Source of the DNA: Halorubrum ruber
GTDB lineage: Archaea; Halobacteriota; Halobacteria; Halobacteriales; Haloferacaceae
NCBI RefSeq assembly: GCF_018228765.1
Contig: NZ_CP073695.1
Span: 682,001-746,000 of the forward strand
DNA: 64,000 bases
Direction of reading: 5' to 3'
This document shows positions 1 to 64,000 of this stretch, in pieces (position 1 is the stretch's first letter; each line of letters opens with the position of its first letter). The translations under genes and the position numbers were made by a program. The notes beneath the pieces are model-generated. The model saw only the letters and a list, made by a program, of their open reading frames with translations. It was not told where the DNA came from and did not search any database.

Positions 1-403
1 GCAGGCTCGTGCGCGTGAGGTGGACGGCGCGGTCGCGGTCGCCGATCTCCATGAACTCGCCGACCGCCGAGAACCGCCGCCACCGGGCGATCTCACGGCC
101 CGCGGTCTGCGCAGCGTCGTCGAGGTAGCGCGGGGCCGTTCCGAGTCCGACCTCGTCGGCGAGCCGCCGCAGTTCCTCGTGGGTCGCGGTCGTGTCGCCG
201 TCGATCCCCCACCACGTCTCGTGGTCGAGGACGCCGCCGCCCGCGAACAGCACCGTGTCGACGTCGGGGCAGACGAGGTGCCCGCCGAGCTCGACGTCGT
301 CGCCGGTGTTGGCGACGACCGCGGTCTCGGCCGGCTCGAACACCCGGGCCGCGCCGTCGAGGAGCTTCGGCGTGCCCGTCCCCCCGGCGAGGAAGGTTAC
401 CAT
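1..403 (-). CDS. cofD: 2-phospho-L-lactate transferase CofD, N-terminal part (runs off window)
   Basis: CofD joins the phospholactyl moiety to the deazaflavin Fo in coenzyme F420 biosynthesis; it is a cytosolic enzyme. Read leftwards from the ATG at 403, the protein begins [17 protein letters not shown] and continues with [13 protein letters not shown] and [14 protein letters not shown], which are the glycine-rich nucleotide-binding start and the NTGDD motif of the CofD family. About 134 codons are inside the window; the C-terminal half lies beyond base 1. No other F420 gene is visible in the window. The identification rests on motif recognition and is firm. Confidence 0.9.
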
Positions 404-482
404 ACCGGCGCAAGGCGACCCCCGGATTTGTATCCTCGCCTCCGCGGACGGCGACCGGCCGGGCCGCGCCCGACGGCCCGCC

Positions 483-1409
483 TCACTCGGCGAGCGCCAC
501 GCTCGTCTGCATCCCCTCGGTGTTGAACGCGCTCCCGGCGCCCTCGTCGCCGAGGACGATCACGCCGGCGCCGGACCCCGTGATCGCCTCGAACTCCTCG
601 ATCGCCCGGTCCGCCGCGCCCTGGGCGTCGAGCCCCTCGTCGAGGAAGTCGACGGCGCGCCGCGAGAGCGTGACGCGCGCGATGTCCTCGCCGGCGCCCG
701 TCGCGCTCGCGCCGCCGGCCTCGGTACAGAAGAACCCCGACCCGACCTGCGGCACGTCGCCGACGCGCCCGGCAAGTGCGAACGACCGGCCGCCCGTCGA
801 GGTGACCGCCGCGAACGACTCCCCGTCGGTCGCCACCGCGCCGACCGTGTCGTGGTCGGGGGCGCCGTTTTTCCCGCCGTCGCCCTCCTCGGCACCGTCG
901 TCGGACGTCTCCCCCGCCTGGTCGTCGCCCGAGCCGAACCGCGATTCGAGCCAGTCGAGGTGTTCGCGGGGCGACCCCCGCGGCGGGTCCTCGGCCTCGT
1001 AGCGCTCGTGTTTCTCGTCGGTGAGCAGGTCGACGCCGGTCTCGACGCCGAAATCGGCGGCGAGATCGACCGCGTGTTCGCCGGAGACGAAGACGTGCGG
1101 CGTCTCGGAGTGAACCACGCGGGCGACGCGCGCCGCGTGCTCAACGCCCGGCATCGAGCAGGCCGCGCCGACCTCGCGGTCGGAGGTCATCACGCCGGCG
1201 TCGGTGCGGACGACGCCGTCCGACTGGACCGCGCCGCCGACGCCCGCGTTGAACCGGGGGTCCGACTCGAGGACGCCGACCGCGGACTCGACCGCGTCAA
1301 GCGGTGACGTGGCGTCGGCGCCGCGCGCTGCCGCGTCGTCGAGGACCGCCTGTCTGGGCTCCGGGTCGTCCGGCGCGCCGCCGGCGCCGCCGTGGACGAT
1401 GACTCGCAT
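483..1409 (-). CDS. plant-type L-asparaginase / isoaspartyl peptidase (Ntn hydrolase)
   Basis: Threonine-nucleophile hydrolase of the family that cleaves L-asparagine and beta-aspartyl (isoaspartyl) peptides. It opens [16 protein letters not shown], has the mid-region [14 protein letters not shown] and TDAGVMTSD, and carries the autocleavage site HDTVGAVA, where the Thr becomes the N-terminal nucleophile of the beta subunit. The C-terminal [25 protein letters not shown] stretch is interrupted in no obvious way and ends with [13 protein letters not shown] roughly 40-residue acidic insert ([17 protein letters not shown] region) lies just before the cleavage site. The ATG at 1409 is preferred over a GTG eight codons upstream because MRVIVHGG is the usual family start. 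About 308 residues, typical length. Confidence 0.88.
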
Positions 1410-1558
1410 ACCGGAGGCTCCCGCGGCGGCCACATAAGCGCCCGGAAGGCGGCGGGAGAGTCGGGGGCATCGTGACGACCGACGACGCCGGGGAGGCGAC
1501 GAACGGGCCCGCGGTTCGACCGCCCCCGTTTATCAATCGGCCGCCCGAACCGCACGGC

Positions 1559-2587
1559 GTGACCGATTCGGAACCGAGCTCGGCGTCGACGGGCCCGACG
1601 CCGGTGTCGGTCCTGCTCCCGACCGTCCGCTGGACCGACGCCTGCGACGAGGTGGCGGCGCAGCTCCGCGGTCCCGAGGCGTTCGGCGGCGACTGGGAGG
1701 GCGGTGAGGGCGACGGTGACCGCGACGCCGACGGCGCCGACCCCGCGGCCGACGAACTGCTCGTGATCTGCGACTCCGCGGACGACCCCGTCGCGGACCG
1801 ACGCGGCGACCTCCCGGAGCGGGTCCGGATCGTGGTCGCGGGAGAGCCGGAGGGCTGCTCCGGGAAGGCGAACGCCATCGCGGCCGGGATGGAGGCGGCC
1901 GAAAACGACCGGATCGCGTGGACGGACGACGACTTTCATCACCCGTCCGACTGGCTGGCGACGCTCGACGCCGACTACGACCGCCGGGGACCGACCACGG
2001 AGGTCCCGGTGTTCGTCGGGCTCGACCCGCTCGCCCGGCTGTTCGAGCCGGCGTACGTGATCGGCGGGACGCTCGCGGTGTTCGCGGCCGGCGTCGCGTG
2101 GGGCGGCGCGGTGATCTTCGAGCGCGACGACCTCCGCGACGGGGAGGCGGCGTTCCGGCGGGACCTCCGGCGGACCGTCAGCGACGACGGGACGCTCACC
2201 GAACACCTCGACGTCTCGGCGGCGGACCGCACGCGGTACGTCGAGGCCGGCGGCTCGCTCCGGGGGTCGCTGGAGCGGTTCGTCCGATTCTTCACGATCA
2301 CCCGGTACCACGCCCCGACCGCGACCGCGTTCAACGCCGTCTTCGGCGTCGTCATGGCCGCGCTCTGTCTGCTCGCGCCGGTCGCGGGCGTGGCACTCGT
2401 CACGGCGCTCGCGGGGGCCGCGTACGCCCGGTTCGGAATCGACCGCGCGACGTTCCTGCTCGCGGCGCCCGGGGTGCTGATCGCCCCGCCGCTGATGGCG
2501 TACGCGCTCGCGCGTCGGACGTTCGTCTGGGGCGGGCGGCGCTACCGCTGGCGGTCGATGTTCGACGTCGAGGTCGAACCGGTCTGA
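1559..2587 (+). CDS. membrane-associated family 2 glycosyltransferase
   Basis: GT2-like enzyme expected to transfer a sugar from an activated donor to a lipid-linked acceptor at the cytoplasmic face. Visible features are the nucleotide-binding start VSVLLPTVRW, CSGKANAIAAGMEAA, the metal-binding DxD-type motif IAWTDDDF, and two or three hydrophobic segments near the C-terminus (AFNAVFGVVMAALCLLAPVA, ATFLLAAPGVLIAPPLMAYA). An acidic Gly/Asp insert follows the first strand, a common haloarchaeal elaboration. I chose the GTG at 1559 because a TTTATC box sits about 30 bp upstream (near 1530), giving a leaderless start; a GTG at 1472 would place that box inside the gene. The order resembles ceramide-glucosyltransferase-like GT2 enzymes, but the acceptor is unknown. 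Confidence 0.75.
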   Translation: MTDSEPSSASTGPTPVSVLLPTVRWTDACDEVAAQLRGPEAFGGDWEGGEGDGDRDADGADPAADELLVICDSADDPVADRRGDLPERVRIVVAGEPEGCSGKANAIAAGMEAAENDRIAWTDDDFHHPSDWLATLDADYDRRGPTTEVPVFVGLDPLARLFEPAYVIGGTLAVFAAGVAWGGAVIFERDDLRDGEAAFRRDLRRTVSDDGTLTEHLDVSAADRTRYVEAGGSLRGSLERFVRFFTITRYHAPTATAFNAVFGVVMAALCLLAPVAGVALVTALAGAAYARFGIDRATFLLAAPGVLIAPPLMAYALARRTFVWGGRRYRWRSMFDVEVEPV

Positions 2588-2683
2588 CGCAGACCGGAGG
2601 TAGAACCGGCAAACGCTGCGAGCGCGACGCTCACGCCGAAAACGGCAGGCACTTTAGGGGCCCAACTGAATCCACGAACGTTC

Positions 2684-3946
2684 ATGAGCTACGATAAGGT
2701 CGACGTCCCCGACGACGGCGAAGCTATCACGCTCGCCGACGAGGAGACCGGCGAGCTGAACGTTCCTTCGAATCCGATCATCCCGATCATCCACGGCGAC
2801 GGGATCGGCACCGACGTCGGGCCGGCCGCGCAGCAGGTACTCGACGCCGCCGCCGAGGCGACGGGCCGATCCATCGCGTGGATGCGCGTCTACGCCGGCT
2901 CGTCCGCCCGCGAGAAGTACGACGAGAACCTCCCCGACGACACCGTCTCGGCCATCCGCGACCACCGCGTCGCGATCAAGGGCCCGCTGACGACGCCGGT
3001 CGGCGCCGGCTTCCGCTCGCTGAACGTCGCGCTCCGGAAGACGCTCGACCTCTACGCGAACGTCCGCCCGACCTACTACATCGAGGGCGTTCCGTCACCC
3101 GTGAAAAGTCCCGAGAAGATGGACATGATCACCTTCCGTGAGAACACGGAGGACGTCTACGCCGGCGTCGAGTGGGAGGCCGGCACCGAGGGCGCCGAGA
3201 AGGTACGCGACTTCCTCGAAGACGACATGGAGATCGCCGACGTCATCCACGACGGTCCGGTCGGGCTCGGCGTCAAGCCCATCTCTGAGTTCGGCTCGAA
3301 GCGGCTCGTCCGCGAGGCGATCGACTACGCGCTCGCCAACGACCGCGACTCGGTCACCCTCGTCCACAAGGGGAACATCATGAAGTTCACTGAGGGCGCG
3401 TTCCGTGACTGGGGCTACGAGGTCGCCGAGGAGGAGTACGGCGAGGACGTGATCACCGAAGACGAGCTGTGGGACGAACACGACGGCGAACAGCCCGAGG
3501 GCACCGTCGTCGTCAACGACCGCATCGCGGACAACATGCTCCAGCAGCTACTGACCCGCACCGACGAGTACTCCGTCATCGCGACGATGAACCTCAACGG
3601 CGACTACATGTCCGACGCCGCCGGCGCGCAGATCGGCGGCCTCGGCATCGCGCCCGGCATCAACCGCGGCCACGGCCGCTGTCTCGCCGAGCCGGTCCAC
3701 GGCTCCGCGCCCAAGTACGCCGGCGAGGACAAGGTGAACCCCACCGCGATGATCCTCTCGGGCCGCGAGATGCTCGATTACCTCGGCTGGGACGACGCCG
3801 CGGACCTCGTGCGCGACGCCGTCGAGGAGACGATCGCCTCCGGGAAGGTCACCTACGACCTCCACCGGCAGATCGAGGGCGGCGAGAAGCTCGCGACCAG
3901 CGAGTTCGCGGACGCCGTCGTCGAGAAGATCGACGAGCTGGCGTAA
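2684..3946 (+). CDS. icd: isocitrate dehydrogenase (NADP-type)
   Basis: TCA-cycle enzyme converting isocitrate to 2-oxoglutarate and CO2. The 420-residue protein has all family hallmarks: IPIIHGDGIGTDVGPAAQ at the N-terminus, the substrate loop FRSLNVALRKTLDLYANVRP, TFRENTEDVYAGVEW, the catalytic-lysine region VTLVHKGNIMKFTEG, and the dehydrogenase signature NLNGDYMSDAAGAQIGGLG. HGSAPKYAG near the C-terminus is the adenine-side cofactor segment. A CTTTAGGGG box at about 2651 lies roughly 30 bp upstream of the ATG, so the transcript is probably leaderless. Monocistronic, followed by a structured spacer. Confidence 0.96.
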   Translation: MSYDKVDVPDDGEAITLADEETGELNVPSNPIIPIIHGDGIGTDVGPAAQQVLDAAAEATGRSIAWMRVYAGSSAREKYDENLPDDTVSAIRDHRVAIKGPLTTPVGAGFRSLNVALRKTLDLYANVRPTYYIEGVPSPVKSPEKMDMITFRENTEDVYAGVEWEAGTEGAEKVRDFLEDDMEIADVIHDGPVGLGVKPISEFGSKRLVREAIDYALANDRDSVTLVHKGNIMKFTEGAFRDWGYEVAEEEYGEDVITEDELWDEHDGEQPEGTVVVNDRIADNMLQQLLTRTDEYSVIATMNLNGDYMSDAAGAQIGGLGIAPGINRGHGRCLAEPVHGSAPKYAGEDKVNPTAMILSGREMLDYLGWDDAADLVRDAVEETIASGKVTYDLHRQIEGGEKLATSEFADAVVEKIDELA

Positions 3947-4032
3947 GCGAGGGTTCGAACCGCGCGGAATTTTCGGTTTTATCGGCATCGAAACGCTCCC
4001 GTCGAGCGCCGCTCCAGTCTCGGGCGTTATCT

Positions 4033-4087
4033 AAGATAGCGAACGGGCCGCTTGGGCGGCCCGAGTTTCGATCGGCTGCGCTATCTT
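4033..4087. other. nested stem-loop in the icd to TRAP spacer
   Basis: A perfect 8-bp hairpin (CGGGCCGC at 4044-4051, loop TTGG, GCGGCCCG at 4056-4063) is enclosed by a second perfect 9-bp inverted repeat (AAGATAGCG at 4033-4041 with CGCTATCTT at 4079-4087). A GTTTTATCG box near 3974 lies about 30 bp before 4005, so a short independent transcript through this structure is possible. Alternatives are an icd transcription end or a regulatory site. The remainder of the spacer to 4190 is AT-rich with no gene. Confidence 0.4.
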
Positions 4088-4190
4088 CGAAAATTCGCAG
4101 TCACAATAGCCACAAATTACAAACCGAACTGCGTAGAAGACACCGCTACAGATTCATGTATTCACAACCGTGTACCTATGACATCCTTAG

Positions 4191-4200
4191 TTATATATAG
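4191..4200 (+). promoter_or_regulatory. TATA box of the TRAP transporter operon
   Basis: TTATATATAG lies 24-33 bp before the ATG at 4224. It is the strongest AT-rich box in a locally AT-rich spacer and fits a leaderless or near-leaderless archaeal promoter for the three-gene TRAP operon. Confidence 0.6.
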
Positions 4201-4223
4201 TCGGATCCAGAACCGGATGCTGT

Positions 4224-5246
4224 ATGACTTCACACCGAACACGACGTAGATTCCTCGAAGCGACCGGTCTCGCTGGCGTGGTCGCACTGGCCGGCTGTAG
4301 CGGAAACGGCGGCGACGGAAGCGACGGTGGAGACGGCGGCGACGGAAGCGACGGTGGAGACGGCGGCGACGGAAGCGACGGTGGCGACACCGAGACGCGC
4401 CTGAGCTGGCACGCCGGCGGTACCGGTGGCACGTACTACCCGCTCTCGAACGAGATCAAGACTATCGTCGAGGCGAACACGGACTTCTCGCTGAACGTCC
4501 AGTCGACGGGCGCGAGTGTCGAGAACGTCGGGAGTCTCGCGGACGAGTCCGCGGACTTCGCGCTCATCCAGAACGACATCGCGTACTTCGCGAAGAACGG
4601 GACCGGCATCGATACGTTCCAAGACAACGCGATCGAGAACCTCCAGGGCGTCGCGACGCTGTACCCCGAAACGATCACGGTCGTCACCCTGGCAGACTCT
4701 GGAATCGAGACTCTGGGCGACCTCAGCGGCGCGACGATCAATACTGGGGACCTCGGCTCCGGGACACAGGTCAACGCGAATCAGATTCTCGAAGCCGTCG
4801 GGATCACCGACTACAACGAACAAAACGCCGGCTTCTCGCAGGCGTCCGAACAGCTCGCAAACGGCGACATCGACGCGGCATTCGTCGTTGGCGGCTGGCC
4901 GGTCGGCGCGATTGAAGACCTCGCGAACACGAACGACGTCAACATCGTTCCCATCACGGGCGAGAACCGTGCGGCCGTCAAGGACGCCGCCTCGTGGTTC
5001 GCCGACGACACGATCCCCGCCGGGACGTACACCGGCGTCGACGAGGCCGTTGAGACCGTCGCGGTGCAGGCGATGATCGCTACGAACTCGGGCGTGCCCG
5101 CCGACACCGTCGAATCGGTGACTGCGGCCATCTTCGACAACCTCGACGAACTGTCGATCAAGACGGAGTTCATCACCGTCGACAGCGCACAGGACGGGAT
5201 GTCGATCGAACTCCACGAGGGTGCGGCGGCGTACTTCGACGCCTGA
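4224..5246 (+). CDS. TAXI-family TRAP transporter substrate-binding lipoprotein
   Basis: Extracytoplasmic solute receptor that hands its ligand to the TRAP permease encoded two genes downstream. The N-terminus TSHRTRRRFLEATGLAGVV has a twin-arginine motif followed by a lipobox ending VALAGC, so it is predicted to be Tat-exported and lipid-anchored. After the Cys comes a flexible Gly/Asp/Ser linker made of three 9-residue repeats. The mature domain shows the TAXI pattern: LSWHAGGTGGTYYPLSNEIKT near the start, STGASVENVGSLADESADFALIQND, INTGDLGSGTQVNANQIL and AFVVGGWPVGAIEDL. TAXI receptors elsewhere bind C4-dicarboxylates or amino acids such as glutamate; the ligand here cannot be read from sequence. 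First gene of the operon. Confidence 0.92.
   Translation: MTSHRTRRRFLEATGLAGVVALAGCSGNGGDGSDGGDGGDGSDGGDGGDGSDGGDTETRLSWHAGGTGGTYYPLSNEIKTIVEANTDFSLNVQSTGASVENVGSLADESADFALIQNDIAYFAKNGTGIDTFQDNAIENLQGVATLYPETITVVTLADSGIETLGDLSGATINTGDLGSGTQVNANQILEAVGITDYNEQNAGFSQASEQLANGDIDAAFVVGGWPVGAIEDLANTNDVNIVPITGENRAAVKDAASWFADDTIPAGTYTGVDEAVETVAVQAMIATNSGVPADTVESVTAAIFDNLDELSIKTEFITVDSAQDGMSIELHEGAAAYFDA
4308..4388 (+). repeat. three 27-bp tandem repeats coding the lipoprotein linker
   Basis: Units at 4308-4334, 4335-4361 and 4362-4388 are identical except one base in the last; each codes GGDGSDGGD. They sit directly after the lipobox Cys and form the flexible tether between membrane anchor and binding domain. 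Near-perfect nucleotide identity suggests recent slippage or unequal exchange, so linker length probably varies between strains. Confidence 0.9.
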
Positions 5247-5363
5247 TCGGCGCCGATCGACGCACACTGACACACCGTTCGCGCTCGCGTCTCGTGATCG
5301 AGACGCGGCGCACCCACACCCTGCTCGATACCACAACACTCACTCCACACTCAACAACCACAC

Positions 5364-5879
5364 GTGGTAACACGTCACATACCCTCACGATTCCGGCTGG
5401 CTCCGGCGCTGGCGGTGGTAGCGCTCGCGCTGGTCGTGGCGCTCGCCGGCGTCGCCCTCGCTGCTCCGACTGGCCAGGTGCTCGTCGTCGAGGACATCGA
5501 CACGGGAGAACACTACATCACACAGCCCGTCGACAACGGAAGTACGGTCGCGCTGGAGTACACCCACAGCGTCGAGAAGACCCCCGTGTACGACGAGTAT
5601 CGTGTCGAGGGGGACACCCTCGTGAACACACGTATGGAGTTCCAATCGTACGGCTGGGGGCTCCCGTCGGGCGTAAACGTAACGAACGTTAACGGTACCT
5701 TCGTATACGATCCGCCGGGACCGATCATGACGCTCGAAACGCTTTCGGTCTCACCCGGCCGGATCGCGAACCACTCCCTGATCGTCGAGGATCAGCAGTA
5801 TGACTTGGTTGCGGAGACGAACGCCACCGACGTTCGCATTCGCGTCGAGCACCGGACGCTAACGGACGTATTCCAATGA
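5364..5879 (+). CDS. DUF1850 domain protein of the TRAP operon
   Basis: 171-residue exported or membrane-anchored protein with one N-terminal hydrophobic segment (LAPALAVVALALVVALAGVALA) and an outside domain containing VALEYTHSVEKTPVYDEYRV, the characteristic DUF1850 segment. DUF1850 genes are commonly found between a TAXI receptor and its fused permease, as here, so a role in assembly or ligand handling is plausible; no reaction is known to me. The start is a GTG 117 bp after the receptor stop; the stop overlaps the permease start in an ATGA arrangement, indicating translational coupling. Confidence 0.85.
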   Translation: MVTRHIPSRFRLAPALAVVALALVVALAGVALAAPTGQVLVVEDIDTGEHYITQPVDNGSTVALEYTHSVEKTPVYDEYRVEGDTLVNTRMEFQSYGWGLPSGVNVTNVNGTFVYDPPGPIMTLETLSVSPGRIANHSLIVEDQQYDLVAETNATDVRIRVEHRTLTDVFQ

Positions 5880-8620
5880 GCACGAATACCACACAACCCG
5901 GCGAAGGCGAGGAGATTTCCAGAGAGGAGGCCGACGAGATCATCGACGAGATCGAGCGCCGGCGGTCGTTACACGGGCTCGCCGCCCTTGCCGTCGCCGT
6001 GATCGGAATCTCTTTTTCCCTGTTCCAGCTGGTGCTCGCGGCGCGGAGCTTCACGTTCGTGGTTCCCCTCCCGTTCGTCGAGGACTTTCAGGTCTCGTTA
6101 CAGCTGCTACAGGCTAACGCGATCCACGTCGCGTTCGCGCTCGTGCTCACGTTCCTGATGTTCCCCGCGAGCATGGGCGACGGGTTCGTCTCGCAGAATT
6201 TGGGACGCCTTGCCGACGGCGTCGAGGACGCGTTCGGTTCCGACGGCCCGCTCGCGACAGCGGTCAATCGGATTCGAGGAGCGTTCCGCTGGGCGTTTTT
6301 GGATCCCAATCGGAGCCGCGTCACCCCCTTCGACGTGCTCTGTATGATCGCGTCCGGGCTCTCCGCGTTCTACTTCCTGACGGAGTTCGCGGAGATTCAG
6401 GACATGCGCTTTTTCGGCCTCGAAGGCGGCCGACCGGTCACCGGTGTCTACCCGTTCCTCGAGCCGATTCTGGGCGGGATCCCGTTCATCAGCGAGTACT
6501 CGTACGCGATGATTCTGGGTGTTCTCGGCGTCCTTCTGGTGCTCGAAGCCACTCGACGGACGCTCGGGCTCCCGCTCATGCTCATCGTCGCCAGCTTCAT
6601 CGTCTACGCCCGGTGGGGGTACCTGATAAGCAGTAGCACGCCGTTCCTCGGACTGCTCGCGATCCCGGAGCTCACCTGGCCGGACATCGTTCAGAACCTC
6701 TGGTACAACACCGAAAACGGGGTGTTCGGTATTCCGGTAACCGTCTCCGTTAGCTTCATCTACATCTTCATCCTGTTCGGGTCGTTCCTGGAGATGAGCG
6801 GTGCGGGCCAGTGGTTCATCGACCTCGCGTATGCCGTCACCGGTCACCGAAAGGGTGGCCCCGCGAAGGCGAGCATCCTCGCGAGCGGCTTCATGGGGAC
6901 CATCTCGGGCTCGTCGATCGCGAACACGGTCACCACGGGCGCGTTCACGATACCGCTCATGAAGCGATCGGGATACTCGCCCGAGTTCTCCGGCGCGGTC
7001 GAGGCCTCGGCGTCCTCCGGCGGACAGATCCTCCCGCCGGTGATGGGGGCGGCGGCGTTCCTCATGGTCCAGTACACCGCCACGCCGTTCCGGGAGATCA
7101 TCATCCTCGCGACCATCCCCGCTATCGTCTTCTTCTTCGGCGTCTGGGTGATGGTCCACCTCAAGGCGGTTCAGGAAGGTATCGGGGGGATCGAAGACGC
7201 GGAGTCCGAGTCACTCGGGACACACCTGGCGCGCGGGTGGTTCTACCTCGTGCCGATCGTGCTCCTCCTCTACTACCTCATCGGTGCGCGACTCTCGGTG
7301 TCTCGCTCCGCGTGGTTCACGCTCGTGGCGCTGGTGTCACTTATCACGTTTCTCGCGGCGTACAGCGAGGAGACCCGCGCGTTCCTCCTCAGTTCGATCG
7401 CGGTCCTCTTCGGCGTCGAGCTAGCGAGCTACGTCGTGGCGGGCGTTCCGGTGAGCGGTCTGGTGGGTGGTAACGCCGGCGCGGGGATCCCGATCGCGGA
7501 GGCGTTCTCGATAGTCGGCCCGCGGATCGGTTGGTACGCGATGCTCGCCGGCACGGTGACGATGCTCGTGTACTCGGACGTCCAGTCCAAGGTGCTCGAC
7601 CTCAATCCCACCGTCCAGAACGCGGCCGAATCGGCCGGCGATCGAGCCGGCCGAGACCTCGGTGACAACCAGCTGTTCCGGGTCGGGACGTTCGTCGTCA
7701 AGTCGATGGAGGAGGGCGCTCGAACGGCCGTTCCGGTCGTCATCGCGGTCGCGGCCGCCGGGATCATCCCCGGCGTCATCAGCGTCTCCGGGCTCGGCCC
7801 GAACCTCACCTCCCTCCTCTTGGCGCTCTCCGGCGGGTCGATCGTCGTCATGCTGCTCGTGACGGCCGTCGCGAGCATCATCCTCGGAATGGGGATGCCG
7901 ACGACGGTCACCTACATCATCCTCATCTCGATGCTGGCGACGCCGCTCGTCGAGTTCGGTATCCCGGAGCTGGCCGCACACCTGTTCATCCTCTACTTCG
8001 GCGTCATCGCCGACATCACGCCGCCGGTGGCCGTGGCGGCGTACGCCGCGAGCGGCGTCGCAAAGTCGGACCCGTTCGAGACCGGAGTGAAGGCGTTCTC
8101 GCTGTCGCTGAACAAGGCGATCGTTCCCTTCGCGTTCGTGCTCGCGCCGGGGATCGTCCTGCTACGTGAGAAGGCGAACGCCGCCGATCTACCGCTCCGC
8201 GACCGATACCGTGTGGTCAACTTCTCCGACCTCGCGGAGCTGTCGTACTCGGTGCCCGAGATCCTCGTCCCCGTCGTCGGCGTCTTCCTCGGCGTGGTCG
8301 CCCTCGGCGCCACCATCATCGGAACGCTGTACACTCGGGTCGACCGGTTCGGTCGAATCGCGTTCGCGCTCAGCTCCCTCCTGTTGATGGCGCCGGGGAT
8401 GCTCTCTACGTCCGTCTTCGACATGCTCGCGCTCGTCGACGTGACCGTCTCCGTCAACGCGCTCCTGCTTGACGTGACGCTGCGCGGTGTCGGGCTCGTG
8501 TTGTTCGTGCTGTTCACGCTTCGGAACCGGCGAGCGTTCGACAGCGAGGGCGACGAACCGCCGGGAACCGACAGGACGACGAGATCGGCCGAAGCCGCCG
8601 CCGGGTCCGAGTCGACCTGA
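5876..8620 (+). CDS. TRAP transporter fused permease (DctQ-like plus DctM)
   Basis: 914-residue integral membrane protein combining the small four-helix and large twelve-helix TRAP subunits, as is usual for TAXI systems. It should couple receptor-delivered solute uptake to an ion gradient. Visible are a charged cytosolic N-terminus (residues 1-40), a first hydrophobic block to about residue 260, then the DctM half with FMGTISGSSIANTVTTGAFTIP, SGGQILPPVMGAAAFLM and, in the second inverted repeat, LGMGMPTTVTYIILISMLATP and GVIADITPPVAVAAYAASGVA. The C-terminus is a short acidic tail. Starts four bases before the DUF1850 stop. Likely expressed as one transcript with 4224-5879. Confidence 0.93.
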   Translation: MSTNTTQPGEGEEISREEADEIIDEIERRRSLHGLAALAVAVIGISFSLFQLVLAARSFTFVVPLPFVEDFQVSLQLLQANAIHVAFALVLTFLMFPASMGDGFVSQNLGRLADGVEDAFGSDGPLATAVNRIRGAFRWAFLDPNRSRVTPFDVLCMIASGLSAFYFLTEFAEIQDMRFFGLEGGRPVTGVYPFLEPILGGIPFISEYSYAMILGVLGVLLVLEATRRTLGLPLMLIVASFIVYARWGYLISSSTPFLGLLAIPELTWPDIVQNLWYNTENGVFGIPVTVSVSFIYIFILFGSFLEMSGAGQWFIDLAYAVTGHRKGGPAKASILASGFMGTISGSSIANTVTTGAFTIPLMKRSGYSPEFSGAVEASASSGGQILPPVMGAAAFLMVQYTATPFREIIILATIPAIVFFFGVWVMVHLKAVQEGIGGIEDAESESLGTHLARGWFYLVPIVLLLYYLIGARLSVSRSAWFTLVALVSLITFLAAYSEETRAFLLSSIAVLFGVELASYVVAGVPVSGLVGGNAGAGIPIAEAFSIVGPRIGWYAMLAGTVTMLVYSDVQSKVLDLNPTVQNAAESAGDRAGRDLGDNQLFRVGTFVVKSMEEGARTAVPVVIAVAAAGIIPGVISVSGLGPNLTSLLLALSGGSIVVMLLVTAVASIILGMGMPTTVTYIILISMLATPLVEFGIPELAAHLFILYFGVIADITPPVAVAAYAASGVAKSDPFETGVKAFSLSLNKAIVPFAFVLAPGIVLLREKANAADLPLRDRYRVVNFSDLAELSYSVPEILVPVVGVFLGVVALGATIIGTLYTRVDRFGRIAFALSSLLLMAPGMLSTSVFDMLALVDVTVSVNALLLDVTLRGVGLVLFVLFTLRNRRAFDSEGDEPPGTDRTTRSAEAAAGSEST

Positions 8621-8731
8621 GCGGCGCTCTCGGTCTGCCCCGGACTTTCGGACGGCCGGTTCGGCCGCTTCGACGGCGAGCCAGCACCGTCAGCGTCTCC
8701 GTGCGAACGGAGCCGGGGACTTCCGCTGAAC

Positions 8732-9145
8732 TCACCCCAGCCGCTCGTCGAGGATGAGCCGCGTCTTCGTCGACTTGACCTCGTCCATCTCGCGGGCCTG
8801 CGTGATCAGTTCGTTGACCGCGCGCGTGTCGACCGCGTCGACGACGAGGACGACGTCCTCTTCGCCCGACACCTGCCAGACGAAGTCCACCTCTTCCCAC
8901 TCCACCATCCGCTGGCCGACTTCGTCCGTGTTGACGTTCATCTCCACCGAGATCTCGATCATCGCCTTCACGTTACCGGTGCGGGTCGTCACCGTGAACC
9001 GCTCGATCACGCCCTCGTCGGTCATCCGGTCGACGCGGTTGCGCACGGTCCCCTCGGAGGTCCCAACCCGGTCCGCGATCTCCGTGTACGGGGTCCGCGC
9101 GTCCCGTCGCAGGATCGAGAGGATCCGTCGGTCGAGGTCGTCCAT
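8732..9145 (-). CDS. Lrp/AsnC-family transcription regulator
   Basis: 137-residue regulator with an N-terminal winged HTH (MDDLDRRILSILRRDARTPYTEIADRVGTS through RNRVDRMTDEGVIERFTV, residues 1-50) and a C-terminal RAM ligand-binding/oligomerisation domain (residues 65-135; VWQVSGEEDVVLVVDAVD). It is divergent from carA with 97 bp between the two starts, so it may control carA, its own gene, or both; the effector, probably an amino acid in this family, is unknown. The order regulator-carA suggests a link to arginine/pyrimidine nitrogen supply. Confidence 0.9.
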   Translation of the reverse strand: MDDLDRRILSILRRDARTPYTEIADRVGTSEGTVRNRVDRMTDEGVIERFTVTTRTGNVKAMIEISVEMNVNTDEVGQRMVEWEEVDFVWQVSGEEDVVLVVDAVDTRAVNELITQAREMDEVKSTKTRLILDERLG

Positions 9146-9209
9146 ACCGGTCCGTCTCTCGCCCGTCGCCTTACCCGTTACGAATATCGTAACGAACCTT
9201 CGAACGACG

Positions 9210-9217
9210 CATTTATT
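9210..9217 (+). promoter_or_regulatory. TATA box of carA
   Basis: ATTTATTA begins about 33 bp upstream of the carA ATG at 9243, in the short spacer shared with the divergent Lrp gene. A palindromic-looking CGTTACGAATATCGTAACG lies just upstream (about 9174-9192: GTTACGA..TATCGTAAC) and is a plausible operator for the Lrp protein. Confidence 0.55.
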
Positions 9218-9242
9218 ATCCTTTGCGCGTACGTTTCTCGTA

Positions 9243-10310
9243 ATGTCGGACGCCTACATCGCGCTGGCCGACGGACGCGTGCTCGAAGCGCGCGCCCGTT
9301 CGCCGGGGCGGACCCGCGGCGAACTGGTGTTCACGACCGCGTACACCGGCTACGAGGAGTCGCTCACTGACCCCTCCTACGCCGAACAGATCCTCACCTT
9401 CTCGTACCCCCTGATCGGGAACTACGGCGTCCGAAGCGAGCGGTTCGAGTCCGAGTCGGTCCAGCCCCGCGCGGCGATCGCCCGCGAGCTGACCGACGAC
9501 GTCGCCGACTGGCTCGCCGGCGAGGGCGTGCCGGCCGTCGACCACGTCGACACCCGCGAGATCGTCACCACCGTCCGCGAGGAGGGCGCGATGGCCTGCG
9601 GGATCGCCGCCGGCCCGGACGCGACCCCCGAGGATGCGGTCGAAGAGATGGAGGCGTGCAAGCCGATGAGCGACCACGTCGACATCGGCGCGCAGGTCTC
9701 GGTCGCCGAGCCGACCGTCCACGAGAGCGCCGACGGCGTCGGCGTCGACGTCGCGATGCTCGACTGCGGCGCGAAGGGCTCGATCGTCTCCTCGCTCACC
9801 GAGCGCGGCGCGGACGTCCACGTTCTCCCGTACGACGCGACCCCAGAGGACGTGGCGGCCATCGACCCCGACGTGCTGTTCGTCTCGAACGGCCCGGGCG
9901 ACCCGGAGAACTTCGTCGCCGCCCAGGAAGTCGTCGACGAGTTCGCGGGCGAGCTCCCCCTCGCGGGGATCTGCCTCGGCCAACAGGTGATCACGAGCGC
10001 GCTCGGCGGCTCGACGGAGAAGATGGCGTTCGGCCACCGCGGCGTCAACCAGCCGGTCAAGGACCTCCGCACCGACAAGGTCGTGATGACCACCCAGAAC
10101 CACGGCTACACGGTCGCCGACACCGGCCCGCTCGAAGTGACGCAGGTGAACGTCAACGACGACACCGTCGAGGGCCTCGACAGCGAGGAGCTGGACGTCA
10201 TCACCCGCCAGTACCACCCCGAGGCGAACCCCGGCCCGCACGACTCGCTCGGCTTCTTCGACGAGGTGCTCGACCTGGCGACCTCGTCGCGTCGAGTCGC
10301 GGCTGACTGA
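9243..10310 (+). CDS. carA: carbamoyl-phosphate synthase small (glutaminase) subunit
   Basis: Hydrolyses glutamine and channels ammonia to CarB for carbamoyl phosphate, feeding arginine and pyrimidine synthesis. The 355-residue protein has the CarA N-terminal domain (ALADGRVLEARARSP, VFTTAYTGYEESLTDPSYAEQILTFSYPLIGNYG) and a class I glutamine amidotransferase domain with FVSNGPGDPENF, the nucleophile elbow AGICLGQQVITSALGG and the His/Glu pair in QYHPEANPGPHDS. The ATG at 9243 is chosen because it matches the family start and the TATA spacing. carB is not adjacent, in contrast with many bacteria. Confidence 0.96.
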   Translation: MSDAYIALADGRVLEARARSPGRTRGELVFTTAYTGYEESLTDPSYAEQILTFSYPLIGNYGVRSERFESESVQPRAAIARELTDDVADWLAGEGVPAVDHVDTREIVTTVREEGAMACGIAAGPDATPEDAVEEMEACKPMSDHVDIGAQVSVAEPTVHESADGVGVDVAMLDCGAKGSIVSSLTERGADVHVLPYDATPEDVAAIDPDVLFVSNGPGDPENFVAAQEVVDEFAGELPLAGICLGQQVITSALGGSTEKMAFGHRGVNQPVKDLRTDKVVMTTQNHGYTVADTGPLEVTQVNVNDDTVEGLDSEELDVITRQYHPEANPGPHDSLGFFDEVLDLATSSRRVAAD

Positions 10311-10490
10311 CCGCTCGGCGCACCGAGTTCCCGCTTTTCCGGTTCCGGCACCCTCCGCTGACCACACGGAGTACCACTCGGTCGACGCCCGCGACGTTCC
10401 TCCCGCTGCATTTCTCCTTCGCCCTTCGGGTCCGTTCCGCGTTCGCCGCGGACCGGCGACGTTTTCTCCCGTCCCCCCGCAGGGTGACAC

Positions 10491-11387
10491 ATGCCAACCG
10501 AGATCCTGCTCACCAACGACGACGGGATCGACGCCGTCGGGATCCGGGCGCTCGCGGACGCGCTCTCGCGCGACTACGACGTGACGGTCGTCGCGCCCGC
10601 GACGAACCAGTCCGGCGTCGGCGGCGCGCGCTCGTGGTGGGACACGACGGTCGACTACACCGAGACGGACCGCGGCTACGCGGTCGAGGGCACCCCCGCG
10701 GACTGCGTCGCGGTCGCGGACGTGGCGCTCGGGCTCGACCCCGACGTCGTCGTCTCCGGCTGCAACCACGGGCCGAACATCGGCGCGCACATCCTCGGGC
10801 AGTCCGGCACGGTCGGCGCCGCGATGGAGGCCTCCTTCCTCGGCACGCCCGCGATCGCGGTCTCGCTGTACGACCGCGGCAACCTCCCCGTGCCGCCGAC
10901 GCTGGACAACGGCGACTTCGCGGTCGCCGGCGAAGTCGTCGCCGACCTGCTCGACCGCGCCGAGAGAGGGGAGCGGGACAGGAGCGACGGCCCGCTCGCA
11001 CTTCCCTTCGGCGCCGACGTGCTGAACGTCAACGTCCCGGCCGCGGACGACGAGGCGGCGGCGGACCCCACCTACCGGCTGACCGAGCCCGCGCGCGGCT
11101 TCGACGTGATCGAGTTCCGTCCGGGCGAGGAGGGGCCCGAGGACGAGAACGTCCCCGAGGGCTGGGAGTTCGGCGAGCGGCGCGGCGAGATGGGGATGGA
11201 GCTGCGCGACCGCTTCTGGCGGGAATTCCTGCGCGGAAACGTCCAAGACGACCCCGGCTCCGACCGCCGCGCGGCCGTCGAGGGCGAGGTGAGCATCTCC
11301 CCGCTGTCGAGCTCTCGGTCCGTCGCGGGCGAGAAGGCGGGCGACCTCGTCGAGCCGGCCCGGGGCGCGGAGACTGGCGCCGACTGA
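10491..11387 (+). CDS. surE: 5'-nucleotidase SurE
   Basis: Metal-dependent phosphatase acting on nucleoside 5'-monophosphates and related phosphates. Motifs in order: ILLTNDDGIDAVGIRALADAL with the metal-binding Asp pair, VVAPATNQSGVGG, VSGCNHGPNIGAHILGQSGTVGAAMEA, and LGTPAIAVS. The protein is 298 residues, somewhat longer than bacterial SurE because of an extended C-terminal half. Followed two bases later by the convergent gene ending at 11390. Confidence 0.94.
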   Translation: MPTEILLTNDDGIDAVGIRALADALSRDYDVTVVAPATNQSGVGGARSWWDTTVDYTETDRGYAVEGTPADCVAVADVALGLDPDVVVSGCNHGPNIGAHILGQSGTVGAAMEASFLGTPAIAVSLYDRGNLPVPPTLDNGDFAVAGEVVADLLDRAERGERDRSDGPLALPFGADVLNVNVPAADDEAAADPTYRLTEPARGFDVIEFRPGEEGPEDENVPEGWEFGERRGEMGMELRDRFWREFLRGNVQDDPGSDRRAAVEGEVSISPLSSSRSVAGEKAGDLVEPARGAETGAD

Positions 11388-11389
11388 CC

Positions 11390-11629
11390 TCAGCGCCGTC
11401 GCCGACGCCGGGGGCCGCTGCCGGCGAACTCCGCCGCGAGCCGCCCGAGGTACCACACGACGACGAGGCCGAGGCCGAATCCGGCCCCGGTCGCGGCCAG
11501 GAGCTGTATCGGCGACGGGTCCAACTGGAGGGCGATAAGCGGCGGCGAGGCCGTGACGATCGCGAGCAGCACGAGCTTGATCTTCCGGTTCCCGGCGTCT
11601 CGCTCCGCCTCAGAGATGGGTCCTACCAC
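11390..11629 (-). CDS. small two-helix membrane protein, unknown function
   Basis: 79 residues starting at a GTG. Two hydrophobic segments (IKLVLLAIVTASPPLIALQL and IQLLAATGAGFGLGLVVVWYLG) separated by a short polar turn, then a basic Arg-rich tail (GSGPRRRRRR) expected in the cytoplasm. Convergent with surE with no spacer. I recognise no family. Coding is supported by hydrophobicity pattern and by halophile-style composition rather than by homology. Confidence 0.6.
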   Translation of the reverse strand: MVGPISEAERDAGNRKIKLVLLAIVTASPPLIALQLDPSPIQLLAATGAGFGLGLVVVWYLGRLAAEFAGSGPRRRRRR

Positions 11630-12130
11630 CGCGCTCCCCCTCGCGTTCCGACGGGCACCGACGCGACGCTCATGCGCTCACCACGCGCCCGGCGACTATC
11701 AAGGCGACGAACCCGTTCGGGTCTCCGGCGCTCTTCGCCCCGACACGCGGTGACGGCTGGCGCGCGACGAGGCCGGCGCGCGACGAGGCCGGCGCGCGAC
11801 GAGGCCGGCGCGAGAGGTCGGCGCGCGACGACCAATCGACCCACTGGGTTCCGCTCTTTGAAAAGCGTCTCGACAGTTCACGCCGGTAGCGGACCGTTAC
11901 CGCCGTGAACGGTCTGGGTCGTTTAAGCCGATCCGAGCGCTCGTGTCGGATGCCCCTACCCGCCGTCCCGAACGTCGCCGCGGCGCGTCGCGGCGGCCGT
12001 GGTCGCGCGCCGCGGTTTCACCGGCTGCCGCTCGCGTCGCCCGCGGCGCCTCGCCGACGCGGCGAGGCCGGGACTCGCCCCTCCCCACCGTTTCGCGGCG
12101 TTTTTGACCCGACCCCGACAAGTCGGCGGT
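11630..12130. other. non-coding spacer before gltX
   Basis: About 500 bp without a convincing gene. It holds the 16-bp tandem repeats at 11761-11830, a GTTTAAGCC box near 11918 with no good gene downstream, and a T-rich box (GTTTTTGACC, about 12098) some 30 bp before the gltX ATG that is the likely gltX promoter. Open frames crossing it have Arg/Pro-rich composition typical of out-of-frame GC-rich DNA. Confidence 0.6.
11761..11830. repeat. 16-bp tandem repeats
   Basis: CGCGCGACGAGGCCGG occurs three times without a mismatch at 11761-11808, followed by partial degenerate copies to about 11830. No gene overlaps convincingly. Probably a slippage-prone minisatellite. Confidence 0.85.
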
Positions 12131-13903
12131 ATGGACGACGAACTCCGCGAGCGCGTCGCGGCGGCCGGCGAGGCCGCGGCGCTTTACAACGCGCTCAAGC
12201 ACGGCAGCGACCCGGACGTGGGCGCGATCATGGGCCCGATCATGGGCGAGAACCCCGAGTTCCGCCCGCACGGCGACGAGATTCCGGGCGTCCTCGCGCC
12301 GGTCGTTAACGAGGTCGGCGAGATGGACGAGGCCGAACGCCGGGAGCGGCTCGGCGAACTCGCGCCCGAGCGGCTCGCGGAGCTGGAGGCGGACGAGGAG
12401 GGGGACGACCGGGTCCTTCCCGACCTCCCGAACGCCGAGGACGGCGAGGTCGTGATGCGCGCCGCGCCGAACCCGAACGGCCCGTGGCACGTCGGCCACG
12501 CGCGGATGCCCGCCGTCATCGGGACGTACAAGGAGCGGTACGACGGCGAGTTCATCTGCCGGTTCGACGACACCGACCCGGAGACGAAGCGCCCCGACCT
12601 CGACGCGTACGACGCCATCCTCGAGGACATCGCGTACCTCGGCTTCGAGCCAGACCGCGTGCTCCGCGCGTCGGACCGCTTAGAGACGTACTACGACCAC
12701 GCCCGCGAGCTGATCGACCTCGGGGGCGCGTACACCTGCTCCTGTTCCGGCGACGAGTTCTCCGAGCTGAAGAACGCGGGCGAGGCCTGCCCGCACCGCG
12801 AGAAGGACGTCGAGACGGTCCGCGAGGAGTTCGAGGCCATGGTCGACGGCGAGTACGGCTCCGGCGAGATGGTCTTGCGGGTGAAGACCGACATCGAACA
12901 CAAGAACCCCGCCCTGCGCGACTGGGTCGCCTTCCGGATGATCGACACGCCGCACCCGCGCGAGGAGGCCGCAGAGTACCGCTGCTGGCCCATGCTCGAC
13001 TTCCAGTCCGGCGTCGACGACCACCTCACGGGCGTCACGCACATCATCCGCGGCATCGACCTCCAGGACTCCGCGAAGCGCCAGCGGTTCGTCTACGACT
13101 ACTTCGACTGGGAGTACCCCGAGGTGCTCCACTGGGGCCACGTTCAGGTCGACGAGTACGACGTGAAGCTGTCGACGTCGACGATCAAGGGCCTCATCGC
13201 GGACGGCGAGCTGACGGGCTGGGACGACCCGCGCGCGCCGACGATCCGGTCGATGCGCCGCCGCGGAATCCAGGGGCAGGCCCTCGTCGACTCGATGACC
13301 GAACTCGGGATGTCCACCTCCGACGTCGACCTCGCGATGTCGTCCGTCTACGCGAACAACCGCGACTTAGTCGACGACGACGCGAACCGCTACTTCTTCG
13401 TCCGCGACCGCGAGGACGACCCCGCCGTCGAGCTGCCGGTCGTCGACGGCGACGCGGCCGCGCCCGAGGCGGGCCACCCGCGATTTCACCCCGAACACCC
13501 GGACCGCGGCGAGCGCGAGGTGCCCGCCGGCCGCGTCGTCGTCGAGTCCGGCGACCTCCCGCCCGAGGGCGAGCGCGTCTGGCTGAAGGGGTACGGCCCC
13601 GTCCGCTACGAGGGCGACGAACTGGCCTTCCTCGACGCCGACATCGAGATCGTCCGCGAGGGCGACGTGGACGTGATCCACTGGGCGCCCGCCGACGAGG
13701 GGCTCGACACCCTCCTGCGGACGGTCGACGGCGACGTGCGCGGGATCGCCGAGCCGGCGCTCGCGGACGTCGACCCCGACACGGTCGTCCAGTTCGTGCG
13801 CGTCGGCTTCGCCCGGATCGACGCGCTCGACCCCGAGGCGACCGACGAGGAGGACGGCCCGGACGGCGCCGAGGACCTGTTGGCGTACTACGCGCACCCG
13901 TAG
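12131..13903 (+). CDS. gltX: glutamyl-tRNA synthetase, archaeal type
   Basis: Charges tRNA-Glu, and in archaea also tRNA-Gln with Glu for later amidation by GatDE (gatD is at 42084). The 590-residue class I synthetase has an archaeal N-terminal helical extension (residues 1-95), the HIGH-type motif PNGPWHVGHARM, FDDTDPETKRP, the acceptor-binding insert containing the Cys-rich YTCSCSGDEF, and a KMSKS-type motif VKLSTSTIKG. A C-terminal beta-barrel anticodon-binding region follows residue 440. The ATG at 12131 matches the family start. Confidence 0.96.
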   Translation: MDDELRERVAAAGEAAALYNALKHGSDPDVGAIMGPIMGENPEFRPHGDEIPGVLAPVVNEVGEMDEAERRERLGELAPERLAELEADEEGDDRVLPDLPNAEDGEVVMRAAPNPNGPWHVGHARMPAVIGTYKERYDGEFICRFDDTDPETKRPDLDAYDAILEDIAYLGFEPDRVLRASDRLETYYDHARELIDLGGAYTCSCSGDEFSELKNAGEACPHREKDVETVREEFEAMVDGEYGSGEMVLRVKTDIEHKNPALRDWVAFRMIDTPHPREEAAEYRCWPMLDFQSGVDDHLTGVTHIIRGIDLQDSAKRQRFVYDYFDWEYPEVLHWGHVQVDEYDVKLSTSTIKGLIADGELTGWDDPRAPTIRSMRRRGIQGQALVDSMTELGMSTSDVDLAMSSVYANNRDLVDDDANRYFFVRDREDDPAVELPVVDGDAAAPEAGHPRFHPEHPDRGEREVPAGRVVVESGDLPPEGERVWLKGYGPVRYEGDELAFLDADIEIVREGDVDVIHWAPADEGLDTLLRTVDGDVRGIAEPALADVDPDTVVQFVRVGFARIDALDPEATDEEDGPDGAEDLLAYYAHP

Positions 13904-14329
<426 letters not shown>

Positions 14330-14381
14330 ATAGTTGGTGTCGCTGTTGGTCGTGTGGTGACGGATTGCGTCGTCCGAGTTG

Positions 14382-14552
14382 TTCTTTTATAAATAGTTGA
14401 CAGCGGATCGGCGGTGAACATCTTCAAAGCCCCAGTCGCTCGGTTATAAGCCGCTGACTGTGAATCGGCGGTGAACACCTCCAAAGCCCCAGCCGCTCGT
14501 TTATAAACAGCTGGCTGTGGATCGGCGGTGAACACCTCCAAAGCCCCAGCCG
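14382..14552 (-). repeat. 57-bp phased array, copy A (three units)
   Basis: Read on the minus strand, units begin CGGCTGGGGC at 14552 and 14495 and CGACTGGGGC at 14438, exactly 57 bp apart. Each contains a GGCGGTG/CACC-type inverted repeat and a TTTATAA-like box near its end. The first unit is also the 3' edge of element body A. Degenerate remnants, including another CTTATAAATAG at about 14322-14332, extend to the ferredoxin stop. Confidence 0.9.
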
Positions 14553-14817
14553 TGAGGCCGCCGTACGCTCGCTGCGCGCTTCACTCGGTCGCTCACTCCG
14601 TTCGCTCCCTCGCTCCAGTGCTTACGTCGCCTACGGCGGCCTCACGGCTGCCCCTTTGAGTCCCGTCCCGCCCACGGCTCCGCACGGCACCTCACGCCTC
14701 CCCAGCCTCGTCGGGCGCATCCTTCGGGCTCCCTTCGGTCGCCCTCGGAGCGCCCGACTCCCTCGCGCGTGCGACTCGCGGCCGTCGCTTCGCTCCGGCC
14801 GCTCGCCGGCACGCGCC
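14539..14817 (-). ncRNA. structured dispersed element, copy A (candidate RNA gene)
   Basis: Best-preserved reference copy. On the minus strand it starts GGCGCGTGCC (14817) and folds as a hairpin closed by GCGCGUGC/GCACGCGC, then GAGGGAGUCGGGCG paired with CGCCCGACGAGG, then constant GGCUGGGGAGGCGUGAGGUGC, then a long stem. That stem has CAAAG/CUUUG, a GGG/GGG internal loop, CAGCCG/CGGCUG and a 13-bp copy-specific helix with arms at 14553-14565 and 14632-14644. The palindrome CTATTTATAAATAG (14827-14840) is just upstream and could act as TATA box, although the spacing to the first stem (20 nt from TTTATAA) is shorter than ideal. No protein is plausible in any frame. It could be an RNA gene or a MITE-like mobile repeat. 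Confidence 0.6.
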
Positions 14818-14855
14818 GCCGCAGATCTATTTATAAATAGTCGCCGCCGGTTCGT

Positions 14856-17165
14856 TCACTCGTTTATAAACCGCTCCCGCTCCTTTCGCGCGAACTCGGT
14901 ACCGTACCGCTCCACGATCGGGACGAAGGCGTCGCCGAGCGCGCGCATACACGCGCTCGTCGAGACGAAATCCAACTCTTCGGCGACCTCCTCCCACGGC
15001 CGGCCCTGAAGCACTTTCCGGACGAGCAGGCGCTCCGCGCGGTCGTCGAGGTCGCTCCCCTCGATCAGCGCCGCGAGCGCGAGGTCCCGGAACGCGCCGG
15101 GCGCGGTGTCGTACATCCCCGGGCCGACCGACGCGCCCACGACCGAGCGCCACTCGGTCTCGGTGAGGTCGACCGGGACCGGGGCGGAGCAGGCGCGGAG
15201 CGCGCCCCGGACCACGTCCGGGTCGACGTCGCGGTGGGCGTCCGAGAGCCCGTCGCGCTCGCGGTCCCGGAAGGCGACCGCGTGGCGGTCGAGCAGCTCC
15301 TGACCGGCCTCGGTCTCCGGCCGGAGCATGATCGCGGAGTACTCGCCCGACGCGTCGTTCCGGCTCGTCGAGAGGTGGACGGTGCGGTAGCCCGCCCGGC
15401 GCCAGAACCGGAGCAGGCGCGGCGTCGCGCCGTAGCCGACCGAGAAGTAGTCCATCTCGTCGCCGAACTCCGCGTGGACCTCGTCGAGCAGCCGCGAGCC
15501 GAACCCCGCGTCCCGGAGCGCGTGGTGGGTCGCGATCCGGACCGTCCGTAGCCCGCGCGGCTCAGCCGCGGCCTCATCGCGCAGCTGGCTCGTGAGCACG
15601 TCCGGCACCATGTTGCCGCGGACGCGCTCGCCCTCGTACATCCCGCGCCGCGTCTCGGCGTCGAGTCCCCCCTCGCGCGCGAGGAGCGCGACCGCGACCA
15701 CGCGGCCGTCCGCGACGAGTGCCCGCGCGACGAGGTTCGGCGCGTCGAGCAAGCGCGCGAGGTCGTTCGGCTCGGTCCGGTAGTGCGCGGCGACGAGCAG
15801 CCCGAACGCCTCGCCGAGCAGCGTCTCGTCCGCGAGCAGGTCCTCCGGGTCGAGCGCGCGGTAGGCGGCGTCGTCGACCGACGCGCCGGAGACGGCCGCG
15901 TCGACCGCGGGCCGGGCGTCGAGCAGGAGCGCGCGCGACGCCCACGCCTCGACGGGGTCGTTCCGCGCGTATCGGATCGGCTCGTCGAGTCGGATGTCGC
16001 GAACCGAAAAGTGCGAGTCGAGCAGTCGCTCGCGGAAGCGCACCGCGAACCCGCGGCCCGCCCCCTCGTAGCCGTGGACCGTCGTACAGAACGCGACCGC
16101 GGGCGCGTCGAGGAACCCCTCCAGCAGCCGCACCGGGAGTGCCGCCGCCTCGTCGACGACGACCGCGTCCGCCTCGGCCGCGACTTCCGCCGCGGCCGCG
16201 GGCGGCAGGAAGCGGACGCGACCGCCGGCCGGCGTCCGGAGGTCGCGCTCGTCGACCTCGCCGTCGTCGTGCTCGCTCTCGTCGTCGCCGTCCGTTTCCG
16301 CTTCGATCAGCTCCCGCGTCCGAGCGAACACCTCCGCCGCGTTCCGGAACGCGGGCGCGGTGACGAGTACGTCGCGTCCCCCGAGCGCGAGCGACCCCGC
16401 CGCGAGCCCCGCCGCGCTCGATTTCCCGCGCCCGCGGTCCGATTCGACCACGACGGCCGAGCCGGGGTCGGCGAGCCCCTCGAACGCCCGCAGCGCCCGC
16501 GACTGATCGGCCGTGAGACAGGCGCCGTACGCGGCCGCGGGAAACGTCGCGCCGGGCGGTGCGCTCGGCGGGTCGACGGATTCGCCCGGCCCGTCGCGCT
16601 GGTCGGTCCGCTCCCCGGTGAGTCCGTCGCGCTCTAGGCGGTCGCCCGCCTCGTCCCCAAGCGCGACGACCGCGATTCCGGGGTGCGTCTGGAGCGTCGA
16701 AACGAGGCGCTTCCGGAACCGGCCCGTCACGTCGTCGATGCCGAAGGGCGGCACCGCCAGCGAGTCGTCGAAGCGGTCGCGGACTGCCGGCCACTCGTCG
16801 AGCGCGGGCGTCAGAAGGATCAACAGCCCGCCGCCGTCGACCGCGCCGACCGCGCGGCCGAGCGCGTTCGGGACGAACCGCTCGTGGCAGTCGAGGACGA
16901 CCGCTTCGCGGGTGCGCCCCAGTAGCCCGTCGGCGTTCCGCGGGCGCGTTTCATCGAATCGGAACCCCTCGCGTGTCGAGACCATCGTCACGTCTCTGTC
17001 GCCGACCCCGAGCGACTCGATCGCGTCGTAGGCGGCGTCGAGCGCGTGGTCGCGGTCGCCGGCGAGCACGAGGACGCGTCGCTCGTTCGCCCGCTCGGCC
17101 TCGGCGCGCAGGTCGCGCGCGACTCCCGCGATCATCTTCGCCCGTCGTTGCCGAGGCGCGGACAT
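14856..17165 (-). CDS. tmcA: tRNA(Met) cytidine acetyltransferase TmcA
   Basis: Forms N4-acetylcytidine in tRNA (C34 of elongator tRNA-Met in bacteria; broader tRNA/rRNA targets in archaeal homologues) using acetyl-CoA and ATP. The 769-residue protein has an N-terminal DUF1726-like domain (residues 1-190), a helicase-like ATPase with Walker A ESDRGRGKSSAAGL and Walker B AVVVDEAAALPV, a GNAT acetyltransferase domain (about 440-600; VRIATHHALRDAGFGSRLLDEV) and a C-terminal tRNA-binding region. ATG at 17165; a second Met ten codons later is possible. The final residues FINE are coded by a TTTATAAACGAG sequence identical in type to the boxes of the adjacent repeat, so the 3' end may have been shaped by repeat insertion. 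Confidence 0.94.
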   Translation of the reverse strand: MSAPRQRRAKMIAGVARDLRAEAERANERRVLVLAGDRDHALDAAYDAIESLGVGDRDVTMVSTREGFRFDETRPRNADGLLGRTREAVVLDCHERFVPNALGRAVGAVDGGGLLILLTPALDEWPAVRDRFDDSLAVPPFGIDDVTGRFRKRLVSTLQTHPGIAVVALGDEAGDRLERDGLTGERTDQRDGPGESVDPPSAPPGATFPAAAYGACLTADQSRALRAFEGLADPGSAVVVESDRGRGKSSAAGLAAGSLALGGRDVLVTAPAFRNAAEVFARTRELIEAETDGDDESEHDDGEVDERDLRTPAGGRVRFLPPAAAAEVAAEADAVVVDEAAALPVRLLEGFLDAPAVAFCTTVHGYEGAGRGFAVRFRERLLDSHFSVRDIRLDEPIRYARNDPVEAWASRALLLDARPAVDAAVSGASVDDAAYRALDPEDLLADETLLGEAFGLLVAAHYRTEPNDLARLLDAPNLVARALVADGRVVAVALLAREGGLDAETRRGMYEGERVRGNMVPDVLTSQLRDEAAAEPRGLRTVRIATHHALRDAGFGSRLLDEVHAEFGDEMDYFSVGYGATPRLLRFWRRAGYRTVHLSTSRNDASGEYSAIMLRPETEAGQELLDRHAVAFRDRERDGLSDAHRDVDPDVVRGALRACSAPVPVDLTETEWRSVVGASVGPGMYDTAPGAFRDLALAALIEGSDLDDRAERLLVRKVLQGRPWEEVAEELDFVSTSACMRALGDAFVPIVERYGTEFARKERERFINE

Positions 17166-17266
17166 GTGTCTTGCCCTCCGGGCCGCCGTCGTCCTCGTTC
17201 CCGGGTCGCCTCGGTGGCGCCCGCGAAGGCGGGAGGCTTACGGACACTCGGCGCGTCACTCCGGGC

Positions 17267-17713
17267 ATGACCACGGTCACGCTCATCGGGACCCGGCTCG
17301 CGGACGTGGGTCGCGAGTTCGTCTACGAGGGGGAATCGGCCGACTGCGAGGGATGCCCCTACCGCGGCCAGTGCCTCAACCTCTCCGAGGGCACCCGCTA
17401 CCGGGTGACCGGGATCCGCGAGAACGCGCAGACGCTCGACTGCGCCGTCCACGACGCCGGCGTCCGCGCGGTCGAGGTCGAGCCCGCGTCGGTCCCCGCG
17501 AACGTCCCCTCGAAGCGCGCGTACGCCGGGAGCAAGGCGTCGCTCGCGGGTCCCTGCCCGCACACCGAGTGCCCGAGCCACGGCTACTGCGTGCCCGACG
17601 GCGCCGACTTCGACGAGGAGCGTGTCATCGATCAGGTGCTCGGCGAGCCGCCCCACGAGACGTGCGCGCTCGACCGCGACCTGACGCTCGTGGAGTTCCG
17701 CGCGGAGGACTGA
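17267..17713 (+). CDS. UPF0179 family protein
   Basis: 148-residue conserved archaeal protein of unknown function. It carries CEGCPYRGQCLNL near residues 25-37, CPHTECPSHGYCVPDG near 100, and a further Cys in PPHETCALD. The two Cys clusters suggest metal (zinc or Fe-S) binding; this is inference. It is divergent from tmcA, sharing a 101-bp spacer, and convergent with the uridine phosphorylase gene. Confidence 0.88.
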   Translation: MTTVTLIGTRLADVGREFVYEGESADCEGCPYRGQCLNLSEGTRYRVTGIRENAQTLDCAVHDAGVRAVEVEPASVPANVPSKRAYAGSKASLAGPCPHTECPSHGYCVPDGADFDEERVIDQVLGEPPHETCALDRDLTLVEFRAED

Positions 17714-17737
17714 GAACTCGACGTATCGATCGTCCGC

Positions 17738-18463
17738 CTACAGCGACGTGATCGCGTTCAGCGTGATCCGGATCGCACGCTCGACGTTGTCCTTCGCCTT
17801 CTCCGGCAGCTCGTCGTCGGAGTCCGCGCCCTTCTGTGAGCCCGCGACGAGGTTGCCGTCGACGGTGCAGATGGCGCCCGCCGCGAGCCCCTTGCGTCGC
17901 GCGAGCGAGAAGACCGTCGCCGCCTCCATCTCGATCGCGAGCAGGTTCGCGTCGTTCCAGTCGGCGACGTACTCGTCGTCCTCGTTGTAGAACGCGTCGT
18001 CGGAGACGATGGGGCCGACGTGGATCTCCTCGTCGTTGTCCTCGGCCGCCCCGACGAGCCCGGTGAGCACGTCGTAGTCCGGGACCGCGGGGTACACTTC
18101 ATCTTCGTACCGCTTGCTCGTCCCCTCTTCCTTGGCCGCGCCCGTCGCGACGACCATGTCGCCGACCTCCATGTCGGGCTGGAGCGCCCCGCAGGTGCCG
18201 CAGCGGACGAACGTCTCGACGCCGACGCGCGAGAGCTCCTCGACGGCGATCGCGGCGGACGGGCAGCCGATTCCTGTCGAGCAGATCGTGAGGTCGGTTC
18301 CCTCGTAGCTCGCGTTCACGATCTTGTACTCGCGGTTCTGCGCGACGACCTCGCTGTCGTCACAGAGGTCCGCGATCCGGTCGACGCGCCCCGGGTCGCC
18401 AGGGATGACCGCGATCTCGTGAACGTCGCCCTCCTCGACCAGCAGGTGCGGCTGTTTCGCCAT
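17738..18463 (-). CDS. udp: uridine phosphorylase-like nucleoside phosphorylase
   Basis: NP-I family enzyme that cleaves nucleosides with phosphate to base and ribose-1-phosphate. Motifs: VIPGDPGRVDRIA (phosphate-binding Gly/Asp), TICSTGIGCPSAAIAVEEL, FVRCGTCGALQPDMEVGDMVV and LLAIEMEAATVFSLARR, in which EMEA binds ribose. The 241-residue length is normal. ATG at 18463 is preferred to one nine codons upstream because MAKQPHLL matches the usual short N-terminus. Base preference (uridine rather than purine) is likely but not certain from sequence. Confidence 0.9.
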   Translation of the reverse strand: MAKQPHLLVEEGDVHEIAVIPGDPGRVDRIADLCDDSEVVAQNREYKIVNASYEGTDLTICSTGIGCPSAAIAVEELSRVGVETFVRCGTCGALQPDMEVGDMVVATGAAKEEGTSKRYEDEVYPAVPDYDVLTGLVGAAEDNDEEIHVGPIVSDDAFYNEDDEYVADWNDANLLAIEMEAATVFSLARRKGLAAGAICTVDGNLVAGSQKGADSDDELPEKAKDNVERAIRITLNAITSL

Positions 18464-18529
18464 ACGAGCCGGGACAGTCGCCGCGCGCAAAAACCGACCG
18501 GTCGGCGGGCGGGGTGACGGCGCAATTTA

Positions 18530-18541
18530 ATATCGCGATAT
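18530..18541. promoter_or_regulatory. 12-bp palindrome ATATCGCGATAT
   Basis: Perfect palindrome within an AT-rich spot between the divergent udp and 18644 genes, about 67 bp upstream of udp. Possible operator or promoter element; no partner protein is suggested by context. Confidence 0.35.
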
Positions 18542-18643
18542 GTGATTTATCAAGGGCTTACCGTCCCGGCGGCTGCGTCCCAATTCGTCCGTGTGGCTCT
18601 GCCGATCGGCCGGTTTTATCGCCCGGACGCGCAAGGTTCGGGT

Positions 18644-18838
18644 ATGTCCGACGCGAACGCCTCGGCCGACCTTGGCTCGACGATCGCCGCCCTCACGGTC
18701 GCCTTCCTCTTCGTCACGCTCGTCGCTGGGGCGCTGCTCGATTTTAACTGGACGCAGGCGGTGCTGCTCGGTGGCTTCGCGGGCGCTGTGGCCGTCGCGT
18801 CGGCGTGGCTGACGGAGCGACGAGCTGGCGGCGACTGA
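18644..18838 (+). CDS. small two-helix membrane protein
   Basis: 64 residues with a polar N-terminus (MSDANASADLGS) and two hydrophobic segments (IAALTVAFLFVTLVAGALL and AVLLGGFAGAVAVASAWL), ending with a short charged tail. GGTTTTATCG at about 18611-18620 is properly placed for a leaderless start. No family recognised. Divergent from the uridine phosphorylase gene. Confidence 0.6.
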   Translation: MSDANASADLGSTIAALTVAFLFVTLVAGALLDFNWTQAVLLGGFAGAVAVASAWLTERRAGGD

Positions 18839-18934
18839 CCTTGTTCGGTTTCGGTCCCGATCGGACCTGCCCGAGTATCGCGACTGAGAGGTCGGACGGA
18901 GGCTTTTATATCCGCTCGGCGTCGACACCGTACA

Positions 18935-20353
18935 ATGCGATTCAGTCGCGACCGTCGGGGCCAGTCGGTCGTGGTCGGGACGGTGATCCTGTTCGGGTTC
19001 CTAATCTTAGCGCTCTCGCTGTATCAGGTACAGATCGTCCCGCAAGAGAACGCGGAGGTAGAGTTCCAGCATTTCGAAGAGGTTCGCAACGATCTCGTTG
19101 ACCTCAGGGCAGGGATATTGCGGGCAGGCACTACTGACCGGGTACAGTACGAGACAGTTCGACTGGGAACTGATTATCCTCCCCGGCTGTTTGCGATTAA
19201 CCCGCCGGCACCGTCGGGGACGATACAGACGAGGGGTCCATACAACATCAGTATTCACAGCGAATCAGGCGACACCGTCAACATCACGACCCGATTCATC
19301 CAGTACCAACCGAGGTACAACGAAATTGACCATCCGCCGACGTGGTACGACGCCTCTGTGCTGTATCTTGATGCTAACGAAGAGGGAGGTAGAGTCGTGA
19401 TTATCGAAGATCAAAACCTTGTAAATGATGACGGTGAGGTTCGAATCACTGCCCTCCAAAACGAGTTCCGGCGAAGTGGAACCCAACAGACGACTCTTGA
19501 GCTTCGTCCGAGTCGAAACTCCACTGATAGGATTCCCGAAGGTGAGCTCACTATTAAGATTCCAACACGATTAAGCGGCGAGGAATACTGGGACAATGCT
19601 GACATCCCGGACAAGGTCTACGGCGGTGTCTCGGACGCCGGCGGTAATGGGGTTCACAACTTAACACTGAACACGACCCACGAAGAACTGGTAGTGGACA
19701 CGGTCGGAATTCAGGAGAAGCCAACAGATTCAATCGCGAAGAATGGCAGCAGTGATGACGAGAATAATCAAGCTGTCGAGAATCGAATATTTGATATTGA
19801 GTGGTACGATCGAAATTCTGTTCCAATAGGCGATGTACAACTAAACGGGAGTATAAGCGCTAATGACGAACCCTTGGATAATGCTATTATCGACTTTTCG
19901 ACTACGAATCCCGCGGTAGCATCTTTCAATCAAGAGAACACCACTACCACGAGCGTCGATGGTAACTTCACCGCGAATATTACCGCTAAACAGGAAGGCA
20001 ATGTCACATTATTCGCCGCGTCTGGTGATGATGTCGATAACATCTCTGTCGAAGTTATTGCTCCGGTAAACCCGAGCCCGCCAATATTTGGTTCCCTAAC
20101 TGCCAGTGGGAGCCAGCGGTCTGTTTCGTTTGACTGGAATATTGACGGTCAGTTTGACTCAGTCACGTTTGAAACTGATTCAGGTAGCGCGACGAGTACT
20201 GATCGTTCGGGTACAGTTTCTATTGGAAAAAGCCCTGGCAACCGTGATATAACAGCTATCGTAGAGGGACCTGGCGGATCCGAAACCTGTACCGCTACCA
20301 TCGGTAATGACGGAGAATTGATAAAGCCTGACTTTACCTGTACTACTTCCTGA
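18935..20353 (+). CDS. pilin-like surface protein with N-terminal membrane anchor
   Basis: 472-residue protein with a short basic N-terminus (MRFSRDRRGQSVVVG) followed directly by one hydrophobic segment (TVILFGFLILALSLYQVQIV), like the class III signal/H-domain of archaeal pilin-like proteins and of haloarchaeal RGQS-type membrane-anchored proteins. The remainder is extracytoplasmic, rich in N-glycosylation sequons (NIS, NIT, NLT, NTT, NGS) and beta-strand-like sequence; a region near residues 300-370 resembles an Ig-like/carboxypeptidase-regulatory fold. Codon use and base composition are clearly more AT-rich than the flanking genes, pointing to horizontal transfer or fast evolution typical of surface proteins. 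A prepilin peptidase-like gene at 46708 could process such proteins. Confidence 0.72.
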   Translation: MRFSRDRRGQSVVVGTVILFGFLILALSLYQVQIVPQENAEVEFQHFEEVRNDLVDLRAGILRAGTTDRVQYETVRLGTDYPPRLFAINPPAPSGTIQTRGPYNISIHSESGDTVNITTRFIQYQPRYNEIDHPPTWYDASVLYLDANEEGGRVVIIEDQNLVNDDGEVRITALQNEFRRSGTQQTTLELRPSRNSTDRIPEGELTIKIPTRLSGEEYWDNADIPDKVYGGVSDAGGNGVHNLTLNTTHEELVVDTVGIQEKPTDSIAKNGSSDDENNQAVENRIFDIEWYDRNSVPIGDVQLNGSISANDEPLDNAIIDFSTTNPAVASFNQENTTTTSVDGNFTANITAKQEGNVTLFAASGDDVDNISVEVIAPVNPSPPIFGSLTASGSQRSVSFDWNIDGQFDSVTFETDSGSATSTDRSGTVSIGKSPGNRDITAIVEGPGGSETCTATIGNDGELIKPDFTCTTS

Positions 20354-20537
20354 CACGTCATAGAACATAATATTATTACAATCTTCCAGGCTCTGACTCA
20401 GTAGATTCGATGAATCACATATACCTGACTCTTAGAAAAGCCGTCCCTCGTATCAATTAAGTACTCTACTACTAGGTTCCACGATCGACGTAATACTCAT
20501 CGACAAAGCCATATGCCAGTCTCGTGAACGACCGTGT

Positions 20538-21881
20538 ATGACCGCAGTCGGGATCGACGGCATCGAGATCTGGACCGGGAAGCTCAAACTCGACCTGCCG
20601 GGCACGTTCGCGCCGGAGAAGGGCGACGACCCCGAGAAGTACACGAAGGGGCTCGGGCTCAACAACTCCTCGTTCCCGGACGTGTACGAGGACATCGTCA
20701 CGATGGGGGCGAACGCCGCCAAGGGGCTGATGGACCGCAAGGGGCTCGAACCCGAGGACGTCGGCCGGATCGACGTCGCCACCGAGTCGGCGTTCGACCA
20801 CTCGAAGCCGGTGTCGACGTACATCGCGGGCTGCCTCGAACAGGTGTACGACGGCGACTTCACCCACGCCAACAAGGGGGAGCGCAAGTTCGCCTGCCTC
20901 GCCGGCACGCAGGCGATAGACGACGCGTACAACTGGATCCGAGCGGGCCGGAACCGCGACCGCCCCGCGATCGTCATCACGACGGACACGGCGCTGTACG
21001 CCCGCGGCGACCCCGGTGAGGCGACGCAGGGCGCGGGCGCCGTCGCGATGCTCATCGACGAAGAGCCCGACATCGTCGAGCTCTCGACCGATCAGGGGTA
21101 CGGCTCGAAAGACGAGACGGACTTCCTCAAGCCGAACCAGCAGTTCCCCAGCGTCGACGGGAAGCGGTCGGTCCAGGTGTACCTCTCCCGGATGCGCGAG
21201 GCCCTAGAGGACTACGAGTCCGTAACCGACGACATCGAACTGGAGGACTTCGCGTACGCACCGTTCCACACGCCGTTCCCGGGGATGGTCCGGAAGGCGG
21301 CACTCTTAGCCTACCGGCACGTCATCCGCGACACGCCCCACGAGGACGCGCTCGCCGACGAGATCGGCCGCCAGCCCCGCGAGGACGAGTACGAGGACCG
21401 CGAGGCGTACGAGGAGGCGATCCGCGGCTACATGGACGAGCTGAAGACGACCGAACAGTACCAGACGTGGTACGACACGGCCGTCGAGCCGACGCTCGGC
21501 CTCTCTCGCGAGGTCGGCAACTGGTACACGAGCTCGGTCCACATCGCCCGCGTGAGCGCCCTGCGCGACGCGCTGAAGCGCGACCGCGAGTTCGTCGGGG
21601 ACACGCTGCTCGTCGCCTCCTACGGCTCCGGCGCGCAGGCCGAGATCCACGCCGAGACGATCCGCGAGGGGTGGCGCGCGGAGATCGAGGGGCTCGACAT
21701 CGACGCCCAGCTCGACGCCCGCTACGACCTCACGTGGGACGAGTACGAGGACGTCCACGACGTCCACGAGTACGACATGGACGTCGAACGCGAGATCGAG
21801 GAGTTCACCCAGCCGGACGGGGAGTTCGTCTTCACCGGCTGGGGGCGGATGAACGAGCGGAAGTACGAGTACGTCGAGTAG
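20538..21881 (+). CDS. hmgA: hydroxymethylglutaryl-CoA synthase
   Basis: Condenses acetyl-CoA and acetoacetyl-CoA to HMG-CoA at the entrance of the mevalonate pathway for archaeal lipids. The 447-residue protein begins MTAVGIDGIEIWTGKLKLDL, has YTKGLGLNNSSFP, the nucleophile region KFACLAGTQAIDDAYNWI, GAGAVAMLID and FAYAPFHTPFPGMVRKAALLAY with the conserved His. Length and order match haloarchaeal HMG-CoA synthases. The 184-bp upstream spacer is AT-rich and probably contains its promoter. The symbol is the one I would expect; some annotations use hmgB or mvaS. Confidence 0.93.
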   Translation: MTAVGIDGIEIWTGKLKLDLPGTFAPEKGDDPEKYTKGLGLNNSSFPDVYEDIVTMGANAAKGLMDRKGLEPEDVGRIDVATESAFDHSKPVSTYIAGCLEQVYDGDFTHANKGERKFACLAGTQAIDDAYNWIRAGRNRDRPAIVITTDTALYARGDPGEATQGAGAVAMLIDEEPDIVELSTDQGYGSKDETDFLKPNQQFPSVDGKRSVQVYLSRMREALEDYESVTDDIELEDFAYAPFHTPFPGMVRKAALLAYRHVIRDTPHEDALADEIGRQPREDEYEDREAYEEAIRGYMDELKTTEQYQTWYDTAVEPTLGLSREVGNWYTSSVHIARVSALRDALKRDREFVGDTLLVASYGSGAQAEIHAETIREGWRAEIEGLDIDAQLDARYDLTWDEYEDVHDVHEYDMDVEREIEEFTQPDGEFVFTGWGRMNERKYEYVE

Positions 21882-22015
21882 CGGCGCGGCCCCCGCGCTC
21901 GGCCTCGCTCCGATCCGCGAGTCGCCCGCAGCGGCCCGCAACCCCGTGAAAACGGCTCACACGGGCCGTACGCGATACGATGGTTTTAAACGACGCTGGC
22001 GTGAATCGACACCCA

Positions 22016-22471
22016 ATGGTAACCATCTACGACGTGCCGGCCGACGACCTCATCGAGGCCGTCGCGGCGCGACTCGAGGACCGCATCGACGAGCCCGACT
22101 GGGTCGAGTTCGCCAAGACCGGCGCCGGCAAGGAGCTCCCGCCGGAGCAGGACGACTTCTGGTACGTCCGCTCCGCGAGCCTCCTGCGGAAGGTCGCCCA
22201 GAACGAGCCGATCGGCATCGAGCGGCTCGCGACCGAGTACGGCTCGAAGAAGCGCGGCTCGAACCGCTACGTCGTTCGCCCTGGCGAGCACGAGGGCGGC
22301 TCCCGCAAGCTCATCCGTTCGGCGCTCCAGGCGCTCGAAGAGGACGGACTCGTCACGACCGCGAGCGGCGAGGGGCGCCGCGTCTCCGACGAGGGCGAGG
22401 CGTTCCTCTCCGAGGTCGCGACCGAGGTCTTCGAAGATCTCGACCGCCCGGAACTCGAACGCTACGCGTAG
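22016..22471 (+). CDS. rps19e: 30S ribosomal protein S19e
   Basis: Archaeal/eukaryotic-type small-subunit protein, 151 residues. It begins MVTIYDVPADDLIEAVAARLED and contains PDWVEFAKTGAGKELPPEQDDFWYVRSASLLRKV, the family signature, followed by YGSKKRGSNRYVV and IRSALQALEEDGLV. The ATG at 22016 is supported by a GGTTTTAAACG box about 28-33 bp upstream; an ATG twelve codons earlier would overlap the promoter. Stand-alone, not in a ribosomal operon in this window. Confidence 0.96.
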   Translation: MVTIYDVPADDLIEAVAARLEDRIDEPDWVEFAKTGAGKELPPEQDDFWYVRSASLLRKVAQNEPIGIERLATEYGSKKRGSNRYVVRPGEHEGGSRKLIRSALQALEEDGLVTTASGEGRRVSDEGEAFLSEVATEVFEDLDRPELERYA

Positions 22472-22795
22472 AGCGCTGTTTTTCGTTCTCACCCGTCCGA
22501 CTCCGTTAGCGACTGCTGTCCCGCATTAGCGGCCGCCGTAGTGCCTTTGTGGTCGTTTCCCTGATTACGCGGCCGAAACGCCCGGTAGCGGCCGTTTCTC
22601 TCCGGCGAACCGTGCTTGTGGATTGCGGCCGCTCACACGTAATGTATCAAATACCGCTATACAGAATTTTGGTGACACCGATCCATCCGCCTCGCTCCCG
22701 TCGCGGTTCGCATCGTACGGTTCGCCGCCGCTCCGCCATCAGCTTCTTGCTCCCTCGGCGCCGAGCCCGGCCGTGACTCCGAGCGTGATTCACGC
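22472..22795. other. spacer between S19e and MOSC genes
   Basis: 324 bp with no convincing gene. It repeats short GCGGCCG motifs (at 22530-22630) and has a brief AT-rich stretch near 22640-22670 (AATGTATCAAATACCGCTATACAG). I see no clear promoter at the usual distance from the MOSC gene apart from weak candidates. Confidence 0.5.
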
Positions 22796-23320
22796 ATGAC
22801 CGATTCGCAGGCCGTCGCGGTCGAACGGATCCACGTCGCCTCGGGGACGGGGGGCGACCCGGAACCGCGAACGGCCGTCGAGGCGGTCGCCGACCGGGGG
22901 CTTCGCGGCGACCGCTACTTCGACGGCGACGGGATCTACAACGAGCAGGCTGACTTGGAGCCGAGCGACGTCACGCTGATCGAGGCGGAGGCGCTCGCGG
23001 CCGCGGCCGAGGAGTTCGGCGTCGACCTCGACGCGGGCGCCCATCGACGCAACCTCACCACGCGCGGCGTCGCCCTCGACGACCTCGTCGGCGAACGGTT
23101 CCGGGTGGGTGAGGCGGTGTTCGAGGGGCTCGGTCACTGCGAGCCCTGCGGGTACATGGCGGACCTCGCGGAGGAGGCGGACGCGGCGGCCGCGCTCGAT
23201 GGCCGCGGCGGACTCGACGCTCGGATCGTCGAGTCGGGAACGATCGCGGTCGGGGACGACGTGGTTTGGTCGCCTCCCGGCGACGCAGACGGAGAGTCTA
23301 TCGGCGACGCGGACTGTTGA
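22796..23320 (+). CDS. MOSC domain protein
   Basis: 174-residue stand-alone MOSC (molybdenum cofactor sulfurase C-terminal) domain protein. Motifs include GLRGDRYFDGDGIYN, DVTLIEAEAL, HRRNLTTRGVALDDLVGERFRVGEAVFEG and the conserved Cys in GHCEPCGYMADL. Such proteins are linked to Moco sulfuration or to molybdenum-dependent detoxification of N-hydroxylated compounds; the precise role is not readable. Followed by the convergent ppc gene. Confidence 0.9.
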   Translation: MTDSQAVAVERIHVASGTGGDPEPRTAVEAVADRGLRGDRYFDGDGIYNEQADLEPSDVTLIEAEALAAAAEEFGVDLDAGAHRRNLTTRGVALDDLVGERFRVGEAVFEGLGHCEPCGYMADLAEEADAAAALDGRGGLDARIVESGTIAVGDDVVWSPPGDADGESIGDADC

Positions 23321-23353
23321 AGGAGGACGGCGGACGAGCGGGAGACGCGCGGA

Positions 23354-26056
23354 CTATCCCGTATTCTTCATCCCGGCGGCGATGCCGTTGACGGTGAGCC
23401 GCAGGGTGCGCTCCTCCTCGTCGGTGCGGTGGGTGCGGCCGAGCAGGTTCGCCTGGAGGAGGTTCAGGGGATCGACGTAGGGGTTGCGGCGGTCGAGGCT
23501 CTCCTCGAGCCACTCGCGGCGGAGCAGCTGGTCGCGGCCGCTGATCTCCAGGACCAGTTCGCGCCCGCGCTCGTACTCGCCGACGAGCTCGGGGAAGAAG
23601 CGCTCGCGGAGGTCGTCGTCGGCCAGGTCGGCGTACTCGGCGGCGATCTCCGGCTCGGTGCGCGCGAGCGCCAGCGAGGCGTTGTCGAGCGTGGTCCGGA
23701 AGAACGGCCACTCGTCGAACATCTCGCGGAGCGTCTCCATCCCCGCCTCCTCGCCGACCTCGTCGAGGTAGGCGTCGATCCCGGAGGCGATCGCGTACCA
23801 CCCGGGGAGGATGAGCCGGGTCTGGGTCCACGAGAACACCCACGGGATCGCGCGCAGGTCCTCGACGCTGCGCTCGCCCGAACGCGAGGCGGGCCGCGAG
23901 CCGAGGTTGAGGTCCTCGACGACGCTGATCGGCGTCGCCTGTTCGAAGTACGAGACGAACCCGTCCGTGTTCAGCAGGTCGCGGTACGTCTCCCGCGCCG
24001 CGGGCGCCATGATCTCCATCGCCTCCACCCAGCGGTCCGGGACCTCCTCGACCGGCTCCTCGTTCGCCTCCTTCCGGGCGCGGATCTGCGCGTCGAGCAT
24101 CTGTTCGAGCTCGCGCTCGGCGATCCGCGGGTTGGCGTACTTCTCGGCGATGGCCTCGCCCTGCTCGGTGAACTTCACCTGGCCGGTGACGGTCTCGTTC
24201 GGCAGCGCGAGCAGCGCCTCGTTCATCGGGCCGCCGCCCCGGGAGATGGAGCCGCCGCGGCCGTGGAACAGCCGGAGCGTCACGTCCTCCTCGCGGCAGA
24301 ACCGGGCGATCCGGCGCTGGTTCTCGTAGAGATCCCAGTTCGCCGCGAGGAACCCGTTCTCCTTGTTGGAGTCGGAGTAGCCGAGCATGACCTCCTGGAC
24401 CTCGCCGCGCGCCTCCAGCGCCTTCCCGTACGCCTCGTTCTCGAAGAGGGTTCCGAGGATGCGCTCGGCGCCGTTAAGCGCGGACTCGGTTTCGAGGAGC
24501 GGGACCACGTCGACCGCGCAGTGGTCGGGCAGGGAGACGACGCCGACCTGATCGGACAAGAAGAGCACCTCCAGCACGTGGCTGGGCTCCTCCGTCATCG
24601 AGATGCAGTAGGTGTCGATCGCCTGCTGGCCGTACTCCTCCTGCCACTCCGCGAACGACTCGAACCGTTCGAGGACGCGCTCGGTCGTCTCCGAGACGTC
24701 GCCGGGCTCGTCGATGTCGACGACCGGCTCCTCTTGAAGGATCGCCTCGGTGAGGAAGTCGACGCGCTCGTCCTCGTCCATCCCCTCGTAGTCGACGCCC
24801 TCGACCGCGACCGCCTCAGCGACGGCCTCAGTGTGGTTCTCACGGTGGTCGCGTAAGTCGAGCGACGCCAGCGTGAGCCCGAACGTGTCCACCTGCCGGC
24901 GGAACGGCTCGACGAAGGATTCGAGGACCGACTCCTGGCCGTCCTCGCGCAGCGACTCGGCGATGACGTCGAGGTCGTCGAGGAAGGCGTCGCCGTCGGG
25001 GTACTCGCCCGGGCGGACGTCGTTGACGCGGTCGAGGCGCTCGCGCATCAGCCGGAGCTTCTGCCGGTACGGCTCATCGGGGTAGCGCTCGCGCGCCTCC
25101 TCGACGACCGTCGGGAACCGCTCGGCGTCGGCCGCGAGCGAGCGCGCGAGCGCGTCGCCGGCGGCGTACCGGTCGCCGTCCTGGCTCAGCACGGCCGAGA
25201 GCCGCTTACACCGGTCGCGGTACTTCTCGACGGCGACCTCGCGCTGGCGTTCGAGCGTCTCGTCGGTCACCTCGGGGGTGACGAACGGGTTGCCGTCGCG
25301 GTCGGAGCCGGCCCACGAGCGGAACTCGAAGAGCTTCGGGCAGTCGACGTCGTCGTACTCCTTCGAGATGGTCTCCTCGAACTCCTCGTAGGCGTCACCG
25401 ACGACGTCGAAGAGGGTGTTCTCGAGGTACCACTGGACGTTCCGCGCCTCGTCTTCCGGCTCGGGCGCCCGTTGTCGGACCTGGCGGGTGCCCCACAGGC
25501 TGGTCACCTCGGCGGTGACGTCGCGCCAGATGGCGCGCCGCTCGCGGTCGGTGAGGTTGCGCTCGTCGAGCTCGCCCAGGTGGTTCGCGATGGAACGGAG
25601 CTTCGACTTCACGGTCGACCGCCGGGCCTCCGTCGGGTGGGCGGTGAACGTCGGCTCGATGAGCACGTCCGCGAGCAGCGCCTCTAACTCGTCGGCGTCG
25701 ACGCCGGCCTCGGCGAACTCGGCGATCGTCGCGTCGAAGGAGTCGTGGAGGGCGGTCCCGTCGTCGGCGTTCCGGACCGCGCGGACGCGCTCGCGCTCCT
25801 CGGCGAGGTTGATCAGTTCGAAGTAGGTCGTGAACGCGCGGGCGACGACCTCCTCGCGGGTCGTCGAGAGGTCGTCGACCGCCTCGTGGAGGGCGTCGCG
25901 GTTCGGGGCGTCTCCCCGTCGATAGTCGATCGCCGCGTTCCGAAGCGTCTCGACCGTCTCGTACGCCTCGGTCGAGGCCTGCGCGGCCAATACGTCTCCC
26001 ACCAGCGCCCCGAGTTCCCGAACGTCCGTCCGCACGTCCCGATTGTGCAACTCCAT
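23354..26056 (-). CDS. ppc: phosphoenolpyruvate carboxylase
   Basis: Carboxylates PEP with bicarbonate to oxaloacetate, replenishing the TCA cycle. The 900-residue protein is the bacterial-type enzyme: TFTAHPTEARRSTVKSK (catalytic His), GSDRDGNPFVTPEVT, MLGYSDSNKENGFLAANW, RLFHGRGGSISRGGGP (catalytic Arg/His loop), LRAIPWVFSWTQTR and the C-terminus NGIAAGMKNTG, where QNTG is the usual ending. ATG at 26056 (MELHNRDV) with GGTTAAAACC about 20-30 bp upstream. No regulatory phosphorylation Ser is evident at the N-terminus. Confidence 0.96.
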   Translation of the reverse strand: MELHNRDVRTDVRELGALVGDVLAAQASTEAYETVETLRNAAIDYRRGDAPNRDALHEAVDDLSTTREEVVARAFTTYFELINLAEERERVRAVRNADDGTALHDSFDATIAEFAEAGVDADELEALLADVLIEPTFTAHPTEARRSTVKSKLRSIANHLGELDERNLTDRERRAIWRDVTAEVTSLWGTRQVRQRAPEPEDEARNVQWYLENTLFDVVGDAYEEFEETISKEYDDVDCPKLFEFRSWAGSDRDGNPFVTPEVTDETLERQREVAVEKYRDRCKRLSAVLSQDGDRYAAGDALARSLAADAERFPTVVEEARERYPDEPYRQKLRLMRERLDRVNDVRPGEYPDGDAFLDDLDVIAESLREDGQESVLESFVEPFRRQVDTFGLTLASLDLRDHRENHTEAVAEAVAVEGVDYEGMDEDERVDFLTEAILQEEPVVDIDEPGDVSETTERVLERFESFAEWQEEYGQQAIDTYCISMTEEPSHVLEVLFLSDQVGVVSLPDHCAVDVVPLLETESALNGAERILGTLFENEAYGKALEARGEVQEVMLGYSDSNKENGFLAANWDLYENQRRIARFCREEDVTLRLFHGRGGSISRGGGPMNEALLALPNETVTGQVKFTEQGEAIAEKYANPRIAERELEQMLDAQIRARKEANEEPVEEVPDRWVEAMEIMAPAARETYRDLLNTDGFVSYFEQATPISVVEDLNLGSRPASRSGERSVEDLRAIPWVFSWTQTRLILPGWYAIASGIDAYLDEVGEEAGMETLREMFDEWPFFRTTLDNASLALARTEPEIAAEYADLADDDLRERFFPELVGEYERGRELVLEISGRDQLLRREWLEESLDRRNPYVDPLNLLQANLLGRTHRTDEEERTLRLTVNGIAAGMKNTG

Positions 26057-26280
26057 ACCACGCACACTGCGGTCGCGATCGGTTAAAACCGCGGTCTGAA
26101 CGAATGTTTGCCTCGGTTCCGAGTTAATTCAGTCACGAACGTTCCTGTGTAACCGGCGCCGAGACGCCGCGGTCGTCGGTGCCCCGACTCGAGGCGTCGG
26201 TGTCGACCGACGAGGGCTCCGATTCTCGCGCCGGTGGAGGGTTCGTCACCCTTTTTACCGATCCAACCGCAGGTACGTGT

Positions 26281-27120
26281 ATGAGTGCGTCCGACAAGTA
26301 TCCGTCTGAGTCCGGGCGGCGACGCTTCGTGAAGGGCGTCGTCGGCGGCGCGGCCCTCGCGGGGGTCGGCGCGATGGGGTCGGCGACCGTGAACACCCTG
26401 ACGACCGCCGGCGGCGTCGGCGGCGGGTCGACGATCGCGAAGACGATCGCGCAGACCGGCGGTCCGGCGCCCCGCGGGCTCCCGCAGATTCCGGTCCAGG
26501 TCACCGACGAGGGCTACGTCGAGGGGATCTGGCCCGAGACGACCACCGTCACCCAGGAGGGTCAGGAGATCGAGGTCGCCCAAGAGGAGCTCGGCGGATT
26601 CACCTACGCCGGCGCGTGGTTCCAGTACTGCGGCGTCGAGTCCCAGGAGAACGTCCAGCCGAACTTCGAGTCGGACAACCTGTTCCGGTCCGCGAGCGCC
26701 CCGCCGTACGACTGGCAGTCGAACACCTACTCGGGCGGCGACCGGATCCATATCGACGACTTCTCGGACTACACCGAGTGGGGCAACGGGATCGGCAGCG
26801 ACGGCGTCGGCAAGCCGGCGTCGGTCACGTGGCGCTCCGAGGACGCCGAGACGAACCTCGGCGCGATCGTCATCCGCTCGCCCCAGATCGAGGAGGCGGC
26901 CCAGAACGACGAGTGGCTACAGGCGTCGACCGACCAGGGGTTCATGGCGTATCTCAACGTCTGTACCCACTTCTGTTGTATCCCGGGCTACAAGGTGTTA
27001 GAGGAGTCCGCCCGCTACGACGCCGCCAACGGGACCTACTGCGTCTGCCACCAGTCGACGTACGACCCGTTCACCATCGAAGAGGCGCTGTTCATCGCGC
27101 GGCCCCGCCCGGAAGAGTAA
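26281..27120 (+). CDS. Tat-exported Rieske iron-sulfur protein
   Basis: Membrane-anchored 2Fe-2S electron-transfer protein, 279 residues. The N-terminal SGRRRFVKGVVGGAALAGVG is a Tat signal/anchor. Rieske boxes are CTHFCC (residues about 223-228) and CVCHQS (about 251-256): the Cys and His of CTH and the first Cys and His of CVCH would bind the cluster, with the usual disulfide pair also available; box one contains one extra Cys. It stands alone here without cytochrome b, so it may serve a quinol:acceptor complex encoded elsewhere. CCTTTTTACC about 30 bp upstream is the likely TATA box. Confidence 0.92.
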   Translation: MSASDKYPSESGRRRFVKGVVGGAALAGVGAMGSATVNTLTTAGGVGGGSTIAKTIAQTGGPAPRGLPQIPVQVTDEGYVEGIWPETTTVTQEGQEIEVAQEELGGFTYAGAWFQYCGVESQENVQPNFESDNLFRSASAPPYDWQSNTYSGGDRIHIDDFSDYTEWGNGIGSDGVGKPASVTWRSEDAETNLGAIVIRSPQIEEAAQNDEWLQASTDQGFMAYLNVCTHFCCIPGYKVLEESARYDAANGTYCVCHQSTYDPFTIEEALFIARPRPEE

Positions 27121-27211
27121 CGCGTCCGTCGCAGACCCGTCTTTCTCCTCCCGATCGGCGTCCCGCACAGCCGTCGCCGCGCTTTTCACGCCGCTCGCCC
27201 GAGGGACTGAC

Positions 27212-27604
27212 ATGAGCGAGGACGACCCCGCAGACGCCGACGCGCCCGACGGAGCGGATCGCTCCGAGACCGCCGACGGCTCGACGGACGCCGCCGACGC
27301 GCCTTCCGGCGACGAGTTCGAGACGGAACTCGCCCGCGCCCGCGACCTCCTCGACGGCGACGGCGTCGACGCGGTCCACGTCGGCGTCGTCCGCGACGGC
27401 GAGGTCGACACCACGTTCGCCCAGCGCACCGACGACGACGCCGACGGCGCCGGGCTCCGGGCGCTCGCGCTGCTCGCCGCGCACGTCAGGCTGGTCGCGG
27501 GCGAGGCGGGCGTCGAGCCCTCTACCGTCGCCGGCGACGCCGCGACGCTCGCGGGACAGGTCGAACAGATCCCGGCCAGCACCGACCAGATCCCCGACGA
27601 GTAA
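27212..27604 (+). CDS. uncharacterised acidic haloarchaeal protein
   Basis: 130 residues. The first 40 are a disordered Asp/Ala/Gly-rich tail; residues 45-125 form a compact domain (FETELARARDLLDGDGVDAVHVGVVRDGEVDTTF and LRALALLAAHVRLVAGEAGVEPSTVAGDAATLAGQ). The pattern of a strand pair followed by an amphipathic helix resembles small haloarchaeal DUFs, but I recognise no specific family. Downstream of the Rieske gene by 91 bp in the same direction, so perhaps co-expressed. Confidence 0.65.
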   Translation: MSEDDPADADAPDGADRSETADGSTDAADAPSGDEFETELARARDLLDGDGVDAVHVGVVRDGEVDTTFAQRTDDDADGAGLRALALLAAHVRLVAGEAGVEPSTVAGDAATLAGQVEQIPASTDQIPDE

Positions 27605-27619
27605 CGGCCCCGTCGCGCC

Positions 27620-27801
27620 GGTCACCGCTCGGTCCGTTCCCGCGCGGTCACCGCTCGGTCCGTTCCCGCGCGGTCACCGCTCGGTCCGTTCCCGCGCGGT
27701 CACCGCTCGGTCCGTTCCCGCGCGGTCACCGCTCGGTCCGTTCCCGCGCGGTCACCGCTCGGTCCGTTCCCGCGCGGTCACCGCTCGGTCCGTTCCCGGC
27801 G
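27620..27801. repeat. seven tandem 26-bp repeats
   Basis: Units begin GGTCACCGCTCGGTCC at 27620, 27646, 27672, 27698, 27724, 27750 and 27776; the first six are identical and the last has one extra base near its end. They fill the spacer between the 3' ends of two convergent genes (27604 and 27805). Perfect identity indicates recent expansion. Confidence 0.95.
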
Positions 27802-27804
27802 CGA

Positions 27805-28317
27805 TTACCGGTCGGCGCCGTCGGACTCCGTCGCGCGGATCCGGCGGAGCTGGTGGGTCACGCCCGCGAGCGCGACGAGCAGGACCGCGAGGTTGAACAC
27901 GGCGAGCGCGACGGACTGGTAGGCCGGGTCGAACCACGTGCGGATCGCGTTGCCGGACTGGCTGTAGAAGCCCCAGCCGGCCACGACCGCGAGCAGCGAC
28001 AGCGCGGCCAGCCCGACTCGGTCGAGCAGGCCGCGGAGGTCGTCGGTCGAGAGGCGGTCGAGCCCGCCGGCGTCGACCGGCTCCGTCCATCCGTTCGCGT
28101 CGGTGCGGTCGGCGTCCGCCTCCGTGCGGTCGGGAGCGGTCGCCGTGCGTTCGGGGTCCGTGCGGTCGGTCGCGTCGGTGTCGTCTGTCATTGGCTGTGG
28201 TGGGTCGGGGGTGTGATCGCCGTCGTCGGTCGCGGGGTCGTCTGTCGCGGGGTCCGTCGCCGGTTCGTCGGCGTCCGGATCGTCGGTCGGGCCGTCGCGG
28301 GGCCGGTCGTTCGTCAT
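27805..28317 (-). CDS. membrane protein with long acidic N-terminal tail
   Basis: 170 residues. Residues 1-85 are low-complexity Asp/Thr/Pro (DDPATDDGDHTPDPPQP region, repeated DPATDD), then two hydrophobic segments (RVGLAALSLLAVVAGWGFYS and SVALAVFNLAVLLVALAGVTHQL) and a short charged end. It overlaps the last four bases of the upstream surface-protein gene (ATGA-type coupling), so the two are probably translated together. Function unknown; possibly a partner of the DUF7490-like protein. Confidence 0.7.
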   Translation of the reverse strand: MTNDRPRDGPTDDPDADEPATDPATDDPATDDGDHTPDPPQPMTDDTDATDRTDPERTATAPDRTEADADRTDANGWTEPVDAGGLDRLSTDDLRGLLDRVGLAALSLLAVVAGWGFYSQSGNAIRTWFDPAYQSVALAVFNLAVLLVALAGVTHQLRRIRATESDGADR

Positions 28318-29333
28318 CGTCGCCTCCGCGCGGTCAGCGCCGCGACGACGAGCGCGACGAGCGCGACGAGCGGGCCGAATCCGGGCGTCGAGTCGTCGGT
28401 GGCACCGTCCGTCGGAGCGCGGTCGGCGCCGTCCCCGCCGATGTCGTCGCCCGCGTCGCCGCCGCGCTGGAAGTCCTCGACGGAGAACTCCACGTCGCGG
28501 ACGGTCTCGTTGGCGGTGATCGTCTCCCGCGGGTTCAGGTTCGCGACGCCTTGCGTCTCGTCGACGAGCACGTCGTCGTCGAACAGCGCGGCGTCGACGT
28601 AGTAGTTGTAGCCGGCCGGCACCTCGACGGTCGTCGTCACGGTGTCGGTACGGCCGGGGCGGACGGCCCCGACCGTCTCCGTCGCGTCCGCGGCGATCAC
28701 GTTCGACTCCGCCTGCCGGAGGTAGAGGCGGAGGTCGACGTCCTCGCTGGCCTCGTCGCCGCGGTTCGTCACCGAGACCGACGCCGACAGGGTCGCGGTC
28801 TCGTTGTCGGCCTCGACGACGCTCACGGCGACGGTCGGCCAGACGGACCCGTCGGTGAAGCCGACCTGCGTGTCCGCGTAGTCCGGCGTGAGCGCCGCGA
28901 CGCCGGCGACGCGCGTGGTCTGTTGCTCGCGGCGCTGGCCGTCCGCGAAGACGACCGTCTCGATGCGGTAGCCGCCCTCGCGCTCGACGGTCACGGTGCC
29001 GTTGACGGTGCGTTCGCCGTCGAAGTCGACGTCGCCGACGTCGACGGTGGTCTCGTCGACGAGGAGGCCGGACTCGGCGCCGATAGCGCGGTGGCGGACC
29101 GTGACGTTCTCGACCGGCGAGCCGCGGTGGCGGAGGTCGGTGCCGAGCCGGAGCTCGGCGGTCTCGCCGCGCACGTCGCCGGGCGCGACGGTCGCGCCGG
29201 CGACGCGGATGTCCCCGGGCGGTTCGTCCGTCGCTCGCGGGTCGCTGATGGCGCCGGGCGCGGCGACGGCGCCGACCGCGCTCGCGACGAGGAGGGCGGC
29301 GGCGGCCGCCAGGAGGGCTGTGCGGGTGTCCAT
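28314..29333 (-). CDS. PGF-CTERM surface protein (DUF7490-like)
   Basis: 339-residue exported protein. Signal peptide MDTRTALLAAAAALLVASAVGAVAAP, two beta-rich repeats of similar organisation (about residues 35-160 and 165-285; paired phrases VTVRHRAIGAESGLLVDE / YYVDAALFDDDVLVDETQ), then an Asp/Gly/Thr linker and the C-terminal tripartite sorting signal PGFGPLVALVALVVAALTARRRR. That PGF motif, hydrophobic helix and basic tail mark a substrate of archaeosortase A, which cleaves and lipid-anchors proteins to the cell surface. First gene of a two-gene unit with 27805-28317. Confidence 0.85.
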   Translation of the reverse strand: MDTRTALLAAAAALLVASAVGAVAAPGAISDPRATDEPPGDIRVAGATVAPGDVRGETAELRLGTDLRHRGSPVENVTVRHRAIGAESGLLVDETTVDVGDVDFDGERTVNGTVTVEREGGYRIETVVFADGQRREQQTTRVAGVAALTPDYADTQVGFTDGSVWPTVAVSVVEADNETATLSASVSVTNRGDEASEDVDLRLYLRQAESNVIAADATETVGAVRPGRTDTVTTTVEVPAGYNYYVDAALFDDDVLVDETQGVANLNPRETITANETVRDVEFSVEDFQRGGDAGDDIGGDGADRAPTDGATDDSTPGFGPLVALVALVVAALTARRRR

Positions 29334-29402
29334 GTGCGACCCCTCACGACCGCGATATAAGTGCTTTGTCCGGGATCCGCTCCGAGGCGTCCGGAACCGG
29401 CC

Positions 29403-29933
29403 TCAGAGGACGCGATACCGCCCGTTCGACTCGGTGACCTCGCCGCGGCGCGCGAGGCGGGTCAGGATCTCGCGGGCCGCGTCGGCGGGAACCCCCTCCG
29501 CTGCGGCCCGCTCCACGACCGCCGCCTCGGTGGGGTCGTCGACGGCCTCGATCGCGTCGCGGACGACCTCGGTGCGGCTCCGGGAGCTGCCCCCGCCGCC
29601 CTCCGCTCGGTCGCCGGCCGCGTCGACCGCGTCGGCGTCGAGCCCGGACGCTTCGAGGTACTCGCGGTCGTCGATGCCGGCGTCCTCGACGGCGGCTTCG
29701 AGGTCGGCCACGTGGTCGACCTCGGCGAACGCCGCGCTGTCGCCGCGCTTCTTCGCGAGCAGGGCGGACCGCGCCTGCCGGGCGGCCGCGCGGTCCTCGG
29801 ACTCGAAGAAGCGCTTGAGCTTCGCGGTGCGGTGGGTCTTGCCGCACCGCGAGCACTTCGCCGTCTCGCTCGTCTCCGGGTCCGTGACCAGCCACATGTT
29901 GGCGCACTCGTTGCAGCCGACGACCGCGTACAT
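29403..29933 (-). CDS. zinc-ribbon protein with C-terminal helical domain (DUF5817-like)
   Basis: 176 residues beginning MYAVVGCNECANMWLVTDPETSETAKCSRCGKTH: two CxxC pairs form a zinc ribbon. A basic segment (LKRFFESEDRAAARQARSALLAKKRGD) and an acidic middle follow; residues 110-176 (RTEVVRDAIEAVDDPTEAAVVERA to ILTRLARRGEVTESNGRYRVL) look like a winged-helix fold. Nucleic-acid binding is likely by architecture. ATG at 29933 is preferred to a longer frame because the ribbon begins there. Element copy B lies upstream in the same orientation. Confidence 0.72.
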   Translation of the reverse strand: MYAVVGCNECANMWLVTDPETSETAKCSRCGKTHRTAKLKRFFESEDRAAARQARSALLAKKRGDSAAFAEVDHVADLEAAVEDAGIDDREYLEASGLDADAVDAAGDRAEGGGGSSRSRTEVVRDAIEAVDDPTEAAVVERAAAEGVPADAAREILTRLARRGEVTESNGRYRVL

Positions 29934-30013
29934 ACGAGTGGATTCGCCGGCCCCGAATTTGAACCCTCGGCTGTACGTTGTACTCGCTGTGACGGTGGCC
30001 ACTATTGAAGCCC

Positions 30014-30085
30014 CAGCCGCTCGGCCGTACGACGATACTGCTTATAAGTAGCGAAGCGACACGAACGCCATCGAAGCCCCAGCCG
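30014..30085 (-). repeat. 3' repeat units of copy B (66-bp spacing)
   Basis: Minus-strand CGGCTGGGGC starts at 30085 and again at 30019, 66 bp apart instead of 57, with CTTATAA between. This is the most degenerate array of the five, consistent with an older copy. Confidence 0.75.
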
Positions 30086-30327
30086 CGAGGCGGTCAGACG
30101 CTCGCTGTGCGCTTCAGTCGCTCACTGCGTTCGCTCCTTCCAGTGCTTGCGTCGCCTCTGACCGCCTCGCGACTGCCCCTTCGAGTCCCGCCCGCCCGCA
30201 CAGCCCCGCACCTCTCACCTCCCCAGCCTCGGCGGACGGCCCGGCGCAGGCGGAGCCGCGCCGGGCCGCCGCCTCCCTCGCGGGCACCTCGCGGCCGCCG
30301 AGGGCGGCCGCTCGGCGGCGCGCCGCC
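30072..30327 (-). ncRNA. structured dispersed element, copy B (most diverged)
   Basis: Same order of segments as copy A on the minus strand, between two co-directional genes. Base changes are compensatory: CGAAG/CUUCG replaces CAAAG/CUUUG; GGCGG/CCGCC replaces GUCGG/CCGAC; the 13-bp arms (30086-30098 and 30157-30169) are perfectly complementary but unrelated to those of other copies. One closing pair is G-U (CAGUCG/CGGCUG). The 5' hairpin closing stem is weakened. CTATTTATACG (30335-30345) precedes it and lies seven bases from the suhB stop. Confidence 0.55.
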
Positions 30328-30351
30328 AATACTTCGTATAAATAGCCGCGC

Positions 30352-31203
30352 TCAATCGGGGTCCTCGATCGCTCGGGCGGCTGCCAGCACCTCGTCGTGG
30401 AGGGCGCCGTTGGAGGCGACCACGCCCTTCGAGTCGTGGCGCCAGCGGTCTCCCTCTAGGTCCGTCACGCGGCCGCCCGCCTGCCGGATCACGAACACAC
30501 CCGCAACCGTATCCCAGGGGTTCGCGCGGAGGTTCGTGATCGTTCCCTCCAGCCCGCCGGCCGCGACGGTCGGCAGCACCACCTGCGCGGCGCCGAGCCG
30601 GCGCATGTCGCCGAAGCGCGTCACGATCGCCTCGCACGCGCGGGTGTACTCGTCGCGGGCGTCGTACGCCCACCAGATCGTCGGGTCGACGGCGGCCTTG
30701 CGGGGCTCGTCCACGTCGCTCACCGCGATCGGCTCGCCGTTGCGGTACGCGCCCGTGGCGTCGGCGGTGTAGGTGTCGCCGAGCGCGGGCGCGACGATCG
30801 CCGCCGCCACCGGTTCGCCGTCGACGACGGCCGCGACCGCGGTCGCCCACACGCGCACGTCGCGGACGTAGTTGTTCGTCCCGTCGATGGGGTCGATCAC
30901 CCACGCGGCGCCCTCCTCGGGCACGGTCTTGCGCTCGTCCTCCTCCTCGCCCACGACCGCGTCGTCCGGGAACGACTCGCGGATCGCCTCGATGACGGTG
31001 CGCTGGGCGGCGCGGTCGGCCTCGGTCACCACGTCGTCCTCGCCTTTCGTCTCCACCGCGATGTCGCTCCGGAAGCTTTCGTGTGCGACGGCCGCGCCCG
31101 CCTCCGCGGCGCGTCTCGCGACCGCGGCGCGCTCGGCGACGTCGTCCGCGCGGTCCGCGACGGGGGGCACGGCCTCGTCGCCGCGCTCGTCTGCGTCGGT
31201 CAT
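30352..31203 (-). CDS. suhB: inositol-1-monophosphatase / fructose-1,6-bisphosphatase family enzyme
   Basis: Metal-dependent phosphomonoesterase; in archaea such enzymes act on inositol-1-phosphate, fructose-1,6-bisphosphate or both. The 283-residue protein shows VTEADRAAQRTVIEAI, VGEEED, the metal-binding signature WVIDPIDGTNNYVRDVRVWATAV and the C-terminal NPWDTVAGVFVIRQAGGRVTDLEG. The ATG at 31203 sits after a TATAAA box on the minus strand (about 31227). Substrate cannot be assigned from sequence alone. Confidence 0.88.
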   Translation of the reverse strand: MTDADERGDEAVPPVADRADDVAERAAVARRAAEAGAAVAHESFRSDIAVETKGEDDVVTEADRAAQRTVIEAIRESFPDDAVVGEEEDERKTVPEEGAAWVIDPIDGTNNYVRDVRVWATAVAAVVDGEPVAAAIVAPALGDTYTADATGAYRNGEPIAVSDVDEPRKAAVDPTIWWAYDARDEYTRACEAIVTRFGDMRRLGAAQVVLPTVAAGGLEGTITNLRANPWDTVAGVFVIRQAGGRVTDLEGDRWRHDSKGVVASNGALHDEVLAAARAIEDPD

Positions 31204-31320
31204 GGCGCCAGTCGCCGCTCCGGCGGCGTATAAACGTCGGTTCGACGCGGGGGACACCGCGGAATTAACTCATTTCCGAATCCGAGTACCTTTAAGTGGA
31301 TCGGCCCCGGTGGTTCGCGT

Positions 31321-31578
31321 ATGGAACCAGAGGAAGCGGTCCGTCAGCTGGAGTACACCATCGACGCCTCGCTCGACGAGATCGGTCAGCGCGCCGCCGC
31401 CGGCTACCGGCCCACCTTCGAGCGCGTGGCCGAGCGCGCGGACGGGAGCGCGGTGTACGACCTCGCGGGCGAGCTCTCCCGGGAGGTCGTCGCCGGCTCC
31501 TGCCCCTCGCCGGCGGAGGCGAACGCGGTCGCCGAGCGCGTACTCGACGACTGGGCGTACACCGACGGCGGGGAGTAA
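31321..31578 (+). CDS. small conserved haloarchaeal protein
   Basis: 85 residues, soluble, predicted mostly helical (EEAVRQLEYTIDASLDEIGQRAAAGY and SPAEANAVAERVLDDWAYTD), with one Cys. A CCTTTAAGTGG box near 31289 sits about 30 bp before the ATG, which supports transcription. Family not recognised. Confidence 0.65.
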   Translation: MEPEEAVRQLEYTIDASLDEIGQRAAAGYRPTFERVAERADGSAVYDLAGELSREVVAGSCPSPAEANAVAERVLDDWAYTDGGE

Positions 31579-31741
31579 GATTAGACGTAACAAAACTATA
31601 GTATCAAATCCCGTTATAAGGAGTCCGGATAATTAAAGGGAGGTCTGAATACATTCAAGAAGGACTTGACTGGTTTCTGGGTCTACTCAACGTCCTTCTG
31701 GCAGTTAATAACCATACTATTGGAAATCATTTGCGATAGTA

Positions 31742-31800
31742 CGTGCTATCCGTGTGTCATGCCTCTGCTGCGATGTCAACAGGAGCAGACGGATAGCACG
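31742..31800. promoter_or_regulatory. 12-bp perfect inverted repeat upstream of a Tat protein gene
   Basis: CGTGCTATCCGT at 31742-31753 is matched by ACGGATAGCACG at 31789-31800, with a 35-base interval that itself has a CTGCT/AGCAG pair. The second arm ends 17 bp before the ATG at 31818. It might be an operator pair, an RNA hairpin in a leader, or an insertion scar. The rest of 31579-31741 is AT-rich with no gene. Confidence 0.5.
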
Positions 31801-31817
31801 AAACAATACGCAAATCC

Positions 31818-32846
31818 ATGAGTAACCGACGGAAATTTATGAAGCTGGTCGGAGGTATTGGAGCAGCAACCGTAGCAGGTGGTGCGGGAGTGATGTCGAT
31901 GACTGGAGGGGCGGCTGCGTCTACGGTCAGTATCAGTGCTACTGGGCCCAGTACAGTCTCAAATGATCGTGGTGATGTCAGTAAAGTTACTGTTGATCCC
32001 GCGTTTAATGTCAACTGGTCCGGTCTGGACGATGCAGTCGGGAAGGTCTTCTGGCTTTTGGAAGCAAAGGTCGCTGGTGGTGACTGGCAGCCGATCTACC
32101 GTGCGACGCCGTGGCTAAGTGCAGAAGACATCGGAACTAGCGGCACCTTCAGCCGACCAAACAGTAACAACGGGGGTCTGGGGCCGCTCGTCATCGCTGA
32201 CGAACAAGGCCGTCCCGACTATGATGGATGGAATTGGGGCTCTTACGGGGACGCCGACCTGAGTTCCTTCCTTTCAGGGACGAGCCTTGGGTCCGCGGAG
32301 AACTACGTGAACGAGTCTGAACCCGTCGGTAGCGGCCCGACGCCGCAGAATAACTTCCCGGATCAAAACGCCGGTTACTACGGTGCAGCAAGCGATACGG
32401 CTCCATTTGACAACAACAACGATGACGCCGGAAATGGATCGTCTGAGACAACGACCGTTCAGCTCCGATACACCATTGAACTTCAGCGTCCAAACCTGAG
32501 TCAGCTCAAATATCGCGTTGATTATGACCAGATTGAGGACGTGGCAGATGAAGAAGAGTTCAGCAATCTCGCAGATAGTGAACAGAAATCTATTGCTGTA
32601 GAACAGATTGACGGGCTAGAAGAGTCTGATATTGACGAAGGTAACTCACGGCTTGTCATGGAGGGAGAAGATGGTTACCAGAGCTTCGACTCGTACAGTG
32701 ATGGTGCAGGGATTCCGTATAACGTTCTTCGAAACAACACGGATCATGTCGGTATCATCGTGGAAACCGCGCAGTTCGGAGTGAGTGCGCAAAATCTCGG
32801 CTCTGACTCCGGCGTTACTGGCGACTCTAATACCGCGGCCGAGTAA
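31818..32846 (+). CDS. Tat-exported protein of unknown function, AT-rich gene
   Basis: 342 residues. The N-terminus SNRRKFMKLVGGIGAATVAGGAGVMSMTGGAAAS is a twin-arginine signal with an Ala-x-Ala cleavage region. The mature part starts with a strand-rich segment (STVSISATGPSTVSNDRGDVSKVTVDPAFNVNWSGLDD), has an Asn/Ser/Gly-rich centre (DNNNDDAGNGSSETTT) and an acidic helical stretch (IEDVADEEEFSNLADSEQ). Codon use is much more AT-rich than in the neighbours. It resembles haloarchaeal SipW-type/DUF1102-type surface proteins in general organisation but I cannot place it in a family. A terminator-like hairpin follows. Confidence 0.72.
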   Translation: MSNRRKFMKLVGGIGAATVAGGAGVMSMTGGAAASTVSISATGPSTVSNDRGDVSKVTVDPAFNVNWSGLDDAVGKVFWLLEAKVAGGDWQPIYRATPWLSAEDIGTSGTFSRPNSNNGGLGPLVIADEQGRPDYDGWNWGSYGDADLSSFLSGTSLGSAENYVNESEPVGSGPTPQNNFPDQNAGYYGAASDTAPFDNNNDDAGNGSSETTTVQLRYTIELQRPNLSQLKYRVDYDQIEDVADEEEFSNLADSEQKSIAVEQIDGLEESDIDEGNSRLVMEGEDGYQSFDSYSDGAGIPYNVLRNNTDHVGIIVETAQFGVSAQNLGSDSGVTGDSNTAAE

Positions 32847-32858
32847 TTATTGGCTGAC

Positions 32859-32879
32859 GCCGCGGAGCCGGTCCGCGGC
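32859..32879 (+). terminator. hairpin after the Tat protein gene
   Basis: GCCGCGGA (32859-32866), loop GCCGG, TCCGCGGC (32872-32879), beginning 13 bp after the stop and followed by a T-rich stretch (TTATTTTG). Hairpin formation is certain by pairing; a termination role is inferred. Confidence 0.5.
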
Positions 32880-33407
32880 AGCTATACTTATTTTGTGAAA
32901 TTTTGATATTTTGAGGGATTACATTCAACTGTAGGTGGTGAACTCAGCAACTACACTGAACAATCCCCTGCTGACTGATAATATTCAAGAAATCAATATG
33001 CAACTCTCATCGACCGATTGTTTCAGGCGAGGATATCTATGAAGAAGAGGGTTTCAACAGAGCCACCCTATCCAATGTCGTTATGACACGCTCGAAGTAT
33101 CGTATGCGCACCCGAAACCAGTCACGACGCGACCTCGAAGCGCCACAGGTACCGGTTGATCCCACCTCGACCGGGACCTAAACCCAAAATCACGTCGAAT
33201 CACGGAAAAGAACTCGAATCGCCGGTTTTACCCCGGAATTCACCGTTTCAAGCACCGCTTGACCCGGTCGTAGGGACCGGAAGAACCGGCGAGAATCAGA
33301 TCCTCTCAGATCAAGTATCGGATCGATTTATGTGGCCCAGCGCACAGTATCGTGTAAAACGCCGAACAGGAGATCTACTCACGATCTCGGTCGGCGCACG
33401 CCACACG
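32880..33407. other. non-coding accessory spacer
   Basis: About 530 bp, AT-rich to 33130 and mixed afterwards. No frame has plausible coding character. A TCGATTTATGTGG box at about 33324 is too far from the ATG at 33408 for a leaderless start, so either the DUF7344 gene has a long leader or starts upstream at the ATG at 33330. No repeat or tRNA was seen. Confidence 0.5.
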
Positions 33408-33986
33408 ATGCTCTCGACGACGCCGCTGGGAACGACGGGCGACGTATCGCTGCCGGAGGAAACGATCTTCGAACTGCTGGCGAACCGCCGCCGCCGGTTC
33501 ACCATTCACGCGCTGAAACACGCGGGCGAGCCGATGGAGGTCGCGGACCTCTCGACGCGCATCACCGCGTGGGAGCGCGGGGTCGACCCCGAGACGATCG
33601 ACTACGACGACCGCCGGAACGTCCACACGGTCCTCACGCGCACCCACCTGCCGAAGCTCGACGAGCACGACGTGGTGGAGTACGACGACGAGGCGAAGGT
33701 GGTCGAGCCGACCCCGACGCTCGACGACCTCGACGTGTACATCGAGGTGCTGCGCGGACGCGAGATCCCGTGGAGCCTCTACTACCTCGGGCTCGCGGTG
33801 CTGGCGGCGCTCGTCCAAGTCGCCGTCGCGGTCGAGGTACCCCTGTTCGCTGCACTCGACGCGACCGCCGCGGCCGTCTTCGTCGTCACCGCGTTCGCGG
33901 TCTCCGCCGCGCTCCACTATTACTACGGCGAGCGTGCTCGGCTGGGGAATCTTGAGAAGCCGCCCGAGCTGCGCGAGAGGGAGTAA
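33408..33986 (+). CDS. DUF7344 HTH/membrane protein, paralogue 1
   Basis: 192 residues. An N-terminal winged-helix-like domain (ETIFELLANRRRRFTIHALKHAGEPMEVADLSTRITAWERG and the wing NVHTVLTRTHLPKLDEHDVVEYDDEAKVV, residues 18-95) is followed by a conserved linker VEPTPTLDDLDVYIEVL and two hydrophobic segments (LYYLGLAVLAALVQVAVAV and AAAVFVVTAFAVSAALHYYYG). This is the DUF7344 pattern: a putative membrane-tethered DNA-binding regulator. It is closely similar to the protein at 35185. The ATG at 33408 is used; in-frame upstream Met codons cannot be excluded. Confidence 0.8.
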   Translation: MLSTTPLGTTGDVSLPEETIFELLANRRRRFTIHALKHAGEPMEVADLSTRITAWERGVDPETIDYDDRRNVHTVLTRTHLPKLDEHDVVEYDDEAKVVEPTPTLDDLDVYIEVLRGREIPWSLYYLGLAVLAALVQVAVAVEVPLFAALDATAAAVFVVTAFAVSAALHYYYGERARLGNLEKPPELRERE

Positions 33987-34137
33987 TTTTGGTAGCTGAA
34001 CGGTCGTGGTCGGCTTGATTGTGTCCAAAGTACTACTATTTAGTCAGTCCCTCAGGGCTTGTCCATCGAACGATGAAAATACGTCTTGATTATGCTGACA
34101 GTGAAAACAAAAGATAGACTGAGCGTATCAGCTCTCG

Positions 34138-34719
34138 TTAGTTGCTGCCGTACGGTCCATCCGCGTCGGTAACAGCGAACGTGATTTCTCCTCCTGGCAC
34201 GCTATTCTCATCGCGTGCGTCAATCGCAACCCCAACCAGTGTTTCACCGCCTGAAGAGAGGCCACCTCCACTCGCGTTCGTACTGTCGTAACCTCCGAAG
34301 TCGTCCCAACTCGGGTAGAAACTATCTTCAGGGTAGTTACCGCTGTATTCTTCGTAGACTTCCTTGGGGACAAAATGCCAGTCGTCTGGGTTAGCCAGTC
34401 CGGACTTATCGATGGTGATGTCAAGTTCGTTGGGGCCATTATTGACCATTTTGAACACCCCATCAAATGTCGACACTGAATCGGCATTAATACCGCTCCC
34501 ACCGTCGCCGTTGCCAGCGAAATTCAGTTGCATCTGTTTCCCGTTCGTCTCTGCGTACGGTGACGTGTCAATCAAGCCTAGGTACGCGCTTCCGTCCCCT
34601 GCCACGTTGACGTTGACACTACGGGTTGCTTCCACGCTTGCGAACGCACCTGTTCCCATTGCGGCTGCCCCGCCGGCAGCGAGCGATCCCATTCCGATCA
34701 CGAATTTGCGTCGGTCCAT
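34138..34719 (-). CDS. Tat-exported SipW/DUF1102-like surface protein
   Basis: 193 residues. N-terminus MDRRKFVIGMGSLAAGGAAAMGTGAFASVEATRSVNV has a twin-arginine motif and the GTGAF(A/S)S pattern seen in haloarchaeal DUF1102/SipW-class proteins. The mature domain is predicted beta-rich (YLGLIDTSPYAETNGKQMQLNFAGNG, FDGVFKMVNNGPNELDITIDKSG) and ends GGEITFAVTDADGPYGSN. The gene is more AT-rich than the chromosome average. It is bracketed by the two DUF7344 genes on the opposite strand, suggesting that these regulate or accompany it. Confidence 0.75.
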   Translation of the reverse strand: MDRRKFVIGMGSLAAGGAAAMGTGAFASVEATRSVNVNVAGDGSAYLGLIDTSPYAETNGKQMQLNFAGNGDGGSGINADSVSTFDGVFKMVNNGPNELDITIDKSGLANPDDWHFVPKEVYEEYSGNYPEDSFYPSWDDFGGYDSTNASGGGLSSGGETLVGVAIDARDENSVPGGEITFAVTDADGPYGSN

Positions 34720-35184
34720 ATCGTATCTCACCTGTGTTCACGCACCCCCGCGACCCGCCGTCCGGGCCGGGAGTGCTTGGAAAATACATACGACGGGTGG
34801 TACTTCGTTATGAGATTCCCGTTGGCCCACCGGGGGATCCCGTCGGATCCTCGGCTTCTGATCGTCGCCCCACACGCTCGCCTCGTTGCCGCCGACGAGA
34901 CGGTCCTGAACTCCTCGACAGCACGTACTCAACTCGAATCGACCGATTGCGCCGACCATCGGGGCCCGCCTGAAACCCGACCACAAATGGTCGTTTCGAC
35001 GGTATACAGACCCAACCGCGGGTTAGGACCTTCCTGCGCGGACAACGAGACGTGTTATCTCTTCTCATCCGGTTGAGAGTAACAGATTAACTATCCAACT
35101 GGTTTATGTGAATAGCTCGAACAGTATCGCCCGAAACCGGACGTTCCGAACCGAGACGAACGCCGACGAGGAGGAAACAATCGC
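34720..35184. other. spacer with promoters of two divergent genes
   Basis: About 465 bp without a convincing gene. AACAGATTAACTATCC (near 35082) and GGTTTATGTG (35101-35110) are AT-rich boxes upstream of the 35185 gene; TTTTCCAAGC-type sequence around 34770-34790 may hold the promoter of the minus-strand gene. No repeat seen. Confidence 0.45.
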
Positions 35185-35775
35185 ATGGGCTCCACCACCG
35201 CACCGACGGCCGAACCGCGCTCGGAGGTCGACGACCTGTCCGAAGACGACGTCTTCGAGATGCTCTCTAACCGCCGCCGGCGGTTCGTCATCCACGCGCT
35301 CAAGCGCGCGGAGGGGCCGGTCGACGTGTCCGAGCTCTCCACGCACGTCACCGCGTGGGAGCGTGGCGTCGACCCGGACGCGGTCAAGTACGAGGACCGC
35401 CGGAACGTGTACAGCACGCTCCAGCGCATCCACCTGCCGAAGCTGGAGGAGAAGAACGTGGTCCGCGTCGACGAGGAGGCGAACCTCGTCGAGCCGACCC
35501 CGACGCTCGACGACCTTGACGTGTACATCGAGGTGTTACGCGGACGCGAGATACCCTGGAGCCTCTACTACTTCGGGCTCGCCGTCCTCGCGGGGCTCGT
35601 CCTCGTCGCTGTCGCGGTCGGCGTGCCGGGCTTCGCCGCGCTCGACGGGAGCACCGTCGCTGTGTTCGTCGTCACCGCCTTCACCGTCTCCGCGCTGCTC
35701 CACTACCACTACGGGGAGCGCGCTCGGCTGGGGAACCTCGAAGAGCCGCCCGAACTGCGCGGGCGGGGAAAATAA
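35185..35775 (+). CDS. DUF7344 HTH/membrane protein, paralogue 2
   Basis: 196 residues; same architecture as the protein at 33408: winged-helix domain with VFEMLSNRRRRFVIHALKRAEGPVDVSELSTHVTAWERGVD, wing NVYSTLQRIHLPKLEEKNVVRVDEEANLV, an almost identical linker (VEPTPTLDDLDVYIEVLRG) and two membrane segments, ending GERARLGNLEEPPELRGRGK. The two copies are highly similar, so a local duplication, with the exported-protein gene caught between, is likely. The ATG at 35185 follows AT-rich boxes at about 35082-35110, somewhat further upstream than usual. Confidence 0.82.
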   Translation: MGSTTAPTAEPRSEVDDLSEDDVFEMLSNRRRRFVIHALKRAEGPVDVSELSTHVTAWERGVDPDAVKYEDRRNVYSTLQRIHLPKLEEKNVVRVDEEANLVEPTPTLDDLDVYIEVLRGREIPWSLYYFGLAVLAGLVLVAVAVGVPGFAALDGSTVAVFVVTAFTVSALLHYHYGERARLGNLEEPPELRGRGK

Positions 35776-35806
35776 CTCGGGACGCGGTCTCCTCCGTTCG
35801 ACGCGG

Positions 35807-37057
35807 TTACAGCTCGATCCGCTCCCCGATCGCCGGCGCACTTGCCGCGAACCCGTCCCCCCGCAGATCCGCGGCGAACGCCTCGCAGCGGTCGCCGTGG
35901 CTCACTAGCACGCGCGCCCCGCGATACGACGCCAGGAACGACTCCAGCCCCACGCGGTCCGCGTGCGCGGAGAAGTCGTACGACTCCACTCGCGCGCTCA
36001 CGGGCTGAACCCGGCCGTTAAGTTCCAACTGCCCGCGCTCTTGGAGTTCGCGCCCCGGCGTCCCCTCCACCTGATACCCCGTGAGCGTCACGAGGTTCGT
36101 CGGGTTCGTTCGGATCTCCGGGAGGTAGGTGTGGACCGGCCCGCCCGCGAGCATCCCCGAGGTGGTGACGACGAGCGCGTTCTCGGCCGCGATCCGCTCG
36201 CGCTGCCCGTCGCGGCCCGTGACGACCCGCGCGCGACCGACCGCCTCGCCGAACGCGTCCGCGTCGCGCAGGAACGACGGATACCGCCGGAGCATCTCCG
36301 TCACCTCGACGCCCATCCCGTCGACGTACGGGGTGAGCCCGTGCGCGGCCGCGACGAGGAGCAGCTCCTGCGTCCGCCCGATGGCGAACGCGGGCGCGAC
36401 GACGGTGCCGCCCTCCCAGATCGTCCGCTCCACGCTGTCGGCCCACGCCGACTCCACCGCGGCGCGGTCCTCGTGGGTCACGTCGGCGTAAGTGGACTCG
36501 CAGACGACGACGTCGGCGTCGGGCCGCACGGTCGTCCCCGCGACCAGCCGCTGGTCGTCGGTGTGGAAGTCGCCGGTGTACAGCAGCCGCGTGTCGCCGT
36601 CGTCGACGAGGACGTGCGCGGAGCCCGGAATGTGGCCCGCCGAGAACAGCGTCACCTCGTACCCCCCGCCGTCGATTCCGCCCGCGACCGGGAAGGGGTC
36701 CTCGTAGCCGTGCCGCCGCTCGACCTCGCCCAGCCGCGCGACGTGTTCGGCGCCGAACGGACACAGCGGGCTGTTGCCGTGGAGCTTCAGGGTGTCCTCG
36801 GCGAGCGTGCGCGCGAGTTCGCCCGTCGGCGGCGTCCAGTGGACCGGCGGCCGTCGGTCGCCCTTCAGCAGCGCGGGGACCGCGCCGACGTGGTCGAGGT
36901 GCCCGTGCGAGACGACGACCGCCTCCGGCTCGGGGTCGCGCACGGGATACCGCGGCGGGTCCGCGGTCATGAGCCCGTAGTCCAGCAGCAGCGCGTCGTC
37001 GACGAGGAGGGCGCTCCGGCCGACCTCGCGGGCGCCGCCGAGGAACTCCAACTCCAT
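35807..37057 (-). CDS. beta-CASP metallo-beta-lactamase ribonuclease
   Basis: 416-residue nuclease of the archaeal CPSF/RNase J superfamily, expected to cut or trim RNA. MBL motifs: VVVSHGHLDHVGAVPALL (HxHxDH), FSAGHIPGSAHV and LYTGDFHTDD. beta-CASP motifs: CESTYAD (A), FDFSAHADR (B region, sequence SAHAD) and VLVSHGD (C). No KH domain precedes it, so it differs from archaeal aCPSF1 and is closer to aCPSF2/stand-alone forms. Followed at the 5' side by a DUF998 gene 25 bp away in the same direction. Confidence 0.9.
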   Translation of the reverse strand: MELEFLGGAREVGRSALLVDDALLLDYGLMTADPPRYPVRDPEPEAVVVSHGHLDHVGAVPALLKGDRRPPVHWTPPTGELARTLAEDTLKLHGNSPLCPFGAEHVARLGEVERRHGYEDPFPVAGGIDGGGYEVTLFSAGHIPGSAHVLVDDGDTRLLYTGDFHTDDQRLVAGTTVRPDADVVVCESTYADVTHEDRAAVESAWADSVERTIWEGGTVVAPAFAIGRTQELLLVAAAHGLTPYVDGMGVEVTEMLRRYPSFLRDADAFGEAVGRARVVTGRDGQRERIAAENALVVTTSGMLAGGPVHTYLPEIRTNPTNLVTLTGYQVEGTPGRELQERGQLELNGRVQPVSARVESYDFSAHADRVGLESFLASYRGARVLVSHGDRCEAFAADLRGDGFAASAPAIGERIEL

Positions 37058-37082
37058 CGGCGAACCGTAGCCGCCCGCGGCG

Positions 37083-37742
37083 TTAGTGTCCGTCGGTCGT
37101 GTCGCCGGCAGCAGCCCGGATCGCCTCGACCACGGGCGCCGGCCCGACGACCCAGACCCACGCGGCGAGCATGAGCGCCCCCGGGAGTTCGGGCAGCGCG
37201 AGCCCGGTCACGGGCCACCACCCGGCGACGAACGTCGCCCAGACGGCGACGTGGACCGGGGCGAACGCGAGCGCGACGCGCCCGGTCGCCTCCCCCCGTC
37301 TGACCCAGCCGTCGACCGCGAACACCAGCGTGACCAGACCGTAGAACCCGATCGCGGCCGGCCCGTGGAGCGGCTCGGTGAGGTCGAAGACGCCGACGCC
37401 GGCCATCGAGACCAGCGCCAGCGCGAGGAGGAGCGCCCGGAACGGGCGACCGGTTCGTCCGAGGCGGACGGCGTAGCAGACGCCCGCCGCCCCGCCGGCG
37501 ATCAGCCCCCAGTTGAACGCGACGGCGCTCTCGTCGCGGACGCCTAAGTCGGAGAGCGCGTCGGCCGTCCACGAGAAGGTCGGATCGAGGAGTACCGCGA
37601 GCGCGATTCCGCCGAGCGCCGAGAGCGTCGCGACGGCGCCGCACGCGGCCGCGACACGCCCGACTTCGGGAGAACGGGATTCCGCGTCGGTGCCGCCCTG
37701 ATTGCCGGCCGAGGAGGGCGCAGAGGGGGCGGAGGGCGCCAT
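37083..37742 (-). CDS. DUF998 family membrane protein
   Basis: 219 residues with about six hydrophobic helices after a 30-residue polar N-terminus. DUF998 features are the first-helix phrase TFSWTADALSDLGVRDESAVAFNWGLIAGG and PLHGPAAIGFYGLVTLVFAVDGW. Function unknown. It lies nine bases downstream of gins and 25 bp upstream of the beta-CASP gene, all on the minus strand, so the four genes 35807-40040 may be one transcript. Confidence 0.8.
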   Translation of the reverse strand: MAPSAPSAPSSAGNQGGTDAESRSPEVGRVAAACGAVATLSALGGIALAVLLDPTFSWTADALSDLGVRDESAVAFNWGLIAGGAAGVCYAVRLGRTGRPFRALLLALALVSMAGVGVFDLTEPLHGPAAIGFYGLVTLVFAVDGWVRRGEATGRVALAFAPVHVAVWATFVAGWWPVTGLALPELPGALMLAAWVWVVGPAPVVEAIRAAAGDTTDGH

Positions 37743-37751
37743 CGACGCCCG

Positions 37752-38867
37752 TTAGTCGATCCGCTCGGCCGCGTCGCGCTGGACCAGCGGGTCGGCGTTC
37801 TCGACCGGGAGAGAGACGACGTCCTCGCTCGCGAGCTCGTACTCCCGCTCGTCGACGCCGAAGATGGCCCCGACGTCGCGGGTGATCCGCACCGTGGCCC
37901 GCTCGGTGCCCTCGTCGGGTTCCGGATCGGCGCCCGGCTCGCCGCCCGCCGTCGCTTCGGGGACCGGTCCGCCGTCAGTCGTCGCTCCGGGGTCGGCCGC
38001 GTCGTCCGATTCGCCCGCGGAGGGGTCGGTGGCAACGCCGTCGGGCTCGTCGCTCGCGCCGTCCCCCGCGTCGACGCCGACCGCTCCCGGCGGCGCCGGC
38101 TCGGGCGGCACCGGCGTCGGCTCGTCGTCGCCGTCGGTCGCGGCGCCGTCGGTCGGCTCCGTATCGGGAGAAGCGACCTCGCCGTCGGCCGCGGCGCCCT
38201 CGGTCGGTTCGGGTGGTGCGTTCGGCGGCGATTCCGCCTCGCCGCCGCCCATCGCTCCGGCGAGCGCGTCCGAGGCGGCGGGGCCGTCGCCGGCGTCCGC
38301 CTCCTCGGAACTCGGACCCGTCGGATCCACGCCCGTCGGATCCGTTTCCGCCGGCTCAGCGTCCGTCTGGGACGCGCCGGTTTCGGGGGTCGAATCGCTC
38401 GGTACCGGATTGCGCGACTCCGCGGCGTCGGTGGAGACCGGGGTCTCGTCGGCGGTCTGGGCCTCGTCCGGCACCGGCGACTCGCCGGCGAGCACGTCGA
38501 GGACCTCGGACTTGTTCGCGGTGATACGCTCGACGAGGTCGTCGAACAGCCGGCGTTCCTCGGTCGTCATCCCCTCCTCGTCGACCGACATGTCGGCCGC
38601 CGCGAAGGAGGCGAGCTTGACGACCTTGCCGACGCGGCGCTCGTACAGCGCCTCGGCGACCTCCTCGGCGGTCTCCACCTCGTCGGAGAGCCGGCGGACG
38701 TCGTCGTCCTCGAACGGGTTCTCGACCTGCTCGGCGCGACGGTCGCGCGCGGCCCGGAGGTCCGCGACGTACGCGCCCACGTCGTCGTAAAACGAGTCCC
38801 GCAGGTGCTGGAGGCTGTCCTTCCGGCGCTCCTTCGCCTGCGCGGACCGGAGTTCGTCGAGGTTCAT
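37752..38867 (-). CDS. gins: GINS complex subunit (Gins15/51 type) with long acidic linker
   Basis: Component of the CMG-type replicative helicase (MCM-GINS-Cdc45/RecJ-like). N-terminal helical A domain at residues 1-135 (MNLDELRSAQAKERRKDSLQHL, LYERRVGKVVKLASFAAADMSVDEEGMTTEERRLFDDLVERI), small B domain at the C-terminus (residues about 320-371; VRITRDVGAIFGVDEREYELASEDVVSLPVENADPLV). The roughly 185-residue centre is Asp/Glu/Pro/Ala-rich and probably disordered, making the protein about twice the usual archaeal Gins51 length. The gene is ten bases from priS, a well-known archaeal arrangement. Confidence 0.9.
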   Translation of the reverse strand: MNLDELRSAQAKERRKDSLQHLRDSFYDDVGAYVADLRAARDRRAEQVENPFEDDDVRRLSDEVETAEEVAEALYERRVGKVVKLASFAAADMSVDEEGMTTEERRLFDDLVERITANKSEVLDVLAGESPVPDEAQTADETPVSTDAAESRNPVPSDSTPETGASQTDAEPAETDPTGVDPTGPSSEEADAGDGPAASDALAGAMGGGEAESPPNAPPEPTEGAAADGEVASPDTEPTDGAATDGDDEPTPVPPEPAPPGAVGVDAGDGASDEPDGVATDPSAGESDDAADPGATTDGGPVPEATAGGEPGADPEPDEGTERATVRITRDVGAIFGVDEREYELASEDVVSLPVENADPLVQRDAAERID

Positions 38868-38877
38868 TTATATTCGG

Positions 38878-40040
38878 TCATCGTTCGGGGGCTTTCCGCG
38901 CCTCGCCGCGGGCCATTAGGAAGGCTCCCGCGAACTCGGGCACGGTGTTCGTACCGGATTCAACTCTGACGCGCTCGCCGTTTAATTCTACCGTCCGATC
39001 CGCGTCCGTCTCGATCCGGATCTCGCGGCCGACGAACCGGTCGGGGACCGCGTCCCGGAGCGGGTCGAAGTCGGCGAGCTCGTCGCGGTCGAGCGGCGTG
39101 ACGACCAGCGCGGAGCCGCCGTGGAGCGTCCCCGGGAGCCGGATGAGCCGCCGCGTGTCGGTGGTCACCGGCTCGTCGATCGGCGCGGCGTCCTCCGCGG
39201 CGACGCGCGACGCCAGCGCGGAGACGAGCCGACGCACGCCCGGCCCGCCGGCCTCCACGTTGCCCTCGCGGACCGCGGTCGGGTTCCGGTCGAACGCGCC
39301 GAGAATCGTCTTCGCGCGCCCCTCGCCGATCCCGTCGAGCTCCATCAGGCGCTCGCGGGCGGCCTCGTCGTCCATCTCGCGGAGGTCGTCGGCGTACTCG
39401 ATCAGGGCCTCGTGGACGCGCGCGCCCCACCCGCCCTCGGTCCGGAGGACGCGCTTCGTCGTGCCGCGGTCGGAGACGGTGCGGATCAGGCCGTCGGTGT
39501 CGAGGTCGATGGCGCGCACGTAGTCGACGATCTCGCGGCGCGCCTCGCTGTCTAACTCCCGGACGTCCTCGTCGCGGACGTGGACGTGGTAGCCGCGGCC
39601 GCCCGAGAAGACGACGGTCACGTCCTCGAACGCGAAGTCGTCGTCGAGGAAGTCCAAAAGCCGCAGGAGGGCGTCCTTACACGCCGCCAGCATCTCCGGG
39701 TACGAGGTGGTCTCCGGGTCGACGCCGGGGAGGTGGTCGGCGTCGAGATCGAAGACGAGGTCGGCGTTGCGCCACCCCTTCTGTCCCATCGTCGCCGCGC
39801 CCGGGTTGTCGTAGCGCGCGGCCGAGAAGTAGGCGTGTCGGGGGGCGTTGTCCGCGAAGAACGTATCGACATGGCCGAGTTCGGTCAGCGCTTGGTGGCG
39901 GACCATCGTCGTCCCCGACCCGGGGTCCACGGGATGTGGCCCCACTCGCGGAGGTTCGCGTCGGGCGGGAGCGACAGCGAGACCGACCGGTAGTAGTCGC
40001 CGAACCGCCCCCGGAGGTACTCGCGGGTCCGGTCGTCCAT
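38878..40040 (-). CDS. priS: DNA primase small subunit PriS, split by an apparent one-base frameshift
   Basis: Catalytic subunit of the archaeal/eukaryotic-type primase. From the ATG at 40040 the protein reads [17 protein letters not shown] to [11 protein letters not shown] (about 40 codons), then the frame is lost near 39917-39925. The continuation, [31 protein letters not shown], lies in a neighbouring frame and runs to 38878 with the catalytic [25 protein letters not shown] and the C-terminal [14 protein letters not shown]. Adding one base in the CCCCGGG run would restore a full-length protein. Because PriS is essential, a sequencing error is the simplest explanation; alternatives are restart at the ATG at 39906 (342 residues, missing the N-terminus) or recoding. 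Confidence 0.85.
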
Positions 40041-40129
40041 CGTCTCCTCTCGTACCCGCGGTCGACGTATCAACGTTACCGTTTGCGGGCGACCGCGACA
40101 GCAACCGTTTATAAATAAATCAAGCAGTC

Positions 40130-40432
40130 GGCGCGTGCCTGCGAGCGGCCGCCCTCGGCGGCCGCGAGGCAGCACGCGCGAGGGAGTCGGTGGTCCGGAG
40201 CGAAGCGGAGGACCACCGACGAGGCTGGGGAGGCATGAGGCTGCGGTGCCGTGCGGGGCGGGACTCAAAGGGGCAGCCGGGAGGCCGCAGTAGGCGTTCA
40301 CGAGAGCGGAGCTCTCGTGAGCCAATCAGAACGCTCCGCGTTCTGATGACGACGTAAGCACCGCAGGGAGCGAGTGTAACGAGCGACCGAGGAGCGCAAC
40401 GAGCGTACTGCGGCCTCCCGGCTGGGGCTTTG
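40130..40432 (+). ncRNA. structured dispersed element, copy C (longest)
   Basis: Plus-strand copy upstream-facing priS. GGCGCGTGCC starts at 40130, 22 bp after the TTTATAAATA box at 40108-40117. Helices: GCGCGUGC/GCACGCGC hairpin with perfect inner stem; GUCGGUGGUCC/GGACCACCGAC; CAAAG/CUUUG (40266-40270, 40428-40432); CAGCCG/CGGCUG (40274-40279, 40419-40424); 13-bp arms 40280-40292 and 40406-40418, perfectly complementary. The apical region contains two extra hairpins absent from other copies (CACGAGAG/CTCTCGTG and TCAGAACGC/GCGTTCTGA). Any short open frame across it is a by-product of the repeats. Confidence 0.6.
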
Positions 40433-40720
40433 GCGGTGTTCACCGCTGGTTTTCAGGGAGCAGCGTATCGCCGAGCGGCTGGGGCTTTGGCGGTGTTCAC
40501 CGCTGGTTTTCAGGGAGCAGCGTATCGCCGAGCGGCTGGGGCTTTGGCGGTGTTCACCGCTGGTTTTCAGGGAGCAGCGTATCGCCGAGCGGCTGGGGCT
40601 TTGGCGGTGTTCGCCGCCGATCCGCGATCAACTATTTATAACTGGGCGGCTGGGAGATTTGGCGGTGTTCGCCGTCGATCAGCCAACATCTATTTATAAA
40701 TAACGGACTGAGATTTCGAC
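40419..40720 (+). repeat. 57-bp phased array, copy C (six units)
   Basis: Units start at 40419, 40476, 40533, 40590, 40647 and 40704, each exactly 57 bp apart. The first three are identical; units four and five diverge in the second half and carry ACTATTTATAA boxes; the sixth is a degenerate start (CGGACTGAGATTT). The first unit begins with the 3' strand of the element's long stem, so every further unit is an extra copy of that strand without its partner. Confidence 0.95.
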
Positions 40721-40807
40721 GCGACTCGTTACCAGGGTCACGTATCGACGCCGATCGTCGACAGTATTTTGATGGGCAGATTCGTCGACCGCACACGGCT
40801 GGTCCCC

Positions 40808-41032
40808 ATGCTCGACGAGATACTCGACGTGCTCATCGATGAGGTCGCCAAACTGGTCCCCGACGTCGTGTGGGGCGCCGTATTCCTGGTGACCGGCGCC
40901 CTGACGACGATGCTCGGCGTGACGATGATACTCGACATGACGACGCTCAACGGATCGATGCGTCTCGGCGGCGTACTGACCGCCGTCGGCGTGCTGTTAA
41001 TCGCCGGCCCGTTCGTCGCGTGGTACCGGTAA
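40808..41032 (+). CDS. small two-helix membrane protein
   Basis: 74 residues starting MLDEILDVLIDEVAKLVPDVVWG, with hydrophobic segments VVWGAVFLVTGALTTMLGVTMIL and LGGVLTAVGVLLIAGPFVAW and an end WYR. The ATG at 40808 is preferred to a TTG at 40769, although a longer form is possible. An AGTATTTTGATG box lies about 40 bp upstream. Function unknown. Confidence 0.6.
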   Translation: MLDEILDVLIDEVAKLVPDVVWGAVFLVTGALTTMLGVTMILDMTTLNGSMRLGGVLTAVGVLLIAGPFVAWYR

Positions 41033-41094
41033 CCCTCGACTGCCCGGATCCCCTCGGCCACAACACTATCCGAGACGGCTCCGTACCCCTTCGC

Positions 41095-41241
41095 ATGCGC
41101 TCCGAAGAGGAGGTCAGAGAGCAGTACGAGTTCCTCCGCGAACAGTTAGACGACGAGGAGATGAACCACCGCGGCGTCGAGGAGCTGTTCACTCACTACA
41201 AGCGCGCGCTCGGGTGGGTGTTAGAAGAAGAACATATGTGA
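41095..41241 (+). CDS. 48-residue acidic helical protein
   Basis: MRSEEEVREQYEFLREQLDDEEMNHRGVEELFTHYKRALGWVLEEEHM: predicted as two charged amphipathic helices, with no Cys or membrane segment. The charge pattern and halophile-type composition make coding likely despite the length. It follows the 40808 gene by 62 bp. Similar short proteins are common and uncharacterised in haloarchaea. Confidence 0.6.
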   Translation: MRSEEEVREQYEFLREQLDDEEMNHRGVEELFTHYKRALGWVLEEEHM

Positions 41242-41249
41242 GCGACGTA

Positions 41250-41362
41250 CGACACGTTTATCACTCTCTACGGTGTACGATGAAGTGACGCTTCGTCTGG
41301 AGGGCCGAAGCGTCAGCGGGGACCAATCGGCAGGCCCGACGCGGCTTTTTTCCGCGTCGGGC
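41250..41362 (+). ncRNA. candidate small RNA with two consecutive perfect hairpins
   Basis: GTTTATCAC (41250-41258) is followed after about 28 bp by TGACGCTTCG (41286-41295) paired with CGAAGCGTCA (41306-41315), an 18-base linker, and GCCCGACGCG (41334-41343) paired with CGCGTCGGGC (41353-41362), whose loop holds six T residues. No gene covers 41242-41667. The second hairpin with its T-run could be a terminator, so the region may be a short RNA gene about 85 nt long or the double terminator of the 41095 gene. The rest of the spacer to the PadR promoter shows nothing. Confidence 0.4.
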
Positions 41363-41667
41363 GTGCCTTCTTCCGACACTCGACCGCGTAGCGCTCCGCT
41401 CATCGTTTCGCGCCCGAGCGAACGCGCTTCCCGCGATCTCGATTCCCGCAATCCCGACCGACGAGCCGCTGTCCTCGCGTCCGCATACGTATCAGACGCC
41501 GAAAACGACGTCCAGCCGCGGAGACCCGAATCCGCTTCGCGTGCGAGTTACGGAACTGACAGAACGGAGGCGTCTGTTACGGGGACGTAGGAGACGATTC
41601 GTGGTCGTACGAGGACTAATATAACGGTATATTTATTTATTCTCGACAGGTATGTACAGACAGTTGT

Positions 41668-41943
41668 ATGTACGACCTCACAGGTTTTCAGCGAGACCTG
41701 CTCTACGTGATCGCGGGCCTCGACGAGCCGCACGGGCTGGCCATCAAAGAGGAGCTCGAAGAGTACTACGAGAAGGAGATCCACCACGGCCGGCTCTACC
41801 CGAACCTCGACACGCTCGTCGAGAAGGGGCTCGTCGAGAAGGGCCAGCGCGACCGCCGCACCAACTACTACACGCTGACCCGCCGCGGCCGCCGCGAGAT
41901 CGAGGCCCGGACCGACTGGGAAGCCGAGTACATCGAACACTGA
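41668..41943 (+). CDS. PadR-family transcription regulator
   Basis: 91-residue winged-helix protein: MYDLTGFQRDLLYVIAGLDEPHGLAIKEELEEYYEKEIHHGRLYPNLDTLVEKGLVEKG with the recognition helix around HHGRLYPNLDTL and a wing RDRRTNYYTLTRRGRREI. The short C-terminus typical of stand-alone PadR-like proteins is present. TATATTTATTTATT (41628-41641) lies about 27-40 bp upstream. Ligand and targets are unknown. Confidence 0.88.
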   Translation: MYDLTGFQRDLLYVIAGLDEPHGLAIKEELEEYYEKEIHHGRLYPNLDTLVEKGLVEKGQRDRRTNYYTLTRRGRREIEARTDWEAEYIEH

Positions 41944-42083
41944 CCCGGCCGCCCGCCGCTCCCGCACCCGGTCGATAGCTCTGCCCGTTCCGTTCTTTCT
42001 CGCTCCGTTCTGCTCGTTTTCCGGCCGTCGCCGCGCCGCCGCGAACGGTTGGATTCAAGTCCGCCCCGGGGGAATTCGGTCCT

Positions 42084-43379
42084 ATGAACCCGGGAGATCG
42101 CGTCCGCGTCGAGCGCGGGGGCGTCACCAACGAGGGCGTACTGCTCCCCTCCACGACGCGCGACCACCTCGTCGTCAAGCTCGACGGCGGCTACAACGTC
42201 GGTATCGACCGCGAGGAGGCCGACGTCGAGGTGCTTGAGTCCGGCGTCCGCGAGGTCGACCCCGCGGCCGACGACGGCGGCGGCGACGCCGCCTCGGAGA
42301 TCACCTTCGACGAGGACCTGCCCACCGTCTCGCTCATCTCCACCGGCGGGACCATCGCCTCCACCGTCGACTACCGAACCGGCGCCGTCACGGCCCAGTT
42401 CGACGCCGAGGACGTCCTCCGCGCCGTCCCCGAGCTCGCCGGGCGCGCGAACTACCGTGGGCGGGTCGTCGCGAACATCCTCTCGGAGAACATGGAGCCG
42501 TCCATCTGGCGCGACCTCGCCGACGCGGTCGCCGAGGAGATCGAGGCGGGCGCCGACGGCGTCGTCGTGATGCACGGCACCGACACGATGCAGTACTCCG
42601 CGTCCGCGCTCTCCTTCATGCTCGACTCGCCGGTGCCGGTCGTGTTCACGGGGAGCCAGCGCTCCGCGGACCGCCCCTCTTCCGACAACGTGATGAACGC
42701 GGTCTGCGCCGTCGAGGCCGCGAAGGCCGACCACGCCGAGACGCTCGTCTGTATGCACGCGAGCCCCTCCGACGACGCCTGCGCGCTCCACCGCGGCACG
42801 CGCGTCCGCAAGAACCACACCTCCCGCCGGGACGCGTTCGAGACCGTCGGGGCCGCGCCGCTCGGGCTGATCGACTACGAGGCCGCCGCCGAGGCGGGCG
42901 CAGAGGGCGACGCGGCCGACGCCGCGATCGAGTGGCACCGCGAGCCCACCGCACGCGGGAGCGCGGAGCAATCGGTCGACCTCGCGCCCGATCTCGCTCC
43001 CGACGTCGAGCTCGTCAAGTTCACGCCCGGGATGGACCCGGCGGCGTGGGACTACCTCGACGAGAAGGACGGCGTCGTGATCGAGGGCACCGGGCTCGGC
43101 CACGTCCACACAGACCTCATCCCCCGGATCGAGGCGCTCGTCGAGGGCGGAACCGTCGTCGCGATGACGAGCCAGTGTCTCGCCGGCCGGGTCTGCGACC
43201 GCGTGTACGACACCGGCCGCGACCTGCTCGACGCGGGCGTCGTCGAGGCCGGCGACACCCTCCCCGGCACCGCGAAGGTGAAGCTGATGTGGGCGCTCGC
43301 GAACACCTCCGACCCCGCCGAGGCGATGGGCCGCGACCTCGCCGGCGAACTGACCGAGGAGTCGCGGCCCTGGCGATGA
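42084..43379 (+). CDS. gatD: glutamyl-tRNA(Gln) amidotransferase subunit D
   Basis: Glutaminase/asparaginase-like subunit that releases ammonia for GatE to convert Glu-tRNA(Gln) to Gln-tRNA(Gln); complements the GluRS encoded at 12131. The 431-residue protein has an N-terminal beta-barrel (residues 1-60), then the asparaginase fold with SLISTGGTIASTVDYRTGAV (nucleophile Thr), GVVVMHGTDTMQYSASAL (second Thr/Asp pair) and VVFTGSQRSADRPSSDN. gatE is not adjacent. Coupled by an ATGA overlap to the acetyltransferase gene. Confidence 0.95.
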   Translation: MNPGDRVRVERGGVTNEGVLLPSTTRDHLVVKLDGGYNVGIDREEADVEVLESGVREVDPAADDGGGDAASEITFDEDLPTVSLISTGGTIASTVDYRTGAVTAQFDAEDVLRAVPELAGRANYRGRVVANILSENMEPSIWRDLADAVAEEIEAGADGVVVMHGTDTMQYSASALSFMLDSPVPVVFTGSQRSADRPSSDNVMNAVCAVEAAKADHAETLVCMHASPSDDACALHRGTRVRKNHTSRRDAFETVGAAPLGLIDYEAAAEAGAEGDAADAAIEWHREPTARGSAEQSVDLAPDLAPDVELVKFTPGMDPAAWDYLDEKDGVVIEGTGLGHVHTDLIPRIEALVEGGTVVAMTSQCLAGRVCDRVYDTGRDLLDAGVVEAGDTLPGTAKVKLMWALANTSDPAEAMGRDLAGELTEESRPWR

Positions 43380-44431
43380 CGGGATCGGGAGAGGGCTTCG
43401 ACGTCGTCGTCCGCGAGGCGCGCCCCGCCGACGCCGACGCGGTCGCGGCGTTCACGCGGGACACCTGGGGCGAGCGCCACGAGGACTACATCCCGCGGGT
43501 GTTCCCCGACTGGGCCGCCTCCGACGACTCCGACCGCGGCACGTTCGTCGCGACGCTCCCTCCGGAAGCGGCCGAGGCCGGCAACCTCGACGGCCGGGAG
43601 GCGGGCGACACGCACGTCGCGGGCGACGGCGACGGCGTCGCCGACGCGGGCGACCCTGAGGCGGTCGTCGGCTGTATCCAAGGTGTCCTGCTCTCCGAGT
43701 GGGAGGCGTGGGGGCAGGGGATCCGCGTCGACCCCGCCGCCCGCGGCCACGGCGTCGGCACCGCGCTCTCGGAGGCCGCGCTCGACTGGGCACGCGAGCG
43801 CGGCGCGACCGTCTGCCGGAACATGGTGTTCTCGTGGAACGTCATGGGGCTCGGCCAGTCGCGCGCGGTCGGCTTCGAGCCCGAGACGGAGTTCCGGTTC
43901 GCGGAGCCGGAGCCCGACCCGGACGCGCTCGACGGCGACGGGGGCGCGCCGACCGATTACGGCGCCCTCGACGACCCCGACCCGGACGCGGCGTGGGCGT
44001 TCTGGAGCGACAGCGACGCCCGCGACCGCCTGCGCGGCCTCGCGCTCGACCCCGACGAGTCGTGGGCCTGCTCGCAGCTCACCCGGGAGCGGCTCGCGGC
44101 CGCCGCGGCCGAGGACCGGCTGATCGCGGTCGCCGACGCCGACACCGACACCTTCGCCGGCTTTGCGGTCCGAACCCGCGTGACGGAGCGCGAGGTCGAC
44201 GGCGAGACCACCAGAACCGCGACGTACGGCGTCGCTGCGTGGCGCGACGTCGACGCGGCCGGCGCGCTGTTCGACGCGATCGCCGCCGACGCCGCCGCGG
44301 CCGACGCGGACGGCGCCCGCGCCCTGATCCCGGAGACGGTTGAGCACGTGAGCGACGCCGCCGCGAACCGCGTGTCGGTCGCGGCCGAGCCCGACTTCGT
44401 GATGTGCGCGGACCTCACCGGTGGGAAATGA
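43376..44431 (+). CDS. GNAT-family acetyltransferase
   Basis: 351 residues. The first half is a GNAT domain: DVVVREARPADADAVAAFTRDTWG, then after an acidic insert VVGCIQGVLLSEWEAWGQGIRVDPAARGHGVGTALSEAALDWARERGA with the acetyl-CoA-binding RGHGVG loop, and a typical ending MGLGQSRAVGFEPETEFRF. The second half may be a degenerate second GNAT-like domain (DTFAGFAVRTRVTEREV, AAGALFDAIAADAAAADADGARALIP). Substrate unknown. Starts within the gatD stop and ends within the start of the next gene, so the three are translationally coupled. Confidence 0.82.
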   Translation: MTGSGEGFDVVVREARPADADAVAAFTRDTWGERHEDYIPRVFPDWAASDDSDRGTFVATLPPEAAEAGNLDGREAGDTHVAGDGDGVADAGDPEAVVGCIQGVLLSEWEAWGQGIRVDPAARGHGVGTALSEAALDWARERGATVCRNMVFSWNVMGLGQSRAVGFEPETEFRFAEPEPDPDALDGDGGAPTDYGALDDPDPDAAWAFWSDSDARDRLRGLALDPDESWACSQLTRERLAAAAAEDRLIAVADADTDTFAGFAVRTRVTEREVDGETTRTATYGVAAWRDVDAAGALFDAIAADAAAADADGARALIPETVEHVSDAAANRVSVAAEPDFVMCADLTGGK

Positions 44432-44640
44432 CCCTCTTCGGCGTCGATCTCCCGTGGTCGCTCCCGCTCACGCTCGTCATCTACGGGGTGGTCGTCGCCG
44501 CCGCGGTCTGGATCTACCGCGATGCGAGAGCCCGCGGGAGCCGCTACGCGGTCCTCTGGGCGCTTTCGACGCTCGTGTTCACGATCGTTCCGGTGTTGGC
44601 GTACCTGTATCTCCACCGGGAGGCCGGTCCGGCGCGGTAG
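44428..44640 (+). CDS. small two-helix membrane protein
   Basis: 70 residues: hydrophobic segments LPWSLPLTLVIYGVVVAAAVWIY and YAVLWALSTLVFTIVPVLAYLYL joined by a basic loop RDARARGSR. ATGA overlap with the acetyltransferase gene supports coding and co-expression with gatD. Looks like a PLDc_N/PLD-nuclease-anchor or phage-holin-like two-helix protein in shape, but no family is certain. Confidence 0.7.
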   Translation: MTLFGVDLPWSLPLTLVIYGVVVAAAVWIYRDARARGSRYAVLWALSTLVFTIVPVLAYLYLHREAGPAR

Positions 44641-44722
44641 GCGACCCGCCGCGCTCCGCCGGTCGGCCTCGCGGTCGACCGCTCCCGGCCGCTTATGTGC
44701 GACGACGCGGAACGACCGACGG

Positions 44723-46015
44723 ATGCCCGCCCTCCCCCTGACCGACCGGGTACGCGCGCTCGGTCGCGGCCGCCGGCCGCGCGCGCTCTCGGTCGCCGTC
44801 GCTAACCTGCTCCCGCTCGTCGGCGTCGTCGCGCTCGGCTGGAACGCGGCCGCGCTGATGACGCTGTACTGGTTCGAACTCGGGATCGCCTCCGGCTGGG
44901 CGCTCGTCCGCGGGCTGTTCGCCGGGCGGCCGTCGGAGGTCGAACGCGAGGTGCTGATCTCCGGGCCGCTCGCGCAGCGCCGGGTCGGACTGTCGCTCCC
45001 GCTGACCGACGTCCAGGTCCGGTTCTCGTCGCTTCTCGTGCTCCCGATCGCCGCACCGATCCTCGCGGTCGTCTGGGGAGTCGTCGGCACGCTCACGGTC
45101 GGCGTCGTCGGCGGCGGGCTGGGCGCGGAGGCGCTCGACACCGTGACGCTCGCGGTCCTCGCCGTCTTCGTCGGCGAGGGCGCGACGACGCTCGTCGAGT
45201 ACTTCGGCCGCGGCGAGTACCGCGACCACAGCGCCCAGACGGCGTTCACGGGCGTGTTCGCCCGCGGCGCGGCCATCTTCCTCGGTGCGCTGTTCACCGT
45301 CACGGTCGTCGCCGCGGGGACCTTAGAGGACGACACGCCGATCTCCGCGCTCGACGCCGACGCGGTCGGACTCCCGCTCCTGCTCGGGATCGTGGCGGTG
45401 AAGGCCGCGTTCGACCTCGGCGGGTTGTACGGCGACCGGCTGGCGGCGTTCGACGAGTCGTCGTCGCTCGATCTGGGGTTCTCCTACGACCCTCCCGACC
45501 CGGAACCGGCGGACGGGTCGCTCGCGGAACCGGTCGAGACGGTCCGCCAGCCCTTCCGGTCGCGGCTCGCGGGCGCGCTGACGACTCCCCTCGGCCATCC
45601 GGGACTGTGGTACATCGCCGGGGCCTTCGGGTTCGTCGGTCTGCTGTTCGCGATCGGCGGGAACTGGCTGACCGCCGGAACCCTCGGCGCGCTTGCCGTG
45701 GCGGTCCCGCTGGCGATCGCCGCGCTCGACCACGAACTCCGGTACGGACTCGTCGAGTACCGCGCCGGCGACGACGCGCTCGTCGCCCGCGACCGGCTGT
45801 TCGACGTTCCCCTGTGGCGCGTCGAGCCGTGGGACGAGACCGACCTGCGCGTGGAGCGGAGCGGACTCGACCGCCGGCTCGGGACCGAGACCGTCGCGAT
45901 CGAACTCCGCGACGACGAGTACCGGATCCCGGGGCTCGACGACCCCGAGCCGATCCTCGACGTGTTCGATAGGCGGCCGGACCGTCCCGACGGCCCGGAC
46001 CGATCGGCCGACTGA
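44723..46015 (+). CDS. DUF6498-type membrane protein
   Basis: 430 residues with about nine hydrophobic segments. N-terminal ALSVAVANLLPLVGVVALGWNAAALMTLYWFELGIASGWALVRGLF is the recognisable DUF6498 element (WxxxxLMxLYWxE). The final 100 residues (HELRYGLVEYRAGDDALVARDRLFDVPLWRVEPWDETDLRVE) form a soluble PH-like domain of the bacterial bPH2 type. Role unknown. The ATG at 44723 follows a short spacer with a CGCTTATGTG box. Confidence 0.72.
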   Translation: MPALPLTDRVRALGRGRRPRALSVAVANLLPLVGVVALGWNAAALMTLYWFELGIASGWALVRGLFAGRPSEVEREVLISGPLAQRRVGLSLPLTDVQVRFSSLLVLPIAAPILAVVWGVVGTLTVGVVGGGLGAEALDTVTLAVLAVFVGEGATTLVEYFGRGEYRDHSAQTAFTGVFARGAAIFLGALFTVTVVAAGTLEDDTPISALDADAVGLPLLLGIVAVKAAFDLGGLYGDRLAAFDESSSLDLGFSYDPPDPEPADGSLAEPVETVRQPFRSRLAGALTTPLGHPGLWYIAGAFGFVGLLFAIGGNWLTAGTLGALAVAVPLAIAALDHELRYGLVEYRAGDDALVARDRLFDVPLWRVEPWDETDLRVERSGLDRRLGTETVAIELRDDEYRIPGLDDPEPILDVFDRRPDRPDGPDRSAD

Positions 46016-46019
46016 CGCG

Positions 46020-46556
46020 TCAGCCGTCCGCATCGGTCGCCCCGTCCCGGCCGTACAGCGGGTGCGCGTCCCCGACGAGGCGCTTGAAGAGCAGGATGAC
46101 GGCCGCGTGGAAGGCGACGAGGACGGTCACGCTCGCGACGATGATCGCCACCTCCACCGGGGTCGAGAGGAGGCCGAGCGAGACGATGAGCGTCGTCGCG
46201 CACGCCGGCGGGTGGACCCAGTCGGTCGCGATCATCGCCCAGCTGGTCGCCACGAGCGAGGCGACCGCGCTCGCGGTCAGCCGGAACCCCTCGGGCGAGA
46301 AGGCGGGCGGCGTGGCCGTGAGCGCGGCGCCGTCGGCGATCACTGTCCACGCCGCCAGCCCGGCGACGCCGCCGATCAGGTGACTCGCGACCACGCGGAC
46401 GGCGCGTTCGCGCTCGCTCCGCCGGTCGAACGCGAGGACGAACGCGGACGGGCCGAGGCTCGGGAAGACGAACGGCTGGCCGGTCGCCCACGCGACGGTA
46501 CCGAGGACCGTGAACAGCAGGCCGGCGTACAGACTGGTTCCCAGACGGCGACGCAT
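46020..46556 (-). CDS. HPP family membrane protein
   Basis: 178 residues, about four to five hydrophobic helices, with the eponymous HPP in ATDWVHPPACATTLIVSLGLL and FVFPSLGPSAFVLAF near the N-terminus. Bacterial and plant relatives are linked to nitrite transport into plastids; a transport role is possible but unproven. Convergent with the DUF6498 gene, four bases apart. Confidence 0.85.
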   Translation of the reverse strand: MRRRLGTSLYAGLLFTVLGTVAWATGQPFVFPSLGPSAFVLAFDRRSERERAVRVVASHLIGGVAGLAAWTVIADGAALTATPPAFSPEGFRLTASAVASLVATSWAMIATDWVHPPACATTLIVSLGLLSTPVEVAIIVASVTVLVAFHAAVILLFKRLVGDAHPLYGRDGATDADG

Positions 46557-46707
46557 TGCGACCCGGTCGGCGAGCGACTCACATAGGCCCGGCGGATCGC
46601 CGGCACCGAGGCGCCGAGCCCCCTCGGCGACGCGGATTCGGGGCGGCGCTATCGATCGCGATAGCCGAACCCGAACGCCTAATTGGTCCGACCGCGCCCG
46701 TGGAGAC

Positions 46708-47727
46708 ATGTTCGCGACGCTGCCGGACCTCCTCCGACTGCTCGTCGTCCCCGTCTTCGGGTGGGCGGCGATCCGGGACGTCCGGACCCGGCGCCTCCCG
46801 AACCGGCTGTGGCCGCCGCTGTACCTGTTCGGCGCGCTGCTGTTGATCTGGGAGGCCGTCTCGCTGTGGCCGTTCGCGGGGTTCGACGGGCGGATCTTCC
46901 TCGTGCGGGCCGCGATCAGCCTGCTGTTCGTCGCGCCGCTCGGCTACGCCTTCTGGTACCTCGGGGCGTTCGGCGGCGCCGACGCCAAGGCGATGATCGC
47001 GCTCGCGGTGATATTCCCGACGTTCCCGGCCTACGAGCTCGCCGGGCTCACCGTCCCGCTCGTCGACACCCAGCTCGGCGTGTTCTCGCTGACGATCCTC
47101 ACGAACACCGTCCTGCTCGGTCTCGCGTACCCGGTCGGGCTCGCCGCGCTCAACCTCGTCCGCGGCGAGGCCTCGCCGAGCATGTTCTTCGCGCGCCCGG
47201 TCGCGACCGACTCGCTGCCCGACCGTCACGGCCGGCTGTTCGAGGACCCGGACGGGCCGACCCGAGGCGGGCTCGACCTGGACGCGCTTCGGATGTACCT
47301 CCGCTGGCGGGGGCTCACGCTCGCTGACCTGCGGGCGGACCCGGAGGGGCTCCGCGACCCCGGCTCGGTCGGCGAGACGTTCAACCCGACCGACGGGGGG
47401 GCCCACGTCGGCCCGCGGACCGACGGGGGGCGCGCAGTTGACGACGTGCCCACCGACGGGGGGCGCGCGGTCGATGTCGAGGCTAAAACCGACCGCAACT
47501 TCGACGACCCGTGGGCGGCCGAGCGCTTCCTCGACGACATCGACCACGGCGCCTACGGCACCGACGCGGCGACACTCCGCGACGGCCTCGACGTCGTCGC
47601 CCGCGAGGACCGCGTGCTGGTCTCGCCCGGAATGCCGTTCGTCGTCCCGATGGCGGTCGGCCTCCTCGTCTCACTGACATTCGGCGACGCGCTGTTCGCC
47701 GTGCTCGGCGCGGTCGGCTTGGTCTGA
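46708..47727 (+). CDS. A24 family (prepilin/preflagellin) peptidase
   Basis: 339-residue membrane aspartyl protease of the PibD/TadV type that would cut class III signal peptides of pilins or archaellins. Catalytic Asp residues are in GWAAIRDVRTRRLPNRLW and in the GxGD-type motif GAFGGADAKAMIAL. Six or so helices, with a C-terminal helix pair. A 150-residue cytoplasmic insert between helices contains three PTDGG/RTDGG repeats (about residues 230-255), unlike the compact PibD. ATG at 46708; a GTG two codons upstream cannot be excluded. Could process the pilin-like protein at 18935. Confidence 0.85.
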   Translation: MFATLPDLLRLLVVPVFGWAAIRDVRTRRLPNRLWPPLYLFGALLLIWEAVSLWPFAGFDGRIFLVRAAISLLFVAPLGYAFWYLGAFGGADAKAMIALAVIFPTFPAYELAGLTVPLVDTQLGVFSLTILTNTVLLGLAYPVGLAALNLVRGEASPSMFFARPVATDSLPDRHGRLFEDPDGPTRGGLDLDALRMYLRWRGLTLADLRADPEGLRDPGSVGETFNPTDGGAHVGPRTDGGRAVDDVPTDGGRAVDVEAKTDRNFDDPWAAERFLDDIDHGAYGTDAATLRDGLDVVAREDRVLVSPGMPFVVPMAVGLLVSLTFGDALFAVLGAVGLV

Positions 47728-47772
47728 GCCGGCACCGACGCCGCCATTTATAAATGAGCGATGCGGTGCGGT

Positions 47773-48013
47773 GGCGCGTGCCTGCGAGCGGCCGTCAGGC
47801 CGCGAGCAGCACGCGCGAGGGAGTCGGTCGCCGAGCGAAGCGACGGCGACCGACGAGGCTGGGGAGGTGTGAGGTGCCGGGCTGTGCGGTGCGGGGTGGG
47901 ACTCAAAGGGGCAGCCGTGCGGTGGCCGCAGGCGACGCAAGCACCGCAGGAGCGAGTGAAACGAGCGACGAGGAGCACAGCGAGCGTGCGGCCACCGCAC
48001 GGCTGGGGCTTTG
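47773..48013 (+). ncRNA. structured dispersed element, copy D
   Basis: Most compact copy, plus strand, between the peptidase gene and the convergent dnaG. ATTTATAAAT at 47746-47755 precedes GGCGCGTGCC (47773) by 26 bp measured from TTTATAA. 5' hairpin with a GCGGCC/GGCCGC stem and tandem G-A mismatches; GUCGGUCGCCG/CGGCGACCGAC hairpin capped by GCGAAGC; CAAAG/CUUUG; CAGCCG/CGGCUG; 13-bp arms at 47918-47930 and 47987-47999 perfectly complementary. This copy is the best choice for structure probing because of its size. Confidence 0.6.
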
Positions 48014-48113
48014 GCGGTGTTCGCCGCCGATCCGCGAGCAGCTATTTATAAATAAACGACTGGAGCTTTGGCGGTGTTCGCCGCCGATCCGCAAGCAACT
48101 ATTTATAAATAGA
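48000..48113 (+). repeat. 57-bp phased array, copy D (two units)
   Basis: Units start at 48000 (CGGCTGGGGC) and 48057 (CGACTGGAGC), 57 bp apart, each with GGCGG...CCGCC hairpin and an ACTATTTATAAATA-type box; the second ends in CTATTTATAAATAG, 22 bp before the dnaG stop. Confidence 0.95.
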
Positions 48114-48135
48114 AGGCGACGAACGCGCCGTATCG

Positions 48136-49734
48136 TCAGTTCCCGGCCCAGACGTCGTCGGCCGCGAGGACGCGCGTCCCGACCGGGCGCTTCACGAACT
48201 CGCCGAGGTCGCGGCCGACGAGGTCACCGACGCCGCGCTGGGCGGCCACGTCGAGTAGCCGCTGGTCGACCGTCCCGTCGACGACGACGGCGTGCGGCGC
48301 GGGCTCTGCGCCCTCGACCGCGTCGAACGCCTCCGCGGCGTCGACCTCGCTTAAGACCTCGAACTCGTCGCCGAGGAGCCGCGCGCGGCCGGTCTCCCCG
48401 TCGACGACCTCGCCGACGTGCGCCGCCATCGTCTGCGGTTCGTCGGGCTCGTCACCGGTCGCGTCGCGTCGTTCGTCGTCACTCTCGTCGGGCTCCGTCT
48501 CCGCGGCCGAGTCAGCGTTTGGCTTCTCGGCCGGCTCGGTGTCCGGGTCCTCGACCGCCTCGGGATCCGGTTCCTCGGACGACCCAGCGTCGGGCTCAAC
48601 GGCAGAGGCCGCGTCGGCGTCGAGCGTCGAGCCGGGATCGGCGTTGTCGGTCGGCGTCGACTCGGGCTCGGGATACTCGCTCGCTTCGTCGGCCGAGGAC
48701 GGGTCACCGGTCTCGGCCGCCGCGTCGCTGTCGTCCGGTTCCGACGATTCTTCTTCTGACTCGATCTCGGGCGACGCGTTCGTTTGGGCCGACGGTCCGG
48801 CCGAATCGCCGCCCGAGGAGTCGCTCGGGACCGCACCGCCGTCGCCGACGCGGGCGACCGACGGGTCGTCGTCAGCTGTATCGCCGTCGGCGATCTCCTC
48901 GTCGCTGGCGGCGGCTCGGAGGTCGGCCGCGTCCGCGAGGCTCGCGTACGGGACCTTCCCGCGGAGCGCCTCGAAGACGGCGTCCCGGTCGAGGTCCTCG
49001 ACGGACTCGCCGGGCGGCGCGAACGCGACGTAGTCGACCTCGCCCACCTGCGCGAGCTCGCGGAGGATGAGCTCGCCGCCGCGGTCGCCGTCGAGGAACG
49101 CGGTGACCGTCCGGTCGGCGGTCAGGTCCGCGACCGCCTCCGGGACGTTCGTCCCCTCGACCGCCACGGCGTTTTTGATCCCGCAGTCGAGCAGCGTGAG
49201 CACGTCCGCGCGCCCCTCGACGACGATGACAGCGTCGGAGTCGCCGACGCGCGGCCCGGCCGGCAGCCCCTCGTAGTCGACGATGCCCTCGACGCGCGCG
49301 GCGTCGCGGACCTCGTCTAACACGTCGCTGCTCGCGAGGCTCGTCTCCTCGAAGCCGCCGGCGATCAGCTCCTTGGCGCGCTCGACGACCTCGCGGCGCT
49401 TGGCGGCCCGCACGTCCTCGATGCTCGTCACCTCCACGGAGGCGTGGCAGGGGCCGATGCGGTCGATCGTCTCCAGCGCGGCCGCTAAGATGGCGGTCTC
49501 GACCTTGTCTAAGCTCGACGCGACGGTGACCTCGCCGAACGACTGGCCGTTCTCGGACTCGACGGAGACGTCGATCCGACCGACGCGCGAGGACTCTTGG
49601 AGGTCCCGGAGGTCTAACTCGTCGCCGAGAAGCCCTTCGGTCTGGCCGAACACCGCGCCGACGACGTCGCTCCGCTCGACGACGCCGTCGGCCGCGATGG
49701 TGGCGTGAATCAGGTATTTCTCTGTGTCTTTCAT
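48136..49734 (-). CDS. dnaG: archaeal DnaG-like primase/exosome protein with long acidic insert
   Basis: Archaeal DnaG is associated with the RNA exosome and has primase-like TOPRIM chemistry. N-terminal domain MKDTEKYLIHATIAADGVVERSDVVGAVFGQTEGLL; TOPRIM core DAVIVVEGRADVLTLLDCGIKNAVAVEGT and AFLDGDRGGELILREL with the acidic triad. About 175 residues after residue 300 are Glu/Asp/Ser/Thr/Pro-rich and probably disordered, then a conserved C-terminal domain (EFEVLSEVDAAEAFDAVEG, HAVVVDGTVDQRLLDVAAQRGV). The ATG at 49734 is preferred because MKDTEKYLIHA is the universal start. Confidence 0.95.
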   Translation of the reverse strand: MKDTEKYLIHATIAADGVVERSDVVGAVFGQTEGLLGDELDLRDLQESSRVGRIDVSVESENGQSFGEVTVASSLDKVETAILAAALETIDRIGPCHASVEVTSIEDVRAAKRREVVERAKELIAGGFEETSLASSDVLDEVRDAARVEGIVDYEGLPAGPRVGDSDAVIVVEGRADVLTLLDCGIKNAVAVEGTNVPEAVADLTADRTVTAFLDGDRGGELILRELAQVGEVDYVAFAPPGESVEDLDRDAVFEALRGKVPYASLADAADLRAAASDEEIADGDTADDDPSVARVGDGGAVPSDSSGGDSAGPSAQTNASPEIESEEESSEPDDSDAAAETGDPSSADEASEYPEPESTPTDNADPGSTLDADAASAVEPDAGSSEEPDPEAVEDPDTEPAEKPNADSAAETEPDESDDERRDATGDEPDEPQTMAAHVGEVVDGETGRARLLGDEFEVLSEVDAAEAFDAVEGAEPAPHAVVVDGTVDQRLLDVAAQRGVGDLVGRDLGEFVKRPVGTRVLAADDVWAGN

Positions 49735-49911
49735 GATGGGTGAATGGTGATGGCGGGCGGTAGCGCCCGTCCGTGTATGGTTGCGTTCCTCGCGGAAAGT
49801 AGTTATCGCCACGCTCCTCCGGCGGAGGTTATTGAAGAGAATTTTTCTCCAACACGCAGATCCGAACTGATTCAATAGTTCTTAGTGTCTATAGATGTAG
49901 TGTTATCCCAC

Positions 49912-50178
49912 ATGACGCGCTCACGGAGCGATCTCGTGTGGATACCGACGTTCGCGATACTCGTGGCGTTCGCAGTGCCGTGGCCGCTGTGGGGCGTCGA
50001 CCGCGTCGTCGCGGGCCTCCCGGTGTGGATCTGGTGGCACGTGGGCTGGCTCGGGCTGTGCGCGGCCCTGTTCGCGCTGTTCGTCCGGAGCGGCGCGTGG
50101 GAGCGCGGGATGGGACGGCGACCGGAATCGAGCGACGGTCGCACCGGAGGCCCCGCGCTGGGGGGTGACCGCCGGTGA
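49912..50178 (+). CDS. DUF3311-type small membrane protein
   Basis: 88 residues with two hydrophobic helices (IPTFAILVAFAVPWPLWGVD and VWIWWHVGWLGLCAALFALFV) and a polar Arg/Gly tail. DUF3311 genes regularly precede an SSS-family symporter; here the last four bases overlap the symporter GTG (GTGA). Probably an accessory subunit. ATG at 49912 with a CTATAGATG box about 20 bp upstream. Confidence 0.82.
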   Translation: MTRSRSDLVWIPTFAILVAFAVPWPLWGVDRVVAGLPVWIWWHVGWLGLCAALFALFVRSGAWERGMGRRPESSDGRTGGPALGGDRR

Positions 50179-51659
50179 CGCTCGGCCTCTCGCTCGGGAT
50201 CGTCGTCGGCTACTTGGTCGTCGCGCTCGCGCTCGGCCTCGTCGCGTACCGCGTCTCGGAGACGACCGCCGAGGACTACTACCTCGCGAGCCGGTCGATC
50301 GGGACGCTCGTGCTGCTTTTCACGACGTTCGCCACCCTGCTCTCCGCGTTCACCTTCTTCGGCGGCCCGAACCTCGCGTACGCGGCGGGCCCCGAGTGGC
50401 TGATCGTGATGGGGACGCTCGACGGCGTCCTCTTTGCCGTGCTGTGGTACGTCATCGGCTACAAGCAGTGGCTGATCGGCGCCCGCAACGGCTACGTGAC
50501 GCTTGGCGAGATGCTCGGCGACCGGTTCGGCTCGACCGGGCTGCGCGCGCTGGTCGCGGGCGTGAGCCTCCTGTGGCTGTTCCCCTACGTGATGCTCCAG
50601 CAGATGGGCGCCGGCGAGGCGCTCGTCGGGCTCACGAACGGCGCGGTCCCCTACTGGGGCGGCGCGGCGCTCATCACCGGGTTCATGATCCTCTACGTCG
50701 CCGTCGCGGGGCTCCGCGGCGTGGCGTGGACCGACACGCTCCAGGGGCTGTTCATGCTCTCCGTCGTCTGGCTCGCGGCGGCGTGGGTCGTCTCGGCGCT
50801 CGGCGGCGTCGGCGCCGCGACCGAGGGGATGCTGGCAGCCCGGCCCGAGTTCGGGTCCTTCGGCGGCGGGACGTACTCGGTCGGGTTCATCGTCTCGACC
50901 GCGATCACCATCGCGTTCGGGGTGACGATGTTCCCGCAGATCAACCAGCGGTTCTTCGTCGCGAAGTCGGCCGCGACGCTGAAGCGGTCGTTCGCGCTGT
51001 GGCCCGTGCTGGTGCTGCTCCTCTTCGTCCCCGCGTTCATGCTCGGCGCGTGGGCGGCGGGCACCCCGGTGACCGTCCCGGAGAACGCGAACGTGCTCCC
51101 CGTCGTGTTAAACGAGTACGCGCCGGCTTGGCTCGCCGCGGTCGTCGTCGCCGGCGCGATGGCCGCGATGATGTCCTCGTCGGACTCGATGCTGCTGTCG
51201 GGGTCGTCGTACTTCACGCGGGACCTCTACCGCCCGCTGATCGACGCGGACGCCTCTGAGCGCCGCGAGGCGTGGATCGCGCGGATCGGCGTGGCGGCGT
51301 TCGCGGCGCTAGCGTTCGTCGCGAGCCTCTTCCGCCCCGGGACGCTGATCGAGGTCGGCGACACGGCCTTCTCCGGGTTCGCGCTGCTCGCGCTCCCCGT
51401 GATCTGCGCGCTCTACTGGCCGCGGACGACGCGTACGGGAATGATCGCAGGCGTCGCGGTCCCGCAGGCGATCTACCTCGCGGTGGTGCTGTCGGCGGTC
51501 GTCGGCGCCGTCCCGACGCTGCCCCGGACCGTCGCCGGCGGCTGGGACGTGGCGCTCGGGCTGATGCTCCTGTCCGGCGCGCTCACGGTCGGCGTGTCGC
51601 TCGTGACCGCGCCGACCGAGGAGAGCGACGCCTCGCGGTTCGCGGTTGTAAGTGATTGA
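50175..51659 (+). CDS. SSS-family sodium:solute symporter
   Basis: 494 residues with about thirteen transmembrane helices. Family pattern: YRVSETTAEDYYLASRSIGTLVLLFTTFATLLSAFTFFGGPNLAYAAG, IALGITMFPQINQR-type segment (ITIAFGVTMFPQINQRFFVAKS), and AAVVVAGAMAAMMSSSDSMLLSGSSYFTRDLYRP, the sodium-site region. Substrate cannot be predicted (relatives move pantothenate, acetate, proline and others). Starts at a GTG overlapping the DUF3311 stop, so the two form one transport unit. Confidence 0.9.
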   Translation: MTLGLSLGIVVGYLVVALALGLVAYRVSETTAEDYYLASRSIGTLVLLFTTFATLLSAFTFFGGPNLAYAAGPEWLIVMGTLDGVLFAVLWYVIGYKQWLIGARNGYVTLGEMLGDRFGSTGLRALVAGVSLLWLFPYVMLQQMGAGEALVGLTNGAVPYWGGAALITGFMILYVAVAGLRGVAWTDTLQGLFMLSVVWLAAAWVVSALGGVGAATEGMLAARPEFGSFGGGTYSVGFIVSTAITIAFGVTMFPQINQRFFVAKSAATLKRSFALWPVLVLLLFVPAFMLGAWAAGTPVTVPENANVLPVVLNEYAPAWLAAVVVAGAMAAMMSSSDSMLLSGSSYFTRDLYRPLIDADASERREAWIARIGVAAFAALAFVASLFRPGTLIEVGDTAFSGFALLALPVICALYWPRTTRTGMIAGVAVPQAIYLAVVLSAVVGAVPTLPRTVAGGWDVALGLMLLSGALTVGVSLVTAPTEESDASRFAVVSD

Positions 51660-51739
51660 CAATTTGTAAAACGGTTCGTTCTGGGCCGGCGTTTCGTGTT
51701 CCTCTGCCACCGAGTCAGGGATGAACGCCGCCAAAGCCC

Positions 51740-51802
51740 CAGTCGCTCGCTTATAAATAGTTGATCACGGATCGACGACGAAGGCCTCCAAAGCCCCAGT
51801 CG
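51740..51802 (-). repeat. 57-bp phased array, copy E (one full and one broken unit)
   Basis: Minus-strand units start CGACTGGGGC at 51802 and 51745, 57 bp apart, with CTATTTATAAG between them. The second unit decays after GGCGGCGTTC (to about 51722). Confidence 0.9.
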
Positions 51803-52030
51803 TGAGGGCGGCGCACGCTCGCTGTGCTCCTCGCTCGCGCTGCTCGCTGCGGTGCTTACGTCGCCTGCGCCGCCCTCACGACTGCCCCTTTGAGTCCCAC
51901 CCCACCGCGACCGCACAGCACCTCACGCCTCCCCAGCCTCGTCGGCCTCCCTCCGCTTCGCTCCGGTCGGCCGACTCCCTCGCGCGCGCTCCTCGCGGCC
52001 GCCTTCGGCGGCCACTCGCAGGCACGCGCC
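51789..52030 (-). ncRNA. structured dispersed element, copy E
   Basis: Minus-strand copy between the symporter stop and the YqcI/YcgG gene. It keeps CAAAG/CUUUG, and the closing helix is CAGUCG/CGACUG, a C-G to U-A exchange relative to A, C and D. The 13-bp arms (51803-51815 and 51866-51878) are perfectly complementary. GUCGGCC/GGCCGAC closes the second hairpin; the 5' hairpin reads GCGCGUGC against GCGCGCGC (one U-G). Its upstream box has decayed to CTATTTCAACC (52044-52054), so this copy might be silent. Confidence 0.57.
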
Positions 52031-52124
52031 ACCGCGACCTTCGGGTTGAAATAGCGCCACCGAACCGTTCCCGCCGCGCCGAAGCCGGCGAAAGCCAAAA
52101 GACCGCTTCGCCCCGACAACGCGT

Positions 52125-52997
52125 ATGAACGAGCCCGGTACCGAGGGCGTGCTGCTGGACCAGGAGACGCTCCGCGGTCGGCTCGACGACGCGCCGGCGT
52201 GGCTCCGGGAACACTACCGAACCTTCCGCGAGTCGATGCTCGGCGAGCGCGACGGGTCGCCGTTCCCCTGCTACTTCGGCATCGAGGTCGAGCGCGAGGG
52301 CGACCTCCTGTACGCGGCCTGCGAGTCGACCACGGACCCGGCCGCGCTGTTGCGGCTGCGCGACGTCCTCCTCGAATACCTCGACGCGTACCCGGACCAC
52401 GCCGACCGCGCGCCCCTCGCGGTGTTCTTCAGGCCGCCCGACGACGACCGCGGCGAGGCGCACTACCACGAGCGGCTCTGGAACGTGCTGGAGTTCCTCC
52501 ACGTCCACGACCCCGAGCCGTGGCCCGACGACATCCCGACCGACCCCGACACCCCGCGCTGGGAGTTCTGCTTCGGGGGCGAGGCGCTGTTCCCCACGTC
52601 GCGGGCCCCCTTCTACGACGACCGGAAGAGCCGGTACTCGCCGGTCGGCTTAGAGATCACCTTCCAGCCCCGCGCCGTCTTCGAAGGGATCACGGCCGAC
52701 ACCGAGGCGGGCGAGCGCGCACGCGAGGCGATCCGCGACCGCATGGGCGACTACGACGGAGTCTGCCCCCACGCCGACCTCGGCGACTGGGGCGCCGAGG
52801 GCGACCGCGAGTGGAGACAGTACCTCTTCCGCGAGGACGACGACGCGAGCCCGGACGCCTGTCCGCTGTCTCCGACGCGCGAGCACCCGAAGGCGCCCGA
52901 ATCCCTGCTCGAACGCGGCGCGTGGCGGCGGTTCGCGGGCGACGCCGACGCGAGCGATCACGACGCTCCCGTCATCGCGGGGCTCGGCGATGACTGA
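52125..52997 (+). CDS. YqcI/YcgG family protein
   Basis: 290 residues. Typical segments: [94 protein letters not shown] with short constant motifs FCFGGE and ARxPxYxxR(K/R)SR. Bacterial members accompany heme-oxygenase-like or amino-acid N-oxidising enzymes, but no activity can be assigned here. The stop overlaps the next gene by eight bases. Confidence 0.82.
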
Positions 52998-53583
52998 CGG
53001 CCCGGCGGCCGACGACGCGGCGCGCGCCGCGACCGTCCCCGACGACGCCGTCCTCCTCCTCGTCGACTTCCAGACCGGCTTCGACGAGCCGGGCTGGGGC
53101 GAGCGCAACAACCCCGACGCCGAGGCGGTCGCGGCCGCGCTGCTCGACCGGTGGCGCGAGACGGGCCGCCCCGTCGCGCACGTCCGCCACGCCTCGACGG
53201 AGCCCGACTCGCCGCTGCGCCCGGACGCCCCCGGCTTCGCGTGGAAGCCGGAGACGGCGCCCGTCGCCGGGGAGCCGACGTTCGAGAAGTCGGTCAACGG
53301 CGCGTTCCTCGACTCCGGGATCGACGAGTGGCTCCGCGAGGAAGGGTACGACTCGCTCGTCGTCTGCGGGCTCACCACCGACCACTGCGTCTCGACGACG
53401 GCGCGCGAGGCCGAGAACCGCGGCTACGACGTCCGCGTCGTCGCCGACGCGACCGCGACCCACGCTCGCGAGGCGCCGGACGGCGAGCGGATCGATCCGG
53501 AGACCTCCCACCGCGTCGCGCTCGCGCACCTGAACGGCGAGTTCGCGACCGTCGTCGACAGCGGCGACCTGCTCGCGGAGTGA
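52990..53583 (+). CDS. isochorismatase-family cysteine hydrolase
   Basis: 197 residues, cysteine hydrolase fold: [35 protein letters not shown] with catalytic Asp, the Lys in [15 protein letters not shown], and the nucleophile in [36 protein letters not shown]. Family members include nicotinamidases, isochorismatases and amidases. The N-terminal region lacks an obvious metal-site HxH, so nicotinamidase is less likely. Overlaps the YqcI/YcgG gene; the pair is probably co-translated. Confidence 0.88.
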
Positions 53584-53608
53584 CGAGAGACCCCGCCGCC
53601 GCCCGCGC

Positions 53609-55075
53609 TCAGTCGTCGGCGGCGTCCGCGGCCTCCGCGTCCCCGCCGCTCGCGCGCTCGGCGGCGTTCGTGAACATCCCGCGCCGCGTCGTGTACAGGA
53701 AGTAGCCGCCCAGTCCGAGGAAGCCGACGACGTTCGAGGCCGCCACCGCCCAGAAGACGGCCTCGACGCCCCAGCCTAATCCCGGCGTCACGGTGACGCC
53801 GAACGCGCCGAACGTCGTCGCGACCGGGACGGCCGCGACCGCGATCGGGAACCGGACCGCCCAGTACTTGACCAGGTCGGCGAGGAAGGAGGTGCGGGTG
53901 CGGGAGGCGCCGTTGAATCCCGCCAGAAGGGTGTACGTGCCGCCGAGCGCCCAGTAGGAGGCGCCGAGGATCCGGAGGTAGAGGACCGACAGGGATCGGC
54001 CGGTCGCGGTGAGGTCGGGCGCGAGCAGGTCCGCGATCCCGCCGGCGAAGAGGAACTGGACCGCGCCGAGCGCGAGGAACCCGGCGACGACCATCCCGGT
54101 GCCGACCGTGGTCGTCCGGCGGGCGCGCTCGGGGGCGTCCGCGCCGAGGTTCTGTCCGATCATCGACTGGGCGGCCTGCTGTATCCCGAGAGCCGGCACG
54201 ACCGCGAGCGTCGCGACCCGGGCGCCGACCGTGTACGCCGCGACGCCCGCCGCGCCGCCGGCGACCGCGACGAGGGCGACGACGAACACCCGGACTAACT
54301 CGCTTACGCCGCGCTGGCCGCCGAGCGGGAGGCCGACCGAGACGACCTCGCGGGCGGTCGCGGGGTCGAACGCGAACGCCTCTCGGGTGAGCCGGAACGT
54401 GTCGCGGCCGATCCCCGCGGCGTACCCGAGGATCCACAGGAGGCCGGCGACGCCCGCGAGCGCGGTGCCGAGCGCGGCGCCGGCGACGCCGAGCTCCGGC
54501 ACTGGGCCGACCCCGAAGATGAGCACCGGCGCGGCGATCAGGTTGACGAGGACGCCCACGAGGCTCACGTGGAACACCGCCTGCGTGTCCCCGTACGCAG
54601 TGAAGCAGTTCTCGACGGTGTCGCCGACCGCGCCGACCGGGAGGACGGCGATCACGATCGCGAGGTACGTGGCGGTCGTCCCGGCGAGCGCGGGGTCGGC
54701 GCCGAGCAGCGCCACCACTTCCTCGGCGTAGACGACCACCGGGAGCGCGACCGCCGCGGTGACCGCGAGCGCGACGAGCGCGCCGTTGACCGCGACGCGG
54801 CGCGCGCCCGCCTCGTCGCCGTCGCCGGTCCGCTGCGAGACGAGGATCTGGGTGCCGACCGCGCCGACCACGACCGTCGCGCCGAGCAGCGACTGGATCG
54901 GGAGGCTGAGCCCGACGGCGGCGACCGCGTCCTCGCCGACCCGGCCGAGCCAGAACGTGTCGACCAGCGCGTTGGCGACGTACACGACGTTCTGCGCGAC
55001 GAGCGGCGCGGCGAGGACGAGCAGCACCCGTCCGACCGGCCCGTCGGTTATCTCCTCGCGGTCGACGTCCAGCAT
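53609..55075 (-). CDS. MATE-family efflux transporter
   Basis: 488 residues with twelve helices in two homologous halves. Start MLDVDREEITDGPVGRVLLVLAAPLVAQNVVYVANALVDTFWLGRVG and VGLSLPIQSLLGATVVVGAVGTQILVSQRTG are the MATE N-lobe; the C-lobe begins VSVGLPLGGQRGVSELVRVFVVA with GIQQAAQSMIGQNLGADAPERARR. Expected to export cationic or polar compounds in exchange for Na+ or H+. Convergent with the hydrolase gene. Confidence 0.92.
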   Translation of the reverse strand: MLDVDREEITDGPVGRVLLVLAAPLVAQNVVYVANALVDTFWLGRVGEDAVAAVGLSLPIQSLLGATVVVGAVGTQILVSQRTGDGDEAGARRVAVNGALVALAVTAAVALPVVVYAEEVVALLGADPALAGTTATYLAIVIAVLPVGAVGDTVENCFTAYGDTQAVFHVSLVGVLVNLIAAPVLIFGVGPVPELGVAGAALGTALAGVAGLLWILGYAAGIGRDTFRLTREAFAFDPATAREVVSVGLPLGGQRGVSELVRVFVVALVAVAGGAAGVAAYTVGARVATLAVVPALGIQQAAQSMIGQNLGADAPERARRTTTVGTGMVVAGFLALGAVQFLFAGGIADLLAPDLTATGRSLSVLYLRILGASYWALGGTYTLLAGFNGASRTRTSFLADLVKYWAVRFPIAVAAVPVATTFGAFGVTVTPGLGWGVEAVFWAVAASNVVGFLGLGGYFLYTTRRGMFTNAAERASGGDAEAADAADD

Positions 55076-55324
55076 CTAATCGTTCCAGTATTAGTCAGTG
55101 ATAATAAAAGTGTGCTGGTAGTGAACACGACTCTCGTATCGGGGGTCACTACTCTTCTCCAGTCGGGGAATTTCGCACCCTCTCGCCCCGGCGCTTGTCG
55201 ACCGCTTCTCGCCCGGTGCGATCGCTCTGTGTCCTCGCGCGCGGCCGTCCCGCTCCTCCCACGCGGCCGCCCGGCGCCCGCGAAGGGAAACCTCTTAATG
55301 GACTACGCGCGGAGTTCGTGGTAT

Positions 55325-56770
55325 ATGAGCAACGGCGACGACGACCCGGCCGACGCCTCCGAGGAGGCCGACGCCGCGGACGACGGCGGGGACGCCGACG
55401 AGTCGATGGGCACAGCCGCCGCCCCGACGCTCCCCGATGACGCGACCGAGGAGTCCCTGAATGAGTACCTCGACGAGATCGCCGAGCGGCTCGAGGCCGC
55501 CGAAACGGAGGCCGACCTCGACGACGTCGAAGCGCTCTTAGACGACGCGGAGACCGGTATCGAGGGGGCCGATCTCCCCGAGCCGGACGAGGACGACGAG
55601 GACGCCGACGACCCCCGCGGCGACCTCGAGGACCGCGTCGCGGAGCTCCGCGACGGCGTCGAGGAGGCCCGCGGCCCCTACGGCGAGGACGTCATCGACG
55701 CGATCGAGGCCGCGTCCGGGACGGTCGCGGACACCGAGTGGACCGAGGACGGCCACGAGGACGTCGCGGCCGCCGTCGCGTCGTTCGTCGACGAGGCCGC
55801 GGACGCGATCGACGAGGCGGCCGCCGATGCGATCGACGAGGCCGACGAGGACCCCGAGGCGCTGCTCGGCGAGGCCGCGGACGACGAGGAGACCGCCGCC
55901 GCGGGGCCGATCCCCGTCGACCAGCTCACCGCGGCGCTCGACGCCGTCGCCGCGGCGGTCGCCGAGGCCGGCTTCGACGCCGACGAGGACGCGGACGCGA
56001 TCGCCGCGCTGCTGGAGGCCACCGACGACCTAGAGGCCGGCCTCGACGACGCCGAGGAGTGGGACGACCTCGAGACCCACGAGCAGCTCCGCGCGCAGGG
56101 GTACTACGACGTGCTCGGCCACTACAAGGACTTCCCGGTCGAGTGGGCCGCGCTGAAGGAGCACGAGGCGCAGGGGAACGTCGACATGATCCTGCTCGCG
56201 CTCGACTCGCTGCAGTCCGAGTTCATGGAGCGCCACTGCCTGGAGGCGTTCGAGCGGATGGGCAAGCGCGGCAAGACCGAAGACTCCGTTCAGGAGATCC
56301 TCGGCCGCGCCGAGAAGCGCGACCAGCCCGCGATCCGGATCCTCGGGAAGATGGCGGCCGCGAAGGCGACCGACACCCTCGTCGAGTACGTCGGCGAGGA
56401 CTCGAACCCGCAGCTCCAGAAGACCGTGTTCAAGGCGCTCGGCGAGATCGGCGCGCCGGAGGCCGTCCAGCCGCTCGCGAACCAGCTCGACCCCGACGGC
56501 GACACCGACGAGCTGGTCCGCCCTCACGCCGCCCGCGCGCTCGGGCTGATCGGCGACGCGCGCGCCGTCGACCCGCTCGCCGACGCGCTCGAAGACGACC
56601 CGTCCGACGACGTCCGCGCGGCCGCCGGCTGGGCGCTCCGGCAGATCGGGACCCGCGAGGCGCTCGAAGCGGTCGCCGAGTACGCCGACGAACACTCCTT
56701 CGTCGTCTCGACGGAGGGAGAGAAGGCCGAGCGCGCGCTCGACGAGGCCGAGCCCGCGCCGACGGCCTGA
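55325..56770 (+). CDS. acidic HEAT-repeat protein
   Basis: 481 residues. The N-terminal half (1-240) is extremely Asp/Glu/Ala-rich with predicted coiled or disordered segments (LNEYLDEIAERLEAAETEADLDDVEALLDDAE). The C-terminal half carries about six HEAT/PBS-lyase-like repeats, clearest as TVFKALGEIGAPEAVQPLANQL, RPHAARALGLIGDARAVDPLADALEDD and RAAAGWALRQIGTREALEAV. A scaffold for protein interactions is likely; phycocyanobilin lyase activity is not implied. CTCTTAATGG about 30 bp upstream is the probable promoter box. Confidence 0.85.
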   Translation: MSNGDDDPADASEEADAADDGGDADESMGTAAAPTLPDDATEESLNEYLDEIAERLEAAETEADLDDVEALLDDAETGIEGADLPEPDEDDEDADDPRGDLEDRVAELRDGVEEARGPYGEDVIDAIEAASGTVADTEWTEDGHEDVAAAVASFVDEAADAIDEAAADAIDEADEDPEALLGEAADDEETAAAGPIPVDQLTAALDAVAAAVAEAGFDADEDADAIAALLEATDDLEAGLDDAEEWDDLETHEQLRAQGYYDVLGHYKDFPVEWAALKEHEAQGNVDMILLALDSLQSEFMERHCLEAFERMGKRGKTEDSVQEILGRAEKRDQPAIRILGKMAAAKATDTLVEYVGEDSNPQLQKTVFKALGEIGAPEAVQPLANQLDPDGDTDELVRPHAARALGLIGDARAVDPLADALEDDPSDDVRAAAGWALRQIGTREALEAVAEYADEHSFVVSTEGEKAERALDEAEPAPTA

Positions 56771-56836
56771 GGGGCGCACTCCTCTCTCCCGCAGCGGTCG
56801 CGAACCCTTTTAGCCGATACAGGCGCCACGCTCGCC

Positions 56837-58575
56837 GTGTCACCCCGTCGTCCGAGCCGCCGGTCCCGCGTCGCCGCGCTCCTCTTGCTCGTCGCCGCGG
56901 CGACTGTCGCCTGCTCGCTTCCGGCCGCGGCCGCCCCCGTCGGCGCCGCCGCCCCGGTCGACGAGGTCGAGCCCACCTCAGCCAACGCCTCCGCCGACGC
57001 CCGCGGCGAGCCGCGAATCGTCGAGCTGTACCCGAACCCGACCACGGCGGAGAACCGCGGCGAGTACCTCGTCGTCTCGCTGCCCGAGCGCGGGAACTGG
57101 TCGCTCTCGGACGGCTACTACGACACCGAAATTCCGGCGAACGCGAGCGGCCGGGTGACGCTGTCGATGGCCCCGAACCGGACCGCGTCGATCCTCGCCG
57201 GCGATTCGGGGACGGCCGCCGCGGTCGCGGACCGGCGTCAGATTCGCCGCCTGACCGACTACTTCCCGCTGTCGGCGTCGGGCGACCGGATCGAACTCCG
57301 CCGTAACGGGCGCGCGGTCGACGTCGTCGCCTACGACCGCGCCAGCGAGGGGCACCGCTGGCGCGCCTCGTGGGGCGAGTGGCGCCCCCGCGGCTACGAT
57401 CCCCGCTCCCCGGAGTCGACCGCGGACGCGGCCGTGACGCCCTTCGTCCTCCCCGACAGCCCGGGAATTCCGGTCGAGCCGCTCCGGAGCGCAGACGAGC
57501 GCCTGTTCGTCGCCGGCTACACGCTGACCTCGGAGCGAATCGTCGGGACGCTCGTCGCGGCCGCCGACCGCGGGGTGCGCGTTCGCGTGCTGCTCGAGGG
57601 GTCGCCGGTCGGCGGGTTCCCAGCGCGGAGCGCACCGCTGATCGACCGGCTGACGGCCGCCGGCGTCGAGGTCCGGATCCTCGACGGCGAGGTCGAGCGG
57701 TTCCGCTTTCACCACCCGAAGTACGCGGTCGCGGACGACCGCGCCGTCGTGCTCACGGAGAACTGGAAGCCGTCCGGCACGGGCGGACACAGCAACCGCG
57801 GGTGGGGCGTCGTCGTGGGCGGCGACGGCGAGACGGGGGACGACGAGACGGCGGACGGCACCGGAGCCGACCGGAGCGCGGCGGTCGCGGACGACCTAGC
57901 CGCCCTGTTCCTTGCCGACTTCCGGGCCCACGACGCGCGGTCGTGGCGCGCCTTTCGCGCCGATACGGAGTTCCACGGGGCGGGCGAGCGAACGGCTCAT
58001 ACCCGACGCGGTTCGACGCGCCCGCGCAGCCGGCGGCGGCGAACGTGACCGTCCTCACCGCCCCGGGCAACGCCGCCGACCGGATCGTCGCGCGGATCGA
58101 CGCCGCCGACGAGCGGGTGCTCGCGGTCGTGCCGCGCGTGGGCGGGCCGAACGACCGGATCGTCCGCGCGCTCCGGCGCGCGGCCGACCGCGGGGTCGAC
58201 GTCCACCTGCTGCTCTCGGACGCGTGGTACGACCGCGAGGCGAACCGGAACCTCTCGAAGCGGCTCGCGGACGAACCGATCGCGGTCGACCTCGCGGAGC
58301 CGCGCGGTCGGTTCGGGAAGGTCCACGCGAAGGGGCTCGTCGTCGACGACGCCGCGGTCGTCGGGAGCCTCAACTGGAACCCGAGCGCGGAGACGAACAA
58401 CCGCGAGGTGTTGCTCGCGGTGGAAAACGAGTCGGTGGCGGACTTCTACGCTCGCGCCTACGCGGCGGACTGGCGCGGTGGCGGGATTCAGCTTCCGATC
58501 GCCTTCCTCGGCGGCTTCGGCGCCGCGCTTGCGGGGGCCGGCGCGGTGGTTCGGCGGGAGGTCACGTTCGGCTGA
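56837..58575 (+). CDS. exported phospholipase D-like protein split by an apparent frameshift
   Basis: Signal peptide (VAALLLLVAAATVACSLPAAAAP), a lamin-tail-like domain (GEPRIVELYPNPTTAENRGEYLVVSLPE), then two PLD catalytic motifs: HHPKYAVADDRAVVLTENW (HxK-x4-D) and KVHAKGLVVDDAAVVGSLNWNPS. Frame one runs 56837-58048; the second half is in another frame to 58575, ending with a hydrophobic helix and REVTFG. The break is at 57977-57984, in CACGGGGCGGGCG. One missing base in the G-run would restore a roughly 579-residue protein. Either a sequencing error or a fresh pseudogene. Function: phosphodiesterase or nuclease at the cell surface. Confidence 0.8.
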
Positions 58576-58645
58576 GAAACGGGCTCGGTGCGAACGGCCG
58601 CAGCGAGCCGCCCGTTGGCAGTGTCGAGGGCCGGACCGATTGCGG

Positions 58646-60640
58646 TCAGTCGTCGAGCGCGATCGTCGACGAGAGCGCCTCGTCGATCTCCGCGCCCGCC
58701 ATCTTCTCGACGAGCGTCTCGATCACCTCGCTCCGGCGGCCCTTCACGAACTTGATGGAGCCGACGACGAGGTGCCCGCCGCCGGAGACGCCGGCCTCGG
58801 GCAGCTCCTCGTTCAGCTCGGTCACCATGTTCGGGATGTCGAGCCGGACGCCGTCCGAGCGGAGGACGCAGAAGTCGGGGCCGTAGCCGATGGTGATGAC
58901 GGGGTCGCCGGTCTCTTTCACCTTCGCGTCGTGGAGTTCACCGGTGGTCTTGCCCGGTGCGGGGTAGGTGAACCGGTGGGCGTACTCGTCGAGGTCGATC
59001 CGGTAGAGGTGCGCGCCGGAGGCGAGCCGCTCGTGTTCGACGTGGTCGTCGACGGCGTCGAGCTGGCGCTCCACGTCCCGTTCGGCGCGCTCCGAGAGGA
59101 ACTCGACGAGCTCCTCGTGCCGCTCCTCGTCGTCACAGCCCACATTCAGGGCGTCGTTGACGAGCGTCTTCCCTTCGGAGTAGCGGAGCCAGTGGGCCGC
59201 GTAGTCGAGCGCCTCCCCGATGTCGAGGAGGTCGGACTCGTCGTACCCCGCCTCCTCGGCGAGCGCGACGTAGTCGTCCATCGCCTCCGCCTTCGAGCGG
59301 TCGGAGAGGCCGGCGACCGCCGGCACGTGTTCGAGCTCCTCGGTGAGCGACGGGTCGATCAGGCGGGCGAGCTCGACGCACATCATCCCCGTCGTGACCC
59401 GGTAGTCCTCGCCGTGGAGGTACGGGTTGACGTGGGCGTCGAGCAGCGGCTCGACCGCTTCGGGGTCGGGGTGGTGGTGGTCGACCGCTGCGATGGGGAT
59501 GTCGTAGTGCGCGAGGTTCTCGTAGGCCGGCACGTCCTCCTCGGTCGACCCGTTGTCGAGCATTAGGAGGAAGGGGAGCTTCTGGCCGTGGCGGGCGCGA
59601 CCCTCCAAGGCGAAGTTGAGGTCGCGGGTGACGTCTTCCATCTCGTAGTAGGGCGCCTTGCTCGGGAGCCGCTTGAAGAGGTGGCGCGGCGAGTCGGGGT
59701 CACCGTGGACCTCCTCGATCAGGTTCTCCAAGGCGAGCTGGACCGGGATCGCGGCGCACATCCCGTCGCCGTCGGCGTGGTGGCGGACGCGGATCGGGCG
59801 GCCGGCGAGCACGGTCCGGCGGAGGAGCCGGGCGAGTTCGCGGAGGTCCTCGTGGATCGGTTCGAACGCCTCCCAGTCGACGAGGGGGTCGACGTCGGCG
59901 GGCTCGGCGCGCTCCTCGAGGGCCGCCTCGAAGCGCTCGCGGGCCTCGGCGGCGCGCTCGTCGGGCAGTCGCTTCAGCGAGTCGACCTCCAGCTGGAGCG
60001 CGTCCTCGCGGCTCTCTATCGTGCCCGCGACGTGGACCATGTCGCCGACCTCGACCTCGGGGTACGCCCGGACGCCGGCGGACTCGAAGGCGGCACAGGA
60101 GAGGACGCCGGAGGCGTCCGCGACGGCGAATATGGTGGGACCGCCCGTCTGTTTCGCCTGGACGACCTCGCCCTCGACGGTCACCTCGTCGCCCGGGGTC
60201 AGGCCGCGGACTCGTGAGACCGTCGGCTCGTGGGCGACGGCCTCGGTGCGGTAATCGTCGGGGTCGACGTCGTCGAACGCGATGTCGCCGTTCTCCTTCA
60301 CCTCGGTGAGCCGGACGATCAGCCGGTCGCCGACCGCGTACTCGCCGTCGAGGTTCGACTCGTGGACGAGTCCGCTCACGGCGTCGGAGAGGTCGACGAA
60401 CACGCCGTAGTCGACGACGCCGTTGACCTCCGCGTGATACAAGGCGTCGGCCTCCGCGTCTTCGAGGGTACAGTCGGGCGCCAGGTCGTAGACGGTCGGC
60501 CGGTCGTCGGTTGCGTTCTGCGATCGGTCGTCGGTCGCGTGATCCGGCCGGTCGTCGGCCGTCCCCTCCGCGGCGTCGGCGTCGGGTTCGGGGCTCGAAT
60601 CGCCCCGCGTGCCGGAATCCCCGGCGGTGTTTTCGCTCAT
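58646..60640 (-). CDS. S1-OB-DHH phosphoesterase (RecJ-like)
   Basis: 664 residues, S1 domain (about 65-115; NGVVDYGVFVDLSDAVSGLVHESNLDGEY), OB-fold domain (about 125-200; GDEVTVEGEVVQAKQTGGPTIFAVADASGVLSC), then a DHH/DHHA1 nuclease with RVRHHADGDGMCAAI, LMLDNGSTEEDVPAY and IAAVDHHHPDPEA, and C-terminal GVSGGGHLVVGSIKFVKGRR (DHHA1 GGGH). Archaeal RecJ-like proteins act as single-stranded DNA/RNA exonucleases in replication and repair and can join the CMG complex with GINS, whose gene is at 37752. ATG at 60640. Confidence 0.92.
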   Translation of the reverse strand: MSENTAGDSGTRGDSSPEPDADAAEGTADDRPDHATDDRSQNATDDRPTVYDLAPDCTLEDAEADALYHAEVNGVVDYGVFVDLSDAVSGLVHESNLDGEYAVGDRLIVRLTEVKENGDIAFDDVDPDDYRTEAVAHEPTVSRVRGLTPGDEVTVEGEVVQAKQTGGPTIFAVADASGVLSCAAFESAGVRAYPEVEVGDMVHVAGTIESREDALQLEVDSLKRLPDERAAEARERFEAALEERAEPADVDPLVDWEAFEPIHEDLRELARLLRRTVLAGRPIRVRHHADGDGMCAAIPVQLALENLIEEVHGDPDSPRHLFKRLPSKAPYYEMEDVTRDLNFALEGRARHGQKLPFLLMLDNGSTEEDVPAYENLAHYDIPIAAVDHHHPDPEAVEPLLDAHVNPYLHGEDYRVTTGMMCVELARLIDPSLTEELEHVPAVAGLSDRSKAEAMDDYVALAEEAGYDESDLLDIGEALDYAAHWLRYSEGKTLVNDALNVGCDDEERHEELVEFLSERAERDVERQLDAVDDHVEHERLASGAHLYRIDLDEYAHRFTYPAPGKTTGELHDAKVKETGDPVITIGYGPDFCVLRSDGVRLDIPNMVTELNEELPEAGVSGGGHLVVGSIKFVKGRRSEVIETLVEKMAGAEIDEALSSTIALDD

Positions 60641-60781
60641 GGACACGTCTCGGGAACGGCCGGTGTTAAGCCTGTTCTCTCGGGGCTCACGGCTCCGGGC
60701 TCCGCTCGTCGGTGGCCGAGAGACCGCCCCCGCGTCCCGCGGTCCGGAACCCCTATGAGGCGACGGCGACTTGTCTCGCTC

Positions 60782-61297
60782 ATGCGACTGTTCCGCTCGG
60801 ACGAGCTCCTCGGGATCGCCCGAGAGACCCTGGAGTTCGTGCTCGAGGCGAGCGAGGAGACGCACCCCAACGAGTACATGGGGTTCCTCCGCGCGGACGA
60901 CGCCCGGAAGCTGGACCTCGACCGGGAGGGCCAGGTGATCACCGACGTGCTCGTCATCCCGGGGACGGAGTCGAGCCCGACGAGCGCTACCGTCCGCACC
61001 AACATGAAGCCGAACGACATGCGGTCGGTCGGCTCGGTCCACTCGCACCCGAACGGCGCGCTGCGCCCGAGCGACGCCGACCTCGCCACGTTCGGACAGG
61101 GGAAGGTCCACATCATCGTCGGCGCCCCCTACGGCTGGGGCGACTGGAAGGCGTTCGACAACGACGGGACCCAGACCACCCTCGACGTGCTCGACGTGGA
61201 GGTGCCCGACGAGCACTTCTTCGATTTCACACAGGCGGACATCGATCGCGAGCTGGACGAGCGCGACTCCGGCGGCTTCCTCTCGTGGTTCAGATGA
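60782..61297 (+). CDS. JAMM/MPN+ metalloprotease
   Basis: 171-residue JAB1/MPN/Mov34 protein, the class that removes SAMP (ubiquitin-like) modifiers in haloarchaea. Zinc-site motif [15 protein letters not shown] with the upstream catalytic Glu in EYMGFLRA gives the full JAMM set (E, HxH, S, D). The C-terminal end [24 protein letters not shown] is specific to this subgroup. Substrate is unproven; it may be the JAMM2-type homologue rather than the characterised HvJAMM1. Ends four bases inside ribL. Confidence 0.88.
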
Positions 61298-61755
61298 CGC
61301 GGGTCGTCGCGCAGGGGACGTTCGACCTGCTCCATCCCGGCCACGTTCACTACTTAGAGGACGCGGCGACGTACGGCGACGAGCTCCACGCCATCGTCGC
61401 CCGCCGCACCAACGTCACGCACAAGCCGGAACCGATCCTCTGTGCCCGCCAGCGGCGCGACATGGTCGAGGCGCTCGACGCGGTCGACGAGGCCCACCTC
61501 GGCGACCCCGAGGACGTGTTCGTCCCGATCGAGCGGCTCGACCCCGACGTGATCGTGTTGGGGTTCGACCAGCACCACGACGAGGCCGACATCGCCGACG
61601 CGCTCGACTCGCGTGGGATCGACTGCCGCGTCGAGCGCGCGTCGGGGCGGGAGCCGAAGTACGAGGACGAGCTGCTCTCCAGCGGCGACATCGTCGACCG
61701 CATCCTGCGCGAGCGCGGCGAGCGCGGCGAAGACGGCGACGCGACATCTCCGTAG
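61294..61755 (+). CDS. ribL: archaeal FAD synthase RibL
   Basis: Cytidylyltransferase-fold enzyme that adenylylates FMN to FAD. The 153-residue protein starts [24 protein letters not shown] with the HxGH nucleotide-binding motif, has [23 protein letters not shown] with the conserved Cys, [12 protein letters not shown] and [21 protein letters not shown] second Cys (DCRVERA) may be the redox-sensitive residue described for methanogen RibL. ATGA overlap with the JAMM gene indicates coupling. Confidence 0.92.
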
Positions 61756-61873
61756 ACAACGCGACGCCCTCGTAGGTCACGGCCGCGGAGCCATCCGACC
61801 GCGGGGAAACGTGAGGACCCCGACGGGTGCGGAAGCGCGGGGTCTAAATGGACTGACTCCCAAACCGAGGTGA

Positions 61874-63295
61874 GTGAAGATTCCCGACAAGTTCCCCGCG
61901 GTGTTGGCCGCGGCCGCGATGGGCGTGTACCTGCTCGTCGTCGTCGGCGCGACCACCTCCCTGACGGAAGCGGCGACCGCCTGCGGCGGCTGGCCCGCCT
62001 GCGGGACCGGCGCCGCCCTGCCGACGGCGACCGCGGGGTGGATCGCCCTCGGCCATCGAGCCCTCGCCGTCGTCGTCGGGATCCTCGTCGCCCTCTCCGC
62101 GGCGCTCGCGTGGCGGGAGAGGGCGGACCGCCGGGTCAGAGCCGCGCTCACGGTCGCGCTCGTCGTTTATCCGGCCCAAGCCGGGGTCGGCGCGCTCGTC
62201 GCGGTCGGCGACCTGCCCGACGCGCTCGGCTCCGCCCACCTCCTCCTCGGGATCGGCATCTTCGGCGCCGTCCTCGCGGCGCTCGCGTGGTGGCTGGAGG
62301 CCGAGACCGGGCACCCGGACGACGCCCCCGACGACTTCGAGCCCGGCACCGACCACCTCCCGCCGGTCGAGGAAGCGCCGGAGCCGTCGATCCCGTCTGC
62401 GACGCTCCCACGGCTGAAGGCGACCGCGACGGCGTACTTCCGGCTGATGAAGCCGCGGCTGATGTGGCTGCTCTGTCTCGTCGCCGCCGCCGCGATGGCG
62501 CTCGCGCAGCCGGTGGCGACCGCCGGCGCGCCCGGGTTCACGCCCCCGGTCGTGGCCGCCACGCTGGCCGGCGGCGCGCTCTCCATCGGCGCCTCCGGCA
62601 CGTTCAACCACGTCCTCGAGCGCGACGTCGACAAGCGGATGCAACGCACCAGCGACCGCCCGCTCGCGACCGACCTCGTCCCCGTCCCGCACGCGCTCGC
62701 GTTCGGCGGCGCCCTGACGCTCGTCTCGCTCGCGCTGTTCTGGACGGTGAACCCGCTGACGGCCGCGCTCGGGCTGGTGGCGATCCTGTTTTACAGCGTC
62801 GTGTACACGCTCGTCCTCAAGCCGAACACGGTCCAAAACACCGTTATCGGCGGCGCGGCCGGCGCGCTCCCGGCGCTCATCGGCTGGGCCGCGGTGACGG
62901 GCGAGGTCGGCGGCGGCGGGCTGCTGCTCGCGGCCGTGATCTTCCTGTGGACGCCCGCGCACTTCTATAACCTCGCGTTAGCGTACAAGGACGACTACGA
63001 GCGCGGCGGCTTCCCGATGATGCCCGTCGTGCGCGGCGAGACGACGACCCGCCGCCACATCCTCTGGTACCTCGGCGCGACGCTGGTCGCCGCGGTCGCG
63101 CTCGCGGCGGCCGCCGACCCGCTCGGCGCGCTGTACGCCGTCGTCGGCGTCGGCGTCGGCGCCGTCTTCCTCTGGGCGGTCGTCCGGCTCCACTACGAGC
63201 AGACGGAGAGCGCGGCGTTCCGCGCGTTCCACGCCTCGAACGCCTACCTCGGCCTGCTGCTGTTCGCCGTCGTCTTCGACGCGTTGGTGGTGTGA
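61874..63295 (+). CDS. ctaB: heme O synthase CtaB fused to an N-terminal CtaA-like membrane domain
   Basis: Converts protoheme to heme O for terminal oxidases. The 473-residue protein has an N-terminal domain of four helices (residues 1-150; GHRALAVVVGILVALSAALAWRERADR, GSAHLLLGIGIFGAVL) resembling half of heme A synthase (CtaA/Cox15), and a C-terminal prenyltransferase (residues 175-473) with GTFNHVLERDVDKRMQRTSDRPL (Asp-rich motif) and YTLVLKPNTVQNTVIGGAAGALPALIG plus YKDDYERGGFPMMPV. Both His needed for heme binding in a CtaA half (GHRALA, SAHLLL) are present. The start is a GTG. Confidence 0.9.
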   Translation: MKIPDKFPAVLAAAAMGVYLLVVVGATTSLTEAATACGGWPACGTGAALPTATAGWIALGHRALAVVVGILVALSAALAWRERADRRVRAALTVALVVYPAQAGVGALVAVGDLPDALGSAHLLLGIGIFGAVLAALAWWLEAETGHPDDAPDDFEPGTDHLPPVEEAPEPSIPSATLPRLKATATAYFRLMKPRLMWLLCLVAAAAMALAQPVATAGAPGFTPPVVAATLAGGALSIGASGTFNHVLERDVDKRMQRTSDRPLATDLVPVPHALAFGGALTLVSLALFWTVNPLTAALGLVAILFYSVVYTLVLKPNTVQNTVIGGAAGALPALIGWAAVTGEVGGGGLLLAAVIFLWTPAHFYNLALAYKDDYERGGFPMMPVVRGETTTRRHILWYLGATLVAAVALAAAADPLGALYAVVGVGVGAVFLWAVVRLHYEQTESAAFRAFHASNAYLGLLLFAVVFDALVV

Positions 63296-63373
63296 GGCGG
63301 TCGGCGTCGTCGCGGTTCGTCGCAACCGTCCGCGACCCGCCCTTTTAATCCGGTTCGCGTCCTACCTCGCGGC

Positions 63374-63616
63374 ATGACACGCGTCGAAGTCGAGTACTGC
63401 GTTCCCTGTGGCATGTTGAACCGCGCGCAGGACGTCTCGGAGGCGATCCTCAAACAGTTCGGCGAGGGAATTGACGAGGTCGCGCTGGTAACCGGTGACG
63501 ACGGCGTGTTCGTCGTCCGGGTCGGCGACGAGGTCGTCTTCGACAAGACCGAAGACGAGTACGACGTCGACGCCATCGTCCGCGCGGTCAGGCCGCACGT
63601 CGGCGCGACGGCGTAG
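63374..63616 (+). CDS. SelT/SelW/SelH-like (Rdx) redox protein
   Basis: 80 residues, thioredoxin-like Rdx fold: MTRVEVEYCVPCGMLNRAQDVSEAILKQFGEGIDEVALVTGDDGVFVVRVGDEVVFDKTE. The redox motif is CVPC in place of the CxxU of selenoproteins, so it is a Cys form. The C-terminal DVDAIVRAVRPHV matches the family. CCCTTTTAATCC about 30 bp upstream is a plausible TATA box. Acceptor unknown. Confidence 0.9.
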   Translation: MTRVEVEYCVPCGMLNRAQDVSEAILKQFGEGIDEVALVTGDDGVFVVRVGDEVVFDKTEDEYDVDAIVRAVRPHVGATA

Positions 63617-63722
63617 CCGCCGGCTCCGGCGTCGCCCCCTTCCTCGGCGAACGCCCCGCGATTCCTGACTCTCGTTCACACGCCACAAGCTAATTGTCCC
63701 TCGGCCGCGAACCGCCCCGACG

Positions 63723-64000
63723 ATGTCGGACTCATCGAAACGGGCGCGAGGCGGGCCTCCGGCCGACGATCCGACGCGTGAGTCGGACGATCCGACGCTC
63801 GGCGGCGACGCCGCGCCCGCCGCTGACGACCGGCCGCAGCTCGCGCGGACCTGGTATCGGTCCCGGCTCGGGACCGCCGTCGTCGCCGTCGACATCCTCC
63901 TCACCGCCGTCCTCGCGGCCGCGGCGTCCGTGGCGATCGACGCGCCGTTCGCCGGGATCGCCGGTCTCGCTCCGGGGATCGTCCCGCCGTTCGTTCCGCT
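63723..64000 (+). CDS. membrane protein, N-terminal part (runs off window)
   Basis: The frame is open from the ATG at 63723 to the window end, about 92 codons. Residues 1-45 are polar (MSDSSKRARGGPPADDPTRE), followed by a hydrophobic helix VVAVDILLTAVLAAAASVAI. TAATTGTCC about 30 bp upstream is a weak TATA box. Too little is visible for a family. Confidence 0.6.
   Translation, partial: MSDSSKRARGGPPADDPTRESDDPTLGGDAAPAADDRPQLARTWYRSRLGTAVVAVDILLTAVLAAAASVAIDAPFAGIAGLAPGIVPPFVP

Follow-up and report, generated by a model that had tools for sequence, protein, structure and literature searches.

Polar arrays of tandem units at the 3' edge of a haloarchaea-wide intergenic element that probably folds as RNA

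VNTR or MIRU-type repeats are short units in tandem that differ in number between relatives. CRISPR arrays consist of fixed-length units, receive additions at one defined end and show distal decay of the old ones. The HEARO and omega RNAs of IscB-TnpB elements are large, multi-copy structured RNAs of mobile origin, with some copies devoid of an ORF. Omega RNAs occur in archaea (PMC12558985). In Streptococcus pneumoniae, the BOX elements have the organization boxA-boxB(n)-boxC (PMC3049150).

The window analyzed here is a stretch of 64,000 nucleotides of the Halorubrum ruber genome (NZ_CP073695.1, positions 682,001 to 746,000), and it contains copies A to E of an element in which a body is followed by tandem units. 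Judged by layout, the pneumococcal BOX appears to be the nearest analogue, since both are interspersed non-coding repeats with predicted RNA folds and a variable number of tandem modules (PMC3049150). However, the internal boxB module folds apart from boxA and boxC, whereas the haloarchaeal module, likened to it by layout and not by sequence comparison, lies at the 3' end, provides in its first copy the strand that closes the body helix, and forms a polar array. As in VNTR and MIRU-type repeats, the unit number varies between relatives, but the haloarchaeal arrays are attached to, and polarized by, a structured element at about 100 or more loci per genome. Fixed-length units, growth at one end and distal decay are reminiscent of CRISPR. 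In contrast to CRISPR, the units have no spacers, their internal sequence drifts, their length is lineage-specific and no associated genes were found, with no ORF shared beside four relatives in annotated plasmids. Unlike HEARO and omega RNAs, the element shows neither an ORF nor an Rfam match.

The preliminary description of this DNA had reported starts phased at 57 bp, six in copy C, three in A and two each in D and E, in arrays that lie on the 3' side of the element and repeat its 3' strand. All of these starts were found, the sixth in degenerate form, and the location of the arrays is confirmed. By direct reading, the edges of copy C start at 40419, 40476, 40533, 40590, 40647 and 40704, with a step of exactly 57. 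The edge at 40647, CGGCTGGGAGATTTGG, carries one additional base internally, and the edge at 40704, CGGACTGAGATTTCG, is degenerate. A 58-bp spacing computed in this copy corresponds to the single-base insertion within the fifth edge, the edge starts being 57 apart. Period 57 was called by TRF for A, C and D. The edges of copy A are at 14552, 14495 and 14438 (- strand), and D and E have two units each, spaced 57. Copy B, located in the same window and missing from the preliminary description, has edges at 30085 and 30019 (- strand) with a spacing of 66. The edge 15-mer occurs exactly 7 times in the window and 16 times with up to three mismatches, compared to 2.0 expected and a maximum of 6 over 100 shuffles. 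The annotated features are as follows.

40108..40114, + strand: TTTATAA box 5' of the copy C body (from the sequence; box density 56-fold higher inside than outside elements)
40130..40418, + strand: copy C body, from GGCGCGTGCC to the end of the variable 3' arm, a predicted structured RNA (fold z -7.7; covariation in 42 paralogues)
40260..40279, + strand: conserved core GGGACTCAAAGGGGCAGCCG, the 5' strand of the terminal helix (core search, paralogue alignment)
40419..40475, + strand: copy C unit 1, the 3' strand of the terminal helix (covaries with the body)
40476..40532, + strand: copy C unit 2, identical to unit 1
40533..40589, + strand: copy C unit 3, identical to unit 1
40590..40646, + strand: copy C unit 4, diverged, TTTATAA present (unit comparison)
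40647..40703, + strand: copy C unit 5, diverged further, one base inserted in the edge, TTTATAA present
40704..40719, + strand: copy C sixth unit, degenerate start only (CGGACTGAGATTTCGA; direct reading)
14553..14817, - strand: copy A body
14382..14552, - strand: copy A array, three units of 57 bp
30086..30324, - strand: copy B body, GAAG/CTTC subtype, 5' end approximate
30005..30085, - strand: copy B unit 1 and the beginning of unit 2, spacing 66
47773..47999, + strand: copy D body
48000..48113, + strand: copy D array, two units of 57 bp
51803..52030, - strand: copy E body
51689..51802, - strand: copy E array, two units spaced 57

We regard the class-wide, RNA-like family to which these bodies belong as a more important discovery than the arrays, and file the element among interspersed structured repeats. 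Single-sequence folds of the body are far more stable than those of shuffles (z -7.7 and -6.4). In the alignment of 42 paralogues, two-sided changes were found at 38 of 69 consensus pairs and purine-rich loops are strongly conserved; part of the two-sided change could stem from conversion between copies instead of stepwise compensation, since whole stems sometimes swap between subtypes at the priS and D loci. The body and unit 1 together form the closing helix CAAAG-GGG-CAGYCG / CGRCTG-GGG-CTTTG. At the diagnostic Y:R position, unit 1 gives a non-pair in a single copy out of 160, with no C-A mispair in 101 cases of a body C, and covaries with the body (p=5e-10 and 7e-10 in two samples). Wobbles at this pair are one-directional, with 7 and 16 T-G but 0 and 0 C-A in the two samples, the pattern that a folded sense strand would give. 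In the arm helix, 19 G-U were counted versus 23 A-C, including 15 A-C at one internal-loop site of a subtype.

With up to one mismatch, the core GGGACTCAAAGGGGCAG occurs 185 times in the host genome and, at the same stringency, 4 to 176 times per genome in 34 other genomes of the genus and not at all in 24 genomes of other genera. A covariance model of the core detected the element in 183 of 242 haloarchaeal genomes, representing 61 of 74 genera, with copy numbers reaching 96 per genome outside Halorubrum. All 25 positives among 197 sampled genomes of the phylum are haloarchaeal, none of the non-haloarchaeal genomes having the element, and viral contigs and phage records gave no matches. Rfam searches at gathering and permissive thresholds yielded no credible match, the sole gathering-score match being a neighboring tRNA. 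No description of the element was found in the literature, which is weak evidence given a search limited to papers outside subscription. Neither Rfam nor the searched papers appear to include this covarying structured element, which about three quarters of the sampled haloarchaeal genomes carry and which reaches about 185 copies per genome. Judging from sequence comparisons, the body is probably an old, haloarchaea-wide, multi-copy intergenic element that folds as a structured RNA on the sense strand and would be transcribed. If so, it would rank among the most abundant structured RNA families of archaea.

For the host genome (3.02 Mb, single contig), whose closest named relatives at the priS locus belong to Halorubrum, bodies and units were counted in 864 kb sampled as stretches. 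There, 71 of 74 bodies have at least one downstream same-strand unit, a fraction that is probably too high because the stretches were picked partly by unit matches, and the number of units per body ranges from 0 to 8. The units are contiguous and do not follow a constant-repeat-plus-spacer arrangement. Their spacing is exactly 57 in 82 of 93 cases, with 51, 54, 56, 58, 63, 66, 108 and 120 making up the remainder. The fixed length had been taken as the sign of a mechanism that counts 57 bases, and this idea is not supported by the wider survey, in which the deviating periods named beforehand as grounds for its rejection were in part encountered: 57 prevails in the host genome, but copy B is spaced 66 and other lineages have periods of their own. 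For instance, some arrays of other Halorubrum, at single loci, run at 51 or 63 throughout. In other genera the tandemly repeated unit is again this segment of the 3' side, GGGGCTTTC followed by 36-66 bases, and its length is specific to the lineage, the periods being 45 (g77, G317), 50 (g21), 54 (g40, g39), 57 (g27), 66 (G352), 75 (g42) and 53-57 (g17). A search for exact-pattern pairs matched 37 of 391 genomes, five of which (g74) have a different, miniature arrangement, while a reversed control gave very few matches. Since other lineages have other periods, 57 would be inherited by copying and not set by a universal count; arrays record repeated duplication, and a fixed period need not imply counting.

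Two internal features had been ascribed to the units. The TTTATAA box was said to occupy the same place in most of them; 68 of the 93 units of the host genome that are not last in their array have it at unit position 46, but units 1-3 of copy C lack it. The distance from edge to box is indeed conserved (46, sometimes 43), last units included, while the intervening sequence drifts. The GGCGGTG/CACCGCC inverted repeat assigned to each unit proved less regular: a weaker version with GGAGGTG is frequent, and the folds of individual units are no more stable than those of shuffled sequences (z -0.4 to -1.6). A coding tandem repeat was rejected, with stops present in all frames and not clearly depleted relative to column shuffles.

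The arrays are polar. Among 41 arrays of at least three units, 40 have a body-proximal pair of higher identity than the farthest pair, namely 17/17 of the host genome (identity 0.88 vs 0.66, p=3e-4), 13/13 of other Halorubrum and 10/11 of other genera, where the exception, L262, is reversed. Restricted to unit positions 16-45, the host genome keeps this polarity (0.85 vs 0.60). In four-unit arrays the identity of successive pairs falls outward from 0.96 to 0.87 and 0.72, five-unit arrays are also graded, and two-unit arrays have an identity of 0.66, like the distal pair. From the similarity of proximal pairs, the stepwise outward decay and the resemblance of two-unit arrays to the distal pair, we infer that new units most likely arise adjoining the body. 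The contrast between first and last pairs is inflated, the last unit being by definition the last one detectable, a concern eased by the gradation of the middle pairs. Growth might be imitated by gene conversion among proximal units. At the orthologous priS locus, the unit number ranges from 1 to 4 between species.

The arrays, their polarity, the coupling of unit 1 and the lineage-specific periods are probably best explained by local duplications that recurred at the edge of the body, the element itself being old, class-wide and probably functional as RNA. The first downstream unit would close the terminal helix and be the sole unit tightly coupled to the body. The segment starting at the 3' strand of the body, or inside the 3' arm in some genera, would duplicate in tandem beside the body, so that new copies are body-proximal and older ones are displaced outward and decay. 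The period, copied from an existing unit, would be uniform per array and typical of the lineage (57 in Halorubrum). Copying is likely to proceed by slippage during replication or by unequal exchange, favored by the very stable hairpin, and later units may be mostly functionless. In such polar tails, tandem duplication at a hairpin would be recorded naturally, and genetically tractable haloarchaea are available for tests.

A plain VNTR, shaped by random unequal exchange and owing its polarity solely to decay at the edge and to purifying selection acting on unit 1, agrees with the runs of identical units and with unit numbers that differ between species. We find it rather unlikely, since selection on unit 1 would not hold unit 2 identical, positions 16-45 follow the same gradient, and no sampled long array has a homogeneous block detached from the body, the opposite being seen.

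The preliminary description had also proposed that every unit is a spare 3' strand, kept by selection to offer the single body strand alternative partners. This reading is weakened in Halorubrum, where later units mispair at the diagnostic position in 22 of 160 cases (about 14%) compared to the single case for unit 1, and GCGAG upstream of later units fails to extend the body helix. Tight coupling to the body is confined to unit 1, and later units look like decaying copies. In its favor, the edge is mostly retained in later units, and those that have diverged show a residual association with the body (p=5e-4), which can be explained by inheritance from the copied unit or by residual selection. 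Together with the constant edge-to-box distance in last units, this association suggests some constraint besides decay. Alternative pairing finds some support in one other genus, g17, where the entire 11-nt 3' arm recurs in unit 2 and agrees with the arm of the same locus (p=0.005). However, unit-2 arms outside g17 are not locus-specific (p=0.12), and a recently copied arm would explain the g17 case without selection. Overall, we consider selected spare strands unlikely.

Local duplication by slippage does not explain the steps of three in unit length. Altogether 39 of 57 genome-period combinations are divisible by 3 (p about 1e-7, phylogenetic kinship ignored), and the edge-to-box offsets of 46 and 43 likewise differ by 3. 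Triplet stepping is a property of RecA-family recombinases, which provide a speculative lead. A dedicated enzyme that places a copy of the 3' segment at the edge of the body, in the way that CRISPR adaptation adds repeats at the leader end, or units left as transposition-like footprints, would suit these shifts by three, the polarity that is strong in three samples and the boundaries of unit 2 at or within the 3' arm of the body. We hold either to be very unlikely, as the element has no ORF, none is common beside the four plasmid relatives, no partner gene was identified, inherited periods are also expected from ordinary duplication, and the comparison of occupied and empty D-locus sites gave no clean footprint. 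Little credence is likewise given to a haloarchaea-specific, large, multi-copy functional RNA with its own machinery that would add copies of the 3' end to the edge of the body in three-base steps, as a polar archive analogous but unrelated to CRISPR.

All 72 placeable copies are intergenic according to an ad hoc gene caller, in ++ (23), -- (19), convergent (22) and divergent (8) gene contexts. Convergent gaps are enriched and divergent gaps depleted for elements (p=3e-9), with no orientation bias along co-directional genes. This is the placement of an interspersed element avoiding promoters. A cis-regulatory leader RNA was rejected, because these contexts show no consistent orientation upstream of genes. 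The copies are old, since no near-identical body pair indicates recent transposition (the best is 91% over 260 bp, one 100% pair being discounted as two overlapping stretches) and several species share orthologous copies at the priS and D loci, where other species have a decayed version or none. TTTATAA is part of the element: it occurs at both element ends, is 56-fold denser within elements than elsewhere whatever the strand of the neighboring gene, and is missing from the two D sites without an element, in L046 and L057. When these sites were compared with the layout of a MITE, which has terminal inverted repeats and a target-site duplication, no clean duplication was resolved. Tandem promoters, with each unit retained for its box to supply several start sites, would fit this density and the fixed position but are highly improbable, as box retention is independent of the neighboring gene's strand (p=0.63 downstream, 0.81 upstream), elements prefer convergent and avoid divergent gaps, and the units shown from other genera mostly lack the box.

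Several minor features were observed. Bodies outside Halorubrum often form inverted pairs, at most a few hundred bases apart (L133, L138, L142, L144, L155, L161, L162, L203, L206, L207, L217, L259 and others). The miniature form in G210, G220, G224, G312 and G370 (g74) consists of GGGGCTTTC, immediately after it GGTGGGACTGAAAGGGGC, then a short hairpin and a second GGGGCTTTC. The body alignment contains three highly conserved GGGG tracts per body and one per unit, from which a G-quadruplex is conceivable at the high intracellular K+ of haloarchaea. Near-perfect mini-hairpins (e.g., TTCACGAGAGCGGAGCTCTCGTGA and ATCAGAACGCTCCGCGTTCTGAT) in variable loops of some bodies, such as at 40285-40350 of the window and about 1780-2480 of L047, look like independent insertions. 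A tandem repeat of 26 bp, unrelated to the element, has 7.7 copies with 97% matches at 27614-27815 of the window, just 3' of the end of a predicted minus-strand gene.
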